Assembly (NCBI RefSeq): GCF_007993755.1
Contig: NZ_CP042467.1
Coordinates: 1,464,001-1,528,000, forward strand
From: Microvenator marinus
Lineage (GTDB): Bacteria; Myxococcota_A; Bradymonadia; Bradymonadales; Bradymonadaceae
Direction of reading: 5' to 3'
DNA: 64,000 nt
The notes beneath the pieces were generated by a model that ran no database searches, was not told the DNA's origin, and was given only the letters and a program-made list of their open reading frames with translations. Both the position numbers and the translations under genes were made by a program. Numbering within the stretch: position 1 is the stretch's first letter; the number at the start of each line of letters is the position of its first letter. Shown here one piece after another: positions 1-64,000 of this stretch.

Positions 1-191
1 TTGTCGCGATCTCCTTTCGGGTCGATCAACGAGGTCGGGTCCCAACCACCTTCGGCCTGGATAAAGAAGAAGCAAGTCCCCTGATACACTCCAATTCCGG
101 TGTCCTGAGCGCTGACTTCTCGCGCTCCCATCGGGCTTACCACCGTCAGACCAGCTGCTGCTGCTGCTTTTAGGAAAGTTCTTCTATGCAT
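1..191 (-). CDS. Tat-exported DUF1501-type protein, N-terminus only
   Basis: The first 63 codons are in the window; the gene runs off the left edge. The product starts MHRRTFLKAAAAAG, a twin-arginine signal (R-R-T-F-L-K) followed by an Ala-rich hydrophobic stretch and a likely cut after V-S-A-Q. The mature part begins with a short strand, then F-I-Q-A-E-G-G-W-D-P-T. This resembles the start of DUF1501 (sulfatase-like secreted) proteins, which are usually encoded beside DUF1588-type cytochrome proteins, as here. It lies 56 bases after the upstream gene on the same strand and is probably in its operon. The family assignment rests on the signal, this short start and the neighbour; the function of DUF1501 proteins is not well known. 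Confidence 0.7.
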   Translation of the reverse strand, partial: MHRRTFLKAAAAAGLTVVSPMGAREVSAQDTGIGVYQGTCFFFIQAEGGWDPTSLIDPKGDRD

Positions 192-247
192 GGTCAATCC
201 TCATCGTATCGTGTTTCGGACTCTCGGGGTCTCGGCTCTTTAGTGCA

Positions 248-2545
248 TTACTCGTAGAGGAATGCGTAATCGGTCAACATGTAGGAGAGCACTGCCATCC
301 ATCCGCGGATGGTGTAGTTCGGGTCGTTGTTGACCCCATTCGAGCGGCACATATTGGGCAGCCCGTCTCCGTAATCATTCGTCAATCCGTCGTTGACGAC
401 GTCGCGGAACAAACTCAAAGCGTGGTCGACATCTTCACTATTGACGTCCACTTTCTCTCCGAGCAGGTGGAAGTGCAAGTGCTGGATGTTCTGACGGATC
501 GCTGCTTCGTTAGTCTCTAGTGTATCATCTGGCGAAACATGTGGGAAAAGCAGTCTCTCGCTTGGATCCAGGCTGAAGTCGTTAGGTCCAGCAAGGCAGC
601 TCATCTCATTGCCCATGCGGCGTGCGATGCTCGAAGCAAGCGCGCTCGGGTCCTTCATGCGCTTCAAGATGGCTTGTGAATCGATACCGCCGTAGAGCAA
701 GCGGAACTCACGGTTGTCCAAAAGAAGGTCGCGGTTGTTCACGCGCCAGCTTCGGCCAAGCAACGACTCGATTTTACGGTGCAATTGCTCAGGTGAAAGA
801 AGGCGTGAAGTACCCATGCTCTTGAGCTCGAGCTGGCGCATTCCGTCGATGGAAGCTGCAGCATCCTCTGCTCGGTAGTATGGGCTCTTGACCAACTCTT
901 TGATGATCGTCTTGAAGTTGTAGTTCGACTCAACGAACTTCAGACCGACCTGCTTGAAGAAGTTGTATTGAACTTCATAAGCGTGGAACTCTGCAGCGTA
1001 GCTGGCTGTGGTCGGATCTTGTGGGTAGCGCAATGGCTCATCGCCAGTCAACATTCTGTAGCCATGCTCCACAGCAGACACGATGAACCGTGGGTCTGCG
1101 GTAGTGCGCTGTGCAAGCCAGGACAAGCTCTCTGGATTATTCGACTGACCGAGGATCTCGCGCTCGATACCTGGAGGCAACATATCGGTGTACCAGCCGG
1201 AATCACGTGGGTTGTAGCGACCTTGCTCATCCCAGTTCTGGAAAGCACCCGCGATTGGGTCGATCACTTCGTGACATACCGTACACTGCGCATCGAAAAG
1301 CGTTGGGTTCTGGCTCGAGTCCGCAAGCGTTGGGTCGGTTGGGCGGTCTGCCAGACGAAGCACATCCGTCGCGAGGAAGAAGAGGTAGTAATAACCAGAA
1401 CGTGTGCGGTTACGGTTCGTCTCGGTCGTCGGGTACCGGTTCAGGAAGCTCGTTGTCGTCAATACACCCGCGTGAGGGATGCCTGGGATTGCTGCCTCTT
1501 TCATCTCGTTCGGGTCATTCATATCCGCGAAGCTCAACGTGCAATCTTCGCCAGTCGTACAATTTCCGTCACCATCCACAAGGCCGAATGACCGGGCCGA
1601 GTACGGATTCACGAGCGTATAATCAGCCGTCAAGATCTCGGTGAACGGACGGTCTTCACGCACAACATGGGCCACGATTTCAAGCGGTTCACGGGCAATT
1701 GCCGTGTTGGTGCGAGCGCGCGCCTGGTTTCGTGCGTTCTCGTCTCCGATATTCGAGTACCAATCACGATTCGGGTAGATATCGTCGTCGAGAAGGTCCA
1801 CCGCAGCTTCGTTGCGGTTGTACATATCGGTGTGCAAAACGTCGTTGAAGCTCTCCTTCAATCGGACGTAGAAGGCCTCTTCGGTCATCATTGAATCGAG
1901 AACTTCGTCTACACCGCTGTTCATCGCGGCCTCGTATTCTTCTTGGGTCGGAGCGCGACCAACAAGCGACAATGCGGCCTTACGAAGCGTTTGATCGTAG
2001 TCGAGGAACTCTACGTCTTGGAAAAACTCATCGTCGTTTGCCACTTCACATTGCGTATCCGACTCGGCGCGGGTGATGAATGCCTGCAGGCGCTGGTAAT
2101 TCTCATCACCAACTTCCATCAGCTGACCACCACCGTGACTGATTCGACCAGTCGCCTTCAACAAGAGCACCGACTCGCCGTCACGCTTGGTGCGCGCCAG
2201 ATCTTTAACCACCTGAAGATTGTTCTGAAGGTAGTTACCCCAGCCTGCGTTGTAGAGAACGAGGTCGGTGTCCTTCGCCAAACCTTGGCTCGAGTGACAC
2301 GCTGCACATTGGCCTTCCAATACCGGCGCCCACACTTCACGAAGGAAAAATCGATCGTCAGGTGTGCATGTCTGAGGACCCGTTGGGTCTCCAGGATTTA
2401 CCGTGTCAGCCTTACCGGGAAGGGTAAATTCCTCTGCCTCCATCTCGAGTGAAAAGACGCCCTTTTCACATCCAGGGGCCGCGAAAAGAATCGCAGCGGT
2501 GAGTACCAGAAACGCGAGATTTTGTTTTTCGGTGTGTGCTTTCAT
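248..2545 (-). CDS. Secreted lipoprotein with two c-type haem motifs (DUF1592/DUF1588-like)
   Basis: A protein of 765 residues. The start was set at the ATG followed by K-A-H-T-E-K because GAGGAG lies 9 bases upstream and the reading then opens with a lipoprotein signal (F-A-A-P-G-C, lipidated Cys26). A longer reading of 29 more residues has neither. Two haem-binding CxxCH motifs are visible: C-A-A-C-H at 80-84 and C-T-V-C-H at 421-425. The second is followed by E-V-I-D-P-I-A-G-A-F, the typical DUF1588 context. The middle (about 180-240 and 355-400) resembles the DUF1592/DUF1588 block of large planctomycete and myxobacterial cytochrome-like proteins. Such proteins are encoded with DUF1501 proteins, which is the next gene. 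The role is probably periplasmic or surface redox chemistry; no substrate can be read from sequence. Confidence 0.8.
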   Translation of the reverse strand: MKAHTEKQNLAFLVLTAAILFAAPGCEKGVFSLEMEAEEFTLPGKADTVNPGDPTGPQTCTPDDRFFLREVWAPVLEGQCAACHSSQGLAKDTDLVLYNAGWGNYLQNNLQVVKDLARTKRDGESVLLLKATGRISHGGGQLMEVGDENYQRLQAFITRAESDTQCEVANDDEFFQDVEFLDYDQTLRKAALSLVGRAPTQEEYEAAMNSGVDEVLDSMMTEEAFYVRLKESFNDVLHTDMYNRNEAAVDLLDDDIYPNRDWYSNIGDENARNQARARTNTAIAREPLEIVAHVVREDRPFTEILTADYTLVNPYSARSFGLVDGDGNCTTGEDCTLSFADMNDPNEMKEAAIPGIPHAGVLTTTSFLNRYPTTETNRNRTRSGYYYLFFLATDVLRLADRPTDPTLADSSQNPTLFDAQCTVCHEVIDPIAGAFQNWDEQGRYNPRDSGWYTDMLPPGIEREILGQSNNPESLSWLAQRTTADPRFIVSAVEHGYRMLTGDEPLRYPQDPTTASYAAEFHAYEVQYNFFKQVGLKFVESNYNFKTIIKELVKSPYYRAEDAAASIDGMRQLELKSMGTSRLLSPEQLHRKIESLLGRSWRVNNRDLLLDNREFRLLYGGIDSQAILKRMKDPSALASSIARRMGNEMSCLAGPNDFSLDPSERLLFPHVSPDDTLETNEAAIRQNIQHLHFHLLGEKVDVNSEDVDHALSLFRDVVNDGLTNDYGDGLPNMCRSNGVNNDPNYTIRGWMAVLSYMLTDYAFLYE

Positions 2546-2581
2546 CGGATGCCGCTCCTCGTAGCTTTCGATGTCTGCTCT

Positions 2582-2601
2582 CATATGATGCAGATCATAT
2601 G
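2582..2601. promoter_or_regulatory. Inverted repeat upstream of the cytochrome lipoprotein gene
   Basis: CATATGAT and ATCATATG are perfect 8-base arms around a GCAG spacer. The element sits about 37 bases before the start codon of the minus-strand lipoprotein gene, where a repressor or activator site would be expected. No regulator can be named. Confidence 0.4.
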
Positions 2602-2666
2602 CCAACACAATTGAACGTCTTGATTCCGGCATAAATACTGGACCTTAAGGCCACGAAAGCCCTCTA

Positions 2667-2678
2667 CCTACATGTAGG
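2667..2678. promoter_or_regulatory. 12-bp palindrome in the divergent intergenic region
   Basis: CCTACATGTAGG is a perfect palindrome lying between the cytochrome lipoprotein gene and the shikimate fusion gene. A related half (ACATGTAGG) occurs near position 57772, upstream of the acyl-CoA dehydrogenase gene. It may be a binding site; chance cannot be excluded for 12 bases. Confidence 0.25.
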
Positions 2679-2774
2679 ACAATGTACCTAAAGTCCGCAT
2701 AAGTACTCACCATCCCTTACTTTTCCACGTCTTGGGTTGATCCCCACAAGCTAATCGGACACTCTCCTGCAACT

Positions 2775-5039
2775 TTGACCCCGATCGTGGAGTCAAAAAC
2801 ACAGATCGAGGTCTCGATCCCCGGATTAAAAACCCCACTTGTGGCAAAAATGACACAGTTTCTAGAATCAAATGTTGAGTACATAGAATCACTTGAGCAG
2901 GTGAATCTTCCCGAAGACGCCGTGGTCATCGCGGACCGAAATCTGCCGACCTGGCTCTTGGACCACTTCGAGGACCCTATCCTCGTAGCCGGTGGTGAAT
3001 CCCTAAAAACGCTCGGTTCCATCGAAGCCCTTGCGCTTGAGATTCTGGAAAGGCGCTCAACTCGCCCGCTCACCATTGTGGCCGTTGGAGGCGGAAGCGT
3101 GGGAGACGCAGTGGGATTCCTGGCGAGCACGCTCTGGAGAGGGGTGAAACTCTGGCATATCCCCACCACACTCCTCGCTATGGTCGACTCTGCACACGGC
3201 GGAAAGACCGCTATGAACCTCGGGGAGTACAAGAATCAGTTGGGAACCTTCTACGCGGCACAGAATGTTGTGATCTCTCAAGAGATACTGAGCGCGCTGC
3301 CCCACGAACAGCGAGAGGAAGGACTCGCCGAGATGCTAAAGGCGATGTGGCTCGACGGACCCGAGAGCCTTGGGCAATGGAGGAGTCTCGGTACCGAAAC
3401 TCTAGCCTCAGCGCCCTTCGAAGAGATTGCTGAGGATTTCCTGAATCTTCTAAAGACGGCTATTTCACTCAAACACAGAGTGGTAAGAAGTGACCCGTTC
3501 GAAACCAAATCCATACGCACACTCTTAAATCTTGGGCACACCATGGCCCACGCCCTTGAGTTGAGCGCCGGACTAAGTCATGGCCACGCGGTCGCCTGGG
3601 GCCTCGCGGTCGCAGTAGATATGTCGCACGTCCATCATGGGTTGGTACGCGAGCAAGCCGAAGAGCTCCTCAAAGACGTGTATCCGCTGCTAGTGCCGTT
3701 TCATGAAGCCCTGATTCCTGAACATGAGGAACTACTCTCGCTTCTGAGACGCGACAAGAAGCGCAAAGACGGCGTGCTAAAGGGCGTTTTTCTAAGCGCC
3801 GCGGGCGCGGGATTCGTGGAGAGTTCACGCGCTGAAGATTGGATTGAGAGCTTTAAGAGAGTCTATGAATGGACGCATAGCCCGGCCCTGCTTGAATTTC
3901 ATCCGGAGCGTGCGCCCAGCTCGCCGGTCGAGATCAAACCTCCTTCGTCAAAGTCTGTTCTCAATCGTCTCTTGATTCTGGCCGATCTCAATCCAAAGAT
4001 TGAGGCGACACAGATTTCCGAAGCTACCGACGTTGTCTTGATGAAGAGAGGGCTTTCGTCACTGAAGTCTGGCCGAATGGTGGAGGTCGCAGACGGCGGT
4101 ACGACCTTCCGGTTCCTTGCGGTACGTGCAGCGGCGCTACCCGGTCGGCATCACTTCCATCTTGGTCAAAGGTTGGCCGAACGCCCACACGACGACCTCT
4201 TTAGAGCCTTAAGAAACGCTGGTGCAAAGGTAGAACCGGCGGGACGTGAAGTCATAATCGAGGGGTGGCCCGAGTTCCCCTCTCAGATTTCAGTTAGCGC
4301 AAAACACTCCTCTCAATACGCGAGCGCATTTGCGCTGCTCGCCGGTGGTGGCCATGAGTTCACCCTGACGATTGAGGATGAGCTCGTGTCCGAGTCCTAT
4401 TTTGAGCTCACGCTCGAGTTGCTTGAAGAAATCGGCACGCAATACAAGAGAGAGGGCAGTAGACTTCACTTTTCAGGGCTGAATCCAGGCACTCACAAGG
4501 TTAATGCCGCGATGGACGAGAGTTCAGCCGCAACTTGGCGTGCCTTGTCGTGGCTCGGATTGCCGGCGATTTGTAATGCCGTAGAAGATCGCACGCAGCC
4601 CGATCACATCCTTAAAGAGTATCTCGACTCCACACTCCATGAGGTAGACATTCGAAAATCCCCGGACCTTATGCCGGTGCTGGCCACGGCCTACGTGGTG
4701 GCGGGTCAAAAAGTGAAGGTTCATGGAGGTCCAACTCTTAAACTAAAGGAATCTGACAGGCTTGAGGGTCTCAAGGACTTGCTCGTCGTGCTCGGCTCCG
4801 AAACTAGAGTGGAAGGTGAATCGCTGGTGACAGCGCCTGCCCCTAGACACTCGAAACCTTTAGACTGGGACACTAACCACGACCATCGCCTGGCCTTCGC
4901 CGCAGCGGTAGCGGCGCTAAACGGCCCCATGCGGGTCCTCGGCCCTCACGTTGTTGAAAAGTCCTATCCAAGATTTTGGCAAGACCTGAGGAGATTGGGG
5001 TTCAAACTCCAACCTACGACCTTCCCACTTGATGGATGA
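2775..5039 (+). CDS. aroB-aroA: Fused 3-dehydroquinate synthase / EPSP synthase
   Basis: One 754-residue chain carries two shikimate enzymes. Residues about 8-365 are dehydroquinate synthase: GGGSVGD (105-111), the P-T-T-L-L-A-x-V-D-S-x-x-G-G-K-T block (130-144), and the likely zinc ligands E186, H255 (L-N-L-G-H-T) and H269. Residues about 383-750 are EPSP synthase: K393-S394-V-L-N-R398, D-G-G-T-T-F-R-F, the S-S-Q shikimate site, D before L-M-P-V-L-A-T, K-E-S-D-R-L, D-H-R-L-A and E-K-S-Y-P. Every key residue I know appears kept, so both steps (DAHP to dehydroquinate, and shikimate-3-phosphate plus PEP to EPSP) should work. The start is a TTG with no clear ribosome site; a GTG four codons on is an alternative. 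The order matches the first two domains of fungal AROM. No other aro gene is near. Confidence 0.9.
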   Translation: MTPIVESKTQIEVSIPGLKTPLVAKMTQFLESNVEYIESLEQVNLPEDAVVIADRNLPTWLLDHFEDPILVAGGESLKTLGSIEALALEILERRSTRPLTIVAVGGGSVGDAVGFLASTLWRGVKLWHIPTTLLAMVDSAHGGKTAMNLGEYKNQLGTFYAAQNVVISQEILSALPHEQREEGLAEMLKAMWLDGPESLGQWRSLGTETLASAPFEEIAEDFLNLLKTAISLKHRVVRSDPFETKSIRTLLNLGHTMAHALELSAGLSHGHAVAWGLAVAVDMSHVHHGLVREQAEELLKDVYPLLVPFHEALIPEHEELLSLLRRDKKRKDGVLKGVFLSAAGAGFVESSRAEDWIESFKRVYEWTHSPALLEFHPERAPSSPVEIKPPSSKSVLNRLLILADLNPKIEATQISEATDVVLMKRGLSSLKSGRMVEVADGGTTFRFLAVRAAALPGRHHFHLGQRLAERPHDDLFRALRNAGAKVEPAGREVIIEGWPEFPSQISVSAKHSSQYASAFALLAGGGHEFTLTIEDELVSESYFELTLELLEEIGTQYKREGSRLHFSGLNPGTHKVNAAMDESSAATWRALSWLGLPAICNAVEDRTQPDHILKEYLDSTLHEVDIRKSPDLMPVLATAYVVAGQKVKVHGGPTLKLKESDRLEGLKDLLVVLGSETRVEGESLVTAPAPRHSKPLDWDTNHDHRLAFAAAVAALNGPMRVLGPHVVEKSYPRFWQDLRRLGFKLQPTTFPLDG

Positions 5040-5805
5040 GCAAAGCCAACATAGAACTACCTATATGCGAATGCTCCTCATCCTAATTCTAATGACGGTT
5101 CTGCCGTCTCTTGCGCTGGCCCAATCAAATGCGGAACTGCGCTACCAGGAGGCCGTGAGACTATTCGGCGAGGGGCGCTATCGAGAGTCACTTGATGCCT
5201 TTAATGAGGCGATCGAGCTCGACCCGCAGAGCGTATTCTACTGCAACCGGGCGCTTGTTGAGCTCAAACTTCAAGAGACTGCACAAGCCGCAGCCAGTTT
5301 TCGAGCATGCCGCGACACCTTTGAAGGAGACGAAGCCGAGCTGGCCTCGATCGAAGCACAACTCAAAGGTGTGGAAATGTACGAGTTCCACCTTCGACCG
5401 CGGTCGATCACCGTGGCACGCGATATCGCAGCCGGTCCGGTGCAGCTGCAGCAGCCCCTGGAGGTATCTAAAGGTTGGGACGTCGGCGATACGGGATTCG
5501 TCTTCCTTGGAGCATCCGCTGCACTCTTCGCGAGTGCCCTGACTTTGGACTTGCTTAGCGCCGACCTCAAAGAAGACTTCCAGACCCAATCACAAGGCGG
5601 AATAGGCACTTCCGAAGCTCGCTACACGGAGCTCAAGACCGAACTCGAAACGAGACAGACCGTCTTCTTCACGCTCGGAGCTCTTGGCGCGGGCGCTGCG
5701 CTCGTCGGTGGTGGTCTCTTGATTTATCATTACGCGAACGAGCCAGAACCCGTAGTCCTGCCCTATTTTGGTCCTAAGGGATTTGGAATCAGCGGTAGTT
5801 TCTGA
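5032..5805 (+). CDS. Exported TPR protein with two membrane segments
   Basis: A protein of 257 residues overlapping the end of the shikimate fusion gene by 8 bases. A signal peptide (L-L-I-L-I-L-M-T-V-L-P-S-L-A-L-A-Q) is followed by about two TPR units (E-A-V-R-L-F-G-E-G-R-Y and A-I-E-L-D-P-Q). Two hydrophobic segments come next, around 165-185 and 212-235, and a short tail ending K-G-F-G-I-S-G-S-F. Starting at the ATG 33 bases downstream would give a shorter, more typical signal. A second protein in the window, ending at base 16846, shows the same double hydrophobic segment and K-G-F-G tail. The function is unknown; the TPR part suggests protein-protein contact in the envelope. Confidence 0.7.
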   Translation: MDEQSQHRTTYMRMLLILILMTVLPSLALAQSNAELRYQEAVRLFGEGRYRESLDAFNEAIELDPQSVFYCNRALVELKLQETAQAAASFRACRDTFEGDEAELASIEAQLKGVEMYEFHLRPRSITVARDIAAGPVQLQQPLEVSKGWDVGDTGFVFLGASAALFASALTLDLLSADLKEDFQTQSQGGIGTSEARYTELKTELETRQTVFFTLGALGAGAALVGGGLLIYHYANEPEPVVLPYFGPKGFGISGSF

Positions 5806-5836
5806 CCCTCAAAAACCACTCAAAAACCAAACAAAA

Positions 5837-5890
5837 CGGGCACTTACCAAAAAGTGTTGACGAATCACCTTTCAACCTTCATAGTGCCCG
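5837..5890. repeat. Spaced inverted repeat before the murein endopeptidase gene
   Basis: CGGGCACT (5837-5844) and AGTGCCCG (5883-5890) are perfect 8-base inverted arms, 38 bases apart. They flank a promoter-like sequence, so they could be paired operator halves, or a long hairpin ending the upstream gene. Confidence 0.35.
5857..5885 (+). promoter_or_regulatory. Sigma-70-like promoter candidate for the murein endopeptidase gene
   Basis: TTGACG, a 17-base spacer, then CATAGT: five and four matches to the two consensus hexamers. It lies about 50 bases before the ATG of the next gene and between the arms of an inverted repeat. The call is by eye only. Confidence 0.35.
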
Positions 5891-5937
5891 GTTGAAGATC
5901 ATTCTGATTAAAATTTAAATACTGACCCCGTGGTCCC

Positions 5938-6972
5938 ATGCGTTTAGAAAAAACTGGAAGGCTTGCTGTACTGGCCACCATTTTGTTCGCGGCCAGTCTA
6001 TTTACCCAACAAGGGGAATCTCAAGCACAGGCTCAAGTCGGAGGAATGTCTCCGGCCCTACAAGCCGCCGCAACCATGTTCATTCCCCTGCCGAACAGCA
6101 CACTTTTTACACCTGACCTGGTTCAGCAGGTCCAGCAACTTCACACCAAAGATCGTTGGAGACTTCCCGAGGCCAAAGCCTGGAAGTCAGTGGCGGAAGA
6201 CCCCTATGTGGTGACTCGTCGGCTTGACGAGATGTGGCATACGGTCGGCCCGTGGGAGTCCAAGTACAAACTCATCAATAAGTACCGAGGCCGGATCTCC
6301 AGGCTGCAGGAACTCAATCCAGACGTCGATTTCGACAATCTTCAAGAGGGTCAGCAGATCTTGGTCTGGAAACGCAGCGAAGAAGGCGTCTCAAGAAGCT
6401 TGGGAACCGCCAACCGTGGGCGCTTGGTCAACGGGGAACCGCTTCCTCCTGGTGAGACCTACAAGATTCAGTATCCCCACAGGGCGTTTGGTACGTACTA
6501 CGCAGTGTCCGAAACCGTTCGCGTTCTAGACGAATTTGGCGAGCGTTTTCCAGATGCACACCCACTTCTCGTTGGGGATATGAGTTTTAGAATCGGTCGC
6601 AAGATTGCCCCACACAAGTCTCACCAGTCCGGGCGCGACGTTGACATCACTCTACCGAGAAAGACCCCGCCACCCGACTACCGGCGTTTTCACCACCTTC
6701 GCTACAAGGATATCGACCTTGAGCAGACCTTTTGGCTGGTCAAGCAATTCGTAGATAGCGGGCATGTTGAGTACATTTTCCTCGACAAACGCTGGCAGCG
6801 TCGACTCCGAAACTACGCTGAAGAACAGGGTGCCCCTCAAGAGTGGTTGGACAAAGTCTTCGAATACCGCTCAAGCCGTCCGGGACTCGCCATGATTCGC
6901 CACGAACGCGGCCATCATCGCCACATTCACGTGCGCTATCGTTGTCAGGAAACTGACCGACGCTGTTCCTAA
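5938..6972 (+). CDS. Penicillin-insensitive murein endopeptidase (MepA/M74 family) with LysM-like segment
   Basis: A protein of 344 residues with an N-terminal export signal (L-A-V-L-A-T-I-L-F-A-A-S-L-F). A LysM-like stretch is visible around 120-148 (R-L-Q-E-L-N-P-D, then L-Q-E-G-Q-Q-I-L-V-W). The catalytic part, about 190-335, carries the M74 zinc pattern: H-x-S-H-Q-S-G-R-D-V-D-I and the late H-H-R-H-I-H-V-R. The family cuts cross-links between peptidoglycan stems (D-Ala to diaminopimelate) in the periplasm and is not blocked by beta-lactams. It runs convergent to the Ser/Thr kinase gene with a 20-base gap. The LysM assignment is less sure than the catalytic domain. Confidence 0.85.
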   Translation: MRLEKTGRLAVLATILFAASLFTQQGESQAQAQVGGMSPALQAAATMFIPLPNSTLFTPDLVQQVQQLHTKDRWRLPEAKAWKSVAEDPYVVTRRLDEMWHTVGPWESKYKLINKYRGRISRLQELNPDVDFDNLQEGQQILVWKRSEEGVSRSLGTANRGRLVNGEPLPPGETYKIQYPHRAFGTYYAVSETVRVLDEFGERFPDAHPLLVGDMSFRIGRKIAPHKSHQSGRDVDITLPRKTPPPDYRRFHHLRYKDIDLEQTFWLVKQFVDSGHVEYIFLDKRWQRRLRNYAEEQGAPQEWLDKVFEYRSSRPGLAMIRHERGHHRHIHVRYRCQETDRRCS

Positions 6973-6992
6973 TCTCGCCCGTTCGGCGACAA

Positions 6993-8540
6993 CTAATCAA
7001 ACATCTTGATGCGGTCGAATTGAAGTTTGATCTCGCGCGAAACATCGGCCTGTGGCGCGATTTTCACGACTTCATTCTTGTAGCCCAAGAGAGAAATCCT
7101 CACGGTAATCTCATCGTCTGACTTGGGCACTTGGCGCTCAACGGGAGAGTTCCCGACCGGAACGCCGTCAAAGGTGACAGAGGCGTTGGAAGGGTTCGTC
7201 ATCAGCGAAATCTTTACCGTCTCCGCCTTCTCTGCAACCTTGGGGTCTCGCTCAGTTTTTTCGCGAGGCTTTGGCGGAGTCTTTGTTTCGACGGCCACAT
7301 CCTCAGGCTCGGTGGGTTCTGTGGGCTGCGTGGGTTCAACGTCTTCAAACTCGAATCCGGGCGTCTCTGTACCAGCATCTGGATTCTCTAGCTCGGAGAT
7401 CTTGGTTAGGCCTTGGTCGGCCTCTGGAGGCTCCGGCGCAACCTCCGGCTGCTCTTCAACCACTTGCGGTGGTGCGACCACGACCTCTTCTTCAGCGCGA
7501 ATTGAAGACTGCACGGTCCACAACTTCCAGCCGATAGAGACCAAAAGAATTCCCAAAATCGCCAACACCGCCAAGAGCAGTCGCTGCTTCTTTTCAGCGG
7601 TTTCTTGCGTAGTTCGGTCGTAGATCTGGGAATCCGTAGACTTCGCACGTTGAACCTTCTTGGGAGGTTCAGACTTGAGAAGCTTTAGGACCTCACCGGC
7701 TGTTTCTACGCGGTCAAAGGGTTGTTTCTCCAAACAACGCTGCACGGCATGGTCAAATGCCGAGTGTGTCCATGGCTCCGGAAGATGCGGGGCATCGTCT
7801 TTGAGGTGGCGAACCATCACGGCGGATGGCGACTGAGCCTCAAACGGGTGCGTTCCCGTCAGCATTTCGTAAAGAATGATGCCGACGGCATAGAGATCGG
7901 TTTTATGATCCACCGAGTCCCCGACGATATTCTCAGGGGACATATAGTGCGGTGTGCCGAGCACGGTTCCGTCTTGTGTCAGGGTCTTGAGAGCGTTGTT
8001 GTTCTCCTGGTCCCCGCGCACCAACTTGGCGATCCCAAAGTCCAAAACCTTTACGACCTCCTCTGCCACCCCTTCTTCAGGACGAGACTTCAGGAGGAGG
8101 ATGTTGTCGGGTTTGAGGTCACGGTGAACAATGCCGTGTTCATGCGCGTAATCTAAGGCGCTGAGCAACTGGCCCATGATTTCATGGACTTTTTCCGCCT
8201 CGAGCGGAGCCTCTTCCTTGATGAGATCGCCGAGTGTTCTTCCTTCCACGTACTCCACAGCCATGTAGAGCAAACTCTCATCCATCCCATAATCGTAGAG
8301 CTTGATGATGTTTTCGTGGTCGAGCGTGGATATCAGTTGGGCTTCGCGATGAAACCGCTGCACGATATCGAGCTGCAAGAAGGCCGCCGGCAACAAGGTC
8401 TTCAAGGCTACACTTCGTCCAAGCCCGATCTGCTCAGCCCGAAACACAACCCCGTAGGCCCCCCTTCCAAGCTCCTCCATCACCCGGTATTTGCCGGCAA
8501 TGACGTCACCCGGTGTGGGTATTGAAAAATTCTCGGACAT
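6993..8540 (-). CDS. Transmembrane Ser/Thr protein kinase with PEGA domain
   Basis: A protein of 515 residues. The N-terminal kinase domain (about 18-285) has the glycine loop G-R-G-A-Y-G, K47 in V-A-L-K, H-R-D-L-K-P-D-N at 139-146, D-F-G at 167-169 and S-P-E at 201-203, so it should be active. A single membrane helix spans about 321-341. Then come an acidic Pro/Glu/Thr-rich linker and a PEGA domain (about 440-500, N-P-S-N-A-S-V-T-F-D-G-V-P-V-G). PEGA domains are thought to sit on the outer face and may bind envelope ligands. The upstream region holds an 18-bp palindrome. Targets are unknown; the FHA protein at 43.2 kb is one kind of partner such kinases have. Confidence 0.92.
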   Translation of the reverse strand: MSENFSIPTPGDVIAGKYRVMEELGRGAYGVVFRAEQIGLGRSVALKTLLPAAFLQLDIVQRFHREAQLISTLDHENIIKLYDYGMDESLLYMAVEYVEGRTLGDLIKEEAPLEAEKVHEIMGQLLSALDYAHEHGIVHRDLKPDNILLLKSRPEEGVAEEVVKVLDFGIAKLVRGDQENNNALKTLTQDGTVLGTPHYMSPENIVGDSVDHKTDLYAVGIILYEMLTGTHPFEAQSPSAVMVRHLKDDAPHLPEPWTHSAFDHAVQRCLEKQPFDRVETAGEVLKLLKSEPPKKVQRAKSTDSQIYDRTTQETAEKKQRLLLAVLAILGILLVSIGWKLWTVQSSIRAEEEVVVAPPQVVEEQPEVAPEPPEADQGLTKISELENPDAGTETPGFEFEDVEPTQPTEPTEPEDVAVETKTPPKPREKTERDPKVAEKAETVKISLMTNPSNASVTFDGVPVGNSPVERQVPKSDDEITVRISLLGYKNEVVKIAPQADVSREIKLQFDRIKMFD

Positions 8541-8613
8541 GGACCGCGACTTAACTCATGCGATGAGCCCTTCACACTAATGGGTTGCGCTTCTCTACAC
8601 AAGGCTCACCACA

Positions 8614-8631
8614 CTATCAGAATTCTGATAG
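8614..8631. promoter_or_regulatory. Perfect 18-bp palindrome between divergent genes
   Basis: CTATCAGAATTCTGATAG reads the same on both strands. It is placed between the start of the Ser/Thr kinase gene (minus) and the coiled-coil protein gene (plus), about 75 and 170 bases from their starts. A dimeric repressor could control both genes from it. There is no T-run, so a terminator is unlikely. Confidence 0.5.
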
Positions 8632-8798
8632 ATGACGCGCTGACTCTCAAAATTCCGTTACAAAGGATCTTACCGCGGAGAAACACCCAAACCAATTCAG
8701 ACTACAAATCAGCCACTTAACCCCAAAGCCCCTTCAAAACCAGAGAATGGATCGTCATTTGCACTAACCCTGCCCAGGCCATCGTGCCGGAGTTAATT

Positions 8799-9992
8799 AT
8801 GTTTTTAGCCGCTCAACATACTCTACTGAACCTGGTGCTGATGCTTACACTAAACGTGTCGGGCATCCAGCCAGTGTTTCAGACGGAGCCCGTCGAGGTA
8901 GTGCAACAACGCTACAAAGACGGCCTAGATGAGCGCTTAGACGTCGTGAACTCGATGAAAAAGCTCGAAGCCGAGCACCGACGCATCGTTGCTCGTATCG
9001 TGGCGCTCAAGCAACAAGGTGCAGGGCTCACTGTACGCCTTGCGCTCGACGAAATGCTTCGAGATGCACAACGCATTTCCGATCAGCTCGCGGCAAAACA
9101 AGACCAGGTTAGAGTGATTGATAATCGACTCGGCGCCCATCGAACACAGTTGATAAGTGCGATTGAAAATTCGATCCAAAATCTCGAGATTCAACTTCGT
9201 AGTGCGCCAGCACAGGAACGAGGCGCAATCGTACGCGAGCTCAACAAGCTTCGGACCCAGCGCGCCTCGTATATGGTCAGCCTTCCTGAAGTCCCTTCTC
9301 TTGAAGACCTACGTGCAGCCCTGACGCTTGCGACCAAAGCGGATTCGCCGGACGAGCTCCATGCCGTTGCCGATGAACTCCAAGACTCGGAGGACCAGCT
9401 TCGAAGACGACTCGCTGCCATTGAGGCGCGAATCGACGACTTGAAGAAGTCAAAACGTTTGGTCCGTAGAGCTCAGGGCTTTACTCGTGAAGAACGATTC
9501 TTTGAAGAGACGGATCGGGAGCGAACCATTGCTCGATACGAGCGCACCACGACCAGCGGTCAGTCTTCTGACTCACCTGAGGCACCTCAATCCGGCTCAG
9601 AGTCGCCGAATCAAGCGGGTTCGCCAGAGCCAACGGAATCACAGAACAACGACCCTGGCGCTTTCGACGACGTAGCCAATGAAAGTCTTTCACCAAGTTT
9701 TGGCTCAGAAGCTGATCCTGACAGAGGCTCTACACCACCACTTTCCGATGCATCGGACTTTCCGAGCGCTGCACCGGATAACGGAAACGATGTGTTTGAA
9801 TCGACCGAGTCAATCCTGATTCAAACAGCTGAAGACCCTTCGAGGGCAGTAGACCTCAACGGGCAAGCCGCAAATTCAACCCTTGACGGGCAGATCAGGA
9901 ATTTGGAATCGGAGAAAGAGAGGCTTGAGAAACAAGCCGAGATGTTGAAGTCGCGCGCGAATGACCTTCGTAGACGCGCGTCGGACCTCTAG
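8799..9992 (+). CDS. Exported coiled-coil protein of unknown function
   Basis: A protein of 397 residues. The ATG was chosen because GGAG lies 6 bases upstream; a GTG 15 bases earlier has no such site. It has a hydrophobic N-terminal signal (T-L-L-N-L-V-L-M-L-T-L-N-V-S-G). A long charged helical region (about 30-230, many heptad-like L/I/V positions with E, K, R, Q) follows, then an acidic Ser/Pro/Gly-rich linker. A final short coiled coil (E-K-E-R-L-E-K-Q-A-E-M-L) ends at the C-terminus. No catalytic motif is seen. It may be a structural envelope protein. It is convergent with the TerB-like gene, 11 bases apart. Confidence 0.65.
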   Translation: MFLAAQHTLLNLVLMLTLNVSGIQPVFQTEPVEVVQQRYKDGLDERLDVVNSMKKLEAEHRRIVARIVALKQQGAGLTVRLALDEMLRDAQRISDQLAAKQDQVRVIDNRLGAHRTQLISAIENSIQNLEIQLRSAPAQERGAIVRELNKLRTQRASYMVSLPEVPSLEDLRAALTLATKADSPDELHAVADELQDSEDQLRRRLAAIEARIDDLKKSKRLVRRAQGFTREERFFEETDRERTIARYERTTTSGQSSDSPEAPQSGSESPNQAGSPEPTESQNNDPGAFDDVANESLSPSFGSEADPDRGSTPPLSDASDFPSAAPDNGNDVFESTESILIQTAEDPSRAVDLNGQAANSTLDGQIRNLESEKERLEKQAEMLKSRANDLRRRASDL

Positions 9993-10003
9993 ACCACCAA
10001 GTC

Positions 10004-10543
10004 TTACTTAATCCCGAACATTTTAGCGAAGTTATCGAGCAATTCCTTCTCTTCATCGCTTACGGAATTGGTCAGACCGAAGAAGCCACCGCTCGCCTCA
10101 GCTACGGCCTTGGCTTGCTCAAGAATGGTACTTCCAGCGTTCCCGCCATGCTCTTGCACCATCGCCGTAATCACTCGGTTGATTCGGTCAAAGAAGAGCT
10201 GTGAGGGCTTCTTCGAAAGTAGAAGCTCGATGAACTCTAGAGCTGCTGGGTTTTTGATGCCCTTATTTCGGGCGGCCTCAAGCACGGCCTCTGACTCTTT
10301 TTGAGTCAAGCTGCCGTCTGCCCATGCGACTTCGATCAGCGGAATCAATGGGAGAACAGGGGCCGTCGCGGCATCGATACCGAGCGCAAGGGCCTCTGCG
10401 GCAACTTCATCGCTGGTGTTGAGCGTGGCGGCGATGTCTTTTTGCTCCTGCTCTTGGAGGGCCTTGAGCTGCCGTTCACGGCGCTCCTTGGCGAGTTTAT
10501 CTTTTTCTTTTTGGGTAATGAAATTGCTTTCTTCGTTACTCAT
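10004..10543 (-). CDS. TerB-like protein
   Basis: A protein of 179 residues. The first 45 are a charged helix (K-E-K-D-K-L-A-K-E-R-R-E-R). From about residue 60 the pattern P-L-I-E-V-A-W-A-D-G-S-L-T-Q-K-E-S-E resembles the TerB/DjlA helical fold, whose A-D-G-x-x-x-x-x-E segment binds metal in some members. A second D-E-E-K-E-L-L-D-N-F follows near the C-terminus. It overlaps the upstream membrane-protein gene by 4 bases, so the two are probably made together. TerB domains occur in tellurite resistance and in many membrane-linked stress systems; the role here is not known. Confidence 0.6.
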   Translation of the reverse strand: MSNEESNFITQKEKDKLAKERRERQLKALQEQEQKDIAATLNTSDEVAAEALALGIDAATAPVLPLIPLIEVAWADGSLTQKESEAVLEAARNKGIKNPAALEFIELLLSKKPSQLFFDRINRVITAMVQEHGGNAGSTILEQAKAVAEASGGFFGLTNSVSDEEKELLDNFAKMFGIK

Positions 10544-11481
10544 TTCTTTTCCTTTTGTGGCTCGGTCGCTTCATCAGCGCCTTCAAGAATATTCTTTGCA
10601 AGCTCTGGCACATTCTCTACACGACGCTCGAATCCTCGCACAATATGAAGAATGCCTTTTCCGTCTTCATCGTCGGGATCGTGTCCATGCAGGAGAATAT
10701 GGCGAGCACTATTTAGCTGGCGGATATAGCTTCCTTTCAGGTCGCGAATGTTGTTCAAGCCAAATTCAACGAGTCCTCCGGCAGCAAGGGTTCCGAGTAC
10801 GCTGCCGGCCCACCCGACCGCACCGACCCAGGTTGGAACCTCAACGCCACCGAACCTGAGCAACACCTTGTGGTAGAGATCGAGGTTGCGCTTGTAGATC
10901 TCCCCTGCCGCATCACCAAAGCTCGGTCCCGTCCCGAGCTGGCCAAACAAGACATAGCCGAGGGTAGCCGGGACTCCAATCTTGACGCCCGTGCGAAGTG
11001 CCTGAGCGAGTTTTGGGTCGTGGGCGATCTCCTGCTCCATCATCGCGACCACGCGTTCGCGGGCCTCATGAATGCCGTCGGCAGCACCTTCGGGAGCTGC
11101 TCGCTCGGCCTTTCGCCACAAATCCTCTTCGAATTCGGCGAAGAGTCTGGACAACAACGTCTCAAGCTCCTTGGGCGAGACCACTTCGCGCTCAAAAGCC
11201 TCAACCAATTTATCATGTGTAAACGTGGTGGTTTCGAACTTCGGTCCGCCCACTGCACTCGAAACACCCGACGCGAGGTTTCGCACTCCGATCAGCACAT
11301 CGCCGACCCCGGTGGTTGGCGCGAGGTTGCGGCCCATAACCTTGCGGAAACTACGCAAGTTTTTATCCACAAATCCAGGCACTCGCTGAATGGCATCGTC
11401 AAAAAACGCATTGATTTGCGACTCGAATCTGGACTCCCACGGCAAAGCCTTGGGACCTTCACTCATGTCGAATTCACTCAT
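10540..11481 (-). CDS. Membrane-associated protein of unknown family
   Basis: A protein of 313 residues. No known motif was recognised. The first 100 residues look soluble and helical (W-E-S-R-F-E-S-Q-I-N-A-F-F-D). Two hydrophobic segments are seen, about 164-184 (G-V-P-A-T-L-G-Y-V-L-F-G) and about 215-240 (W-V-G-A-V-G-W-A-G-S-V-L-G-T-L-A-A-G-G). The tail is charged. GAGG lies 4 bases before the ATG, inside the end of the aminotransferase gene. The 4-base overlap with the TerB-like gene downstream suggests a pair that works together at the membrane; that is an inference. Confidence 0.65.
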   Translation of the reverse strand: MSEFDMSEGPKALPWESRFESQINAFFDDAIQRVPGFVDKNLRSFRKVMGRNLAPTTGVGDVLIGVRNLASGVSSAVGGPKFETTTFTHDKLVEAFEREVVSPKELETLLSRLFAEFEEDLWRKAERAAPEGAADGIHEARERVVAMMEQEIAHDPKLAQALRTGVKIGVPATLGYVLFGQLGTGPSFGDAAGEIYKRNLDLYHKVLLRFGGVEVPTWVGAVGWAGSVLGTLAAGGLVEFGLNNIRDLKGSYIRQLNSARHILLHGHDPDDEDGKGILHIVRGFERRVENVPELAKNILEGADEATEPQKEKK

Positions 11482-11487
11482 AAAACC

Positions 11488-12615
11488 TCACTCAAACTGC
11501 TTTAGGTAGGCACCTAGACGTGCGCCCGCTACCTCTAGTTTCGATTCTTCCACAGTGTAAGCTAAACGCAGATACCCCTCTGCGCCACTACCGAAACCAC
11601 TTCCTGGGATTGCCACAACATCGATCTCTTGAAGAATATTCAGTGCCAAAGGGTAAGAGCCACCAAACCGGTCCGACGCCGCGCGAACATCCAAGAGTAC
11701 GTAGAACGCGCCAGCAGCCACGGCTTCGGGCATTTGCGGCCACTCGGCCCTAAGCGCTTGAATCAACGTGTCCCTCCGAGCCGAGAAAATCTTAACCGCA
11801 GCCCGAGTATGCTCACCATGGACCGCGAGCGCCGTCGGAATCACATCTTGGATAGGAACAACGGCCGATGTCACCAGATGTTGATGAAGGCCCTTTAAAC
11901 CTTGCACAAAAGAAGGCTCAGCAATCAGCCAACCGAGCCGCCAACCCATCATCGAATGGCTTTTAGAAAGTCCGGAAAGCCTGATGACCGAACTTTTCGA
12001 AGCCTCAAAGGCAGAAAAGTGTACGCCTTCGTAAACGAAGTCCTCGTAAATCTCGTCGGATATAATCGTGATCTCACGTTCTTCGCACCACTCAACGAGC
12101 TTGCGAATCTCGGCCTCGGAGAACACTGCTCCGGTTGGATTGCCAGGCGAGTTTATGATGATCGCCTTGACTCCGTCTTCCCAACTCGCCTCGATGCGCT
12201 GCAAATCAAGTGACCAATCGCTGCCGAGTTCATAATAGACTGGGGTCGCGTGAGCCGCCCTTACGAGGTTCGGATAAGCAGGAAACCCCGGGTTTGGTAC
12301 GAGAACTTTCTGGCCCGGTTCCACAAGACCAAGTACGCTCAACGCCAGTCCCTCTTGTACACCCGCGGTTATCAAAACCGAATCCAAGTCCACGCCATAA
12401 TGGTCGGCCACCGCCTTACGAGCTTGAAGGGTACCGAGGTTTGGCCCGTAGTTGGCAAGCGGAGCAATCGCATCGCGGATAGCCTCAAGAACGCTGGGAT
12501 GCATGGGAGTATCAGGCTGACCTAGTCCAAGGTGCAAACTCTGGGGACCCGCACGTTCCGTCAAGTCTCGGATCGCAGAAGGAATAATGGCTTCGGCACG
12601 AGACGAGGGCTTCAT
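11488..12615 (-). CDS. PLP aminotransferase, probably N-succinyldiaminopimelate aminotransferase
   Basis: A protein of 375 residues of the class I/II aspartate aminotransferase fold. Visible are the S-P-G-N-P-T-G block, S-D-E-I-Y-E-D and the PLP lysine in L-S-G-L-S-K-S-H-S-M. A downstream R-L-A-Y arginine would bind the substrate carboxylate. It overlaps dapD by 4 bases, and succinyl-diaminopimelate aminotransferase (DapC) acts directly after DapD in lysine and peptidoglycan precursor synthesis. DapC is therefore the likely role by context. A general aspartate or alanine aminotransferase cannot be excluded from sequence alone. Confidence 0.85.
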   Translation of the reverse strand: MKPSSRAEAIIPSAIRDLTERAGPQSLHLGLGQPDTPMHPSVLEAIRDAIAPLANYGPNLGTLQARKAVADHYGVDLDSVLITAGVQEGLALSVLGLVEPGQKVLVPNPGFPAYPNLVRAAHATPVYYELGSDWSLDLQRIEASWEDGVKAIIINSPGNPTGAVFSEAEIRKLVEWCEEREITIISDEIYEDFVYEGVHFSAFEASKSSVIRLSGLSKSHSMMGWRLGWLIAEPSFVQGLKGLHQHLVTSAVVPIQDVIPTALAVHGEHTRAAVKIFSARRDTLIQALRAEWPQMPEAVAAGAFYVLLDVRAASDRFGGSYPLALNILQEIDVVAIPGSGFGSGAEGYLRLAYTVEESKLEVAGARLGAYLKQFE

Positions 12616-13454
12616 CGAAGAAGTTCCTCGAGGGCTGTGCGCGAATCTGTCTTTTCGTCGCGGTACTTGATGATCAGCAACGCGGCCATTTGTAGCCCGT
12701 GCTTTTGGGCAAAGTCCCCTTTTGCGGGTCTAGATCCCGGCACAACTACGGCGTTCGCCGGGATTTCTAAGGGCCTTTCGTCGGTGGAACGAAGGACTCT
12801 TTCGTTGACCAAGTCGTAGACTGGAACTGACGCGGTTACCACACACCCCGAAGCCAACACGGCGCCTTTGCGCACGCGCACACCCTCGTAGACGCCACAA
12901 TTTCCGCCGAGCATCACGCCATCTTCAATGATTACAGGTGTCTGGCCGATAGGCTCCAGAACACCACCAATCTGAACGCCGGCAGATATATGCACGTTGT
13001 TGCCCACCTGGGCACAGCTGCCCACCAGAGCGTGACTGTCGATGATGGTTCCGTCGCCTACCCACGCCCCCACGTTGACGAACGCTGGCGGCATCATGAC
13101 CACATTTCTTCCGATGTAGGAGCCTCGTCGGATCGAGTTTCCACCCGGGACAATTCTGATATTGCGCTCCACAACCGGCAGGTCTTGGATTGGAAACGTG
13201 TGTTTATCGCTAAATTGAAGGGGCTCTCGCGCCATCTCAATGGTTTTCCCAAGTCTAAACCCAAGCAAGATCCCCTTCTTCACTGCGGCGTTGACGTGCC
13301 ATTCGCCGTGCTCGTCTTGCTCCGCTGCCCGCAGGTCTCCGGCCTCAAGGGCCGAGAGAAAGTGCTCGAGAACCTCATGTGAAGACTCATCAAGAGCCGA
13401 AGGATCGCGGGAAAAGTGGGTTTCGACTGCTTCCAAAATGGCTTGTTTACTCAT
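12612..13454 (-). CDS. dapD: 2,3,4,5-tetrahydrodipicolinate N-succinyltransferase
   Basis: A protein of 280 residues, close to the usual 274. The ATG was chosen because GGAG lies 7 bases upstream and the N-terminus S-K-Q-A-I-L-E-A-V-E fits the family; a 22-residue longer reading does not. The C-terminal two thirds are a left-handed beta helix of hexapeptide repeats (I-R-R-G-S-Y-I-G-R-N-V-V and on to I-I-E-D-G-V-M-L-G-G-N-C-G). The enzyme transfers a succinyl group from succinyl-CoA to tetrahydrodipicolinate on the way to meso-diaminopimelate and lysine. It leads an operon with the DapC-like aminotransferase and two membrane-linked genes. Confidence 0.95.
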   Translation of the reverse strand: MSKQAILEAVETHFSRDPSALDESSHEVLEHFLSALEAGDLRAAEQDEHGEWHVNAAVKKGILLGFRLGKTIEMAREPLQFSDKHTFPIQDLPVVERNIRIVPGGNSIRRGSYIGRNVVMMPPAFVNVGAWVGDGTIIDSHALVGSCAQVGNNVHISAGVQIGGVLEPIGQTPVIIEDGVMLGGNCGVYEGVRVRKGAVLASGCVVTASVPVYDLVNERVLRSTDERPLEIPANAVVVPGSRPAKGDFAQKHGLQMAALLIIKYRDEKTDSRTALEELLR

Positions 13455-13609
13455 ATCTATCTCCAAAAGTTTCGCGAGAGTTCTATACGCGCTGCCCGAG
13501 ATTCTGCCAAGAACCCCCAAATTCTCTTGGATCGTCCTAAGTGTTGCTCAGATCGCGCCCGCCGTGGTAGGAACGCGCGTTTCCGCAACACAAAATTGTT
13601 GAGCAACGC

Positions 13610-16093
13610 ATGACAAACGCTACGCTTCCTCCCGTGTATGAAGGCCGACTCGGAATGACCACAAGGTCCTCCGTCCATATCACCAGTGACGCCGGACATA
13701 CGTTTCAGGCGACGATCTTCACGTCGATCAACGCCGATGAGAGTCCAGAACTCCTTCAAGATCTTAAGGACGGGACCATCAATCGCGTGCGTGATGAGGA
13801 AACGACCAAAGAGTATCAACTGGCTGTACCGGTGGTCGTACACTCCCCTTCTAAGAGGACGTTCACACTGGTGTTGCCGGACTGCCTTCGCCACGCCGAG
13901 TTCGAGCAACGTCAGCGCATTCTCACTCAGATTGAAGCGGATGATGCCTCAGCCCCGATGTATGTGCGTGGGTTTGCGGTGCTTTTTGACCCTTCGAAAC
14001 TCGACCAGGTTCAGACGATCGCTGAGCCACCCGAAGCACCAGCACCAGCTGCTGAGTCCGACTCCAGTGACCTCGCCCAAGAGCGTGAGCACCTCGCAAC
14101 CGAACGTGCACAGCTCGATGCGCTTCGCGAGCGATTTGACCGTGAACGCGAGCAAATGGACGCCATCGAGACGAGAATTGCACGTGAGCGAGAGGAGCTG
14201 CAGCGCGAAAAGGAAGCCCTCGCTAAAGAGAAGAGTGAGCTCAATGTTCAGGCTCTTTTGCAGGAAGAACAGCGGCTGAAAGAAGAAAGTGGTGGCCCAA
14301 CTTCAAATGCCGAAGAAGCCACACAGATCGTGACCGACGACCAGTTTATTGAGGTCATGGAAGGTCCAGACGACGATGTTTTCAAGGCTGAGGAGGAACT
14401 CGCGTCTGAAGTTTCTGAAATCGCCGAAGACCCCATCGAAGACTTCGAACCCGATGCCACGCTCATCTCGCCTCTGACTACAGGACTCCCGAACAAGTTC
14501 AATGATTTTAAGGTCTTGAGCGAGAGAGTGGTGGAGCTACGGGACCGACATGTAGTCGCGGCCGCAAAGATGGAGCGCGAAGACATCGAGGCTCTCTTCC
14601 GTGAGAACACCCAGGTCTACGTCCAGCTCCACGATATCGACGACTACCCCGTGTTCGGCCTTACTCTGGCGGCGCTTGATGACAAGGGGAATTGTATCAA
14701 GAGCGCGGGATGGGCATTGGATGTCAAAGGCATTCAACACGGCAAGGTTCTGGCGAAACTGGAAGAAGAAGTGTCGTTCAGAGCTGGACTTTACGACCTC
14801 AACGGAACCCTACTTCGCGCAGTTGAGATCAAGGCACCATTGAAGTCCAACGTCGCATGGATCCGCGAGACCGCGAGTCAGCTCGCCCAGGCAGCGCCTG
14901 GGAATTTCGAGAAATCAGCGCGACAATTTGTGGCTCAAGACTTCGACCGAGTCGGTACGTTGAAGCATAACTTCAGCTTCGGAAGCTTTGAGTCCATCGA
15001 GTCCGCTACGGAAGCGAAGCTCGGCGTAGGGATCGTCGGTTTCTGGTCGACTCCTGATCGCCTCAAATACCTGATTTCTAATCGGTCGTTCTCTTTCGCC
15101 GAGTTCCAACGGATTCAGGCTCGAGTCGTGATGGCCGCGATGGAGTTCGGTATTTGCATGGGCCAAGAGCTTCGTGATGTTGCGGTGGCGCTTGGGCTTG
15201 TGGACTCCGAGGATGCTTTGGTTGAATTGCTTACGGCCAATTTCGCCGAAGTCTGCATTGGATTGCGGCCCAACGACCTCGATATGGGAACACAGTGGGA
15301 AAACTGGGACGCGCTTTTGGGGCTCGGGGAAGAGCTCGGAATTCCGCCCGATCCCGATGTCGTTGAGTTGGCAGAGATCAGCTTGAAGCGCGCACAAGAG
15401 CTGGCCGAGCTTGAGGAAGACAAGGCGGAACAAGGGGCACCCACTCCACCCACCACTGAGCAGACTTTGATCGTGGCAAAACGTAGTGAATCCACGGGCG
15501 TGACCTACTTCTTGCCCGAAGATTCGGTGATGGACTCCTTTGACGACATGACGAGCATGACCCGAGAGGACCTTGAGTTGATGCTCAACGATCCTAACGG
15601 ACGAGTCGAAGCAGCCCAGGTACTCATCGACAAATTCGGTGCACCTGTGATCGGAGGCGTGCTCGATGCCACGGAAAACATGAACGAACAGGAAGCTGTT
15701 GCCCTTGCGAAATTTGTTGAGACCAAAGCCGGAGGCTTTGAGGGAGACCTCGTAAAGTGTGTGGAAGAAGGCAATTCTTCGGCCGTTTGGGTGGCCGCTC
15801 ACGCGCTCGCGGGCATGCGTAGTGCGTCCGCCATCCCTGCCCTTCTCGACGCACTTGGGGACGAAAATCGTCAAGGCGACGTTCGACGACTCGCCCAGAC
15901 GCTGGCACAATATGGAGAACGCATCTTGCCATCCTTGACGCGTGCGATTAAACGCGATGGTGGCAAAGAAGCCTACACAGAATTATTGGCCGCACTTGAG
16001 ACGGTTCACCCGGGCACTCTTTCGAACCTGTCCAAAGATAGAAGTAAGGTGCTGCGCGATGCGGCGCGCGACGCGCGCGAAAAGCGCAATTAG
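13610..16093 (+). CDS. Large protein: CpXC-like domain without cysteines, coiled coil, HEAT-type repeats
   Basis: A protein of 827 residues, not a known named family. Residues about 16-130 resemble the CpXC domain: I-N-A-D-E-S-P-E-L-L, L-K-D-G-T-I-N, Y-Q-L-A-V-P-V-V-V-H-S and L-V-L-P-D. The two Cys-x-x-Cys sites expected of that domain are replaced (S-D-A-G-H and R-D-E-E-T). A strong coiled coil (about 150-225) and a long acidic stretch follow. The middle (about 290-600) is unrecognised. The end (about 650-820) looks like HEAT repeats (A-V-W-V-A-A-H-A-L-A-G-M, A-I-P-A-L-L-D-A-L-G-D). There is no signal peptide, so it is probably a cytoplasmic scaffold. It sits 9 bases before the phosphoesterase gene. 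Confidence 0.7.
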   Translation: MTNATLPPVYEGRLGMTTRSSVHITSDAGHTFQATIFTSINADESPELLQDLKDGTINRVRDEETTKEYQLAVPVVVHSPSKRTFTLVLPDCLRHAEFEQRQRILTQIEADDASAPMYVRGFAVLFDPSKLDQVQTIAEPPEAPAPAAESDSSDLAQEREHLATERAQLDALRERFDREREQMDAIETRIAREREELQREKEALAKEKSELNVQALLQEEQRLKEESGGPTSNAEEATQIVTDDQFIEVMEGPDDDVFKAEEELASEVSEIAEDPIEDFEPDATLISPLTTGLPNKFNDFKVLSERVVELRDRHVVAAAKMEREDIEALFRENTQVYVQLHDIDDYPVFGLTLAALDDKGNCIKSAGWALDVKGIQHGKVLAKLEEEVSFRAGLYDLNGTLLRAVEIKAPLKSNVAWIRETASQLAQAAPGNFEKSARQFVAQDFDRVGTLKHNFSFGSFESIESATEAKLGVGIVGFWSTPDRLKYLISNRSFSFAEFQRIQARVVMAAMEFGICMGQELRDVAVALGLVDSEDALVELLTANFAEVCIGLRPNDLDMGTQWENWDALLGLGEELGIPPDPDVVELAEISLKRAQELAELEEDKAEQGAPTPPTTEQTLIVAKRSESTGVTYFLPEDSVMDSFDDMTSMTREDLELMLNDPNGRVEAAQVLIDKFGAPVIGGVLDATENMNEQEAVALAKFVETKAGGFEGDLVKCVEEGNSSAVWVAAHALAGMRSASAIPALLDALGDENRQGDVRRLAQTLAQYGERILPSLTRAIKRDGGKEAYTELLAALETVHPGTLSNLSKDRSKVLRDAARDAREKRN

Positions 16094-16102
16094 GAGCACG
16101 GA

Positions 16103-16843
16103 ATGAAGATCGGTATTTTCAGTGACGTACACAGCAATATCGAGGCCCTCGAAAAGGTCTTGGAGGCATATGAAAATCTGCCTTATGACATCGATATGTA
16201 CGTCTGCCTCGGAGATGTTGTTGGATACGGGGCCGAGCCCAACGCCTGCTGCGATCGCGTTCGCGAAGTCGCGAAGTACACCATTCTTGGCAACCATGAT
16301 GCTGCCGTTTGCGGCAGAATGAATTACGCGTTCTATTACGATGCGGCTCGAAATGCATTGGACTGGCACGCAAAGCAGCTGCGGCCCGAGCACCATGAGT
16401 GGCTCAAAACGCTCCCCTACAAAGAAGATTGGGAAGACGTTTGCTTCTGCCACGGCTCACCCATCAACATGAAAGACTTCGAATACGTCTTCAACGTGCA
16501 TCAGGCCACACAGCTCATCAATTCTTGGGATGAATTGCAGCACGTGACGTTCATCGGGCACTCACACCTTACAAAATCCTTCGAACTCGACCGCGATGAG
16601 GGCGTTGAAGAGGTATTTCCGCCTAAGCTGACCTTCAAGGAAGGAAAGAAATATATCGTCACCGTCGGAAGTGTTGGACAACCCCGTGACAACGACAATC
16701 GCGCATGTTTTGGTGTTTACGACACGGAAGAGAAGTCGTTTGAGTACCATCGCGTCGAGTACGATATCCGTGAAGCCGCACGAAAAATCTTTGAATCAGA
16801 CCTTTCGAGCGATTTCGCAAAACGCCTCTTCTTTGGTATCTAA
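16103..16843 (+). CDS. Calcineurin-type metallophosphoesterase
   Basis: A protein of 246 residues. The metal-binding blocks are complete: F-S-D-V-H-S-N (D8, H10), L-G-D-V-V-G-Y-G, L-G-N-H-D and G-H-S-H. The pattern and length match the YfcE / ApaH-like group of single-domain phosphoesterases that act on phosphodiesters or dinucleotides. The substrate cannot be fixed from sequence. GGAG lies 7 bases before the ATG. It follows the HEAT-repeat protein gene with a 9-base gap and is probably cotranscribed. Confidence 0.9.
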   Translation: MKIGIFSDVHSNIEALEKVLEAYENLPYDIDMYVCLGDVVGYGAEPNACCDRVREVAKYTILGNHDAAVCGRMNYAFYYDAARNALDWHAKQLRPEHHEWLKTLPYKEDWEDVCFCHGSPINMKDFEYVFNVHQATQLINSWDELQHVTFIGHSHLTKSFELDRDEGVEEVFPPKLTFKEGKKYIVTVGSVGQPRDNDNRACFGVYDTEEKSFEYHRVEYDIREAARKIFESDLSSDFAKRLFFGI

Positions 16844-16845
16844 GC

Positions 16846-17628
16846 TCAGAATTCGACGCTGAGCGTTAAGCCAAACCCTTTAACACTTTCATGAATTGGG
16901 CCCAAGACCGTAGCTTCTGCTGGAGCAGGGTCCATGTTTATGGCCCAAATCAATCCGGTGGTACCTGCCGCGACCAGCACACCTCCAGCTATGGCCATAC
17001 CTACTGCTTCGTTTCGGCCTTCGAGGGCGCCACTCATCAACCCGACAAACCCGAGTCCAACACCCGCCGCAAGCCCAACGCCCGAAAGTACTCCGAGCAC
17101 TAGGCCGGGATGGGCCGGGGCGTGAACTTTCACAGGCTCCACAGGTTTTTCCGCTTCAACCTCGGGCTCTTCAACCTTGGGCTCTTCAACCTTGGGCTCT
17201 TCAACCACGGGCTCTTCAACTTCCGCGACTTCAACCACGGGCTCTTCAATGGGTTCCTCAACAAGTCTCGGGAGAATCGCGATGGCGACGCTTTCCGCTT
17301 CTGAATGTCTCTTGGTCACAAGAACTTGTTGGTCATCAAGGCGCCGAATCACAAGGACTGAGTCGACAGGGAGATCATCTGCAAACCTAAGATATTCCTT
17401 ATCGGCCTTGCCACTCATATCACCCAGCGCTTCTGCCCCCATGACCACCGTTGCGCCGTTTTCTTTGAGCGCCTTTTCAATCTCAGCCCGCTCAATCGCA
17501 ATATCTCCCGGTGTTACAAGGAGAATCCGAGGCCCAGCCTCTAATTCAGGAGGCAATTCCCCTGCCGAGGCCGAAGCAGTGGCACAAAGAAAAAAGAAGA
17601 CAAAAAGGCAGGCAATCCGTGCGAGCAT
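16846..17628 (-). CDS. Exported protein with Pro/Glu/Val repeats and paired hydrophobic segments
   Basis: A protein of 260 residues. The start at M-L-A-R-I-A-C-L-F-V gives a clean signal peptide ending A-T-A-S-A-S-A; a 20-residue longer reading has a poor N-terminus. After a small domain (about 25-115, with I-L-L-V-T-P-G-D) come E-E-P-K-V repeats, then two hydrophobic segments (about 180-200 and 211-232). The tail ends K-G-F-G-L-T-L-S-V-E-F. The layout matches the TPR protein gene at 5.0 kb from the hydrophobic segments onward. The repeats should form a stiff spacer across the periplasm. No enzyme motif is seen. Confidence 0.7.
   Translation of the reverse strand: MLARIACLFVFFFLCATASASAGELPPELEAGPRILLVTPGDIAIERAEIEKALKENGATVVMGAEALGDMSGKADKEYLRFADDLPVDSVLVIRRLDDQQVLVTKRHSEAESVAIAILPRLVEEPIEEPVVEVAEVEEPVVEEPKVEEPKVEEPEVEAEKPVEPVKVHAPAHPGLVLGVLSGVGLAAGVGLGFVGLMSGALEGRNEAVGMAIAGGVLVAAGTTGLIWAINMDPAPAEATVLGPIHESVKGFGLTLSVEF
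17164..17250. repeat. 15-bp tandem repeat coding for E-E-P-K-V units
   Basis: GGGCTCTTCAAC recurs at 17164, 17179, 17194, 17209 and 17239, with a worn copy near 17224, so the period is 15 bases. On the minus strand it codes the five-residue units of the exported Pro/Glu-rich protein. Such tracts change length easily by slippage. Confidence 0.85.
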
Positions 17629-17699
17629 CGTCAAATACCTTGGCGTTCTAGACCGAGTGTGGCTATCATCGGCGCACTTCAAAAGCAAAGGAGTTCGCC

Positions 17700-19412
17700 A
17701 TCCGTACGTTATCGAAGTGCACCGGCTTTTGCGCTACCCTTCTTTTTATACCGTCTCTCTGGGCTCAGGAAGCTGAGCCTACCGTTGTTGAGTCCCCTCT
17801 TCCATTGCCCCAATTCGAGGACCCAGGTCCTGCTCCTGAGTCCAGTATCGTCGACGATGTGGAGTGGCGAGCGGATTCTGAGTACCGAATGAGGTTGGTT
17901 CGGATTGATCCACTTGAGCTCAACGGAGACGAAGTCACCGAGATGCAATGGGTTGAACAACGTTATCGTTTGGACACAACGGTCTCGAAGCCCGGCGCAG
18001 GTGCAATACACCTGCAACTAGACGCCCTTGATGGGGTCCTATTCGGGGATAACGGGGATTTCCCCGAGACCACGTCTGGCGTGAGCTTGACGTCCAACCG
18101 TCCCAATATGAAACGGTGGACCATCGGACTTCCTCCTGGAGGCGATCCTCTGGATAGGCGCGCGTATCGTCCCGTCCTTGCAGACGCTGATACCTTTGAG
18201 ATCAACTATCTCTACGCTGACGTAAACTTGCCCGTTGGACTCTTGAGATTCGGTAGGCAACCGAAGAAATACGGCGCCGGAATTCCCTCACACGACGGTG
18301 GAAACTACAACCGTTGGGGAGTTTCAAACCATTCTGATGCCGCGGACCGACTCCTTTTTGGCACCAAGCTCGATCAAGCGTTCTACGTGATTCGCGACGG
18401 CTCGAAACACGTTCCAGATCCGGGCTCGGACAACGGCGTCATCTTTGCGCTCTTCTACGACTGGCAGGTGCAAGATGAGATAGCCGTCTCCGAAGACAAT
18501 CTAAGGCAGCTCGGAGGCGCACTGGAGTTGAGGAAGCGCGAGGCTGATTGGGGTGGTTGGAAGTGGAAAGACCTCTACATCACGCAGGCCGCAGTGCACC
18601 TTGCGAACGACGAGTTCGAGACCTCGATCTGGGGATTTCCCGGGAGCATTGGAGGCGAAGTCGGCGATCTAAAACTAGCCGTTCAAACCATGTTCATCGT
18701 GGGTGAAACCCGTGAAATCTCAGAGGGCTTTGCCACACTAAGCGGAACAGACGTCACCGACCAAAAGGTTCAGTCCTACGGGGTTCAAACCGTGGTGGAC
18801 TACAAGACCGGGCCCGTCACTTGGACCATGGAGTTCAACATGGCCAGCGGAGATGATGACCCACGGACAACCACTCCTTTGACGAGCTTTAACTACGCTC
18901 GAGACATGAATGTTGGCCTCCTGATGTTTGAGCATATCCTCGCCTTTGAAACCGCGCGTTCGGCGGCCGTGGGCGTGGAAAACCTCTCGGGTTTGGACTC
19001 GCGTTCTTTCCCGCTTACGGAAGTTCAAACCGAAGGCCGCTTCACCAATGCTATCGCTATTTTCCCGCAAGCCTACGTCGAAGTTTACAAGACACCAACC
19101 GCCCTCTTGCACACTCGAGTGGGCGGCCTTTTTGCGTGGACGCAATCCGAAGGTGGACTCGTAGACCCGATCATTACGTCGCTTTCTTACGATGGTGTGG
19201 AGATCGCGGATGATGCCGTGAACTTCAACGGAGGCCGCCCGGCGCGCTACTACGGGGCCGAGTTGGATCTACAACTCGGATTTACCTACAAAGATACTTT
19301 CTTTTGGACGGTGGAAGGTGCCGTGCTCTTCCCTGGCGCGGCGTTACACAACGAAAACGGCGTAGCAGTTCGAAGCTATCTCTTGGAGAATCGTTTTGAA
19401 GTACGTTTTTAA
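17700..19412 (+). CDS. Outer-membrane beta-barrel protein with an apparent ATC start codon
   Basis: A protein of 570 residues if read from ATC. The frame is open from 17652 and has no ATG, GTG, CTG or TTG before a TTG at 17805. Starting there would remove the export signal. Reading from the ATC gives I-R-T-L-S-K-C-T-G-F-C-A-T-L-L-F, then I-P-S-L-W-A-Q, a textbook signal peptide, and AAAGGAG lies 6 bases before it. The mature part alternates polar and hydrophobic residues, has many aromatic strand ends, and finishes with E-V-R-F, as porin-like barrels do. Start by ATC, a mutated ATG or a sequencing error are all possible. The next gene overlaps by 17 bases, so the two are linked. The substrate is unknown. 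Confidence 0.75.
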   Translation: MRTLSKCTGFCATLLFIPSLWAQEAEPTVVESPLPLPQFEDPGPAPESSIVDDVEWRADSEYRMRLVRIDPLELNGDEVTEMQWVEQRYRLDTTVSKPGAGAIHLQLDALDGVLFGDNGDFPETTSGVSLTSNRPNMKRWTIGLPPGGDPLDRRAYRPVLADADTFEINYLYADVNLPVGLLRFGRQPKKYGAGIPSHDGGNYNRWGVSNHSDAADRLLFGTKLDQAFYVIRDGSKHVPDPGSDNGVIFALFYDWQVQDEIAVSEDNLRQLGGALELRKREADWGGWKWKDLYITQAAVHLANDEFETSIWGFPGSIGGEVGDLKLAVQTMFIVGETREISEGFATLSGTDVTDQKVQSYGVQTVVDYKTGPVTWTMEFNMASGDDDPRTTTPLTSFNYARDMNVGLLMFEHILAFETARSAAVGVENLSGLDSRSFPLTEVQTEGRFTNAIAIFPQAYVEVYKTPTALLHTRVGGLFAWTQSEGGLVDPIITSLSYDGVEIADDAVNFNGGRPARYYGAELDLQLGFTYKDTFFWTVEGAVLFPGAALHNENGVAVRSYLLENRFEVRF

Positions 19413-20469
19413 GACTTGTTTGTTGATCGCAGCCCTCGGGGCCTTGAGTTGCGAGGAGTTCGACCCTGCACCCGAGGCTCGACTCACACTGCCTGAAGGC
19501 GGTGCATTCCTGCCGGGAAATCCACTCGTGCTCGCGTTTTCTGAGGCCGTGAGGCCCGACACCCTCAGAGTGCAGATCTGGCCCGATCAAAGAGATATCG
19601 AAGGCGCGTTTCTCTCCTCCGCGGAGCCCGTGGTCACTACGTGTACCGTAGACACAAGTCCCTGCGGCGACCTTACCCTGGAGGTTTCTTCAGACGGTGA
19701 GAGCGCTACGCTTCTGCTCGACGAGGAAGGTCTTGGTAAATCAGGCCCTCCCTACGTACTGCACGTCTTGCCGGGGCTTGAAGACGAAGCGGGGAATGCC
19801 ACCGGGCAGGATCTCTACTTCGATTACCAGTTCCGCTCCAATATGTTCGTCAACGAAGATCCCGTGGAGTTCGACGACGGCGTCTACATCCTCGTGGGCT
19901 CTGTGACTCAGCCGCTCCCTGCAGTTCTGACCCTGATTTCAGACGTCAAAGTGTTGGAGACCGGTGAGTTCTACCTCGCGGGTGCCGAAGGCGACCCGAT
20001 CTCAAGCGACTTCCCTAACAATACTCGAAACCCAGAAGAACTCTTGGTGGACGAGGAAGATACGGGCTTTACGGCCTATGTCACGGGATTCATCCAGCTT
20101 CGTGAAGGAAAACGACTGCTTGAGACACAACCTGTTAACGTGGAGATTCCTCTTGGCCCCCTGGTCGTTACACTCGAAGACGTTCGACTCTTTGGTGAGA
20201 TCGTTGAGGGCCCTGAGGGATTCGATCGTATTGAGGGTACACTTTCGTTCACCAAAGTCGTGCTGACCAACACGAGCTCAGGCGCCTCAACGGAATACGA
20301 TGGCGATGCGACAGCCGTGACGGCTGATTATGTGCCACCGGAACTCGCTCCTGCCGGCCACCCAGTGATCTGCGAAGACCTATGTGGCGTGGTCACGGGA
20401 ACGTGCGAGCCCCCCGAAGAATACCCAAGGACGGACTTCTGTGATGAGTGGGCCCAAGAAAATCAATAA
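19396..20469 (+). CDS. Lipoprotein with an Ig-like N-terminal domain
   Basis: A protein of 357 residues with a signal ending A-L-G-A-L-S-C, a slightly atypical lipobox. The start is a TTG with GGAG 7 bases upstream, inside the end of the barrel gene. Residues about 28-150 look like a bacterial Ig-like (Big_5) fold (L-P-G-N-P-L-V-L-A-F-S-E-A-V, then L-E-D-E-A-G-N-A-T-G). The rest is unrecognised and ends with a Cys-rich tail (C-E-D-L-C-G-V-V-T-G-T-C). The 17-base overlap with the barrel gene suggests a surface lipoprotein acting with that barrel. Confidence 0.75.
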   Translation: MKYVFKTCLLIAALGALSCEEFDPAPEARLTLPEGGAFLPGNPLVLAFSEAVRPDTLRVQIWPDQRDIEGAFLSSAEPVVTTCTVDTSPCGDLTLEVSSDGESATLLLDEEGLGKSGPPYVLHVLPGLEDEAGNATGQDLYFDYQFRSNMFVNEDPVEFDDGVYILVGSVTQPLPAVLTLISDVKVLETGEFYLAGAEGDPISSDFPNNTRNPEELLVDEEDTGFTAYVTGFIQLREGKRLLETQPVNVEIPLGPLVVTLEDVRLFGEIVEGPEGFDRIEGTLSFTKVVLTNTSSGASTEYDGDATAVTADYVPPELAPAGHPVICEDLCGVVTGTCEPPEEYPRTDFCDEWAQENQ

Positions 20470-20473
20470 TCAC

Positions 20474-20502
20474 TTGACGAGAGGGGGCGAAGTCCCTAGG
20501 TT
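20474..20502 (+). promoter_or_regulatory. Promoter candidate for speH
   Basis: TTGACG, a 17-base spacer and TAGGTT. The -35 matches well and the -10 is weak. Transcription would begin at about the foot of the hairpin that follows. Confidence 0.3.
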
Positions 20503-20507
20503 CTCGC

Positions 20508-20530
20508 GTCCCTATCATGGGGATAGGGAC
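20508..20530 (+). promoter_or_regulatory. Hairpin in the speH leader
   Basis: GTCCCTATC and GATAGGGAC form a perfect 9-bp stem with a 5-base loop, 65 bases before the speH start codon. There is no T-run after it. It may be a 5' leader structure or an operator over the transcription start. Confidence 0.5.
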
Positions 20531-20590
20531 ACGCTCGAAGGGCACTCTACGCGGGCGTGAGAAGGTTTGCGAAAATTTCTCAGGAGGAAC

Positions 20591-20599
20591 ATGAATTGA
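20591..20599 (+). other. Two-codon mini-ORF overlapping the speH start
   Basis: ATG AAT TGA sits between the AGGAGG site and the TTG start of speH. Its stop codon overlaps that TTG (ATGAATTGA). The gap from AGGAGG to the ATG is only 3 bases, so it may be poorly used. If used, it would affect speH initiation. It could equally be chance. Confidence 0.3.
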
Positions 20600-21021
20600 A
20601 CACATTCGGACGTCACTTGTTGGTAGAATTCTTCGGCTGCTCAGAAACGATCCTCAACGATATTCAAAGTATCGAGGATGTCATGCGTAAAGCCGTCAAA
20701 GCTTCGGGCGCCACGGAAGTTGGTTGTGTATTTCACAAATTCAATCCGGTCGGAGCCAGTGGAGTCATCGTATTGTCGGAGAGCCATATCTCCATTCATA
20801 CGTGGCCAGAAGAAGGCTTTGCCGCCGTCGACTTCTACACATGCGGAGATTGTGACCCGCATCGTGGGTTGGACATCTTGCTAGAGGGCCTTGACGGGTC
20901 TCATTATGAACTGATGTACGTCGAAAGAGGTCTTGAAGGTCAAGACAAGTCGATGCAAGTCAGAAACCATGCCGTCAGCCCCACACGATTTCGACCTCGA
21001 CTTGTTGAGAACGCCTCGTAA
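20596..21021 (+). CDS. speH: S-adenosylmethionine decarboxylase proenzyme
   Basis: A protein of 141 residues. It makes decarboxylated AdoMet, the aminopropyl donor for spermidine, using a pyruvoyl group formed by self-cleavage. The TTG start was chosen because AGGAGG lies 8 bases upstream and M-N-T-F-G-R-H-L-L-V-E-F is the normal family N-terminus. With this start the key residues fall at Ser63 (cleavage, in L-S-E-S-H), His68 and Cys83, the same numbers as in the Thermotoga enzyme. A longer GTG reading is therefore unlikely. It is followed by a terminator and then speE-speB. Confidence 0.95.
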   Translation: MNTFGRHLLVEFFGCSETILNDIQSIEDVMRKAVKASGATEVGCVFHKFNPVGASGVIVLSESHISIHTWPEEGFAAVDFYTCGDCDPHRGLDILLEGLDGSHYELMYVERGLEGQDKSMQVRNHAVSPTRFRPRLVENAS

Positions 21022-21084
21022 TAAGGCGATTCGACCATGTTCGAATGTGTAAGCAGCTCCGGCTGTAGACCATTCATCTGCTTC

Positions 21085-21112
21085 AAAGGCGCTCAAATTG
21101 AGCGCCTTTTTT
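21085..21112 (+). terminator. Rho-independent terminator after speH
   Basis: AAAGGCGCTC and GAGCGCCTTT form a 10-bp stem around a 5-base loop, ending in a run of six T. It separates speH from speE, so the two probably have separate promoters or partial read-through. Confidence 0.92.
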
Positions 21113-21133
21113 CGTGCAGTGATTCACTTGATC

Positions 21134-21154
21134 TTTGGCACCTTGGGTGTCAAA
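21134..21154 (+). promoter_or_regulatory. Hairpin in the speE leader
   Basis: TTTGGCACC and GGTGTCAAA pair over 9 bp with one G-U wobble and a TTG loop, 34 bases before the speE ATG. It is not followed by a T-run. It is either an operator or a leader RNA hairpin. Confidence 0.45.
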
Positions 21155-21188
21155 AGACCCGTGGCTTAGAAACTAAGGAGTAAGCATC

Positions 21189-22031
21189 ATGGCCCTTTGG
21201 TACGACGAAGTCATCAACGACCAAGTCCGATTTGGACTCAAACTAAAGCGAACGCTCTTTATGGGCGAAAACCAATATCAGACCGTCAGTGTGGTCGAAA
21301 CCGAGGCGATGGGCCGCGCCCTTCTCATCGACGACCTCTGGATGACCAGTGAGGTTGATGAAAAGGGGTATCATGAAATGATTACCCACCCCGCCATGGT
21401 CACTGCGCCGAAAATCGAGCGCGTGCTGATCATCGGTGGTGGAGACGGCGGAACGGCGCGTGAAGTTTTGAGATACTCGGAGGTCAAACATCTGGATATG
21501 GTCGAGATCGACGGCATGGTAGTGGATGCTAGTAAAGAGTTCCTCCCCTCTATCGGTGGCTCGGCGTGGACGGATCCGCGTTTTCATCTGACCATTGGGG
21601 ACGGTATTGAGTGGGTCAACCGAACGGATCTCGAACCCTACGATGTGATCATCGTGGACGGCTCTGACCCCGTGGGACCGGCCGAAGGACTCTTTAACAA
21701 GTCTTTCTACCAGGCATGCTTTGACCGGCTCACCGATGACGGCGTTTTTGTGACCCAGTCGGAATCCGCGATTCTCTTTCTGGATACCCATGTGGAGATG
21801 GTCAACCTCATCAAAGAGGTCTTCGGACATGCATTCCCATACTACCGCGGCGTCTTCTTGTATTCCGCTGGACCGTGGAGCTGGACCTACGCCTCAAAGA
21901 AGATTCGCCCAGAGAATATCGTCGATTCACGGATGTCGATGATTGAAGACATCGCCGAGATCTATAACCGTGACATTCATCACGGCATCTTCGCCATTCC
22001 CAACTATGTCCGCCGGAGACTCAAACTATGA
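21189..22031 (+). CDS. speE: Spermidine synthase (aminopropyltransferase)
   Basis: A protein of 280 residues. The binding motif G-G-G-D-G-G (about 84-89), the acidic V-E-I-D and the D-G-S-D-P-V-G-P loop are present, so it should move the aminopropyl group from decarboxylated AdoMet to an amine. AAGGAG lies 8 bases before the ATG. It overlaps speB by 4 bases. With speH upstream this gives a route to spermidine. The acceptor could be putrescine, or agmatine as in Thermus; the sequence does not decide. Confidence 0.95.
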   Translation: MALWYDEVINDQVRFGLKLKRTLFMGENQYQTVSVVETEAMGRALLIDDLWMTSEVDEKGYHEMITHPAMVTAPKIERVLIIGGGDGGTAREVLRYSEVKHLDMVEIDGMVVDASKEFLPSIGGSAWTDPRFHLTIGDGIEWVNRTDLEPYDVIIVDGSDPVGPAEGLFNKSFYQACFDRLTDDGVFVTQSESAILFLDTHVEMVNLIKEVFGHAFPYYRGVFLYSAGPWSWTYASKKIRPENIVDSRMSMIEDIAEIYNRDIHHGIFAIPNYVRRRLKL

Positions 22032-22888
22032 GCGCTTTTGATTCCCCAAACGCACCTTCATTCATTGGCGCAGCGCGCGAGATCATCGAGTCTGCGGTTT
22101 GCCTCTTTGGCGTGCCCTATGACAGCACCACGTCTTTCCGACCAGGTACCCGAAACGGCCCCGATGCCCTTCGCATGGTCTCGGATGGCCTAGAAGACTA
22201 CTCGCCAGAGCAGGACTTGGACCTCGGAGATATCGATTATTGTGATATCGGAAACCTTTCGTTTCCACTGGGCAGTCCCGGACCCGTGCTTGAGCAGATC
22301 TACGCAGGCACTCAGGAAATCCTCCAAGGCGGAGGCGTCCCGCTTATGCTCGGTGGAGAACACTCGATCACCCCTCCCGCCGTCAAGGCCGTTTGGGAAA
22401 AGCACCCCGATTTGGTGCTGGTGCAAATCGACGCTCATGCTGACCTGCGCACAGATTATATGGGTGAGCCGAACTCACACGCGTGCGCAATTCGGCGCTG
22501 TCTCGATTTCATGGCGGCTGACGCTGTGCTCCAGGTGGGCATTCGTTCGGGAACCAAACTTGAGTGGGACGAGATGCGCAAGACGAACCGCTACGTCGAG
22601 CCAAAGCCTGAAGTTTTTGCTAACCGGCTCGAAGCATTCCGGGGGCGCCCTATCTATCTCACCATCGATCTCGACGTCTTTGATCCCGGATATTTCCCGG
22701 GCACCGGAACGCCAGAGCCAGGCGGGATCAACTGGCAGACATTTGCCGGGCTGCTCAAGGCCTTCGAAGGGTTCGATATCGTGGCCGCAGATGCGGTGGA
22801 GCTCTCTCCCGCACTCGATCCTACGGGCGTTTCGTCGGTCCTAGCCGCCAAAGTTGTGCGCGAATTGATCCTTCGGCTCACGCCTTGA
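22028..22888 (+). CDS. speB: Agmatinase-type ureohydrolase
   Basis: A protein of 286 residues of the arginase/agmatinase family. The dimanganese site is complete: G-G-E-H-S-I-T, D-A-H-A-D-L-R, the S-H-A substrate loop and D-L-D-V-F-D-P-G. The family removes urea from a guanidino group. Next to speE the likely substrate is agmatine (to putrescine) or N1-aminopropylagmatine (to spermidine). No arginine decarboxylase is seen in the window. It overlaps speE by 4 bases and ends next to the convergent msrB gene. Confidence 0.92.
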   Translation: MSAFDSPNAPSFIGAAREIIESAVCLFGVPYDSTTSFRPGTRNGPDALRMVSDGLEDYSPEQDLDLGDIDYCDIGNLSFPLGSPGPVLEQIYAGTQEILQGGGVPLMLGGEHSITPPAVKAVWEKHPDLVLVQIDAHADLRTDYMGEPNSHACAIRRCLDFMAADAVLQVGIRSGTKLEWDEMRKTNRYVEPKPEVFANRLEAFRGRPIYLTIDLDVFDPGYFPGTGTPEPGGINWQTFAGLLKAFEGFDIVAADAVELSPALDPTGVSSVLAAKVVRELILRLTP

Positions 22889-22889
22889 G

Positions 22890-23297
22890 TTAGGCTTCTG
22901 GCTCGAATCGAATCGAAGCCGAATTCACACAATACCTCAGACCTGTCGGTGGGGGACCATCGTTGAACACATGGCCGAGGTGCGCGTCACACTCCGAGCA
23001 TACGATCTCGGTACGTATCATGCCGTGCGTGGTATCGCGGATTTTTCGGATCTCGGCCCCGTCCACTTCCTCAAAGAAGCTCGGCCAACCGCATCCGGCA
23101 TCGAATTTTGCTTTGGACGTGAACAAGTACTTTCCACAACAGACGCAAACGTATCGGCCCTTCTCCGTATGGTCCCAATAGACCCCGGTGAACGGCCGCT
23201 CCGTGGCTGCCTTTCGGGCAACTTCAAACTGAATCGGGGTTAGGCGTTCTCGCCACTCCTCTTCACCAATCTCTTTCCAGTCTTTTTTATCGCTCAT
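22890..23297 (-). CDS. msrB: Peptide-methionine (R)-S-oxide reductase
   Basis: A protein of 135 residues. MsrB features are all visible: two zinc Cys pairs (C-V-C-C-G and C-S-E-C-D), the W-P-S-F-F block, G-H-V-F-N-D-G-P and the catalytic Cys in R-Y-C-V-N-S-A-S. It repairs oxidised methionine in proteins. There is no export signal, so it is cytoplasmic. It faces speB with a one-base gap and appears to be a single-gene unit. Confidence 0.95.
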
Positions 23298-23390
23298 CGC
23301 GTCCTCTCTTTTGACGACTCTACCGCTTCAAAAACTCCAAGTGAAGATGCCGCTTCTCAATGCTAAGGTTCTGCAAAGTTAGGAGTCTAT

Positions 23391-24551
23391 ATGCGACCAT
23401 TACTCATGATACCCGGCCCTATCGAAGTCTCACCCGCTGTAGTTGCGGCTGCAAGCGGGCCACCGCCGAGTCACGTCTCCGCGCAGGTCATCGAAGCTTT
23501 TGGGGAAAGTTTAGAAATGATGCGCGAGGTCTTCTGCGCAAGCCCGAGCTCGCAGCCCTTCGTAGTGGCTGGCTCGGGAACGCTCGCTATGGAGATGGCC
23601 GTCGTCAACCTCATCGAGCCTGGAGACTCAGTCGTAGTAGTCAATACGGGCTACTTCTCAGACCGCATGGCGGAGATGCTCAGACGACGTGGCGCCACGA
23701 TAGAAGAGGTTCGAGCCCCAAGCCCGGGAGCGGCCCCAACGGTGGCTGAAGTGGGTGAGGTTTTGCGCAGGGTGCGGCCAATCGCTGTTTTTACGACGCA
23801 TGTGGACACGAGCACCGGCGTGAAGATTGACGCTGCAGCCATTGCAGACCTCGGAAAAGACCTTGGGATTCTGAGCATTTTTGACGGAGTTTGTGCGACC
23901 GCGGGCGAAGAATTTCTGATGGATGAATGGGGCGCCGACATCTATCTGACCGCGTCTCAGAAGGCCATTGGTCTTCCGGCGGGTCTAGCCTTACTCATGG
24001 CTTCTGAACGCGCGATGATGCGCCGAGAAGAACTCAAGACCCCGCCTCCAATGAGCATGGATTTCCACCAATGGCTACCGATCATGAAAGCGTATGAGGA
24101 GCGCCGTCCATCCTATTTCGCGACACCTGCAACCACCTTGATCATGGCGCTCCAAGTGGGGCTCAAGGAGATCCTAGAGCAAGGGATGGCCAACGTTTTC
24201 GAGAGGCATCAATCGGTGGCTGACGGCATGCGCGCCGCGTGGCACTCCATGGGGCTTGAGACTCTGACGGACCCACATCTTGTGGCCAATACTTTGAGCG
24301 CTATTCGATACCCTGCGGGACTAGACGCTACGTTAGTTTCTGAAATCGCGAAGAGCAGCGTTATTGTTGCGCCCGGTCTGCATCCTGAGTGCAAGACGGA
24401 GTACTTTCGCGTGGGACATATGGGCTACACCACCCTGAGAAATGACTGGCTTGAGACCTCGGTCTTGGCCGTTTCTCAGGCGTTGAGCGCCAAGGGGCAC
24501 GTCAATAGCTTGGACAAGGCTCTGGAGGCGTTGAGGGCTCACATAGGGTAA
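23391..24551 (+). CDS. Class V aminotransferase (alanine-glyoxylate / serine-pyruvate type)
   Basis: A protein of 386 residues. The N-terminus M-I-P-G-P-I-E-V-S-P is typical of the alanine-glyoxylate and serine-pyruvate aminotransferase group. G-S-G-T-L-A-M-E and the PLP lysine in T-A-S-Q-K-A-I-G support it, as does the late G-H-M-G-Y. AGGAG precedes the ATG. The exact amino donor (serine, alanine or aspartate) cannot be read. The neighbours do not point to a pathway. Confidence 0.85.
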   Translation: MRPLLMIPGPIEVSPAVVAAASGPPPSHVSAQVIEAFGESLEMMREVFCASPSSQPFVVAGSGTLAMEMAVVNLIEPGDSVVVVNTGYFSDRMAEMLRRRGATIEEVRAPSPGAAPTVAEVGEVLRRVRPIAVFTTHVDTSTGVKIDAAAIADLGKDLGILSIFDGVCATAGEEFLMDEWGADIYLTASQKAIGLPAGLALLMASERAMMRREELKTPPPMSMDFHQWLPIMKAYEERRPSYFATPATTLIMALQVGLKEILEQGMANVFERHQSVADGMRAAWHSMGLETLTDPHLVANTLSAIRYPAGLDATLVSEIAKSSVIVAPGLHPECKTEYFRVGHMGYTTLRNDWLETSVLAVSQALSAKGHVNSLDKALEALRAHIG

Positions 24552-24639
24552 CGGTTCCGATTGCCAAACCTCGCCCCAAGCGTTACACCCACCACAGGTT
24601 TGACTCTACCCATATCTCTTATCTTTAGGAGTGGCAGAA

Positions 24640-26318
<1,679 letters not shown>

Positions 26319-26322
<4 letters not shown>

Positions 26323-27296
26323 AACCTCGAGTTCTCTTACTTCATACCGGTGGAACACTGGGCATGAAGGGGACTCCTCTGGAGCCCTCGGGATATGCCG
26401 CCACGCTCTTGAGTGCGGTGCCTGAACTCTCGAAAATCGCTGAGATCGAAAGTCAAATCGTGGCCAACCTCGACTCCAGTGACGTCGGACCGGCGATTTG
26501 GGGTGAGATCACGAGGCGAATCGCCACACACCGCGAAGACTTCGACGGCTTTGTGATTGTTCATGGCACCGACACCATGGCCTATACCGCGTCGGCGCTC
26601 AGCTTCTCCTTGCGCGGGCTTGGTAAGCCAGTCGTGCTCACCGGGGCGCAGCGCCCGCTGGCTGCGCTTCGAACCGACGCCCGACGCAACCTTGCCGATG
26701 CGGTAGAACTCGCCACCAAGGACATCCCAGAGGTTGGAATCTGTTTTGACGGCCTGCTCCTGCGTGGATGCCGGACAACAAAGGCTTCGGCCCACGATTA
26801 CCGCGGGTTTATGAGCGCAGATTGCGCGCCACTCGCGCGTCTTGGTGTAGATATCCAACTGGGTGGGCATATCCGACGGGAGACGCTTGAATTCAGTCCG
26901 AAAGACGCGTTCGACCCCGCCGTCCTCTTTTTGCACGCCCAACCTGGCCTCAACCCAGAGGTGTTCCGGCGCGCGGCGAGCGTTGAAGGCGTCAAAGCCG
27001 TGGTGCTTGCGGCATTTGGGACGGGGACTCTTCCCACCTCAGTGAACCCACTCGCGCCGGAGATTAAGGCCCTAATCAATTCAGGAACAGATGTCTTGGT
27101 GATAACGACGTCAACCGGGAAGGTCGATTTTGGACTTTATAAGAACTCGCTAGATCTCATCGACGCGGGCGCAATTCCGGGCGGGAACATGCGTCTCGAA
27201 GCCGCGCTGACCAAGATGATGCACGCGCTTGCGAACTTCGACTCGCAAGACCTCCGGCGTCAGTATCTTGTGGAAGATATTGCAGGAGAGGTCTGA
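26319..27296 (+). CDS. ansA: L-asparaginase, cytoplasmic type
   Basis: A protein of 325 residues. The two catalytic Thr motifs are present: H-T-G-G-T-L-G-M near the N-terminus and V-H-G-T-D-T-M-A-Y-T-A near 90, as is the lysine-containing R-T-D-A-R-R-N. With no signal peptide it is the type I cytoplasmic enzyme, which turns asparagine into aspartate and ammonia. The late T-S-T-G-K-V-D-F region replaces the usual allosteric segment and was not analysed further. It is translationally linked to ettA and convergent with the plasmalogen desaturase gene. Confidence 0.9.
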
Positions 27297-27299
27297 TTT

Positions 27300-28052
27300 T
27301 CAGGAGTTCTCTTGGGCGGGAATCGTACGGGCGTTGCGCTCGGTAGATGTCATAGGATCGGCCCACGGAGAGTTAGCGCGGACGAATTTCTCGAGCTTTG
27401 GGAAGATGCCAAGCTTTTCGAAAACCGGATTCAACCAGCCCGTGGTGATACAGTAGTAGGTATCAAATGGCGCTGTGTGGTGAACATTATGATGATCCAC
27501 AGACATGATCACGCCCATCTTCATCAGCAATCGAGCAAACGCAGGCGGGTCCTCTTGGTGCGACCATTTGTGGATCTGATTGGTTGCGAACACACCAGCG
27601 AATTGTGAAAGGAGTGCGAGTTCGAGCCAAATTGCCCAGGTGTCAGAGGTATTCGGTATCAACAAGAATAGTGGCATTCCAAAGAGCATGATGACCACAC
27701 AGTTGTTGCCATTGACCTCTACAAAATCATGGCGCGTGATCCCTTCTGGGTCGGTGTGGTGCTCTCGAAATGGCCGAATAAAATTAGGACCCAGGATTGG
27801 AGTATCCGTGGACCCAAACGTGTCGGCTAACCAGTGCACCATCCCGGAGCTGAAGTCTGCCAAAACGAGGCCGACAAAAAGCGCGGAGGGCACGATCCAG
27901 AAGAGCTCTACCATCGGGCTGTTGAACTGAAGCGCCAATTGATAGGCGATATAAACAGTGGTCACGAGATAGGCGAAGATCGCCACGATCTCCATGATTC
28001 GTGCGTGTGTTGCGTAGTCGTAATTGCCCAAGAGCCACTTTTTCTCACTCAT
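27300..28052 (-). CDS. carF: Plasmanylethanolamine desaturase (CarF / PEDS1 / TMEM189 family)
   Basis: A protein of 250 residues with about four membrane segments. The family's histidine set is clear: H73 (M-V-H-W-L-A-D), H98/H99 and H108 in R-E-H-H-T-D-P-E-G-I-T-R-H-D, H161 and H165 (N-Q-I-H-K-W-S-H) and D-H-H-N-V-H-H at 186-192. These bind a di-iron centre. CarF of Myxococcus xanthus and its animal relatives make the vinyl ether bond of plasmalogens from alkyl ether lipids using oxygen. The cell should therefore hold ether lipids, though no ether-lipid synthesis gene is in the window. It is divergent from an EF-hand/scramblase-like gene. Confidence 0.9.
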   Translation of the reverse strand: MSEKKWLLGNYDYATHARIMEIVAIFAYLVTTVYIAYQLALQFNSPMVELFWIVPSALFVGLVLADFSSGMVHWLADTFGSTDTPILGPNFIRPFREHHTDPEGITRHDFVEVNGNNCVVIMLFGMPLFLLIPNTSDTWAIWLELALLSQFAGVFATNQIHKWSHQEDPPAFARLLMKMGVIMSVDHHNVHHTAPFDTYYCITTGWLNPVFEKLGIFPKLEKFVRANSPWADPMTSTERNARTIPAQENS

Positions 28053-28140
28053 CCAAATCTCACTTTCGTACCGGTTGCGGCTAGGATAGCGGGAATGTAA
28101 AACAACTCAAGGTGAATCCTCCCTATTTAGCTCCGAGACT

Positions 28141-29133
28141 ATGATGATTGACCCAGACCGGCTTCGACACGAATTGACCAGAATGAAAGAGCTCATCGCG
28201 AGTGACCCTGAGGTCTTGGCTCAGTTCGACAAGGATGGAAATGGCGTAATTGACGGAGCCGAATGGGAGGAGGTTAGAAAACTCGTCATTCGACGCCTGG
28301 AGCGAGAGGACTTCGAGAGACAGCTCGCCGAGAAAGTTCTCGAAGAGGAAGCAAATGAGACTGAGATTCAGGCGCGAGATTTCTCCAATCTGGAGCTCGC
28401 GTTTGATCCGCGTCGTTCGGACGCCAGTCAGGCCGACGAGATTTTTGAGCGTGAGATAGCTCGACGTCGACATTCACAAACACCACAACGCGTGAGGGTA
28501 TCGGAGCACGGCACTCTGGCTGATTGTCGAGAGCTAGTTCTTGAGCAAACCGGCGGAATCAAACAGGTCTTTGGAGGCATGTTTCGACGTGAGTATTCGA
28601 TTCGGCGTCGGGACGGCCAAGAGGTCGGGCGGATTCATCAAAAACAAAACGAGATGCTTCAGGACATGACCAATCTCAGTCTCTTTCGTCATCAGAACGT
28701 TACCTTTTTGATCGACGATGAAGTCGCTGACGAACGGTTCGAAATGAGCCGTTCCGCATCTATCGGCGACAACTCTATCGCCGTGATGAACCCCAACAAA
28801 CGCATGATCGCGGACACCAGTTGGACTCTGAGCTTCTTGCGACGCAAGTACGAGGTAAGAGCGGTTCGAGAAGGAGTTTCTTATTACGTCCGGCGACTAC
28901 TGCTCCGGCCGTTCACATTTGAGATACTCGACCCGTTTGAAGAACCGATCGGAACGATGTCGAGGGGTTGGTCCGGCATCGGGTTTTTAACCGGAGGTAA
29001 TCTCTTCCATATCGACGTTCAAGAAGATGTATCTCCCGACGTGATGTGGGGCCTCTTGGCGGCGGCACTCCTGGCAGACCTCGATAGCGAGAATGGCAGT
29101 CGAAAGGCTGGGCTCGATTTCTTGAATGGATAG
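28141..29133 (+). CDS. EF-hand protein with a scramblase / tubby-C-like domain
   Basis: A protein of 330 residues. One canonical calcium-binding EF-hand loop is seen at 30-41 (D-K-D-G-N-G-V-I-D-G-A-E; ligands at positions 1, 3, 5, 9 and 12). After a charged helical linker, residues about 125-318 resemble the phospholipid scramblase / LURP-one / tubby-C fold: L-V-L-E-Q-T-G-G, F-R-R-E-Y-S-I-R-R, W-T-L-S-F-L-R-R-K-Y-E-V-R-A, F-E-I-L-D-P-F-E-E-P-I-G and a hydrophobic C-terminal helix (M-W-G-L-L-A-A-A-L-L-A-D). Calcium-triggered lipid movement is possible but unproven; many bacterial members of this fold have no known role. It is divergent from carF with an 88-base gap. Confidence 0.7.
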   Translation: MMIDPDRLRHELTRMKELIASDPEVLAQFDKDGNGVIDGAEWEEVRKLVIRRLEREDFERQLAEKVLEEEANETEIQARDFSNLELAFDPRRSDASQADEIFEREIARRRHSQTPQRVRVSEHGTLADCRELVLEQTGGIKQVFGGMFRREYSIRRRDGQEVGRIHQKQNEMLQDMTNLSLFRHQNVTFLIDDEVADERFEMSRSASIGDNSIAVMNPNKRMIADTSWTLSFLRRKYEVRAVREGVSYYVRRLLLRPFTFEILDPFEEPIGTMSRGWSGIGFLTGGNLFHIDVQEDVSPDVMWGLLAAALLADLDSENGSRKAGLDFLNG

Positions 29134-29138
29134 ATGCT

Positions 29139-29777
29139 CTAACGAACCGTGCCTTCGCGAGAGTGTATCCAGCCCAATGCGTCGAGGTCGAAGCCGGCGG
29201 TGTTGCCCTCACCGGGTAGAGTCTTCAAATCCTCAATTTTCACATATCGGGCCCAGCCAAGGTTCAACTCGCCCAAGTCGAACGCATCACCACCGGTGAC
29301 CGTGGGATCCAAAGGCTCTCCTGGGACATACTCGAACTCCAATACGGGGTTCCAACCTGCACATCCCTCCTTGGATTCAGCAGGCACACAGTCCCACGTG
29401 TGCCACTCCTCGAGGTCCTGTGACACGCTGACTCTGCCGAACTCCTCGAAAGGTTCAGTGGGGTCACCTCCCGCAAAAAACGGGTTTTCGAAAACGATGA
29501 AATCCGCACCAGGACCATTGGCAAATTCGCCGAGGTCCATAACGATCTCTCCGCCGACACCAAGGCTTAGAACTCGCATGCCGCCTCGCGAAATCCCACC
29601 ACCCTCAGGGGGACCAAGGACGATGTCTGGAAACTCATGGTCGCCGTAACCTGCAAACTCGCCCGGTTCAAACGAGACGACCTCACGGGCAAACGGACCG
29701 AAATCCTTTGCCGGTTCGATATCTTCGCCACATCCCCCCAGGCATGCAGCTATCAATGAAAATACGACCGCTCTCAC
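29139..29777 (-). CDS. B12-riboswitch-controlled lipoprotein, second gene
   Basis: A protein of 212 residues. The GTG start overlaps the stop of the previous gene (GTGA) and gives a lipoprotein signal (C-L-G-G-C). The mature part has a run typical of a family labelled only 'cell surface protein': I-V-L-G-P-P-E-G-G-G, D-F-I-V-F-E-N-P-F-F-A-G-G-D-P, V-S-V-S-Q-D, C-A-G-W and G-G-D-A-F-D-L-G-E. It looks like a beta-sandwich with possible metal or ligand loops. Being under a cobalamin riboswitch, it may help capture or deliver B12 at the surface; that is inference. No transporter or barrel gene is beside it. Confidence 0.8.
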   Translation of the reverse strand: MRAVVFSLIAACLGGCGEDIEPAKDFGPFAREVVSFEPGEFAGYGDHEFPDIVLGPPEGGGISRGGMRVLSLGVGGEIVMDLGEFANGPGADFIVFENPFFAGGDPTEPFEEFGRVSVSQDLEEWHTWDCVPAESKEGCAGWNPVLEFEYVPGEPLDPTVTGGDAFDLGELNLGWARYVKIEDLKTLPGEGNTAGFDLDALGWIHSREGTVR

Positions 29778-30217
29778 TTGCGTGTCATCATCGTCCAAGA
29801 GAAGCCACCGCAACCGGCGCCTTCCAAGTCACTCGAGTCGGCCGTGGCCGATGCCTCGAGAGCGGCTTGTTCGGACTCCTCTCCAAATGTCACAGTGCAG
29901 TAGTAGAAGACGTCTGCTTCGATTTCGGTCCACTCGATCCGGTTGAACAACCCCGGGTCGAAGTCGGCATCTTCGGCGTTTTGGGTGACGGCCACGTTGG
30001 CGTCATTGTCGAAGAACACGACGTTCTGGAAGTCTCCCCAGGTGGTTTCGGTGATGGTTTCGGAGGTTCCGAAATTCGTGTCCCATTCTCCGACAACTTC
30101 TAGGGAATCTTCGGCACACATCGTGCCGCAATCCTCAGCGGGTTTGTCGTCCTCGCCGCATGCGACAAGGGAGAGAGAGAGTGCACAAGAAACGAAAAAA
30201 GCTCGGTGTTGGAACAT
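29774..30217 (-). CDS. B12-riboswitch-controlled lipoprotein, first gene
   Basis: A protein of 147 residues. The ATG was chosen because GGAG lies 6 bases upstream and the signal ends L-S-L-V-A-C, a good lipobox. The mature part has several Cys (C-G-T-M-C, Y-Y-C-T-V, G-C-G-G-F-S-W) and a central T-T-W-G-D-F, F-F-D-N-D-A-N and F-N-R-I-E-W-T. No named family was recognised. It is the first gene after the cobalamin riboswitch and is linked to the second lipoprotein by a 4-base overlap. A role tied to B12 supply or to a B12-dependent need is likely from the control alone. Confidence 0.82.
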   Translation of the reverse strand: MFQHRAFFVSCALSLSLVACGEDDKPAEDCGTMCAEDSLEVVGEWDTNFGTSETITETTWGDFQNVVFFDNDANVAVTQNAEDADFDPGLFNRIEWTEIEADVFYYCTVTFGEESEQAALEASATADSSDLEGAGCGGFSWTMMTRK

Positions 30218-30295
30218 GACGTTCTCCAATTTTGGCCGAGCGAAAGCAGGGGGAACCATTCCCTCTCGCTTCCGACCCGAAGCGGGGTGTATCTG
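30218..30295 (-). promoter_or_regulatory. Expression platform between riboswitch and lipoprotein gene
   Basis: On the minus strand CGCTTC and GAAGCG can form a 6-bp hairpin. The same GAAGCG can instead start a longer imperfect stem ending in CCCCCTGCTTTCGC. The two are mutually exclusive. No T-run follows, so control of translation is more likely than termination. The gene's GGAG site is within this stretch. Confidence 0.5.
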
Positions 30296-30437
30296 ACGTG
30301 TTGCGCCAATATCCTGGCTTGCGGGTCATCCTCTTTCGGCACCTTCCCAGTTTCCCAGTGGTTTAAGCCGAATTCGTCACCGCTTACAGTTGCGGGGGCA
30401 GCGTTGGTTTTTCACCAAACTTCCTGTCGCAACACGT
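30296..30437 (-). promoter_or_regulatory. Cobalamin (B12) riboswitch
   Basis: Read on the minus strand, the conserved blocks occur in order: GGTGAAAAACC, GCTGCCCCCGCAACTGTAA, CCACTGGGAAACTGGGAAGG, GAGGATGACC and GCCAGGATATTGGC. The ends ACGTGTTGCG and CGCAACACGT close a 10-bp P1 stem. Binding of adenosyl- or methylcobalamin normally shuts the downstream gene off. The RNA is directly upstream of two overlapping lipoprotein genes. Confidence 0.95.
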
Positions 30438-30453
30438 TTAACTTGGAGCGGGG

Positions 30454-30481
30454 GCTATCACGCTCGCTTTGGCAGCGTCAA
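30454..30481 (-). promoter_or_regulatory. Weak promoter candidate for the riboswitch transcript
   Basis: On the minus strand TTGACG, a 16-base spacer and GATAGC lie just before the P1 stem. The -10 is poor. It falls immediately after the stop of the small gene on the same strand. Confidence 0.3.
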
Positions 30482-30484
30482 CCC

Positions 30485-30637
30485 CTATTCTTTTTCGTCC
30501 TCCTCCGCCGCTTCGATCATCTCTTCGACTTCTCGAGCGTGCTCATCGCCAATCTTTTCGCGCATCTCACCAAGGGCGCGTTTGGCTTCAAAGGCTGTTA
30601 GTTTATCACGTTGAAAGTCTACACATATCAGACACAT
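30485..30637 (-). CDS. Small 50-residue protein with an N-terminal C-x-x-C
   Basis: The product starts MCLICVDFQRDKLTAFEA and is 50 residues long. AGGAGG lies 5 bases before the ATG, one of the best ribosome sites in the window, so I take this as real. After the C-x-x-C (Cys2, Cys5) comes a charged, probably helical body (A-L-G-E-M-R-E-K-I-G, then E-E-M-I-E-A-A-E-E-D-E-K-E). The two Cys could bind metal or be redox active. It may be transcribed into the riboswitch unit, but that RNA has its own promoter candidate. The family was not recognised with certainty. Confidence 0.75.
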   Translation of the reverse strand: MCLICVDFQRDKLTAFEAKRALGEMREKIGDEHAREVEEMIEAAEEDEKE

Positions 30638-30871
30638 TGGAACCTCCTGGGCCTTAGTCATGTGCCACGTATCATTCTACCTACTTGTGTTCGCGAACCC
30701 AAGCGCCATAGGGCAAGTCTTCGATTGCCGCACTATTATTGACGCGTCGCGTTAACGGGAGTTCCAAAATCTTTCGGAAGAATTTTGATATTCAGATGCT
30801 TTACCCTCTCAAAGTCGTTGTGCTAGTCATGCCTTCGATGGGACCTGACCCCTTCAGACAAAGAGGACATT

Positions 30872-33010
30872 ATGGCAACAAATCTAGAAAGCACGTCTGA
30901 TTCCCTCACTCTAGCGAACTCCAGGTATCACGGCCTGACCGAGGAAAAGCTGGTAGAGATGTATCGCCAGATGTACATGTCTCGGAAGCTCGACGATGCT
31001 GAGATCAATCTCAAGCGTCAGCAGAAGATTTACTTCCAGATTTCGGGCGCGGGTCACGAAGCTGTATTGGTTGCCGCAGCGAATGTCCTCAAACCTTCTT
31101 ACGATTGGTTTTACCCCTACTATCGTGACCGCGCGCTCGTGCTTGCGCTCGGCATGACGCCAGTTGAGATTTTGGCTGAGGCCGTTGGATCGTCCGAAGA
31201 TCCGAACTCCGGTGGCCGTCAAATGCCGTGTCACTGGGGGCATAAAGACCTCAATATCGTGTCACAATCATCGTGTACGGGCACACAGCACCTTCAGGCC
31301 ACGGGCGCCGCCCAGGTCGCGCGTATCGTAGAAGCTGTTGAAGGACTCAAAGGCCGCGATGATATCCAGACGTTTGGTGATGAGGTCATCTACGTATCCA
31401 TCGGCGATGGCGCGACGAGCGAAGGCGAGTTTTGGGAAGCTGTGAACACGGCGGCGAACATGAAGTTGCCCGTGCTTTTCATGGTTGAGGACAACGGATA
31501 CGCGATCAGCGTGCCTGTTTCGGTTCAGACTGCCGGAGGCTCGATCTCAAAGGCCACAAGCGGATTCGAAAACCTCTTCATCACAGAGTTCGACGGATGC
31601 GATCCGATTGAGAGCTACGCGAAAATCACCGAAGCCGTGGAGTATATCCGTGCCGGAAACGGCCCCGCTCTGACGCACGCTCACGTGGTTCGTCCTTACT
31701 CGCACTCGATGAGTGACGATGAGTCGATGTATCGCCCCGAGAGCGAGCGCGAGGACGACGCAAAGCGCGACCCGATTACCACTTTTGCGTCCTTCCTCGT
31801 ATCCGAAGGCATTCTAGACCAGGACGAAGTCGACGCTCTTAAGAAGGACGTTGATGCCGAGGTCCGCCAAGCTGTGGACGATGCGCTCGCCCTGCCCACT
31901 CCACACCCGGATACGGCTCTCGACTATATCTACAGTCATGATGTGGACCCAACGTCGAGCGTTTTTGCGACCAACCCCGAATGGGACGAAGAAGGTGGCG
32001 AAAAGACCATGGTGGACCTCATCAACGCTGCGATGCGTACTGAGATGCGCCGCGACCCGCGAATCGTGGTCTTCGGTGAAGATGTGGCTGATGTCACCAA
32101 GGAAGAGTACCTCGGCAAAGTGAAAGGCAAAGGCGGCGTCTTCAAAGTGACCCACGGACTTCAACTCGAGTTCGGCAGCGACCGCGTCTTCAACAGTCCG
32201 TTGGCTGAAGCCAACATCATTGGACGCGCCATAGGTATGGCCACGCGCGGTCTCAAGCCGGTGGTTGAGATCCAGTTCTTCGACTACATCTGGCCCGCAT
32301 ACATGCAGCTCAAAAACGAGCTCTCGAACATGCGTTGGCGCTCAAACAACAACTTCAAATCACCTGTGGTGGTTCGAGTTCCGATCGGTGGCTACCTCAA
32401 AGGTGGGGCCCCGTATCACAGCCAGTCGGGTGCAACGCTCTTCACTCATATCCCTGGCCTTCGAGTCGTGATGCCGTCGAACGCCGCAGATGCAAACGGT
32501 CTTCTTCGCACAGCGATTAGGTGCGACGACCCAGTGATGTTCTTGGAGCACAAGCACCTCTATCGGCAGACCTACAACAAGTCGTTCAACCCGGGCGATG
32601 ACTACATGATTCCGTTCGGTAAAGCCGCCAAAGTGCGCGAAGGAAACGCGTTGACGGTCGTTACTTACGGTGCATTGGTGGAGAGAACGCTGCGTGCGGT
32701 CAAACAGACCGGGATCGACGCCGAAGTCTTAGACTTGCGGACACTCTCCCCTTACGATTGGGACGCGATCAGCGAGTCCGTCAAGAAGACCAATAAGGTT
32801 GTGATCGCGTACGAAGACAATATGTCTTGGGGTTATGGTACCGAGATTGCGACTCGTATCGCCGATGAGCTCTTTGAGTACCTCGACGGGCCGGTCAAAC
32901 GTGTGGCTGCACTCGACAGCTTCTGCGGCTACCACCCTGACCTCGAAGACCGTATTCTTCCTCAAATCGACGATATCGCTCAGGCGATCACGTGGCTTGA
33001 CGCCTATTGA
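30872..33010 (+). CDS. Alpha-keto acid dehydrogenase E1, fused alpha and beta subunits
   Basis: A protein of 712 residues. Residues about 20-345 are the E1 alpha part, with the thiamine diphosphate motif [16 protein letters not shown] then V-E-D-N-G-Y-A-I-S. Residues about 375-710 are E1 beta ([25 protein letters not shown] and V-E-I-Q-F-F-D-Y-I). The fold fits branched-chain 2-oxoacid dehydrogenase more than pyruvate dehydrogenase, but the substrate is not certain. E2 and E3 are not in the window. AGAGGA precedes the ATG. The 234-base upstream region holds a 10-bp palindrome GTTCGCGAAC at 30689-30698, and nothing else I can name. Confidence 0.9.
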
Positions 33011-33438
33011 TTTAGGTTTGAAAGGGTAATTTTGGTCGGGACGCCACCCTTGGCGGGCTTAAAGCCAGTGCCGCAGGCCTTCATCTTCAACATCGTGGAG
33101 ACCTTTGTGCGGTTCGCTGCCACGATTCCATAGACCACATGCTCGGCCCATAGAATTGGTGGGAAGAAAAGCGGTATCGTCGCAAGTGGCGAGAGTCCCT
33201 CAAGCGAAAGCCCAATCATATTGATGGCGTTTGCCCCTGAGTGTACTCGCCCTGCCCCATCCACAACCTGAAGAAGCTGAGAACACATCTCCGGAGTGAG
33301 TCCCCACTGAGCGAGTTCTGCGTCTGAGTAGCTTTGATACGGGCGCACCAAAATTGTGGCTCCCTTGTCTCTCGCGTCCACCCACTCGGCACTCGCCGTG
33401 CAAATCCCGCAATCACCGTCGAATAGCATCCTCAGCAT
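33004..33438 (-). CDS. DCC family thiol-disulfide oxidoreductase-like protein (DUF393)
   Basis: A protein of 144 residues. The family signature D-G-D-C-G-I-C-T is at the N-terminus, giving a C-x-x-C pair, followed by an A-x-x-W-V-D-A-R-D segment. GAGG lies 5 bases before the chosen ATG; an 84-residue longer reading is unlikely. The C-terminal part is fairly hydrophobic ([11 protein letters not shown]). Biochemical roles of this family are poorly known. It overlaps the end of the E1 gene by 7 bases on the other strand. Confidence 0.82.
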
Positions 33439-33613
33439 CGTAACCTCACTACGTGTACAAGCGGGCTCTGGCCGCCTATCCTGAAAATAGCTGAATGTTG
33501 AGTGAGTTTCATTGAAAGATTTGCCCCATCCGCTAGGGTGCGCCGGAAATGAGGATATGATTTGAGCCAAGTTATCGATTCGGCTATAGGTCCCGCAATC
33601 AAAGAATTGAGTG

Positions 33614-35221
33614 ATGAAAATGAAGAACACATTTTGTTGGATTGTTGCGTTGGGGATGTTGCTTGGAGTGGGTTGTGGAGACTCCAACACGAAGAAATTT
33701 CAGAAAAACCCTGATCCGCCGCCAAACAACAGTGAAACCAATAATTCTGATCCAAACAACACGAACAATACAAACAATGGTACCGCGACCAATAACGTCA
33801 CGGTCTCACCGGAGTTGTGCGGAAATGGCCTCTTGGACCCAGGTGAGATTTGCGATCCCGAAGGCTCGGGTTCGGATCGATGTCCCACGGAGTGCCCTCC
33901 TGAACCGGCGTGTTCCATGATTGCGCTCGTCGGCAGCGCCGACGATTGTACAGCGCGTTGTGAAGTGCGGCCCGTCGGCTGCTTCGATGACGACGGTTGC
34001 TGTTCCGTCGGATGTGACTCCGCATCGGATAACGATTGCGAAAACGTGTGTGGGAATGACATCGTCGAAGAGAATGAGACGTGTGACGGAAATTGCCCCA
34101 CATCTTGCGACGATGGCGAGGCATGCACCGTAGATTCCTTCGATGGGTCGGCGAGCGAATGCTCGACGGTGTGTGTGAACACGCCGCGCACCTCGTGCAC
34201 GAACAACGACGGATGCTGCCCTGCAGGCTGCACTTCTCAAAACGATAACGACTGTTCATGTCAGCCCACAACAACGTGCGCTGCCGAAGGATTTACCTGT
34301 GGGACGCTCGACAACGGATGCCAAGACATCAGCTGTGGCACATGCCCAGGTGGATTCTCGTGCCAAAACAATGAGTGCGTGGCCACCCAAACGAATCGGG
34401 TTGGAGAAGCCTGTACCTCGAACTCACAGTGCGGCGCCGGACTTGAATGTGCAACCGCCGCCGACTCGGGCTTTACAGGTGGATACTGCACCAAGTCTTG
34501 CGTGAGCGATAACGATTGTGGAAGCGGCTCGCATTGCAGCGTCGTCAACGACAACGGCTTCTGTGTGGAAAGCTGCGGCGGGAATAACGATTGCACGCGC
34601 AGCGGATACGAGTGTTTCAATGTCGCTGGTGATTCCCGGACTGAGTGCGGCCCTGTCGCCAATGGCAATGGGCAAATCGGCGACCCATGTCAGAGACTCA
34701 GTGATTGCAGTGGAGGTCAAACAGGTAACTGCCTTTCACAGGCAGCGTACCCGGACTTCTACCAGGGATATTGTACCAGAAACTGCTCTGTGGACTCTGA
34801 TTGCGGAAGCACAAGCCTCTATCATTGCTGGAAAGGTGACGCCGCAGATCCTGGCGGAGTCTGCGTCAAGAAGACTTGCTCTCGAACGAACTACCTCGTG
34901 TTCAACTCCAACCCTTCCGTGGATTCTCGCACCGAGTGTTGGCCTGGAGGCACTGGAAGCAGGCAAGTTGGAGACGCGTGCGACGCCGTGTGGCAGTGCG
35001 CAGGCGGCGAATTCGGTGTTTGTATCGCCGATACGCAAGCAAACCTAGTAAATGGATATTGCACAATCGCTTGCGATAGAACCTCTTGCCCTGCGGGAAC
35101 AACGTGCTGGCAAAACGCGATCTGCGTAGAAGATTGCACCTCGGATAGCACGTGCCGCACGGGTGAAGGATACTATTGCGCCAACGACCCAAATGAAGCT
35201 ATCGACTTCTGCTGGATGTAA
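33614..35221 (+). CDS. Cysteine-rich lipoprotein, copy 1
   Basis: A protein of 535 residues. The signal ends L-L-G-V-G-C. An Asn/Pro/Thr/Asp linker (about 30-65) follows, then many Cys-rich modules: C-G-N-G-L-L-D-P-G-E-I-C-D, C-G-N-D-I-V-E-E-N-E-T-C-D, and repeated C-x-S-D-N-D-C-G-S-G-S-H-C units. The modules look like myxobacterial DUF4215-type disulphide repeats. It is probably a rigid surface-exposed protein held by disulphides. It aligns along its length with the next gene. ATG 33614 or 33620 could be the start; neither has a strong ribosome site. Confidence 0.8.
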   Translation: MKMKNTFCWIVALGMLLGVGCGDSNTKKFQKNPDPPPNNSETNNSDPNNTNNTNNGTATNNVTVSPELCGNGLLDPGEICDPEGSGSDRCPTECPPEPACSMIALVGSADDCTARCEVRPVGCFDDDGCCSVGCDSASDNDCENVCGNDIVEENETCDGNCPTSCDDGEACTVDSFDGSASECSTVCVNTPRTSCTNNDGCCPAGCTSQNDNDCSCQPTTTCAAEGFTCGTLDNGCQDISCGTCPGGFSCQNNECVATQTNRVGEACTSNSQCGAGLECATAADSGFTGGYCTKSCVSDNDCGSGSHCSVVNDNGFCVESCGGNNDCTRSGYECFNVAGDSRTECGPVANGNGQIGDPCQRLSDCSGGQTGNCLSQAAYPDFYQGYCTRNCSVDSDCGSTSLYHCWKGDAADPGGVCVKKTCSRTNYLVFNSNPSVDSRTECWPGGTGSRQVGDACDAVWQCAGGEFGVCIADTQANLVNGYCTIACDRTSCPAGTTCWQNAICVEDCTSDSTCRTGEGYYCANDPNEAIDFCWM

Positions 35222-35238
35222 AAAACAGGTCAATCATT

Positions 35239-36798
35239 ATGTTAAAGTATATCGCAATCATAACGTTGTTATTCTCGACTCTCGGGTGTGGCGAAAACAC
35301 CAAAAAGTTCGCCAAGGTTGACCAACCTACAAACAACCCGGATCCCAACAACACCAACAATCCAGACCCTAATAGCCCGCAAGGCACCAACAATATCGAC
35401 TTGGAAAATTGTGGTAACGGGGTTTTGGACCCAGGTGAGTTGTGTGACCCGTTAGTCGAAGGCGATGGCGCTTGCCCATTCGAGTGCGAAGCCACGCAAG
35501 ATGAGTGCGGCACGGTGGAACTCGTGGGTAACCCCGACCTCTGCAACGCCACGTGTGTATTCGTCCCCGCGGCTTGTGGAGATGGTGATGGGTGCTGCCC
35601 ATTGGGGTGCGACTCGTCCAACGACGCAGAGTGCACGAACACGTGCGGCAATGACATTGTAGAAGGCAATGAGGTTTGTGACGGTGACTGCCCGACAGAA
35701 TGTGAATCGCCCGATTCATGTTCGGTTGGAACGGTGAACGGGAGCGCAGCCACCTGCACGGCTGAATGCAGCTTTACCCAGATCACCTCATGCCAAAACA
35801 ACGACGGCTGCTGCCCGGCCGGATGTACAGCCCAGACTGACAACGACTGTTCATGCAACCCGACCGCAACCTGTCAAGGGCTCGGAGCTGAGTGCGGAAG
35901 TATCTTCAATGGATGTGAGAACATCAGCTGCGGCCAATGCGGCGTTGGTGAAACATGCGAGCAGAACGAATGCGTTCAGAATACGCCGCCACCCACAAAT
36001 GTGGGCAACGCTTGCACTTCCAACGCCAACTGTGGAGCTGGTTTGGCCTGTATCCCGCAGACAGACGGGGTCGTAGGCGGTTATTGCACGAAGGGTTGTG
36101 TCTCAAATTCCGATTGTGGTTCAGGATCGCACTGCGGTTTCTATGACGACGAAGGAAACGGTCTCTGTCTGAAGAGTTGTGGCACCAACTCCGATTGCGG
36201 ACGCTCATCGTATGAGTGTTTTGACGCAGACCTCTCGGGGCCCAACGAATGCTGGCAGGTGGGTTCAGGTTCGGGATCCGTAGGTGCTGCGTGCCAAACC
36301 GTAGCCAGTTGTGCTGGAGGCCAGGATGCGATCTGCTTGTCCGAGTCACAAGGCTTCTATCAGGGCTACTGCGCCACCTATTGCAACTCCGACGCAGATT
36401 GCGACTCTACTAGCCATTGCTCCGACTTCGGTCTCTGCCTGAGAGATACATGTAATAGGGCAACAGGTTACGAACGCTTCGATGCTGATGGCGACGGAGT
36501 GCTTGAGTGTTTTGCGTCAGCAACTGGCAGCGCGGGTATCGGTCAGGCGTGTGACGGAGATTGGGATTGCGCGGGTGGACAGTGGGGCCGTTGCCTTTCA
36601 GATGACGACGGTTTTCCTGGAGGCTATTGCACGCTTGCCTGCGGTTTCGACCAGGGAACCTGTCCAAGTGGGGCTACCTGTTGGGAAGCGAACACCGACA
36701 CTTCGATTTGCGTTGACCAATGTGACGATTTCACGTGTCGCTCGGGATACTCCTGTTTTGACCCAGACGGAAACGCTGGAAATATCTGTTGGCTCTGA
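35239..36798 (+). CDS. Cysteine-rich lipoprotein, copy 2
   Basis: A protein of 519 residues with the signal ending F-S-T-L-G-C and a linker of N-P-D-P-N-N-T-N-N type. Modules follow in the same order as in the gene just upstream (C-G-N-G-V-L-D-P-G-E-L-C-D, C-G-N-D-I-V-E-G-N-E-V-C-D, C-C-P-A-G-C-T). Both end in C-W followed by M or L. The 17-base gap and shared layout show a tandem duplication that has since diverged. The membrane sulfatase-fold gene downstream overlaps by 10 bases, so all three are probably one unit. Confidence 0.82.
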   Translation: MLKYIAIITLLFSTLGCGENTKKFAKVDQPTNNPDPNNTNNPDPNSPQGTNNIDLENCGNGVLDPGELCDPLVEGDGACPFECEATQDECGTVELVGNPDLCNATCVFVPAACGDGDGCCPLGCDSSNDAECTNTCGNDIVEGNEVCDGDCPTECESPDSCSVGTVNGSAATCTAECSFTQITSCQNNDGCCPAGCTAQTDNDCSCNPTATCQGLGAECGSIFNGCENISCGQCGVGETCEQNECVQNTPPPTNVGNACTSNANCGAGLACIPQTDGVVGGYCTKGCVSNSDCGSGSHCGFYDDEGNGLCLKSCGTNSDCGRSSYECFDADLSGPNECWQVGSGSGSVGAACQTVASCAGGQDAICLSESQGFYQGYCATYCNSDADCDSTSHCSDFGLCLRDTCNRATGYERFDADGDGVLECFASATGSAGIGQACDGDWDCAGGQWGRCLSDDDGFPGGYCTLACGFDQGTCPSGATCWEANTDTSICVDQCDDFTCRSGYSCFDPDGNAGNICWL

Positions 36799-39053
36799 TC
36801 TCAAGTCGTCAAATCTTACGACTCCTCAGCGCTGTACTTTTACAGGCGCTCCTCGGTAGTTTTGTCTACAGATTCGGAGAAGGACTCACCACGGAGGCAA
36901 TCCTTCCAACGATCGCCTCTGTCACCTACATTCTTCCGTTGCTCGTGGCCGTAATACTCATCACACGAGGTCTTGAAAAGCTTCGCGGATGGGTTGAATC
37001 CGTCTATATCACCAGCGCGGCCATCGCATTGCACAGCACTGTGATCGCCTACGGATTTGGGACTCTACTCGGACTCACGGGGCACGAACTCCTGATCGCT
37101 GCGGGCCTTGTGGGTCTTTTTGCCACTGGGATTTGCCATCGCTACATTCGACCACGCTTGGCCCTCTATCCAAAACTTGGCTGGCTTCTTCCAATCAGCA
37201 TGTTCTTGGCGGTCCCGGCGCTAGACGTAGCCATGACCTACGAGCTTCTTCTGGCGCGAACCCCCAGAATACTCGACCCGAATGCCCTGCTCTTCTTTGC
37301 GTTGAGCGGTCTCGTCTTGCTGGCAAGCATATCTATGACGCCCTGGTTTGCCTCCGGCCGGCTTCTACCTAGATTTGCGACCGTCGGGGTGGGGTTTGCG
37401 CTGGTCGGCATCTGGGTGGCGATGGCGGTTTGGAATCGGCTCTACTTGGTTCCAAGACTCTATCCCGAAGTCCATGGGGTGATCGCCTTCTTCGAGTTCT
37501 TCATTGTTCTAGGGGCCCTGAGCTGGCTCGTTCCCGACAACGACACAACACCCGGCAAGAAACACGTTGCGGCAGTCGCCCTGGCTTGTCTAATCCCAAT
37601 CGGAGCGCTTGCAGGCCCTACTCATTCACTCGCCCCACAACATATCGACTACACCGCACACTTCTTCTCCAAACCCTTTCTCTGGGTACTTGACGACTCT
37701 GACAATGCACTTTCCACCCGACTTGGAGGATTTGATTGCGAACCTTCAAACCAAGGCATTCATCCACTCGCGAAGGAGCTCAGAGGGAACGGAATCGATG
37801 AAAACTGCTCCGGTTCGGATTTGGAAGCGCCCACTGAGAAGGCGCCTCAGCTGCAAGAAGACGAAGGGGACCTGACCATTCTCATCACGATCGATATGCT
37901 CAGGCCAGACTATATGAGCGTCTACGGACATCCCCAGGAAACTACGCCGCACCTCGAGAAGCTCGCCACAGACTTCGTAAGATTTGACCGCGCTTATTCT
38001 GCCGGCGGCATTACTACCCTTGCCCTCCCGAGTGTGACGCGCGGCCGCATCCCGATGTCATTGGACTTTGAACACGTCTATCGCACGGTGGACTTGCGAT
38101 ACGTGTTTCCGGACGAGCTGAAAGCAAACGATCGGTACAACCGAGTCTTCATGTCTCCTCGCTCCGACACCCACCCTACGATCGCTTCGGTGTTTGAAGA
38201 CGCGGGGCGCGAGACTTATGCCATTTTGGACGATGGAATCGGGAGCATTTTCAGAAAAGGATTCGGCTTCGAAAAAGGCTTTCAGACAGTCTACTACCCG
38301 AATCAACCTGATGGGCCCGGGCCTGAGAAGTGGACTTCGAGGGAGGTCACTGATGCGGCCCTTAAAGTGGTTGACCGCGCCAAAACAGGAGCTTTCATCT
38401 GGATTCACTACTATGACCCACACGCCGCAAAGCCTCCGTGTAGACGATTCGAGATCACGAAGGGGCTCGGTTGCTACGAGGATGCAATCGCCGACATCGA
38501 CTCCTATATCGGGGACATTGTTGCGAGGCTGATGGCTACGGGACGCTGGGATAACTCCACGATGATCATTACTTCCGATCACGGAGAAGCTCTTGGAGAA
38601 CACAGGCTCTACCACCATGGACTGGATTCCTACGAAGAGTTTGTGCGCATTCCGCTGCTGCTAAAGTCGCCTTCAAGTCGCCAGATGCCGAGGCAAAACA
38701 CGACGCCGGTTTCGCTCATTGACGCTTCGTTTACGGCACTCGCGAGCGCGGGCCTGACACCTCCGCCTGAGTTTCAAGGCGAAGATTTGCACCTTGTTGA
38801 GAAGGTAGAACGGCGATGGCCGGTGATCTCTCAACAGCTGATCATGGAGGTCGATGGCACGCCAGTTAGGCAGCAATCCCTGCTAGTGGAAGGCGACTCC
38901 CGCTTTATGTGGGACCGTGTTTCTGGAAGGACTTGGCATTTCGATATCAGCCAGGACCCGGCCCAAACTGGACCGATGGCACCACGGGATTTTCGTGAGT
39001 CGAAACGAAAAGAGCTGGAATCGATTCTAGAAGCTATGGAAGCAAGAGAGTGA
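36789..39053 (+). CDS. Membrane sulfatase/phosphotransferase-fold enzyme with a MopE-like motif
   Basis: A protein of 754 residues read from a TTG. Residues about 10-280 hold roughly eight membrane segments. At 302-343 a short stretch (L-D-D-S-D, D-C-E-P-S-N, N-G-I-D-E-N-C-S-G-S-D) resembles the MopE-type metal-binding repeat. The enzyme domain starts about 362 with D369 in I-D-M-L-R-P-D and ends its metal site with S-D-H-G-E at 596-600. The nucleophile area G-G-I-T-T-L-A-L-P-S (406-415) has Thr, not the Cys of formylglycine sulfatases, so a phosphotransferase of the LtaS or phosphoethanolamine kind is more likely. The substrate is unknown. Confidence 0.8.
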   Translation: MALISSRQILRLLSAVLLQALLGSFVYRFGEGLTTEAILPTIASVTYILPLLVAVILITRGLEKLRGWVESVYITSAAIALHSTVIAYGFGTLLGLTGHELLIAAGLVGLFATGICHRYIRPRLALYPKLGWLLPISMFLAVPALDVAMTYELLLARTPRILDPNALLFFALSGLVLLASISMTPWFASGRLLPRFATVGVGFALVGIWVAMAVWNRLYLVPRLYPEVHGVIAFFEFFIVLGALSWLVPDNDTTPGKKHVAAVALACLIPIGALAGPTHSLAPQHIDYTAHFFSKPFLWVLDDSDNALSTRLGGFDCEPSNQGIHPLAKELRGNGIDENCSGSDLEAPTEKAPQLQEDEGDLTILITIDMLRPDYMSVYGHPQETTPHLEKLATDFVRFDRAYSAGGITTLALPSVTRGRIPMSLDFEHVYRTVDLRYVFPDELKANDRYNRVFMSPRSDTHPTIASVFEDAGRETYAILDDGIGSIFRKGFGFEKGFQTVYYPNQPDGPGPEKWTSREVTDAALKVVDRAKTGAFIWIHYYDPHAAKPPCRRFEITKGLGCYEDAIADIDSYIGDIVARLMATGRWDNSTMIITSDHGEALGEHRLYHHGLDSYEEFVRIPLLLKSPSSRQMPRQNTTPVSLIDASFTALASAGLTPPPEFQGEDLHLVEKVERRWPVISQQLIMEVDGTPVRQQSLLVEGDSRFMWDRVSGRTWHFDISQDPAQTGPMAPRDFRESKRKELESILEAMEARE

Positions 39054-39054
39054 C

Positions 39055-39516
39055 TTACTCTTCCTCGGCTTGAGCGGCTTGAAGTTCCTCAAGAATTTCA
39101 GGTGGCAGCATGTCCAGAATCTCCTGAGGGAAACTCATTGGAAAGACCACGCTATCTTCGATGGTCTCAGGTCGCATCATGTAGACGGCATCCCACGGAA
39201 TCTCGCAAAATGTGTTCACGCCGGAGAACGAGAGTGACGCCCGCACACCCTCACCATCGAAGTCGAAATCAGGAATCTGGTAGTCGTAAGAGAAGTTGAG
39301 GTGCAACTGAGGCATGCCAGCAAATTGTTGCGGCACATGAACGCCCTCCACTCGAGTATCCAAAGTGACCATCACGATCCCGCTCTCGATCAACTCTGAG
39401 AAGACTTCGAGCTTGTGCTTTGCCTCTTCAGAGACGGGCTCTTGAACCTCGGGCTCCGGGTTTCGAGCCGCTCCAAAAGCCACGTGAATTACTTTTCCTT
39501 CAGGGTTATCCGACAT
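39055..39516 (-). CDS. SspB-like ClpXP adaptor
   Basis: A protein of 153 residues. The SspB pattern is seen from about 45: V-P-Q-Q-F-A-G, L-H-L-N-F-S-Y, S-L-S-F-S-G-V-N and I-P-W-D-A-V-Y. SspB binds ssrA-tagged peptides and hands them to ClpXP; its tail usually carries a ClpX-binding motif, here only an acidic end (E-E-L-Q-A-A-Q-A-E-E-E). GAGGAG lies 5-6 bases before the ATG. It converges with the sulfatase-fold gene with one base between them. Confidence 0.82.
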   Translation of the reverse strand: MSDNPEGKVIHVAFGAARNPEPEVQEPVSEEAKHKLEVFSELIESGIVMVTLDTRVEGVHVPQQFAGMPQLHLNFSYDYQIPDFDFDGEGVRASLSFSGVNTFCEIPWDAVYMMRPETIEDSVVFPMSFPQEILDMLPPEILEELQAAQAEEE

Positions 39517-39590
39517 GAATTCTCCTCTATCAAACTCGAAGCTTCATAAAGCGATTGTACTAAGAAGTCGACCCCGGCTATGATGGGTAC

Positions 39591-40127
39591 ATGCAGAAAT
39601 CACACAAACTCATTGCAATCGGCGCACTGGCTCTTATGGGAGCCATGGCTCTCGGAACAGCTGCGATCTTGAAGTTTGTGGTGCTCCAACCGTCATCGGG
39701 CCCCAAAGTCTCGGCCATGTTGTCGAACTCCATCGCTGCAATCCCAAACGATTATGAGCCGACGAGCTCGTGGATGGAAGACGGGCTAAACCCAGACGTT
39801 GCCCTCTTGGACCTTTCCGATGGTCAAAGTGACCAGTGGCGAGACCTCGACGAAGAGATCCGACGCGAAGTGCATTCCCGTTACAACGACTTAATCCCCT
39901 GCTACGCCAAAGCGCTCGAGCAGGAAGACTTGGCCGGGCGAGTGGATCTAAGATTCGGAATTGCGCCCGATGGTCATGTCGCCATGGTTGAAGTCATCCA
40001 TTCTGAGCTCGAATCCAAGCCGACTGAGGATTGTTTGGTTGAAGCAGCCCGACACTGGACATTCCCTGAAACAGGCCGCTCCAACCTGACGAAGTTCGAA
40101 TCCGACTTCACTTTCACTTACCAATAA
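39591..40127 (+). CDS. AgmX/PglI C-terminal-type protein, membrane anchored
   Basis: A protein of 178 residues. It has an N-terminal hydrophobic segment (about 8-32). From about 90 the TonB-like AgmX/PglI pattern appears: E-I-R-R-E-V-H-S-R-Y, I-P-C-Y-A-K-A-L, G-R-V-D-L-R-F-G-I-A-P-D-G-H-V and C-L-V-E-A-A-R-H-W-T-F-P. In Myxococcus such domains occur in proteins needed for gliding and for energy transfer to the outer membrane. The role here is unclear, as the protein is short and there is no ExbB/ExbD gene nearby. Confidence 0.75.
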   Translation: MQKSHKLIAIGALALMGAMALGTAAILKFVVLQPSSGPKVSAMLSNSIAAIPNDYEPTSSWMEDGLNPDVALLDLSDGQSDQWRDLDEEIRREVHSRYNDLIPCYAKALEQEDLAGRVDLRFGIAPDGHVAMVEVIHSELESKPTEDCLVEAARHWTFPETGRSNLTKFESDFTFTYQ

Positions 40128-41348
40128 CTACGACTTTGGCTTTCGGTGCTTCAGGGGCTCCGCATGGTCTAGCCTCGGATGTCCGTCTCTTAAGTCCTCT
40201 TTGGTGATCTTCTTCTTGTTCAGATAACGAACAACTTCGGCGATCCCGTGGATGGCTGCGAGCACATCGTGCGTGTGCCCGGTCTCTGAGATGGTGTGCA
40301 TGTTTCGAATCGGGAAACCGATGGAAACCGCTGCCGCATCCACCGACGCAAACACAGCTGCCATCGCATCCGTTCCCGTGTCTCGCCCCTTCAAAATCTT
40401 TTGGTACGGAATCTCAGCCTTCTGCGAGGTCTTCTCAAAAATCCCATTGACGTACTCACTCGCCACGGCACCAACCGAGAGCGTGTAACCAAGGCCCATC
40501 TCATTGGGCGTAAATCGCTTATCGCCCACGCCTGGCGCGGCCTTAAGGTCGTGGGCCACGTCCACGCCAACCACGATATCAGGATTCAACTCGTGAACGA
40601 GGACGCGACTACCGAGTCTCCCAATCTCCTCGTATGCCGCGATCGCGAACATCACGCGTACATTCTTGAGTTTGTCTTCGGCGAGCACTCTTGCGAGTTC
40701 AGCAGCCACGAAACAACCGAGACCATTGTCGAGGTACGCCCCGTAGAAGGTGTCCGGGCTAAAGCCGCGGCGAATCGGGCGGTCGAGCAAAATCGGATCT
40801 CCGGAAGCGATGCCCAACTCCTCGATCTGCTTCTTCTTGTCAGCACCATGAATCTGAAGCTCAAGGTAAAGCATTTCAGGTTTGATACCCTTATCGCCGC
40901 CACGAAGAGCGCTGTCGGCAAAGTGGATCGCCCCGAGCGCCTCAATCGTCCCACCGCGAATTTCCCGGTACTTGTCCGGGTCTTTCGGGTCACGACTGAA
41001 GAGAATCACCTCATGGCCAATCAGCGTGCTCGGCAAAAACGAATCACTGTTGATCCAGATCTTCCCGTCGTCTCCGATGCTTCGGACCTGCATACGAATC
41101 TTGTCCGCGTGTCCAATCACCATCACGCTGAGCATATCGTCTTGTCCGGGATGGGTGTCCAAGACGATGCCTGCATTGCCCTTAAACGTATGTACCTTCC
41201 ACCCTTTGGGCGCAATCTCTTCAAAAAATGGTTTCAAGACACCAAAGGTCATCGCGCTCTCGAGTCCCACTGGGCTCGGTGCGGCAATCACGCGCTTCAT
41301 AAAGTCAAATTGTTCCTGAGGCATTGCCTCTGTCCAGGGCTTCTTCAT
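40128..41348 (-). CDS. M42 family metallo-aminopeptidase
   Basis: A protein of 406 residues. The dinuclear metal site is complete: G-H-A-D in the N-terminal part, D in Y-L-D-N-G-L-G, E-E in A-A-Y-E-E-I-G, D in V-D-V-A-H-D and H in E-T-G-H-T-H-D. M42 enzymes trim short peptides from the N-terminus as large cytoplasmic assemblies. GGAG lies 8 bases before the chosen ATG; a 16-residue longer reading is less likely. It touches the AgmX-like gene end to end. Confidence 0.88.
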   Translation of the reverse strand: MKKPWTEAMPQEQFDFMKRVIAAPSPVGLESAMTFGVLKPFFEEIAPKGWKVHTFKGNAGIVLDTHPGQDDMLSVMVIGHADKIRMQVRSIGDDGKIWINSDSFLPSTLIGHEVILFSRDPKDPDKYREIRGGTIEALGAIHFADSALRGGDKGIKPEMLYLELQIHGADKKKQIEELGIASGDPILLDRPIRRGFSPDTFYGAYLDNGLGCFVAAELARVLAEDKLKNVRVMFAIAAYEEIGRLGSRVLVHELNPDIVVGVDVAHDLKAAPGVGDKRFTPNEMGLGYTLSVGAVASEYVNGIFEKTSQKAEIPYQKILKGRDTGTDAMAAVFASVDAAAVSIGFPIRNMHTISETGHTHDVLAAIHGIAEVVRYLNKKKITKEDLRDGHPRLDHAEPLKHRKPKS

Positions 41349-41431
41349 TTCAAATACTCCGCTTACACATTTGATAGACAGCAAGTCGCGAGACACGTTA
41401 TCACATGGTGCTAAACCTAGACGAGGGTTCC

Positions 41432-42574
41432 ATGAAAAAGTTTGGACTAGACACAGAACTCGTTCACGCCGGTGAGATTCACATCAACGGTGCGGTCACC
41501 ATGCCCATCTTCCAGAGCGTGACTTACCTCTTTGAAGATGCCGAGGATTACGACCAGGTTCGCTATTCTAGGCTGAACAACACCGAGAACCACATCGCAC
41601 TTCACGAGAAGATCGCCACCCTCGAGGGCTCAGAAGCGGCGCTCGTCACAGCGAGCGGCATGGCTGCGATTTCCGTGAGCATGTTGGCGTGCCTTAAGTC
41701 CGGCGACCACGTCTTGATGCAAGACGGCCTCTACGGAGGCACCTACCACCTCGCCACGAACCTCCTCGCGAATTTGGGCGTAGAGGTCACCTTCATCAAC
41801 GGCGACGCGCCCGATTCCTGGGAAGCTGCCAGAAAGCCGACCACCCGCATGATCTACCTCGAGTCCATCTCGAATCCGCTCATCGAAGTCGCCGATCTAG
41901 AGGCTGGGGTTGCGTTCGCTCGTACACACGATCTCTTAAGCGTGATCGACAACACCTTTGCGAGCCCCGCGAACTTCCGACCCATCGAGCTTGGCTTTGA
42001 CCTCGTGCTTCATAGTGCAACCAAGTACCTCAATGGCCATTCGGACGTGGCTGCAGGTGTGATCGCGGGCAGCGAAGAGCTCATCAATCGGATCCTCCCG
42101 GTACTCAATATTGTGGGAGCAACACTGGATCCTCACGCATGTTTTCTGCTTCAACGGGGGCTCAAGACCCTAGGACTGCGCATTCGAAAACAAAACGAAA
42201 CTGCGATGCAGCTCGCGGCATTCCTCTCGAACCATCCTAAGGTCAAGCATGTGCGCTACCCTGGCCTTCCCAACCATCCCAATCATTCTCGTGCCACAGA
42301 CCTCTTCGACGGTTTTTCGGGAATGCTCTCGTTTGAACCCAAATCTGGCATCGACTCGGGAAAACTCTGCAAGTCGCTTCGTTTCGCCAAAGAGGCTCCG
42401 AGCCTTGGCGGCATCGAGACGTTGATCACGAGACCTGCATTCACGTCCCATGCGGCGGTCCCAGGCGCAGAGAGGGCTCGACTCGGGATATCCGACGAAA
42501 TGATTCGGGTCTCGGTTGGTATCGAAGACGCGGTTGATTTGATTAATGATTTTGATCGCGCATTGAACGCTTGA
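41432..42574 (+). CDS. Cys/Met metabolism PLP enzyme (cystathionine gamma-lyase type)
   Basis: A protein of 380 residues. Y-S-R-L-N-N-T-E-N, the T-A-S-G-M-A-A-I stretch and the PLP lysine in H-S-A-T-K-Y-L-N-G-H-S-D identify the family. G-G-I-E-T-L and R-V-S-V-G-I-E-D follow at the end. GAGGG lies 4 bases before the ATG, so I prefer this start to one 9 codons earlier. It may act as cystathionine gamma- or beta-lyase or methionine gamma-lyase; the motifs do not separate these. The neighbours give no pathway hint. Confidence 0.88.
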   Translation: MKKFGLDTELVHAGEIHINGAVTMPIFQSVTYLFEDAEDYDQVRYSRLNNTENHIALHEKIATLEGSEAALVTASGMAAISVSMLACLKSGDHVLMQDGLYGGTYHLATNLLANLGVEVTFINGDAPDSWEAARKPTTRMIYLESISNPLIEVADLEAGVAFARTHDLLSVIDNTFASPANFRPIELGFDLVLHSATKYLNGHSDVAAGVIAGSEELINRILPVLNIVGATLDPHACFLLQRGLKTLGLRIRKQNETAMQLAAFLSNHPKVKHVRYPGLPNHPNHSRATDLFDGFSGMLSFEPKSGIDSGKLCKSLRFAKEAPSLGGIETLITRPAFTSHAAVPGAERARLGISDEMIRVSVGIEDAVDLINDFDRALNA

Positions 42575-42606
42575 AGCGTGCGTAATTTCAGGGGTATCTT
42601 CCACGT

Positions 42607-43176
42607 ATGTCAACGTACACGCTCCACAAGATCTTGAACCCGCCGTTCAGAAGCCATGACCCGTTGCGCGAGTTGCTCGATTTCTACTCGGTCAATGGCT
42701 ACACAGCGTTAACGCAGATTGAGGGTGAACTTCCGGAGTCGTTTCGCGAACCCCTTGTTCAAGAGGACGAGGGAGATGACGAGCCCGAGAGCCCCGAGAG
42801 CGAAATCGAAAGCCCTGAGGAAGGCCTAAGCTCGATCAAGTTGTTCAGGGGCAAAAAGGGCGCAAGCATCTGGTCTTCCGACATGACCGAGCTCTACGCG
42901 GAAGTCCGTGTGGAGGCTCTCTCTTCGGGCATTAAGATATCCTATGAAGTGGAGACGACCCTCCAGCATTTCACTCAAGAAGACCGCGATTTCTGGGACC
43001 GTGAAGTAGCAAATGCTGAGAAATTCCTCACAGGCAAAGTCGACCAACCCATTGATTGGCGCGGAAACGAGAGCATTCGAGTCGAAGCTCAGCAGAAGGA
43101 AATCCTCTTCTTTGGTGTCAAAGCGATGGTCGTGACTATGGCGGTTGTCTTCCTCGCACAATTCTTCGCGTGTTAG
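42607..43176 (+). CDS. Unknown protein with a C-terminal membrane anchor
   Basis: A protein of 189 residues, not recognised. It has a short N-terminal domain, a strongly acidic middle (E-D-E-G-D-D-E-P-E-S), a second domain with about six strands (S-I-K-L-F-R-G-K-K-G-A-S-I-W), and a hydrophobic end (V-V-T-M-A-V-V-F-L-A-Q-F-F-A-C). It is likely a tail-anchored inner-membrane protein facing the cytoplasm. It ends one base before, or overlapping, the FHA protein gene and should be translated with it. Confidence 0.65.
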   Translation: MSTYTLHKILNPPFRSHDPLRELLDFYSVNGYTALTQIEGELPESFREPLVQEDEGDDEPESPESEIESPEEGLSSIKLFRGKKGASIWSSDMTELYAEVRVEALSSGIKISYEVETTLQHFTQEDRDFWDREVANAEKFLTGKVDQPIDWRGNESIRVEAQQKEILFFGVKAMVVTMAVVFLAQFFAC

Positions 43177-43184
43177 TGGGACCC

Positions 43185-44072
43185 ATGCAGCTACAGATTC
43201 GAAGAAAAAGCAGCGGGGCAGAGCACACCCTGGACATTCGTGAGGTGGACGAACTGACCGTCGGACGAGATTCGTCAAACGATGTGCAGCTCCCCTTTTC
43301 GTTCGTCTCAAGTCGCCATCTTCATCTGCGAAGAGTTGAAAAGACTTGGTCGATTACCGATTTGGGAAGCACCAATGGCACCGAAGTAGACGGCATCAAG
43401 CTGCAACCACACCGTTCCTTTGGCCTCCAGATTGGCGCGCTGGTCACGATTCAAGACATCGAATTGAGTCTCGCGGAGTCGATTCCGGCGAGTTTTACGA
43501 TTGCCCATTCCGGCACTCTCGTTCGTCAGCTTTTAAAAGACGGATTGGCCACCGACGAAATCGACTCTGCGTTTTTTGAGGTCATTGAGGGACCGAATAC
43601 CGGCGAGCGCGTCTACATTCCAGACCATTTAGACGCGGTCCCGCTAAGAATTAGCAACACCAAGCTCGAGCTTCTAGAAGAAGCCCAGAACTCGAACTCA
43701 ACGCTCATTCGCGTATCAGACGGATTCGGCATTGAATCGGAGCTCGAACTCCTCACCAATGGGGCCCCATACCAAAGCGGCAAGCGAATTCTCAACGGCT
43801 CACGCTTGAGTTTTGGACCATTGACCTTCGTCTTTTTTGACCCACTTGAGGAGCTCCTGCCAGCTCCGGCTCCAACCGAGGCGACCCTTACTCCTGCCAC
43901 TCAAGACGAACACAGGGAAGAAGCCCCACAGGAAGACGGTGAAGAGGAGCAGGCGCTGGATCAAGAACAAGAAAAAGAAAAAGCACCCGGAGGTGCTGAG
44001 AAGTGGATCGTCTTGATAGCCTTGGCCTGCCTTCTCTTGACGATAGGCCTCGTGGCGATGTTCTTTTTCTAG
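43185..44072 (+). CDS. FHA-domain protein with a C-terminal membrane anchor
   Basis: A protein of 295 residues. The FHA core is residues about 20-75: L-T-V-G-R-D, S-N-D-V-Q-L, S-S-R-H-L-H-L and L-G-S-T-N-G-T. This fold binds phosphothreonine. A second, worn FHA-like unit may cover about 150-235. Then come an acidic Pro/Glu linker and a final membrane helix (I-V-L-I-A-L-A-C-L-L-L-T-I-G-L). An alternative GTG 9 bases upstream overlaps the previous stop. A link to Ser/Thr kinases such as the one at 7.0-8.5 kb is plausible but not shown. Confidence 0.85.
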   Translation: MQLQIRRKSSGAEHTLDIREVDELTVGRDSSNDVQLPFSFVSSRHLHLRRVEKTWSITDLGSTNGTEVDGIKLQPHRSFGLQIGALVTIQDIELSLAESIPASFTIAHSGTLVRQLLKDGLATDEIDSAFFEVIEGPNTGERVYIPDHLDAVPLRISNTKLELLEEAQNSNSTLIRVSDGFGIESELELLTNGAPYQSGKRILNGSRLSFGPLTFVFFDPLEELLPAPAPTEATLTPATQDEHREEAPQEDGEEEQALDQEQEKEKAPGGAEKWIVLIALACLLLTIGLVAMFFF

Positions 44073-44075
44073 AAC

Positions 44076-44633
44076 TCAGACCTCGAGAATTTCTTCCTCT
44101 TTCTTCTCCAACATCGAATCGATCTTCTTGGTGTAGGTCTCGGTCAAAGCATTGATCTTTTCGAAACCCTTGTGCATGTCGTCCTCAGTAATCTCCGAAG
44201 ATTTCTCAAGCTCCTTGAGCATATCATTGGCATCTCGGCGATGGTTGCGGAGCACAATCTTGTGGTCCTCCCCTGCCCTCTTTGCAACTTTGACCAAATC
44301 TTGGCGCCGCTCACCCGAGAGAGGTGGAATCGGCACGCGCACAATCTGACCGTCGTTCGATGGGTTCAAACCGAGATCCGAGGAGCCAATGGCTTTCTCG
44401 ATCAGAGGGATAAGCTTTCCTTCCCAGGGCTGAACGGTGATGAGTCGAGGATCTGCAACGCGCACTGTCGCAACTTGTTGCAGCGGAGTTGGGGTCCCGT
44501 AGTACTCGACCATCACACCATCCAACATGGTCACGTTGGCTCGTCCCGTGCGGATCTTCTGAAGTTCCTTGGCGAGCCCTTTGAGCGTCGACTCGTACTT
44601 CTCATCAAGGTCATCCATTACATCTTGCAACAT
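44076..44633 (-). CDS. frr: Ribosome recycling factor
   Basis: A protein of 185 residues, the usual length. The family pattern is clear: K-I-R-T-G-R-A-N-V-T-M-L-D, V-E-Y-Y-G-T-P-T-P-L-Q-Q-V-A, R-V-P-I-P-P-L-S-G-E-R-R and the charged C-terminal helices. It splits ribosomes after termination together with EF-G. GAAGGAG lies 5 bases before the ATG. It closes the rpsB-tsf-pyrH-frr block, 59 bases after pyrH. Confidence 0.97.
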   Translation of the reverse strand: MLQDVMDDLDEKYESTLKGLAKELQKIRTGRANVTMLDGVMVEYYGTPTPLQQVATVRVADPRLITVQPWEGKLIPLIEKAIGSSDLGLNPSNDGQIVRVPIPPLSGERRQDLVKVAKRAGEDHKIVLRNHRRDANDMLKELEKSSEITEDDMHKGFEKINALTETYTKKIDSMLEKKEEEILEV

Positions 44634-44692
44634 CGTTACTCCTTCTCATTTTCGTAAAAGTGCGCCGATTAAACCCCACGCGTCACGATAGT

Positions 44693-46385
<1,693 letters not shown>

Positions 46386-46414
46386 AACTTACTCCTTAAA
46401 CCTAAAAACTATGA

Positions 46415-47218
46415 TTACTCGGTAGCTTCGGCACCACGTGTGACTCGCTGAACTTCTGGTCCTGGGCGGTCTGCGTTGGCGACGTGATAGCTAGCATCTT
46501 CAGCGGCTTCGATTGCCTTCTCTTCAAGGCGCTTGCTGGACATACGGTTGCCTTCGAGGCACGCATCAGCGACAGCGGTGGTGAAGAGACGGATGGCGCG
46601 AATCGCGTCATCGTTGCCTGGGATGACGTAGTCGACCATGTCCGGGTCGCAGTTGGTATCGCACACAGCGATCACTTTGATCCCAAGCTTGCGGGCTTCC
46701 TTCACAGCGATCTCTTCCTTTTTCGGGTCGAGAACGAACATCGCACCAGGAAGGTCCTTCATGTCCTGAATACCACCAACGTTAGCGTTGAGGCGCTCGC
46801 GCTCACGCTCGAAGTTCAAAACTTCTTTCTTGGTGTACTTCATGTACGAGCCGTCGCGCGACATTTTGTCGAGCTCTTTCAAGCGGTCGATGGACTTCTT
46901 GATGGTAGCAAAGTTAGTCAGTGCGCCACCGAGCCAACGATTTACCACGTAGAATTGTCCAGCGCGCTCAGCCTGCTCTTTGACAGTTTCCTGAGCTTGA
47001 CGCTTGGTTCCCACGAAGAGAACGGCGTCTCCGCGCGAAGTGGTTTGACGGACGTAGTCAACAGCATCAGCGAAAAGACGGACAGTCTTGCTGAGGTCGA
47101 TGACGTGAACACCGTTTCGTGCGCCGTAAATATACGGACGCATTTTTGGGTTCCATCGATTTGTCTGGTGACCGAAGTGAACGCCTGCTTCAAGCAGGTC
47201 TCTCATTGTAACTTCCAT
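46415..47218 (-). CDS. rpsB: 30S ribosomal protein S2
   Basis: A protein of 267 residues. [33 protein letters not shown] and the late [13 protein letters not shown] are typical of S2. GAGGAA lies 4 bases before the ATG. The leader of about 110 bases holds a promoter candidate and small hairpins; S2 controls its own leader in other bacteria. Confidence 0.97.
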
Positions 47219-47327
47219 TTCTTCCTCTCTTGGGTTTTAGGCCTCCGTGTGCTTCATTTTCCCCGTGACCACCTTTTATTAGGAGGACCCACACAGGGAA
47301 TCCGCACACGTGCGAATTTGGGGGCGG

Positions 47328-47357
47328 GCTATAACACATGAATTTCGAAAGAATCAA
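47328..47357 (-). promoter_or_regulatory. rpsB: Promoter candidate for rpsB-tsf
   Basis: On the minus strand TTGATT, an 18-base spacer and TATAGC. Each hexamer has four matches. The transcript would have a leader of about 100 bases. Confidence 0.4.
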
Positions 47358-47409
47358 CCACTTGAGAAATTTCGTTGTTGAATTTGCCTAATCCCGCGAT
47401 AATGCGGGC

Positions 47410-48057
47410 ATGAAGATTCAGTTTTTCGGTCATGCAACGGTAGGAATTTGGTCAAAAGACGGCTCTTCGTTGATCGTTGACCCCTATGAATCTGGCTCTT
47501 ACGACGGGCGGATTGCTTACACACCGATCACAGAACACTTCAACTATGGCGTATCGAGCCATGCCCATGACGACCACAACGCCTTTCACGCGGTGGCGTG
47601 TGAAAAGGTCGTTGAATCCGGTTTGCACGGCCCCTTTGAGATTAGGCGCGTACCGTTGATGCACGACGAATACGACGGAGCGCGATTCGGAGGTGGCGTG
47701 GACGCTCTTGTGATCACCTGCGATGGACTCACCGTGGTCCACCTCTCCGATGTGGGTCACGAGCCCTCGACTGATAAGATTCAGGCGATCGGTGTGCCGG
47801 ATATTCTCCTCGTTCCTGTGGGCGGGTTCTACACCATCGGCGCTCACCAGGCGCTCTCTTGGACACGGCGTCTCAAAGCACGTTGTGTGATCCCAATTCA
47901 CTTCGCCACACCCGCATGTACACTACCGATTCGAAGTGTTGAGCCATTTCTTGAGTTAATTGGTGAATACAATCGCGTCGCGCGTGGTTTCATAGATGTG
48001 GCGTCAGTGAATGACCTTCCACGGGCGCTCATTCTCTTTCCAACACAAATGCCTTGA
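47410..48057 (+). CDS. UlaG-like metal-dependent hydrolase (beta-lactamase fold)
   Basis: A protein of 215 residues. The metal motif is S-H-A-H-D-D-H-N (about 50-57), with later D in L-S-D-V-G-H and H in I-P-I-H-F. The N-terminus I-Q-F-F-G-H-A-T-V matches the UlaG-like group of metallo-beta-lactamase-fold hydrolases. The substrate cannot be read. It is divergent from rpsB. Confidence 0.85.
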   Translation: MKIQFFGHATVGIWSKDGSSLIVDPYESGSYDGRIAYTPITEHFNYGVSSHAHDDHNAFHAVACEKVVESGLHGPFEIRRVPLMHDEYDGARFGGGVDALVITCDGLTVVHLSDVGHEPSTDKIQAIGVPDILLVPVGGFYTIGAHQALSWTRRLKARCVIPIHFATPACTLPIRSVEPFLELIGEYNRVARGFIDVASVNDLPRALILFPTQMP

Positions 48058-48215
48058 TGGCTGATTTGAAAAGAGTGTGAAAAGACGAAATTTGGCCCTT
48101 CTGCCACTTGAATCGAGTCTTCGGAAACGCCACAATGAAACTAGAAGCACTTAGTGCACATCTAAATGAGTGAATGAGCGGACCAGCCAAACGCTGCGAC
48201 GAATGAGAGGTATCC

Positions 48216-49205
48216 ATGGAACTTTACGAATTTGAACAAGCCGTCCTCAAACTGGCGTTCGAAACCGAATCAAGGATCACCACCGCATCAGTCGCATATT
48301 ATCTAGGAATCCCAAGCCGAGAGGCCAACCGTCTGCTCAACCTACTCCTTGAAGAAGGCACGCTTGAGCTCGATTCGGATGAGAACGGAAACCTCTTTTA
48401 TCGGCTCCCTCAGGCTGAGGCCAAGGACAAGACGATCGCGGAGTTGAAAAACCAACCCTTGCCTCAACCCGTCCAAAGGCCGTCCAAGAACGTGATGACC
48501 ACTTTGGATGACGACGAGGGTGCGCCGGCTGTCTCATTGGGCCGTCCACCTCAGGGTGCGCCGCAAGGGGCCACGTCCCTTCCACCTTCGATGTTGAAGC
48601 GAACCCCGGCGCCACAGGCGAGGACTTCGAACGATCAGTGGGGCGGATTTGACGATTATTATGGAGCGACTGCCGCCACACCACAAAGTGATGGGGCCGC
48701 GGGTCGACGGCAAATGGCGGCTAGTGTCGTCCCGGCGTGGACTGCAGTCTCAACCCGCTCGGGAAGCACCGATGGTACGGTCGGAAAGACCATCTCCAAT
48801 CGATATTTGGTGGCCAAGGAAGCACGTTGTGAACCACAGCCGCTGCCTGCGCAACGCGCTGTTCTGGTTTCGTGCCAAGATCCGGTTCCTAGTACCGTCA
48901 ATCATCATGACGAACAGGAGTCGTGGTTTGTTCCCCGACAAGACTCGACGGCTCTCGTTCCCGCTGGAACCACGGCGCTCTCAACGGATGTCGAGCAACC
49001 CGAACACCAACCGGGCATGGCGCTCCTCCTGAGCCTGATCCTCTGCGGAACCGGCCAGATGTACAACGGTGAGGTGAGCAAAGGAATTATGATGATGGTC
49101 CTTTGTTTTCTTCTCTGGTTTGTACTCCTTGGTTGGGTGGTACACATCTGGTCCATCGTCGATGCGGTCGTCGTGGCTGAGCGCCTCAATCGGCAGCAAC
49201 GCTAA
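48216..49205 (+). CDS. Winged-helix-like protein fused to a TM2 membrane domain
   Basis: A protein of 329 residues. Residues about 1-65 look like a winged helix (V-A-Y-Y-L-G-I-P-S-R-E-A-N-R-L-L-N-L-L-L, then L-E-L-D-S). A long low-complexity Pro/Gln/Ser region with scattered Cys follows. The end (about 262-325) is a TM2 domain: G-M-A-L-L-L-S-L-I-L-C-G-T-G-Q-M-Y-N-G, then two helices and D-A-V-V-V-A-E-R-L. GAGAGG lies 5 bases before the ATG. A DNA- or protein-binding domain tied to the membrane is an unusual plan; it might be a membrane-held regulator. Confidence 0.72.
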   Translation: MELYEFEQAVLKLAFETESRITTASVAYYLGIPSREANRLLNLLLEEGTLELDSDENGNLFYRLPQAEAKDKTIAELKNQPLPQPVQRPSKNVMTTLDDDEGAPAVSLGRPPQGAPQGATSLPPSMLKRTPAPQARTSNDQWGGFDDYYGATAATPQSDGAAGRRQMAASVVPAWTAVSTRSGSTDGTVGKTISNRYLVAKEARCEPQPLPAQRAVLVSCQDPVPSTVNHHDEQESWFVPRQDSTALVPAGTTALSTDVEQPEHQPGMALLLSLILCGTGQMYNGEVSKGIMMMVLCFLLWFVLLGWVVHIWSIVDAVVVAERLNRQQR

Positions 49206-49309
49206 GCTTTTCCACTCCAGAACATTGAAGCAACACGGCGGCTGTGATAGCTGATTTGCGCGGTCAATCCGTCCGTAGACTATCCTGTTTGCAGACCGCG
49301 GAGGTGCTC

Positions 49310-52201
49310 ATGCATTCTGAACTTTTCCCGATCACTGATTCCTTTCTCAACCGTCATGTTGGCCCCTCCGAACAAGAGATCCAAGAGATGCTTGAGTCGC
49401 TTGGGTTCAACCATATCGATGAGCTCATCTCGAAAGCAGTGCCCAATACGATCCGCCTCAAGAGCCCATTGAAGCTAAAGAATACCGCGGCTCGTGGTGG
49501 AGACGGTGACCTCGCCCCGACCAGCGAGTTTGAGGCGCTACGCGACCTTCATACCCTCGCGCAGCAAAATCAGGTTTATCGTTCATTTATCGGAATGGGC
49601 TACGCGGCATGCATCACTCCACCCGTGATTCAGCGCGGAATTCTTGAGAATCCAGGTTGGTACACACAGTACACGCCTTATCAGGCTGAGATTGCGCAAG
49701 GCCGCCTCGAAGCACTCTTCAATTTCCAGACTTTGGTCACGGAATTGGCCGGGTTGCCTGTTGCGAACTCGAGCCTTCTTGACGAAGGCACCGCCGCTGC
49801 CGAGGCGATGTCCCTCGCACATCGAACGAATCGCAAATCGAGCTCTAACGTGCTCTTTGTGTCCAAAGATTGTCATCCTCAAACGATCGACGTGGTGCAG
49901 AACCGCGCACGACCGCTCGGGATCGAATTGGTGATCGGTGATCACCGTGAGTTCGATTTCTCAACGGATGTTTTTGCTGTGATGGTGAATTATCCAACCA
50001 GCGAAGGTTTCGTACTCGACTACGCGGAATTCTTCGAGCGCGCTCACGCGAAGAACGCGACAACCATCGTGTGCGCGGACCTCCTGGCACTCGTTGCGTT
50101 GAAATCTCCGGGAAGTTTTGGCGCCGATATCGCCGTGGGGTCCTCTCAGCGTTTTGGTGTGCCACTGGGCTTCGGCGGGCCACACGCGGCCTATATGGCT
50201 TGCAAGGATGACTTCAAGCGTCAGATCCCCGGCCGAATCATCGGCCAAACTGTCGACGCTGATGGCAATCCGGCGTTGAGACTCGCGCTTCAAACCCGCG
50301 AACAACATATTCGCCGCGAGAAGGCCACCAGCAATATTTGTACGGCTCAAGTCCTGCTCGCCGTCATCGCCAGCATGTACGCTTGCTACCACGGCCCAGA
50401 AGGCTTGAGGGCGATCGTCAAACGCATCCACCTCATGACTCAAGCGCTTGCAGCGGGCCTAGAGAAGCTTGGATTTGAGGCAAATGAAGCCCCCTACTTT
50501 GACACCCTCAAAGTTGCGACCGGATCAAAGACCAAGGCGATTCTGGAGGCTGCAAACGCTCACCAGATCAACCTTCGCTCCATTGATGAGAATCATCTCG
50601 GCGTGACCCTTGATGAGGCGACACGGGCATCAGATATCGTCACGCTACTCAATGTGTTTGCCGGAGGCGCCCCTGGATTTGGGCTTGAAGACGTAAATTC
50701 CGCCAAGCCTATTCTCGCTGATTTTTGGCGCGAAGATGCGATTTTGACTCAGGAGTGTTTCAATCGGTATCACTCCGAGACCGAGCTGCTTCGCTATATG
50801 GCGAAGCTTCAGGGCCGAGACCTCTCTCTGACCACTTCGATGATCCCGCTTGGCAGCTGCACCATGAAGCTCAACGCGGCTGCCGAGATGTTCCCCATCA
50901 CGTGGAAGGAGTTTGGTCAGATTCACCCGTTTGTTCCTTCGGAACAGGTGAGCGGCTACCACAAGATGTTTGAAGACCTCGAAGAATGGTTGGCCGTTCT
51001 GACCGGAATGGACGCCACGTCCCTTCAGCCCAATGCCGGGTCGCAAGGCGAGTATGCGGGCATGCTCGTGATTCAGGAGTACTTTGCAAAACGTGGCGAA
51101 GCACATCGCAACGTCTGCCTCATCCCGTCTTCTGCCCATGGCACAAACCCGGCGTCGGCCATTATGGCCGGTATGAAAGTGGTCGTCATCGCGTGTGATG
51201 AAAACGGGAATATTGACCTCGACGATTTGCGCAAGAAGGCGGCAGAACATGCCGAACACTTAGCGGCGTTGATGGTGACGTATCCCTCCACACATGGTGT
51301 GTTCGAGACCGAGATTCAGGCGATCTGCGAAGTGGTCCACGAGCACGGCGGCCAAGTCTACATGGACGGCGCCAATATGAACGCTCAGGTGGGCCTTTGC
51401 ACACCCGGCGGAATTGGCGCTGATGTGTGCCACCTCAATCTTCACAAGACGTTTTGCATCCCGCACGGTGGCGGTGGCCCTGGCATGGGTCCAATTTGCG
51501 TGAAGCAGCACCTCGCCGAGTTCTTACCGTCACACCCGGTTGTGAAGATGGGCGGCGAGAAGTCCTCTGGAGCGATTTCTGCGGCTCCGTGGGGAAGCGC
51601 GAGTATCCTTGCGATTCCGTGGATGTACATCCGAATGCTAGCCGCTGACGGGCTTACACACGCCACCAAAGTTGCAATCCTCAACGCCAATTACATGGCG
51701 GCAAGGCTTCATCCGTACTTCCCCGTGCTTTACCGTGGGGCCGAGGGCCAGGTTGCGCACGAGTTTATTTTGGATATGCGCGGCACTAAGCATGCCGGAC
51801 TTGAGGTCGTTGACTTCGCGAAACGACTTATGGACTACGGATACCATGCGCCAACCATGTCTTGGCCAGTGGCTGGGACGATGATGGTCGAGCCTACCGA
51901 GAGTGAGTCCAAGACCGAGCTCGATCGTTTTTGCGATGCCATCATCGGCATGCATGCTGAGGTGGAGAAGATCACGTCGGGTGCGTGGGACCAGAGCGAC
52001 AACCCGCTCAAGAACGCGCCACATACCATGCAGATGGTGTGTGCTGACGAGTGGTCGCACGGCTATTCGCGACAGGTCGCGGCGTTCCCTGCATCTTGGA
52101 GTCAGGACAATAAATTCTGGCCATTTGTGCGGCGAGTGGATGACGCGTACGGCGACCGAAATCTGGTCTGTGCGTGTCCGCCTATGAGCGAATACGAATA
52201 G
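49310..52201 (+). CDS. gcvP: Glycine dehydrogenase (decarboxylating), P protein
   Basis: A protein of 963 residues, the full single-chain form. F-L-N-R-H-V-G-P-S at the N-terminus, P-A-S-A-I-M-A-G-M and the PLP site [18 protein letters not shown] (Lys near 705) identify it. It takes CO2 from glycine and passes the aminomethyl group to the lipoylated H protein. GGAGG lies 5 bases before the ATG; an upstream ATG 66 bases earlier has none. The partner genes gcvT and gcvH are not in the window. Confidence 0.97.
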
Positions 52202-52204
52202 ACC

Positions 52205-53134
52205 TCAGATTGGGATGAATTCCTCATCATCGCCTGGGGGAAGCTTAAACGGGCCGTTTTCAAAGTCGGCTTGTTTCCAGGCGGCTTTTGCGGCCTCGAG
52301 CTTCTCCTTGGACGAGGACACGAAATTCCACCAGATATGCCTCGGGCCGTTTAGCGTCTCCCCGCCGAGCAACATGAGTCGTGCGCCGGATTCCAGAGCC
52401 TTTACGCTGATTGGGTCCCCGGGTTTGAAGACCAACATCTGTCCGGTTTCGTAGGTCTTCCCCGAAACCGAAATCTGTCCGTCTATGATGTAGATTCCGC
52501 GGTCTTCATGATTGTCCGGAAGCGGAATCGACGCATTAGGCTCTAGGAAAACGTCCAGATAGAACATCTCGGAGAACGTCTTTACGGGCGCGCGTTCCCC
52601 GTACGCATTGCCGATGACGAGCCGAGCGTTTGCACCCTGGAACTCTATGACCGGAAGGCGGTCCTTGGCGTGATGTTCGAAGATCGGATTGACGTCCTCA
52701 TGAGCCTCAGGAAGCGCAACCCAGGTCTGAATTCCAAAGACAGAGTGCGGATTCTTGCGTGTCTCCTCACTCGTCCTCTCAGAGTGCGTGACCCCCTTCC
52801 CTGCGACCATCCAGTTGACTTCGCCCGGATAGATCATCTGGTTGGAGCCAATCGAATCTCGATGTTGGAACTCGCCCTTGAACAAGTAGGTGATCGTAGC
52901 GAGCCCAATATGAGGGTGAGGCCTGACGTCAATTCCGCCGGCTCCTGTGATGAACTCAGCCGGTCCCATCTGGTCGAAGAAGATAAATGGCCCAACCATC
53001 TGCCTTTCTCGTGCGGGTAGAGCACGCCGAACTTCGAAGCCGCCAATATCTCGTGCCCTCGGGATGATCAGCGTCTCGATCAAATCGAGGTCCTTCGAAG
53101 GACATTCAGGGTCATTTGTAGGTATCCAGCTCAT
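52205..53134 (-). CDS. Pirin family protein
   Basis: A protein of 309 residues with two cupin barrels. The metal ligands are seen in R-P-H-P-H-I-G-L-A-T and in F-Q-H-R-D-S, and M-V-A-G-K-G-V-T-H-S-E-R follows. The C-terminal half has the usual pirin-C pattern (G-N-A-Y-G-E and L-L-G-G-E-T-L). Some bacterial pirins act as quercetinases or regulate dehydrogenases. AAGGAGG is 4-5 bases before the ATG. It converges with gcvP with 3 bases between. Confidence 0.9.
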   Translation of the reverse strand: MSWIPTNDPECPSKDLDLIETLIIPRARDIGGFEVRRALPARERQMVGPFIFFDQMGPAEFITGAGGIDVRPHPHIGLATITYLFKGEFQHRDSIGSNQMIYPGEVNWMVAGKGVTHSERTSEETRKNPHSVFGIQTWVALPEAHEDVNPIFEHHAKDRLPVIEFQGANARLVIGNAYGERAPVKTFSEMFYLDVFLEPNASIPLPDNHEDRGIYIIDGQISVSGKTYETGQMLVFKPGDPISVKALESGARLMLLGGETLNGPRHIWWNFVSSSKEKLEAAKAAWKQADFENGPFKLPPGDDEEFIPI

Positions 53135-53187
53135 CTCGCCTCCTTCTTGTGACCTATGTGACTACCCTAAGCGCGAAAAGGTTTCGC

Positions 53188-54039
53188 CTACGGAACGATT
53201 TGAGCCAGGTTTGTCACCACGATATCGGAGCCGCCGGCGGCTTTGATTTGTGGAATCAAGGTGGCCAGGGCCTTTCGTGGAACCGCAGATTTCACGGCAT
53301 ATCCCGAGGAGCCGTGCAGACTTGAAATGGTCGGCTCACGCATACACGGAAGGATCTCAACCAACCGTTCAAGATCCGACGACCCGACATTCACTTCAAG
53401 CATCACGCGTTGTCGCGCCTCGAGGACCGACTTCACGACCAATACAAAGTCTTCGATCCGTGCTCTCTTTTCCGGGTCATCCATGCACCTTGGATTCGCG
53501 TAGAGTCTTGTGGACGAGAGCATCAAGGTGTCCACGATCTGTAGGTTGTTGGCGCGCAAGGTTGAGCCCGTTGCGGTGTTGTCCACAATGCAATCGGCGT
53601 CTTCCGGTGGAAATACTTCCGTGGCGCCATAGGTGCGCACAAACGTGGCATCGAGCCCCTTTGAGGCAATCCAAGACTTCGTGATCGTCGTGTACTCGGA
53701 TGCCACGACTAAATGCCGGTTCGGGAGAAGGTCGCCTTCGAGGAGATCAACCGGTGCAGCGGCTACGACTCGCACGGGGTCAAGTTCGGTGTCGAGGAGC
53801 TCTACCAAATCAGCGTCCAGCTCTCTCACCCAATCCGCGCCGGCGAAACCGAGGTCTCGAGAGCCGGCGTGTAGCATTTCTACGATATTTTGAGGCTTCA
53901 GAATTTTGGTTTCGAAACCTTCGAGAGAAATGGCTGGGCGGTAGTCGCGACTTCCCACTTTCACATCGATGCCGGCTTCGGCCAAAATCGTCTTTACTGC
54001 GTCGTACATGCGGCCTTTCGGCAAGCCCAATCGAATCAT
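53188..54039 (-). CDS. hisG: ATP phosphoribosyltransferase, long form
   Basis: A protein of 283 residues. I-R-L-G-L-P-K-G-R-M at the N-terminus, D-L-G-F-A-G-A-D-W-V and the P-loop-like D-N-T-A-T-G-S-T-L are typical. The C-terminal 80 residues form the regulatory domain of the long form, so it should not need HisZ. It starts histidine synthesis and is normally inhibited by histidine. No other his gene is adjacent. GAGGGC before the ATG can pair with the upstream hairpin. Confidence 0.95.
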   Translation of the reverse strand: MIRLGLPKGRMYDAVKTILAEAGIDVKVGSRDYRPAISLEGFETKILKPQNIVEMLHAGSRDLGFAGADWVRELDADLVELLDTELDPVRVVAAAPVDLLEGDLLPNRHLVVASEYTTITKSWIASKGLDATFVRTYGATEVFPPEDADCIVDNTATGSTLRANNLQIVDTLMLSSTRLYANPRCMDDPEKRARIEDFVLVVKSVLEARQRVMLEVNVGSSDLERLVEILPCMREPTISSLHGSSGYAVKSAVPRKALATLIPQIKAAGGSDIVVTNLAQIVP

Positions 54040-54059
54040 TTTGCCCTCTTGATATCTGT

Positions 54060-54082
54060 CTACGAGGGCTCTGTCCTCGTAG
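54060..54082 (-). promoter_or_regulatory. hisG: Hairpin in the hisG leader
   Basis: CTACGAGG and CCTCGTAG are perfect 8-base arms around a 7-base loop, about 20 bases before the hisG ATG. On the minus strand GCCCTC, which includes part of one arm, can also pair with the GAGGGC ribosome site, so two structures compete. Confidence 0.5.
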
Positions 54083-54261
54083 GATTAAAGTCGGAAATAC
54101 TGGATTGTAATCACTAATGCTAGGATGAGCTTAGTATTTTCAAGGTTGGTCGGTACTTAACTCCAAGCTAAGATGCTCGCAATGCCCGGGAATCTCAAGA
54201 ATGATGTAAGCCGCGAAGCGCATTCGCGGAGAGAGCCTGCGCAAGCACAACGGAGCCCCAT

Positions 54262-54741
54262 ATGTCTTGGAACTTCCTCGATATCTCAATGCTTCGAGAG
54301 ATCGACCTTTTTAAGGGTTTGTCCGAAGAAGCGCTCATAGAAATCATGCCCTTAACCAATATCGTGGAGTTCAATCCTGGTAGCGTGATCTTCCGCGAAG
54401 GTGACATGGGAGACGCGCTCTTCATGATTCTGGACGGCGAAGTGAGGATTTCCAAAAACATCCACGGCGTCGGGGAAGAAGCCCTCGCGTTTCTCAAGGA
54501 AGGCTCCTATTTCGGCGAAATGGCGTTGGTTGGAGACGAGTCACCGCGCAGCGCGAGTGCGATTTGCCAGGAGAGGACAGAAGTCGCAAAACTCACGAGA
54601 ACCGACTTTCTAGAACTCCTTCAGCGCAACCCAAAGGTCGGTGTCGAGGTTCTCTGGTCTTTCGTATCCACCCTTTCTCACCGGCTTCGCGAGAGCAATG
54701 AGAGAATGGCGTTCTTTGCGATGTCCAACATGTTTGAGTGA
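54262..54741 (+). CDS. Cyclic-nucleotide-binding-domain protein
   Basis: A protein of 159 residues, essentially one CNB domain (about 15-130): F-N-P-G-S-V-I-F-R-E-G-D, L-F-M-I-L-D-G-E-V-R-I and the phosphate cassette F-G-E-M-A-L-V-G-D-E-S-P-R-S-A. The Arg and Glu of the cassette are present, so nucleotide binding is likely. There is no DNA-binding or enzyme domain, so it probably acts on a partner. The 222-base region upstream contains only the hisG hairpin and no further gene. Confidence 0.88.
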   Translation: MSWNFLDISMLREIDLFKGLSEEALIEIMPLTNIVEFNPGSVIFREGDMGDALFMILDGEVRISKNIHGVGEEALAFLKEGSYFGEMALVGDESPRSASAICQERTEVAKLTRTDFLELLQRNPKVGVEVLWSFVSTLSHRLRESNERMAFFAMSNMFE

Positions 54742-54742
54742 T

Positions 54743-55519
54743 TTACGGTCGTTCGTTCATCTTCGCCGCAAGGGCTGTCGCGACCTTGCGTGGCCCAATC
54801 TGAGCCATCACCGCACCAAACGCGTTCTTCAGCCCGTGAATTTTGACCCTCTTTCCTTCCATCATGGCTTGGTACGCATCGAGAGCCACATTTTCTGATT
54901 TGGCGGGTGTTTGCATCTTGAAGAGTCGCGCTTCTTCATTGCCTGAAACGCTTGAGAACTCGGTCGCGGTCGCCCCTGGGCAGTGGGCAGTTACGCTAAC
55001 CCGGGTCCCATCCAACTCGTGGTCGAGAGCCTCAGAGAACGAGACCACAAAGGCCTTGGTCGCGTAGTACGTGGCCATGAAGGGCCCTGCCTGAAAAGCT
55101 GCGGTGCTGGCAATGTTCAGCACTTTGCCGAAATCCCTCTGAACCATGCCTGGCAGTAATAAGCTTGTGAGGTGGACCAATGCGCTGACGTTGACTTGGA
55201 TTTGGTCGAGCTCTTTTTGCGTGTCGAGCTCCCAAAACTTTCCGAGGGTGCCAAATCCGGCGTTATTCACCAAGAAGTCGACCCGTAGTCCAGCGGACTC
55301 GATAGATTCGACTAGCTCACCCGGCGCGCCTGGCACACTGAGGTCACACTCGAAGACGTGCGCCTGAATTTGGAACTTCTGACGCAACTCGTCGGCGATT
55401 TCCTCGAGCTTTTCTCGTCGCCGAGCCACTAGAATCACGTCGTGTGAATCGCGAGCAAAGAGCTCGGCAATATCTCGCCCAATGCCCGATGAGGCGCCTG
55501 TAATAAGTGCTATTCCCAT
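54743..55519 (-). CDS. Short-chain dehydrogenase/reductase
   Basis: A protein of 258 residues. T-G-A-S-S-G-I-G (nucleotide), N-N-A-G, and Y-Y-A-T-K-A (catalytic Tyr-Lys) are present. V-A-R-R-R-E-K-L near strand 2 suggests NADP. AAGGA lies 7 bases before the chosen ATG; an 18-residue longer reading has none. The C-terminal end (V-A-T-A-L-A-A-K-M-N) resembles members acting on lipids, but the substrate is unknown. It is divergent from the ParA-like gene. Confidence 0.9.
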   Translation of the reverse strand: MGIALITGASSGIGRDIAELFARDSHDVILVARRREKLEEIADELRQKFQIQAHVFECDLSVPGAPGELVESIESAGLRVDFLVNNAGFGTLGKFWELDTQKELDQIQVNVSALVHLTSLLLPGMVQRDFGKVLNIASTAAFQAGPFMATYYATKAFVVSFSEALDHELDGTRVSVTAHCPGATATEFSSVSGNEEARLFKMQTPAKSENVALDAYQAMMEGKRVKIHGLKNAFGAVMAQIGPRKVATALAAKMNERP

Positions 55520-55637
55520 TTTCACGTCCTTAAAACCAGAGCATACAAGATGGACTTGAACTTCGATCGTCACAAGTGCATGATCGCCTGGGGTGCGTCA
55601 ACTCTCTCGCATCCTTAAATTTTTGCCAGGGAAGGCC

Positions 55638-56495
55638 ATGAAGAACTTGATCTCGTCCGGAATTCGGAAACTCGTCAAAACCCAGGCCCGGTATACACCC
55701 GGCACCAAGACGGCGAAGGTGATTGCGGTAGCCACCGTTAAGGGCGGCGTCGGCAAAACCACCACGTCGGTCAACCTTGCATGTGGGCTTGCGCGCTTTG
55801 CCGAAGCGAGAGTGCTTCTCGTGGATTTGGACGCGCAGGGGCATTGTTCGCTGAGCCTCGCTTCTTCCCTTCCGACCCATAAGAATCCAGACCGTATCAG
55901 TGACGTCATCCTCGATGATGATGAGCGCGAATTGCTCGACGTTGCGGTACCCTCTGGGATTCGCCGGCTTGATATCACCTTACCCGACGCCAACCTTGGT
56001 GAGGCAGAAGGCCGGATTAGCCAGAAGATTGGAAAGGAGTTCCTACTTCGAGACGCGATTCGAATCACACGAACCCACTACGATTATATCGTCGTCGATT
56101 GCCCGCCAAATAAGGGGAATCTCACGCTGAACGCCATGTTGGCCGCGGACCATATCGTGGTGCCAACCGACCTGAGTCCTCTTGCCGTTCAAGGTGCAGA
56201 TGAACTGCTTGGCACGATACAGACCGTGAACTCGCGGCTGAATCACTCCATCAACCTTCTCGGCATCGTCCTTACGCGAGTTGATTCGCGAAACGTCACC
56301 ATGAACGAAGCCATCCTCGACCAGATCAAGGAGGCATGGGGCGAACACGTGTTTGACACGCAAATCGGCATCAACACCGCCCTTGCGAGAGCCCAGCTTG
56401 AAGGCAAGCCCATTTATGAGTTTGATGGGGCGTCACGCGGCGCCAAACACTACGAGGCTTTGACGCGTGAAGTGTTGAGCCGGCTAGCTCACTGA
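55638..56495 (+). CDS. ParA/Soj-type ATPase
   Basis: A protein of 285 residues. The deviant Walker A K-G-G-V-G-K-T-T-T (about 36-44), D-L-D-A-Q-G-H and the V-D-C-P-P-N switch place it in the ParA/MinD family. A basic N-terminal arm (I-R-K-L-V-K-T-Q-A-R) precedes it. No ParB gene and no parS-like cluster is beside it, so it is an orphan that may position another cargo than the chromosome. The start was chosen for the AGGGAAGG ahead of the ATG. Confidence 0.88.
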   Translation: MKNLISSGIRKLVKTQARYTPGTKTAKVIAVATVKGGVGKTTTSVNLACGLARFAEARVLLVDLDAQGHCSLSLASSLPTHKNPDRISDVILDDDERELLDVAVPSGIRRLDITLPDANLGEAEGRISQKIGKEFLLRDAIRITRTHYDYIVVDCPPNKGNLTLNAMLAADHIVVPTDLSPLAVQGADELLGTIQTVNSRLNHSINLLGIVLTRVDSRNVTMNEAILDQIKEAWGEHVFDTQIGINTALARAQLEGKPIYEFDGASRGAKHYEALTREVLSRLAH

Positions 56496-56502
56496 TGGCC
56501 CG

Positions 56503-57660
56503 CTAGCCAAGACCAATGGCCTTGGTGATGATTTCCTTCATGATCTCATTGGCTCCACCGCCAATCTGAAGGAGCCGCGCATCTCGCCAAGCACGAGCCA
56601 CGGGACCTTCTTCCACATAGCCCATACCTCCGTGCATCTGGAGGCAATCGTCGATCACCCGCATGCCTATTTGCCCGGCGAGGAGTTTTGCCATCGAGAT
56701 TTCACGCTGGGAGTTGATTTTGCGATTGAACAAATCCGCCGCGTGATAGGTCAAACAGCGCGCGGCCTCGAGGTCGCTCTCGTGTTGCACAATACGGTGC
56801 CTGAGCGCCTGAAAGCCCACCAGAGGGCGCCCAAAGGCCTGACGCTCCGAGAGGTAAGCCTTTGTCTTATCCAAGACAATCTGCGCGCCAGAGACGCCTG
56901 ATAGCGCGCCCACCAATCTCTCGCCCTGGAAGTTCTGCATGATGTAGTAGAACCCGGCTCCCTCCTCTCCGAGGATGTAGCGCTTCGGGATGCGGCAGTT
57001 TTCGAAATAGAGCTCCGCAGTGTCCGAGCAATGGTTTCCGATCTTTTCGAGCTTCTTTCCGACCGCAAACCCAGGTGTGTCCGTGGGGAAGAGCACGAGA
57101 GTGATGCCCCCGTACCGGTTATCCATGTCGGTACGAACAGCCAGCGTGATGAAGTCTGCGCGTGTTCCGTTGGTGATCCAGGTTTTTTGCCCGTTGATGA
57201 TGAGGTCGTCCCCATCCCATTTTGCGCTGGTTTTGATGCCGGCCACGTCGCTTCCTGCATCCGGCTCGGACACACCCAGAGCCGCGATTTTCTCTCCCGA
57301 AATCGCAGGCATCAGGAACTCTTCGATTTGTTCTTTGGTCCCAATCTCACCGATGATTGGCGTGGCCATATCGGCCTGAACGAGCATCGCCATGGTGAGT
57401 CCAGCCATTCCACAATGAGGGAGTTCTTCGGCGAGGCACGCTGTGTGCCAGATATCGCCCCCTGCACCGCCCCATTCCTCAGGATAACGCGCGCCGAGGA
57501 ACCCTAGCTTGCCCATTTCCCTAAAAACTTCGTCAGGAAAATAACGCGCCTCTTCCCACTTCTCGGCATGTGGCAGGAGCTCTTTTTGGGCATAGTCGCG
57601 CACAGCCTTGCGGAACATGTCATGCTCTTCGGTGAATTGGGGCCAATTTCTCTCGCTCAT
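56503..57660 (-). CDS. Acyl-CoA dehydrogenase
   Basis: A protein of 385 residues. G-A-R-Y-P-E-E-W-G-G-A-G-G, A-A-L-G-V-S-E-P-D-A-G-S-D-V, K-T-W-I-T-N-G and the late Q-M-H-G-G-M-G-Y-V-E-E-G-P-V-A-R are typical; the expected catalytic Glu is in that last segment. GAGGAG lies 6 bases before the ATG. It takes part in fatty acid or branched-chain acyl-CoA oxidation; chain length cannot be told. A TetR-like palindrome precedes it. Confidence 0.93.
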   Translation of the reverse strand: MSERNWPQFTEEHDMFRKAVRDYAQKELLPHAEKWEEARYFPDEVFREMGKLGFLGARYPEEWGGAGGDIWHTACLAEELPHCGMAGLTMAMLVQADMATPIIGEIGTKEQIEEFLMPAISGEKIAALGVSEPDAGSDVAGIKTSAKWDGDDLIINGQKTWITNGTRADFITLAVRTDMDNRYGGITLVLFPTDTPGFAVGKKLEKIGNHCSDTAELYFENCRIPKRYILGEEGAGFYYIMQNFQGERLVGALSGVSGAQIVLDKTKAYLSERQAFGRPLVGFQALRHRIVQHESDLEAARCLTYHAADLFNRKINSQREISMAKLLAGQIGMRVIDDCLQMHGGMGYVEEGPVARAWRDARLLQIGGGANEIMKEIITKAIGLG

Positions 57661-57691
57661 CGACAACTCCTCGATTTTGATACTCGAAATA

Positions 57692-57709
57692 AGTAAGTGT
57701 TCACTAACT
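57692..57709. promoter_or_regulatory. Near-palindromic operator upstream of the acyl-CoA dehydrogenase gene
   Basis: AGTAAGTG and CACTAACT are inverted arms (seven of eight matching) around TT, 32 bases before the start codon. The shape resembles sites for TetR-type regulators of fatty acid or branched-chain acyl-CoA breakdown. The regulator gene is not in the window. Confidence 0.5.
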
Positions 57710-57852
57710 AGCGGAGTGTAGCCAAGCCCGATTGAGCGCGCAAGTGAGGCCATGTCCCCACATGAACCCACATGTAGGTTTACTCTTGAAATGCGTCAAA
57801 ATTTTGATAGGGTCTGCGCGCCGTATAAGCGGCGACGAATGAAGAGGAATCT

Positions 57853-58086
57853 ATGCTGACATGCGTGAACAGCACCCCAATTTTAAAGCTCTACTTCACC
57901 GTAGCTGAGGTCGCGTCTTGCGCTGGCGTCAAAGAGGTCGAAGTTCAGGACGCCATCGAGTACGGGGAGCTGCGAGTGTTTGACTATCTTGGTGGAAACG
58001 CACGAATCAGCCGAAAAGCGCTCGAAGCGTGGCTCAGAAAGAGAATAGACCTCGGCAGTTCACCAAGTTCCCGTGTTGGCCATTGA
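57853..58086 (+). CDS. Small excisionase/MerR-like DNA-binding protein
   Basis: A protein of 77 residues. The pattern Y-F-T-V-A-E-V-A-S-C-A-G-V, then A-I-E-Y-G-E-L-R-V, then I-S-R-K-A-L-E-A-W-L, is the HTH_17 type winged helix that binds DNA. GAGGA lies 4 bases before the ATG. It overlaps the end of the glyoxalase gene by 27 bases on the other strand. It may control a neighbour; no phage or integrase gene is near, so excision is unlikely. Confidence 0.75.
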   Translation: MLTCVNSTPILKLYFTVAEVASCAGVKEVEVQDAIEYGELRVFDYLGGNARISRKALEAWLRKRIDLGSSPSSRVGH

Positions 58087-58479
58087 AGCCCATGGTTCTT
58101 TTGGGGCCAACGCCCCGCCCTTCTGCAATAACTCGATAGATACCAAATCAGGGGAGCGCACAAACGCCATCCGGCCATCACGAGGTGGGCGATTGATCGT
58201 CACGCCCGCATCCTGAAGGCGAGCACACATTGCATAGATATCGTCGACTTCGAAAGCCAGGTGACCGAAGTTCCGCGCGCTGCCGTAGTCCTCAGGGTCC
58301 CAGTTGTAGGTGAGCTCTAAGAAAGCCTCGTCGTCGTCGGGCGCAGCAAGGAAAGTGAGGGTGAATCGACCGGCCTCACTTTCATGCCGGCGGGTCTCTC
58401 TCATTCCCAAGAGTCCGCAGTAGAACGCTAGGGATTCTTCCAAGTCCTTTACTCTCACCATGGAATGCAAATACTTCAT
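58060..58479 (-). CDS. gloA: Lactoylglutathione lyase (glyoxalase I)
   Basis: A protein of 139 residues. H5 in L-H-S-M-V-R-V, E in F-L-E-L-T-Y-N-W, H in F-G-H-L-A-F-E-V and E in S-I-E-L-L-Q-K form the metal site. The fold is the usual two-module GloA. It detoxifies methylglyoxal through a glutathione hemithioacetal. A GGAG lies 5 bases before the ATG. Its tail is about 10 residues longer than the metal-binding part needs. Confidence 0.9.
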   Translation of the reverse strand: MKYLHSMVRVKDLEESLAFYCGLLGMRETRRHESEAGRFTLTFLAAPDDDEAFLELTYNWDPEDYGSARNFGHLAFEVDDIYAMCARLQDAGVTINRPPRDGRMAFVRSPDLVSIELLQKGGALAPKEPWASMANTGTW

Positions 58480-58524
58480 GTTTCTCCGATTCGTGTTGAT
58501 GTGTTTTGGGTTTTGACGAGCTCG

Positions 58525-58818
58525 TCAGAAGTCTTCGATCTTAGCCGAGGGCTCGGCAAAGAATTCGAGAAAATATCGAACGTTATCCGAAAGTCCGCTG
58601 ACCTTAGCTCGGTCTCCCGGCTCTACAAAACCCGGCACAGCTCGAGTCAAAGCCTCTTGTCCGGCCGAAGTCTCGAGCGTTAGCTGGCCCTCTAACACGC
58701 GAACCATCACCCAAATTCCGTCGGGCCACCCAACGCCCTCGAGGTAGTCACTCGGGGTGGACCCCAAATCCAAAATCTCAGACTTTTTGATCGAAATGAG
58801 CGTTGTAGGCCAGGCCAT
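58525..58818 (-). CDS. DUF1971-type small cupin-like protein
   Basis: A protein of 97 residues. I-W-V-M-V-R-V-L-E-G-Q-L-T-L, P-G-F-V-E-P-G-D and V-R-Y-F-L-E-F-F fit the DUF1971 family, a short cupin-like fold sometimes annotated as tellurite-resistance related. No catalytic residue is obvious. AGGA lies 6 bases before the ATG. It is 45 bases after gloA on the same strand and may be in its unit. Confidence 0.65.
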   Translation of the reverse strand: MAWPTTLISIKKSEILDLGSTPSDYLEGVGWPDGIWVMVRVLEGQLTLETSAGQEALTRAVPGFVEPGDRAKVSGLSDNVRYFLEFFAEPSAKIEDF

Positions 58819-58840
58819 AGTTTTCCTGAATCAATGGGAA

Positions 58841-59467
58841 TCAAAGCACGTCAATGAACCAATCAACGAGCAAGCAGAGGACCAAAAGATGAGGCGCTAG
58901 TCCAATTGCTGACCCAATCGCGTAGTCCCGCATGCGAACGTTAGACATCGAGAGCAAATAGTTCAACCAGGGAGCACCCGCCATCATCGTACGAAGGAGC
59001 GCAATCGTTCGAATGGGCTTAGTGTCGAGATGCAAGAGCGCGCGCTTGACCCAGGGTTTCTCCACGGCATCAAGTGCCCTTCCTCCCAAAGTCCTGACAA
59101 AAACAAAGCTGATGCACACGCTGAGTACATTTGTGGAGTAGCCGATCGCCCAACCCTGTCCAAAACCATACGAGAGAACCGCCGCCGCTAAGAAGACGTT
59201 GCTCGGAAGGTGCAAGATATTTCCAACGACAAAAGCCAGAACATAGAGACCGATACCGGTCCAGCCAGCCTGGGTCATCCATGCGCGCACGTTGTCTTTG
59301 GTGATATGCTCGAGCCACCCAAAATAAGCGGCAACCGCGTACATAGCCCCTACCACGAACACGAGCAATAACACGCGAATCAGCGCACTTTTCTTCTTGG
59401 CTGATACCGGAAGAATTCCGTCAACTTCGGCTGGCAGTTCCGCGACTTTTGTGTGTCCACTATCCAT
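58841..59467 (-). CDS. VTT/TVP38-type membrane protein
   Basis: A protein of 208 residues with about five membrane segments. G-N-I-L-H-L-P-S-N-V-F-L-A-A-A and F-V-R-T-L-G-G-R-A-L fit the VTT (SNARE-associated / TVP38 / DedA-like) fold, together with P-W-L-N-Y-L-L-S. Members of this fold act as lipid scramblases or ion-linked carriers in several organisms. The role here is unknown. It may belong with the DUF1971-like gene just downstream. Confidence 0.8.
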   Translation of the reverse strand: MDSGHTKVAELPAEVDGILPVSAKKKSALIRVLLLVFVVGAMYAVAAYFGWLEHITKDNVRAWMTQAGWTGIGLYVLAFVVGNILHLPSNVFLAAAVLSYGFGQGWAIGYSTNVLSVCISFVFVRTLGGRALDAVEKPWVKRALLHLDTKPIRTIALLRTMMAGAPWLNYLLSMSNVRMRDYAIGSAIGLAPHLLVLCLLVDWFIDVL

Positions 59468-59638
59468 GGCTTAATCATTCCAATTCATTCTACAATATGG
59501 ATCTTGGACTAATCGCCGCACAAAAACAAATCTCGTTCTTCAAACACGACGCCAGGCTTGGATATTGACGTCCTACATTCTCTGGAACCAAACACAAATA
59601 AGTGATAGTTCAGCGACGTAGAAAACTCAGGAGAAGTT

Positions 59639-60394
59639 GTGATCGCGTCAAACACCAAAGATGCACTGATTTTGGCTGCTGGGATGGGTAGCAGGCTCAG
59701 CGCTGAAGAAGGCCATAAATTGTTGGCCAAGGTTGGAGGTGTTGCCCTCCTCGACCACCATCTCGACGGATTGAGTCGCCTTGGAGTTGAACGGCTAACC
59801 ATCGTCACCGGACACGCGAACACCGAACTTGAGGAGAGGCTTTCAGCCTGGAAGTCCCCCATCGAGATCACCACGACGTTCAATCCTGAGTACCGCAAGT
59901 CCAACGGCATTTCGGTTCTGTGCGGCGCAAGAAAGATTCGAGAGTTTGGCGCGGATGCGTTCTGGCTCCTCATGAGTGATCACCTCTTTGAGCCGACTCT
60001 CTTCGAAACCCTGCACAACAACACCCACGAACTCGACCACGCGGCTGGCGTGCTCGCCGTGGACTCTAAGCTCGAGACGATTTACGACATGCCGGACGCG
60101 ACCAAGGTTCATCTTGAGTCCCAAGACTCAGGCATGCTGGCGATTGGCAAGGAGCTCGACGAGTTCAACTGGGTAGATGCGGGGCTTTTCTGGTGCGGAC
60201 CAGAGTTCACGGGCGCACTTGAGAGCGAGCTTGCCGACCGAGGTGATTGCTCAACATCGGATGCCGTCAGACGCCTCAATGCCGCAAAACACATGTATTT
60301 TTGGGACATCGGGCATCACGAATGGCAAGACGTGGACACTCCTGGCGCGCGCGCCCATGCTGAAGGCCTCTTGAAGAAGTGGAGCAACTCATGA
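59639..60394 (+). CDS. Nucleotidyltransferase (MobA-like / inositol-phosphate cytidylyltransferase type)
   Basis: A protein of 251 residues read from a GTG with AGGAG nearby. L-I-L-A-A-G-M-G-S-R-L, then E-G-H-K-L-L-A-K-V-G-G, is the NTP-transferase signature, and L-L-M-S-D-H-L-F-E-P resembles inositol-1-phosphate cytidylyltransferases. Activation of a sugar or polyol phosphate is likely; the substrate is uncertain. It overlaps the lipoprotein gene downstream by 4 bases, so both products are probably made together. Confidence 0.75.
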   Translation: MIASNTKDALILAAGMGSRLSAEEGHKLLAKVGGVALLDHHLDGLSRLGVERLTIVTGHANTELEERLSAWKSPIEITTTFNPEYRKSNGISVLCGARKIREFGADAFWLLMSDHLFEPTLFETLHNNTHELDHAAGVLAVDSKLETIYDMPDATKVHLESQDSGMLAIGKELDEFNWVDAGLFWCGPEFTGALESELADRGDCSTSDAVRRLNAAKHMYFWDIGHHEWQDVDTPGARAHAEGLLKKWSNS

Positions 60395-61527
60395 GTTTGT
60401 TGTTTAGAAGTACACTCACCGGACTTTGTGGCTCGCTGCTTCTCCTCAGCGCGTGCGGTGACGATAGCTCGTCGCCCAATGAGCAAGTCAGCACCACCAA
60501 CAATGCAACCAATTCGCAAACCATCCCCGAAGAGGCTCGGGCCCTTCTACCCTGCGATTCAGACGAAGAAGCCAGTTTTATTGGGTCTAATTACGTTGAC
60601 TCCGGTGACCTAGCGGACTCGGAATACGCACATTCCGCCGAAGAGCAACGCGGTCCCGGCGAGCCGACGACCGTGAGGATTATGACTCAGGATCAGGTGT
60701 TCGTGGAGGATTCATGCGAGGACGGAAGCTTTCGAGTCTCTGAGGAGCTTCAGCACCCTTATATGGTTTGGATTGAGACGGAAAATGAGATTACGTCTCG
60801 AAATCTGGCTCGGTTTACTCCCGAAGCCTTAGAAGACGGAACCTTCGACATCTTGGTCTTTGGTGACTCGATCCCTGTGTTTGGTCCAACGCCATACTTC
60901 CCAAATATTCTTCGCGACAAGTTCCAACGGTTTGGTGAAGTGACACTTGAGAACGTGGCCGTGAGCGGCTCAACTTCCGTCGAGTGGATTCCTGGGGCGG
61001 TTCATTTTGAGAATCGTTTGAGCCCGAATTTGGGCGAGGCTGATTTGATTGTGTTCTCGCTCGGTGGAAACGACCTACAAGACTTTGCTTTCGAGATAGA
61101 CCCCAATAATGTGGCGGCTAAGATCGGAGAATTGCCTGCGCTCATCGACGAGATTGAGGCAAATCTAAAGCTCACGATTGCTGAGGTTCGAGCCCAAAAC
61201 CCGGATGCCGACATCGTGTGGCTTGTGTATCCAAACTACGCACGCAGCACCGAGTGGGAGGCCTTCATTCCACCACAGAACAAGGAATTGGCAGTTCGAT
61301 TTCTCGATAGTACTCTGAGTGACGTTCGAAAGAGAATGGCCAACGAAGACATCTTGCTCTTGGATATGCTTGGCGCCACTGCGGAAGAGAATCTGGACAC
61401 TTTCCTGGTAGATCCACTTCACCTCAACGTGGAAGGCCATCAATTCTGGGCTGATGAGCTCTTCAGACTCCTCGGCGGTGTCGAAGGACCCGAGCCGCTG
61501 GAGCGTCAATGGGCTTTGAGCCCTTGA
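60391..61527 (+). CDS. SGNH-hydrolase lipoprotein
   Basis: A protein of 378 residues. The ATG overlaps the previous stop (ATGA) and has GGAG 6 bases upstream. The signal ends L-L-L-L-S-A-C. After an N-terminal domain (about 30-150) comes the hydrolase: V-F-G-D-S-I-P-V-F-G (Ser nucleophile), S-L-G-G-N-D and D-P-L-H-L-N-V-E-G-H (catalytic Asp-His). It is a surface or periplasmic esterase, perhaps removing an acyl group from glycan. The link to the nucleotidyltransferase suggests a shared surface-modification task; that is inference. Confidence 0.82.
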   Translation: MSLLFRSTLTGLCGSLLLLSACGDDSSSPNEQVSTTNNATNSQTIPEEARALLPCDSDEEASFIGSNYVDSGDLADSEYAHSAEEQRGPGEPTTVRIMTQDQVFVEDSCEDGSFRVSEELQHPYMVWIETENEITSRNLARFTPEALEDGTFDILVFGDSIPVFGPTPYFPNILRDKFQRFGEVTLENVAVSGSTSVEWIPGAVHFENRLSPNLGEADLIVFSLGGNDLQDFAFEIDPNNVAAKIGELPALIDEIEANLKLTIAEVRAQNPDADIVWLVYPNYARSTEWEAFIPPQNKELAVRFLDSTLSDVRKRMANEDILLLDMLGATAEENLDTFLVDPLHLNVEGHQFWADELFRLLGGVEGPEPLERQWALSP

Positions 61528-61536
61528 GAGATTTTT

Positions 61537-61962
61537 ATGAGCGAGGAAGATGACCCCATCACCATGAATGTTCTCGATGAAGATGAGTTCATCGAAGACG
61601 AGACCATGGATGTTTCTGCCCTGCGCGAGACCATTCGCGATTCGCTCGATTTTTCAAGGACTGTAGAGCTCAGCGTTGATGCAATCGCAAGTTCCTTGAC
61701 CAGCACCGTCCCAAAGGCTCGCCAGAGCCATTTGACCACTACAAGCTCCATCCAGCCCATGTTGGAAGCAAAAACGCAGGAGCGTGCGGTTCCGAAGGCC
61801 CTATTGAGGGCGGCGCAACCCACATCTGACTTCCCAGCTCCCGAGACTTATGTCTTTGAAGGCATCATCGACAAGAATGGACGTTTTCAAGTCCCTGAGG
61901 AGTACCGAGAGGTCCTCCAGCATCGAGTCGTAAAAGTCGTCGTGGTGCCCGAAGAAAACTAG
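61537..61962 (+). CDS. Small acidic protein with an AbrB-like C-terminus
   Basis: A protein of 141 residues. The first half is acidic and poorly structured (D-E-D-E-F-I-E-D-E-T). The last 40 residues (E-G-I-I-D-K-N-G-R-F-Q-V-P-E-E-Y-R) resemble the swapped-hairpin AbrB/SpoVT fold, with N-G-R then V-P. AbrB-like folds bind DNA as dimers. It is 9 bases after the SGNH gene and its end overlaps the histidine kinase gene by 4 bases on the other strand. The domain match is tentative. Confidence 0.6.
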   Translation: MSEEDDPITMNVLDEDEFIEDETMDVSALRETIRDSLDFSRTVELSVDAIASSLTSTVPKARQSHLTTTSSIQPMLEAKTQERAVPKALLRAAQPTSDFPAPETYVFEGIIDKNGRFQVPEEYREVLQHRVVKVVVVPEEN

Positions 61963-63458
61963 GCTTTGTGGATAAGGCCCATCCAACGCTGGATGAATGC
62001 TCGAAGCTCGTCCGGGGTGAAAGGCTTCTCGATGCATCGGCGGGGATGGGCTTCGAGAAACTCCTGTGCGCGCGTCGTGAATGCGCCACCAGTCATGAAG
62101 ACCACCGTATGTGCGCGTGAGTCTCCGGCCCTTTCAAGGCGCTCAAAAAAGTCCATTCCCGTCATTCCCGGCATCATCAGGTCCGTCAAGATCAAATCAA
62201 ACTCAGCGGAGTCCAAGGCCTCAAGGGCTTCGATGGCGCTTGTCTTAGTCACAACCTTGTGTTCCCGAAGAGCCTGCGAGATTACCATGCCAATTACAGG
62301 CTCATCATCAACCACGAGGATGCGTGCCGAGCTCTCAGACGCCTTCACAACGGTTGGCGACTGAAGCGTTATCTCCCGGTCGCTCGCTGGCAAAATGACC
62401 TGGAAAACACACCCCTTAGACGAGGAACTAAGTTCGATTCGGCCACCAAAACCAGCGATGATCGAGTGACAGATTGAGAGCCCCAAACCCGTCCCAACTC
62501 CTACTGGTTTGGTTGTGAAGAAGGGCTCGAAGACTTTCAGCCTATTCTCCTCAGAGATACCCGGGCCTGTGTCCTTGATCTCTACTACCGCCTCACCCGC
62601 ATCGTTGGTGTAGGTAGAAACGGTGATGACGCTATCGTCATAGGCCTGATCCTCCATCGCCTGAGCGGCATTGATGAGCAGATTGATAAGCACCTGGCCA
62701 AGCCGCGCTGAGTCACCATTGACGTTGGGTACTCGCTCAAATTGGGTCTGAAGATGAGCGCTATGACGGATCTCATTTTGGGTCATATCCATCGAGGTCT
62801 GCACAATAGGCAGGAGGGCAACCACATGGGTTTCCTCGTTCTCCGACCTCGACAACGTATTCAGACTCAGAACAATCTTCCGAATCCGCTCAGCGCCCTT
62901 CAAGGACTCGCCGATCATCTTCTGAAGGGATTCGTCCTTGGGGTAGAGTTCTTGGACCAGTGAGAGATTTCCAACAATGAACGTGAGCGGATTGTTGATC
63001 TCGTGGGCTACTCCAGCGGCGAGTGTACCCACGCTGGACATGCGGTCGGCGAAGATGAGCTGCGTCTTCATCTTCTCCTGTTCTTGTCGAGATGCCTCGA
63101 GCGCAAGCTCAGCTTCCATCTGGTCGGTGACGTCACGCGCAACGGCGTAAACCAATTCCTTTCCAAAATCATAGACGGAGCGCCACTCAAACCAACGAAA
63201 CCCGCCGTCCTTTGTTCGGTACCGATTGCGCAAGAGCGAGTGACTCCCTCTTTCGAACATAGCGGCTCGGGCATTGAGCACAGTGTGGTGATCCTCGGGA
63301 AGCACGAAGTCAAGAATAGGTCTCGCGAGCAACTCCTCCTTTGTCCAACCAAGGGTCCGCACCCAGGACTGGTTCAGTCGTTTGAAATATCCATCTCTCC
63401 CTGCAACACAAATGCAGTCGAGAGACATTTCAAAGAAATCGTCATCGTGTTCGTACAT
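61959..63458 (-). CDS. Soluble hybrid histidine kinase (PAS-HisKA-HATPase-REC)
   Basis: A protein of 499 residues without a membrane segment. A PAS domain (about 5-115, with D-V-T-D-Q-M-E-A at its end) leads to a HisKA helix with the phosphorylated His in [10 protein letters not shown] (near 150). The ATPase boxes follow: [16 protein letters not shown] and G-T-G-L-G-L-S. A C-terminal receiver has I-L-V-V-D-D-E-P and the phospho-Asp in I-L-T-D-L-M-M-P-G, then K in I-E-K-P-F. It may pass phosphate on through a His-phosphotransfer protein. No partner gene is adjacent. Confidence 0.94.
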
Positions 63459-63553
63459 GAGCTAAATTCGATCGCACACCCTCGGGCCTCAAAGAGGCTG
63501 GTCGATACCTGTAGATTTGGATAATGTGCCCACGCATATCATCAGAGGATCTC

Positions 63554-64000
63554 ATGAAAATTACAATCCTGCTTCTTATTTCCATGCTGGTTGCTTGCGG
63601 AAGCACCAACAAGAAAGAAATCAAGCGCGAGCAGATCAACACGGACGACGCAAAGCTCACGGGGTATCTTGAGGATCTGCAAGGAGAATCCTGTTCTCCC
63701 TATTGTACTGCCACCGAAAACGAGCTCGATCTCGACAAAGAATTCGCCCAAGACGAGGCCACACTGGTCGAAGCGGATGGCAATACCTGCGCCGATGTGG
63801 TGATCCGTACGATCGCCGAACATGACGTCTCGATATCCAACCTGGCCGGCTCATGTCTCGTAGACGACTTGGAGTCTCCTCTTCAGGTGGGCCAAGAGAC
63901 CATCAATATTTTGGAGTATTCCGACGCGGAAGGGCCACGCATATTGGTGGAGGGACTTATGGACGGCGAGCTCACGGACGAAAACGGCCAAGCCACCAGC
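63554..64000 (+). CDS. Lipoprotein, N-terminal part
   Basis: The first 149 codons are present and the frame is open to the right edge. The signal is M-K-I-T-I-L-L-L-I-S-M-L-V-A-C with lipidated Cys15. AGAGGA lies 4 bases before the ATG. The mature part is acidic and has several Cys (S-C-S-P-Y-C, N-T-C-A-D, G-S-C-L-V-D). No family was recognised. It is divergent from the histidine kinase gene. Confidence 0.8.
   Translation, partial: MKITILLLISMLVACGSTNKKEIKREQINTDDAKLTGYLEDLQGESCSPYCTATENELDLDKEFAQDEATLVEADGNTCADVVIRTIAEHDVSISNLAGSCLVDDLESPLQVGQETINILEYSDAEGPRILVEGLMDGELTDENGQATS

Follow-up and report, generated by a model that had tools for sequence, protein, structure and literature searches.

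A cobalamin riboswitch upstream of a conserved lipoprotein pair that includes a probable divergent relative of BtuH in Microvenator marinus

A cobalamin riboswitch precedes two overlapping lipoprotein genes

The window analysed here is a stretch of 64 kb of Microvenator marinus DNA, and unprefixed positions refer to it. On its minus strand lie a cobalamin riboswitch and, immediately downstream, two lipoprotein genes that we term P1 and P2. The features are arranged as follows.

30287..30447, minus strand: cobalamin riboswitch aptamer (RF00174; cmscan 90.6 bits, E 4e-21)
30218..30286, minus strand: leader from the aptamer to the P1 start; the sequence shows a hairpin (GAAGCGAGAGGGAA...UUCCCCCUGCUUUCGCU) and, as ribosome-binding site, GGAG
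29774..30217, minus strand: P1, a LIC13354-like lipoprotein of 147 aa with a small beta-rich domain; ATG at 30217, GGAG upstream
29139..29777, minus strand: P2, a LIC_13355-like lipoprotein of 212 aa with a putative compact BtuH-type domain; GTG start

A first-pass annotation of this DNA had proposed a B12 riboswitch ahead of two overlapping lipoprotein genes. The riboswitch is real. The RF00174 covariance model matches at 30287-30447 with a score far above its gathering threshold of 31.5 bits, and the match covers the full model (1-189) with all core elements. This is the sole match in an Rfam scan of the window, and a scan of the whole genome with RF00174 recovers it together with one further site (C1:4810154-4810281). 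Both lipoprotein genes are present as well, and the GTG of P2 at 29777 shares 4 nt (GTGA) with the stop codon of P1. The P2 start originally proposed, a TTG at 29813, was dropped in favor of this GTG, which overlaps the P1 stop. Signal sequences resembling lipoboxes can be recognized by eye in both proteins (...SLVAC in P1 and ...CLGGC in P2). Given the 4-nt overlap, P1 and P2 are likely to be carried on a single transcript and to be translationally coupled.

A search of the minus strand between the aptamer and the P1 start revealed no site resembling an intrinsic terminator, and for this reason control of translation is likelier than control of termination; the riboswitch probably acts at the former level. 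Folding of a 111-nt segment at the leader yielded a structure no more stable than those of shuffled sequences (z -0.81), and no expression platform was discerned. That result is the only point in favor of the view that the riboswitch is decayed or unrelated to the genes and occupies its position by accident. We regard this view as scarcely credible, since the aptamer scores 90.6 bits with every core element in place, its position is conserved in most genomes of the organism's own family that carry the gene pair, and the comparative data described below contradict it.

Two further features were observed upstream of the aptamer. A 50-aa reading frame (MCLICVDFQRDKLTAFEAKRALGEM...) at 30485-30637 on the minus strand ends about 37 nt ahead of it, and between the two lies the sequence TTGACG-15 nt-TGATAG, a possible promoter of the riboswitch transcript.

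Both protein families follow B12 riboswitches in many genomes

P2 has homologues in 148 of the 284 genomes examined from the phylum, and P1 has homologues in 100 of the 284. We searched 109 of these genomes for RF00174, blind to the positions of the proteins; a P2 place is on record for 108 of them. A riboswitch resides on the same strand within 2.5 kb upstream of P2 in 70 of these 108 loci, and within 8 kb in 74. By our own arithmetic, which takes about 1.7 riboswitches per 6-Mb genome, approximately 0.04 such placements are expected by chance. P1 exhibits the same association (60 of 75 loci with RF00174 within 3 kb upstream), including where it does not stand beside P2: in 16 of 24 such cases it has a riboswitch of its own, located 77-1050 nt upstream.

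A second sample was drawn from 84,980 species genomes; it was selected by P2 alone and partly overlaps the first. With a covariance model that had been partly trained on the same loci, a riboswitch was found upstream of P2 in 55 of 80 loci (within 2 kb in 50 of them), and 67 of 70 riboswitch matches are on the P2 strand. We rechecked eight loci that were not in the training set, and Rfam itself confirmed the riboswitch in all eight. About a third of P2 loci carry no nearby riboswitch (34 of 108 in the first draw, 25 of 80 in the second). Some of these lie on truncated contigs; others have 9 kb of sequence in which none of Rfam's B12 RNA families gave a match.

The linkage of P2 to B12 riboswitches thus recurs over many families of the phylum. 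Had homologues mostly been found without this RNA, the idea of a cobalamin-capture role put forward in the first-pass annotation would have suffered; the opposite is observed for P2 in both draws and for P1 taken by itself. That homologues of both proteins follow the riboswitch suggests that the idea is largely right.

Homologues are fused to each other and adjoin btuB

P1 usually lies directly upstream of P2 (51 of the 72 genomes with both), sometimes in two or three copies, and in several genomes P1 and P2 form one open reading frame. Two loci (L133 and L134) have, downstream of a riboswitch, a gene for a P1-P1-P2 lipoprotein that stands immediately before one for a BtuB-like TonB receptor. 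A third locus (L135) has two riboswitches, one for a P1-P2 fusion and one for a btuB-like gene. A BtuB-like receptor occurs near P2 in more than 20 of the loci examined, and in three (L006, L009 and L018) a beta-propeller lipoprotein directly follows P2. The earlier description of the genes as a module not linked to a local transporter holds for the window locus, but not for the homologues that adjoin btuB in other genomes.

Several of these loci have additional features. Those of Corallococcus and relatives (L060, L074, L085 and L090) hold two or three B12 riboswitches on one strand, in a region of roughly 7 kb that includes btuB and P2. In L097, a P1 homologue (12329-12667, minus strand) has its own B12 riboswitch (13141-13283, minus strand) on the strand opposite the btuB and P2 genes of that locus. 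The records L061 and L108, entered under the names Comamonas sp. KCTC 72670 and Bifidobacterium breve, contain B12 loci that look myxobacterial, and they are probably mislabelled or misbinned.

P1 and P2 resemble two families of Leptospira proteins

Pfam returned nothing for P1 or P2 and only chance-level names for their relatives (27 P2 and 12 P1 proteins), and searches of PDB with the single sequences produced matches at chance level only. NCBIfam models are more informative. P2 matches NF033170, the LIC_13355 family lipoprotein (E 1.2e-7; 31.2 bits, under the curated cut-off of 120 bits), and so do all 27 of its relatives at E <= 0.01. By this sequence comparison, P2 is related to the LIC_13355 family yet stands outside that subfamily. 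P1 matches NF047669, the LIC13354 family exoprotein (E 2.6e-6; 27.8 bits, under the curated cut-off of 130 bits), as do 31 of 38 relatives at E <= 0.01.

P1 and P2 therefore each resemble one of two Leptospira proteins. Because LIC13354 and LIC_13355 have consecutive locus numbers, the pair seems to have been kept in phyla that are far apart; a scan of genome contigs yielded no Leptospira locus, and the basis for this link is published papers and the NCBIfam models. The cobT gene of L. borgpetersenii (LBJ_RS15545) lies two locus tags from the LIC_13355 gene (LBJ_RS15535), and the expression of LBJ_RS15530, 15535, 15540 and 15545 rises or falls together when strains are compared (PMC8055020). 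Leptospires are stated to require vitamin B12 in vitro (PMC3953431). Our literature search found no paper that ties the LIC13354 or LIC_13355 family to B12. In contrast to the role considered here, LIC_13355 has been described as a host-binding adhesin in a 2024 study in which the recombinant, refolded protein binds laminin and plasminogen and B12 is unmentioned (PMC11891782).

P2 is a remote homologue of the BtuH domain

The AlphaFold model of P2 (pLDDT 95) was compared with PDB structures using Foldseek. The first-ranked match is 8blw_B, BtuG1 of Bacteroides thetaiotaomicron (E 3.2e-4, a moderate TMq of 0.53, with a high rmsd), a protein whose C-terminal part is a BtuH domain (PMC10404256). 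When PDB sequences were searched with profiles, the same motif gave weak matches to 8blw_B (E 0.16) and to 7biz, which is BtuH2 with B12 (E 0.49). The P2 profile was also aligned with BtuH B12-binding domains by hhalign, and the result was a probability of 96.7% (E 4.2e-10, score 71.6), with the confident alignment confined to the N-terminal 89 columns, or about the N-terminal half. Control scores were 14.6 for the reversed profile and at most 21.6 for 60 column shuffles. The BtuH profile was built from eight real BtuH domains, whose sources were plasmid records of Bacteroidota and 'phage' records from faeces; on plasmids, no P2 homologues were matched. The P2 HMM also matches BtuH-type proteins of Persicobacter (E 5e-11 and 7e-10, in a small set of reading frames), one of which is a stand-alone gene ahead of a TonB receptor and a DUF5074 gene.

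These profile and model comparisons support the conclusion that P2 and the BtuH domain are related by descent, with P2 a divergent relative. The first-pass annotation had likened the proteins to BtuG and BtuH in role but not in sequence, which for P2 and BtuH proves too cautious. P2 resembles BtuH of B. thetaiotaomicron (BtuH2 BT_1956, PDB 7BIZ; BtuG1 H-domain, PDB 8BLW) as a lipoprotein in B12 riboswitch loci with a genetic link to btuB and a homologous jelly roll, whose SLG-GG...DF...N-F core includes the positions of Asn399 and Phe401. In contrast to BtuH, P2 is smaller (about 180 aa against about 250-270 aa) and has no PKD or propeller domain. It also seems to be without several corrin-contact loops, carries a Cys pair that is conserved, and occurs paired or fused with P1.

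The BtuH2 numbering used here is borne out by every one of the eight contact residues that have been published (PMC8941943). Two of them, Asn399, which contacts the phosphate, and Phe401, which contacts the lower base (PMC8941943), align with the invariant Asn and the near-invariant Phe of the VFENPF motif in P2. The position of Gln333 is not kept, and the corrin contacts Tyr510, Trp511, His476 and Trp577 lie beyond the confident alignment or in loops that P2 seems to be without. Because these corrin contacts are not kept or their loops are apparently absent, the binding mode of P2 may differ from that of BtuH2, or P1 may complete the site.

The loss of some BtuH2 contact residues would also fit a function for P1 and P2 in the B12 regulon that does not involve cobalamin binding, either as B12-independent structural or assembly partners of BtuB or in the uptake of cobalt or a lower-ligand base. 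Such a function predicts the same riboswitch and btuB linkage, and it is in line with the position of the Leptospira homologue near cobT, a lower-ligand gene. We nevertheless judge it unlikely, because P2 is homologous to a B12-binding domain and keeps both positions of the nucleotide-loop contacts.

A second alternative sees in P2 a generic jelly roll of the F5/8 type C or CBM32-like kind, an adhesin for sugars or host proteins that came under B12 control by chance. Generic F5/8-type and discoidin/CBM32 jelly rolls are close behind 8blw_B in the Foldseek list, with many such matches following; two of 27 P2 members match the Pfam F5_F8_type_C model weakly; and laminin and plasminogen binding has been reported for LIC_13355 (PMC11891782). 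However, BtuH matches better in both sequence profile and fold, the published LIC_13355 binding was obtained with refolded protein and without mention of B12, and B12 riboswitch linkage across many families of the phylum argues against a chance association. This alternative is therefore very improbable, and we favor a cobalamin-binding jelly roll.

Other lipoproteins offer a useful comparison. BtuJ/DUF4465 proteins resemble P2 as beta-jelly-roll lipoproteins in riboswitch-regulated loci, and they bind B12 (PMC12751083, PMC13398666), but none of 27 P2 or 12 P1 proteins has a Pfam DUF4465 match. BtuG, a surface lipoprotein of B12 uptake loci, has a YncE/DUF5074 propeller, whereas the AlphaFold models show no propeller in P1 or P2. 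BtuH-type capture is known from gut Bacteroidetes, with a few Firmicutes homologues noted (PMC8941943). In Bacteroides finegoldii (L126 918-3681), a DUF4465 gene adjoins a BtuH gene, which places two types of B12 binder in one locus; by analogy, P1 and P2 may share a locus in the same manner. Four faecal records titled 'Bacteriophage sp.' (L129-L132; MT835658, MT836240, MT836597 and MT835494) carry Bacteroidales-type BtuG/BtuH genes and are probably pieces of bacterial chromosomes.

P1 is most likely a new partner domain

The AlphaFold model of P1 (pLDDT 89) is small and beta-rich, and it matched no fold in PDB (best E 0.96). A streptavidin-like profile match (E 0.64) was put down to chance. 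A Cys pair and many aromatic residues are conserved among P1 relatives. Because P1 has its own riboswitch linkage and is fused to P2 in some genomes, it would appear to be tied to cobalamin, most likely as a new partner domain of P2.

A second riboswitch operon and the cobalamin economy of the source genome

The further RF00174 site in the genome heads a second operon.

L113 9274-14297, minus strand in L113 (C1 about 4805270-4810300): second B12-riboswitch operon, with its riboswitch at C1:4810154-4810281

This operon encodes a btuB-like TonB-dependent receptor, a beta-propeller lipoprotein, a cobalamin adenosyltransferase (Cob_adeno_trans) and then a lycopene-cyclase-like protein. The propeller lipoprotein that accompanies the btuB-like gene recalls BtuG, although no sequence tie to BtuG was found. 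CbiC, a marker of corrin synthesis, was sought in the genome and is absent, and seven matches to B12-binding domains exceed their cut-off. From these few markers, the bacterium appears to use cobalamin and to obtain it by import.

Proposed function of the operon

We are fairly confident of the following model. When intracellular cobalamin is plentiful, the riboswitch would repress the two-gene operon, acting as an OFF switch. P1 and P2 would consequently be made when cobalamin is scarce, as outer-membrane lipoproteins that are predicted to be exposed at the surface and to capture cobalamin. P2 would serve as a minimal form of the cobalamin-binding jelly roll of BtuH, standing on its own, and P1, which forms one polypeptide with P2 in relatives, as its small beta-rich partner. 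Captured cobalamin could then be passed to the TonB-dependent receptor encoded by the second B12-riboswitch operon elsewhere in the genome.

A more speculative extension, which we hold as a tentative possibility that is somewhat more doubtful than not, is that P1 and the LIC13354 family represent a new cobalamin-handling domain without a solved structural relative, that P1 and P2 form a two-part clamp around cobalamin, and that B12 scavenging of this kind is widespread outside Bacteroidota, including in Leptospira.

The findings point to a compact version of BtuH and a new partner domain throughout Myxococcota, with relatives in Planctomycetes, in Hydrogenedens genomes and in the Leptospira families. 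They provide a testable B12 function for two conserved families of unknown function. They also suggest that LIC_13355, reported as a binder of laminin and plasminogen, may primarily serve B12 acquisition. M. marinus and many of its relatives, apparently including Leptospira, probably scavenge B12 with P1 and P2.
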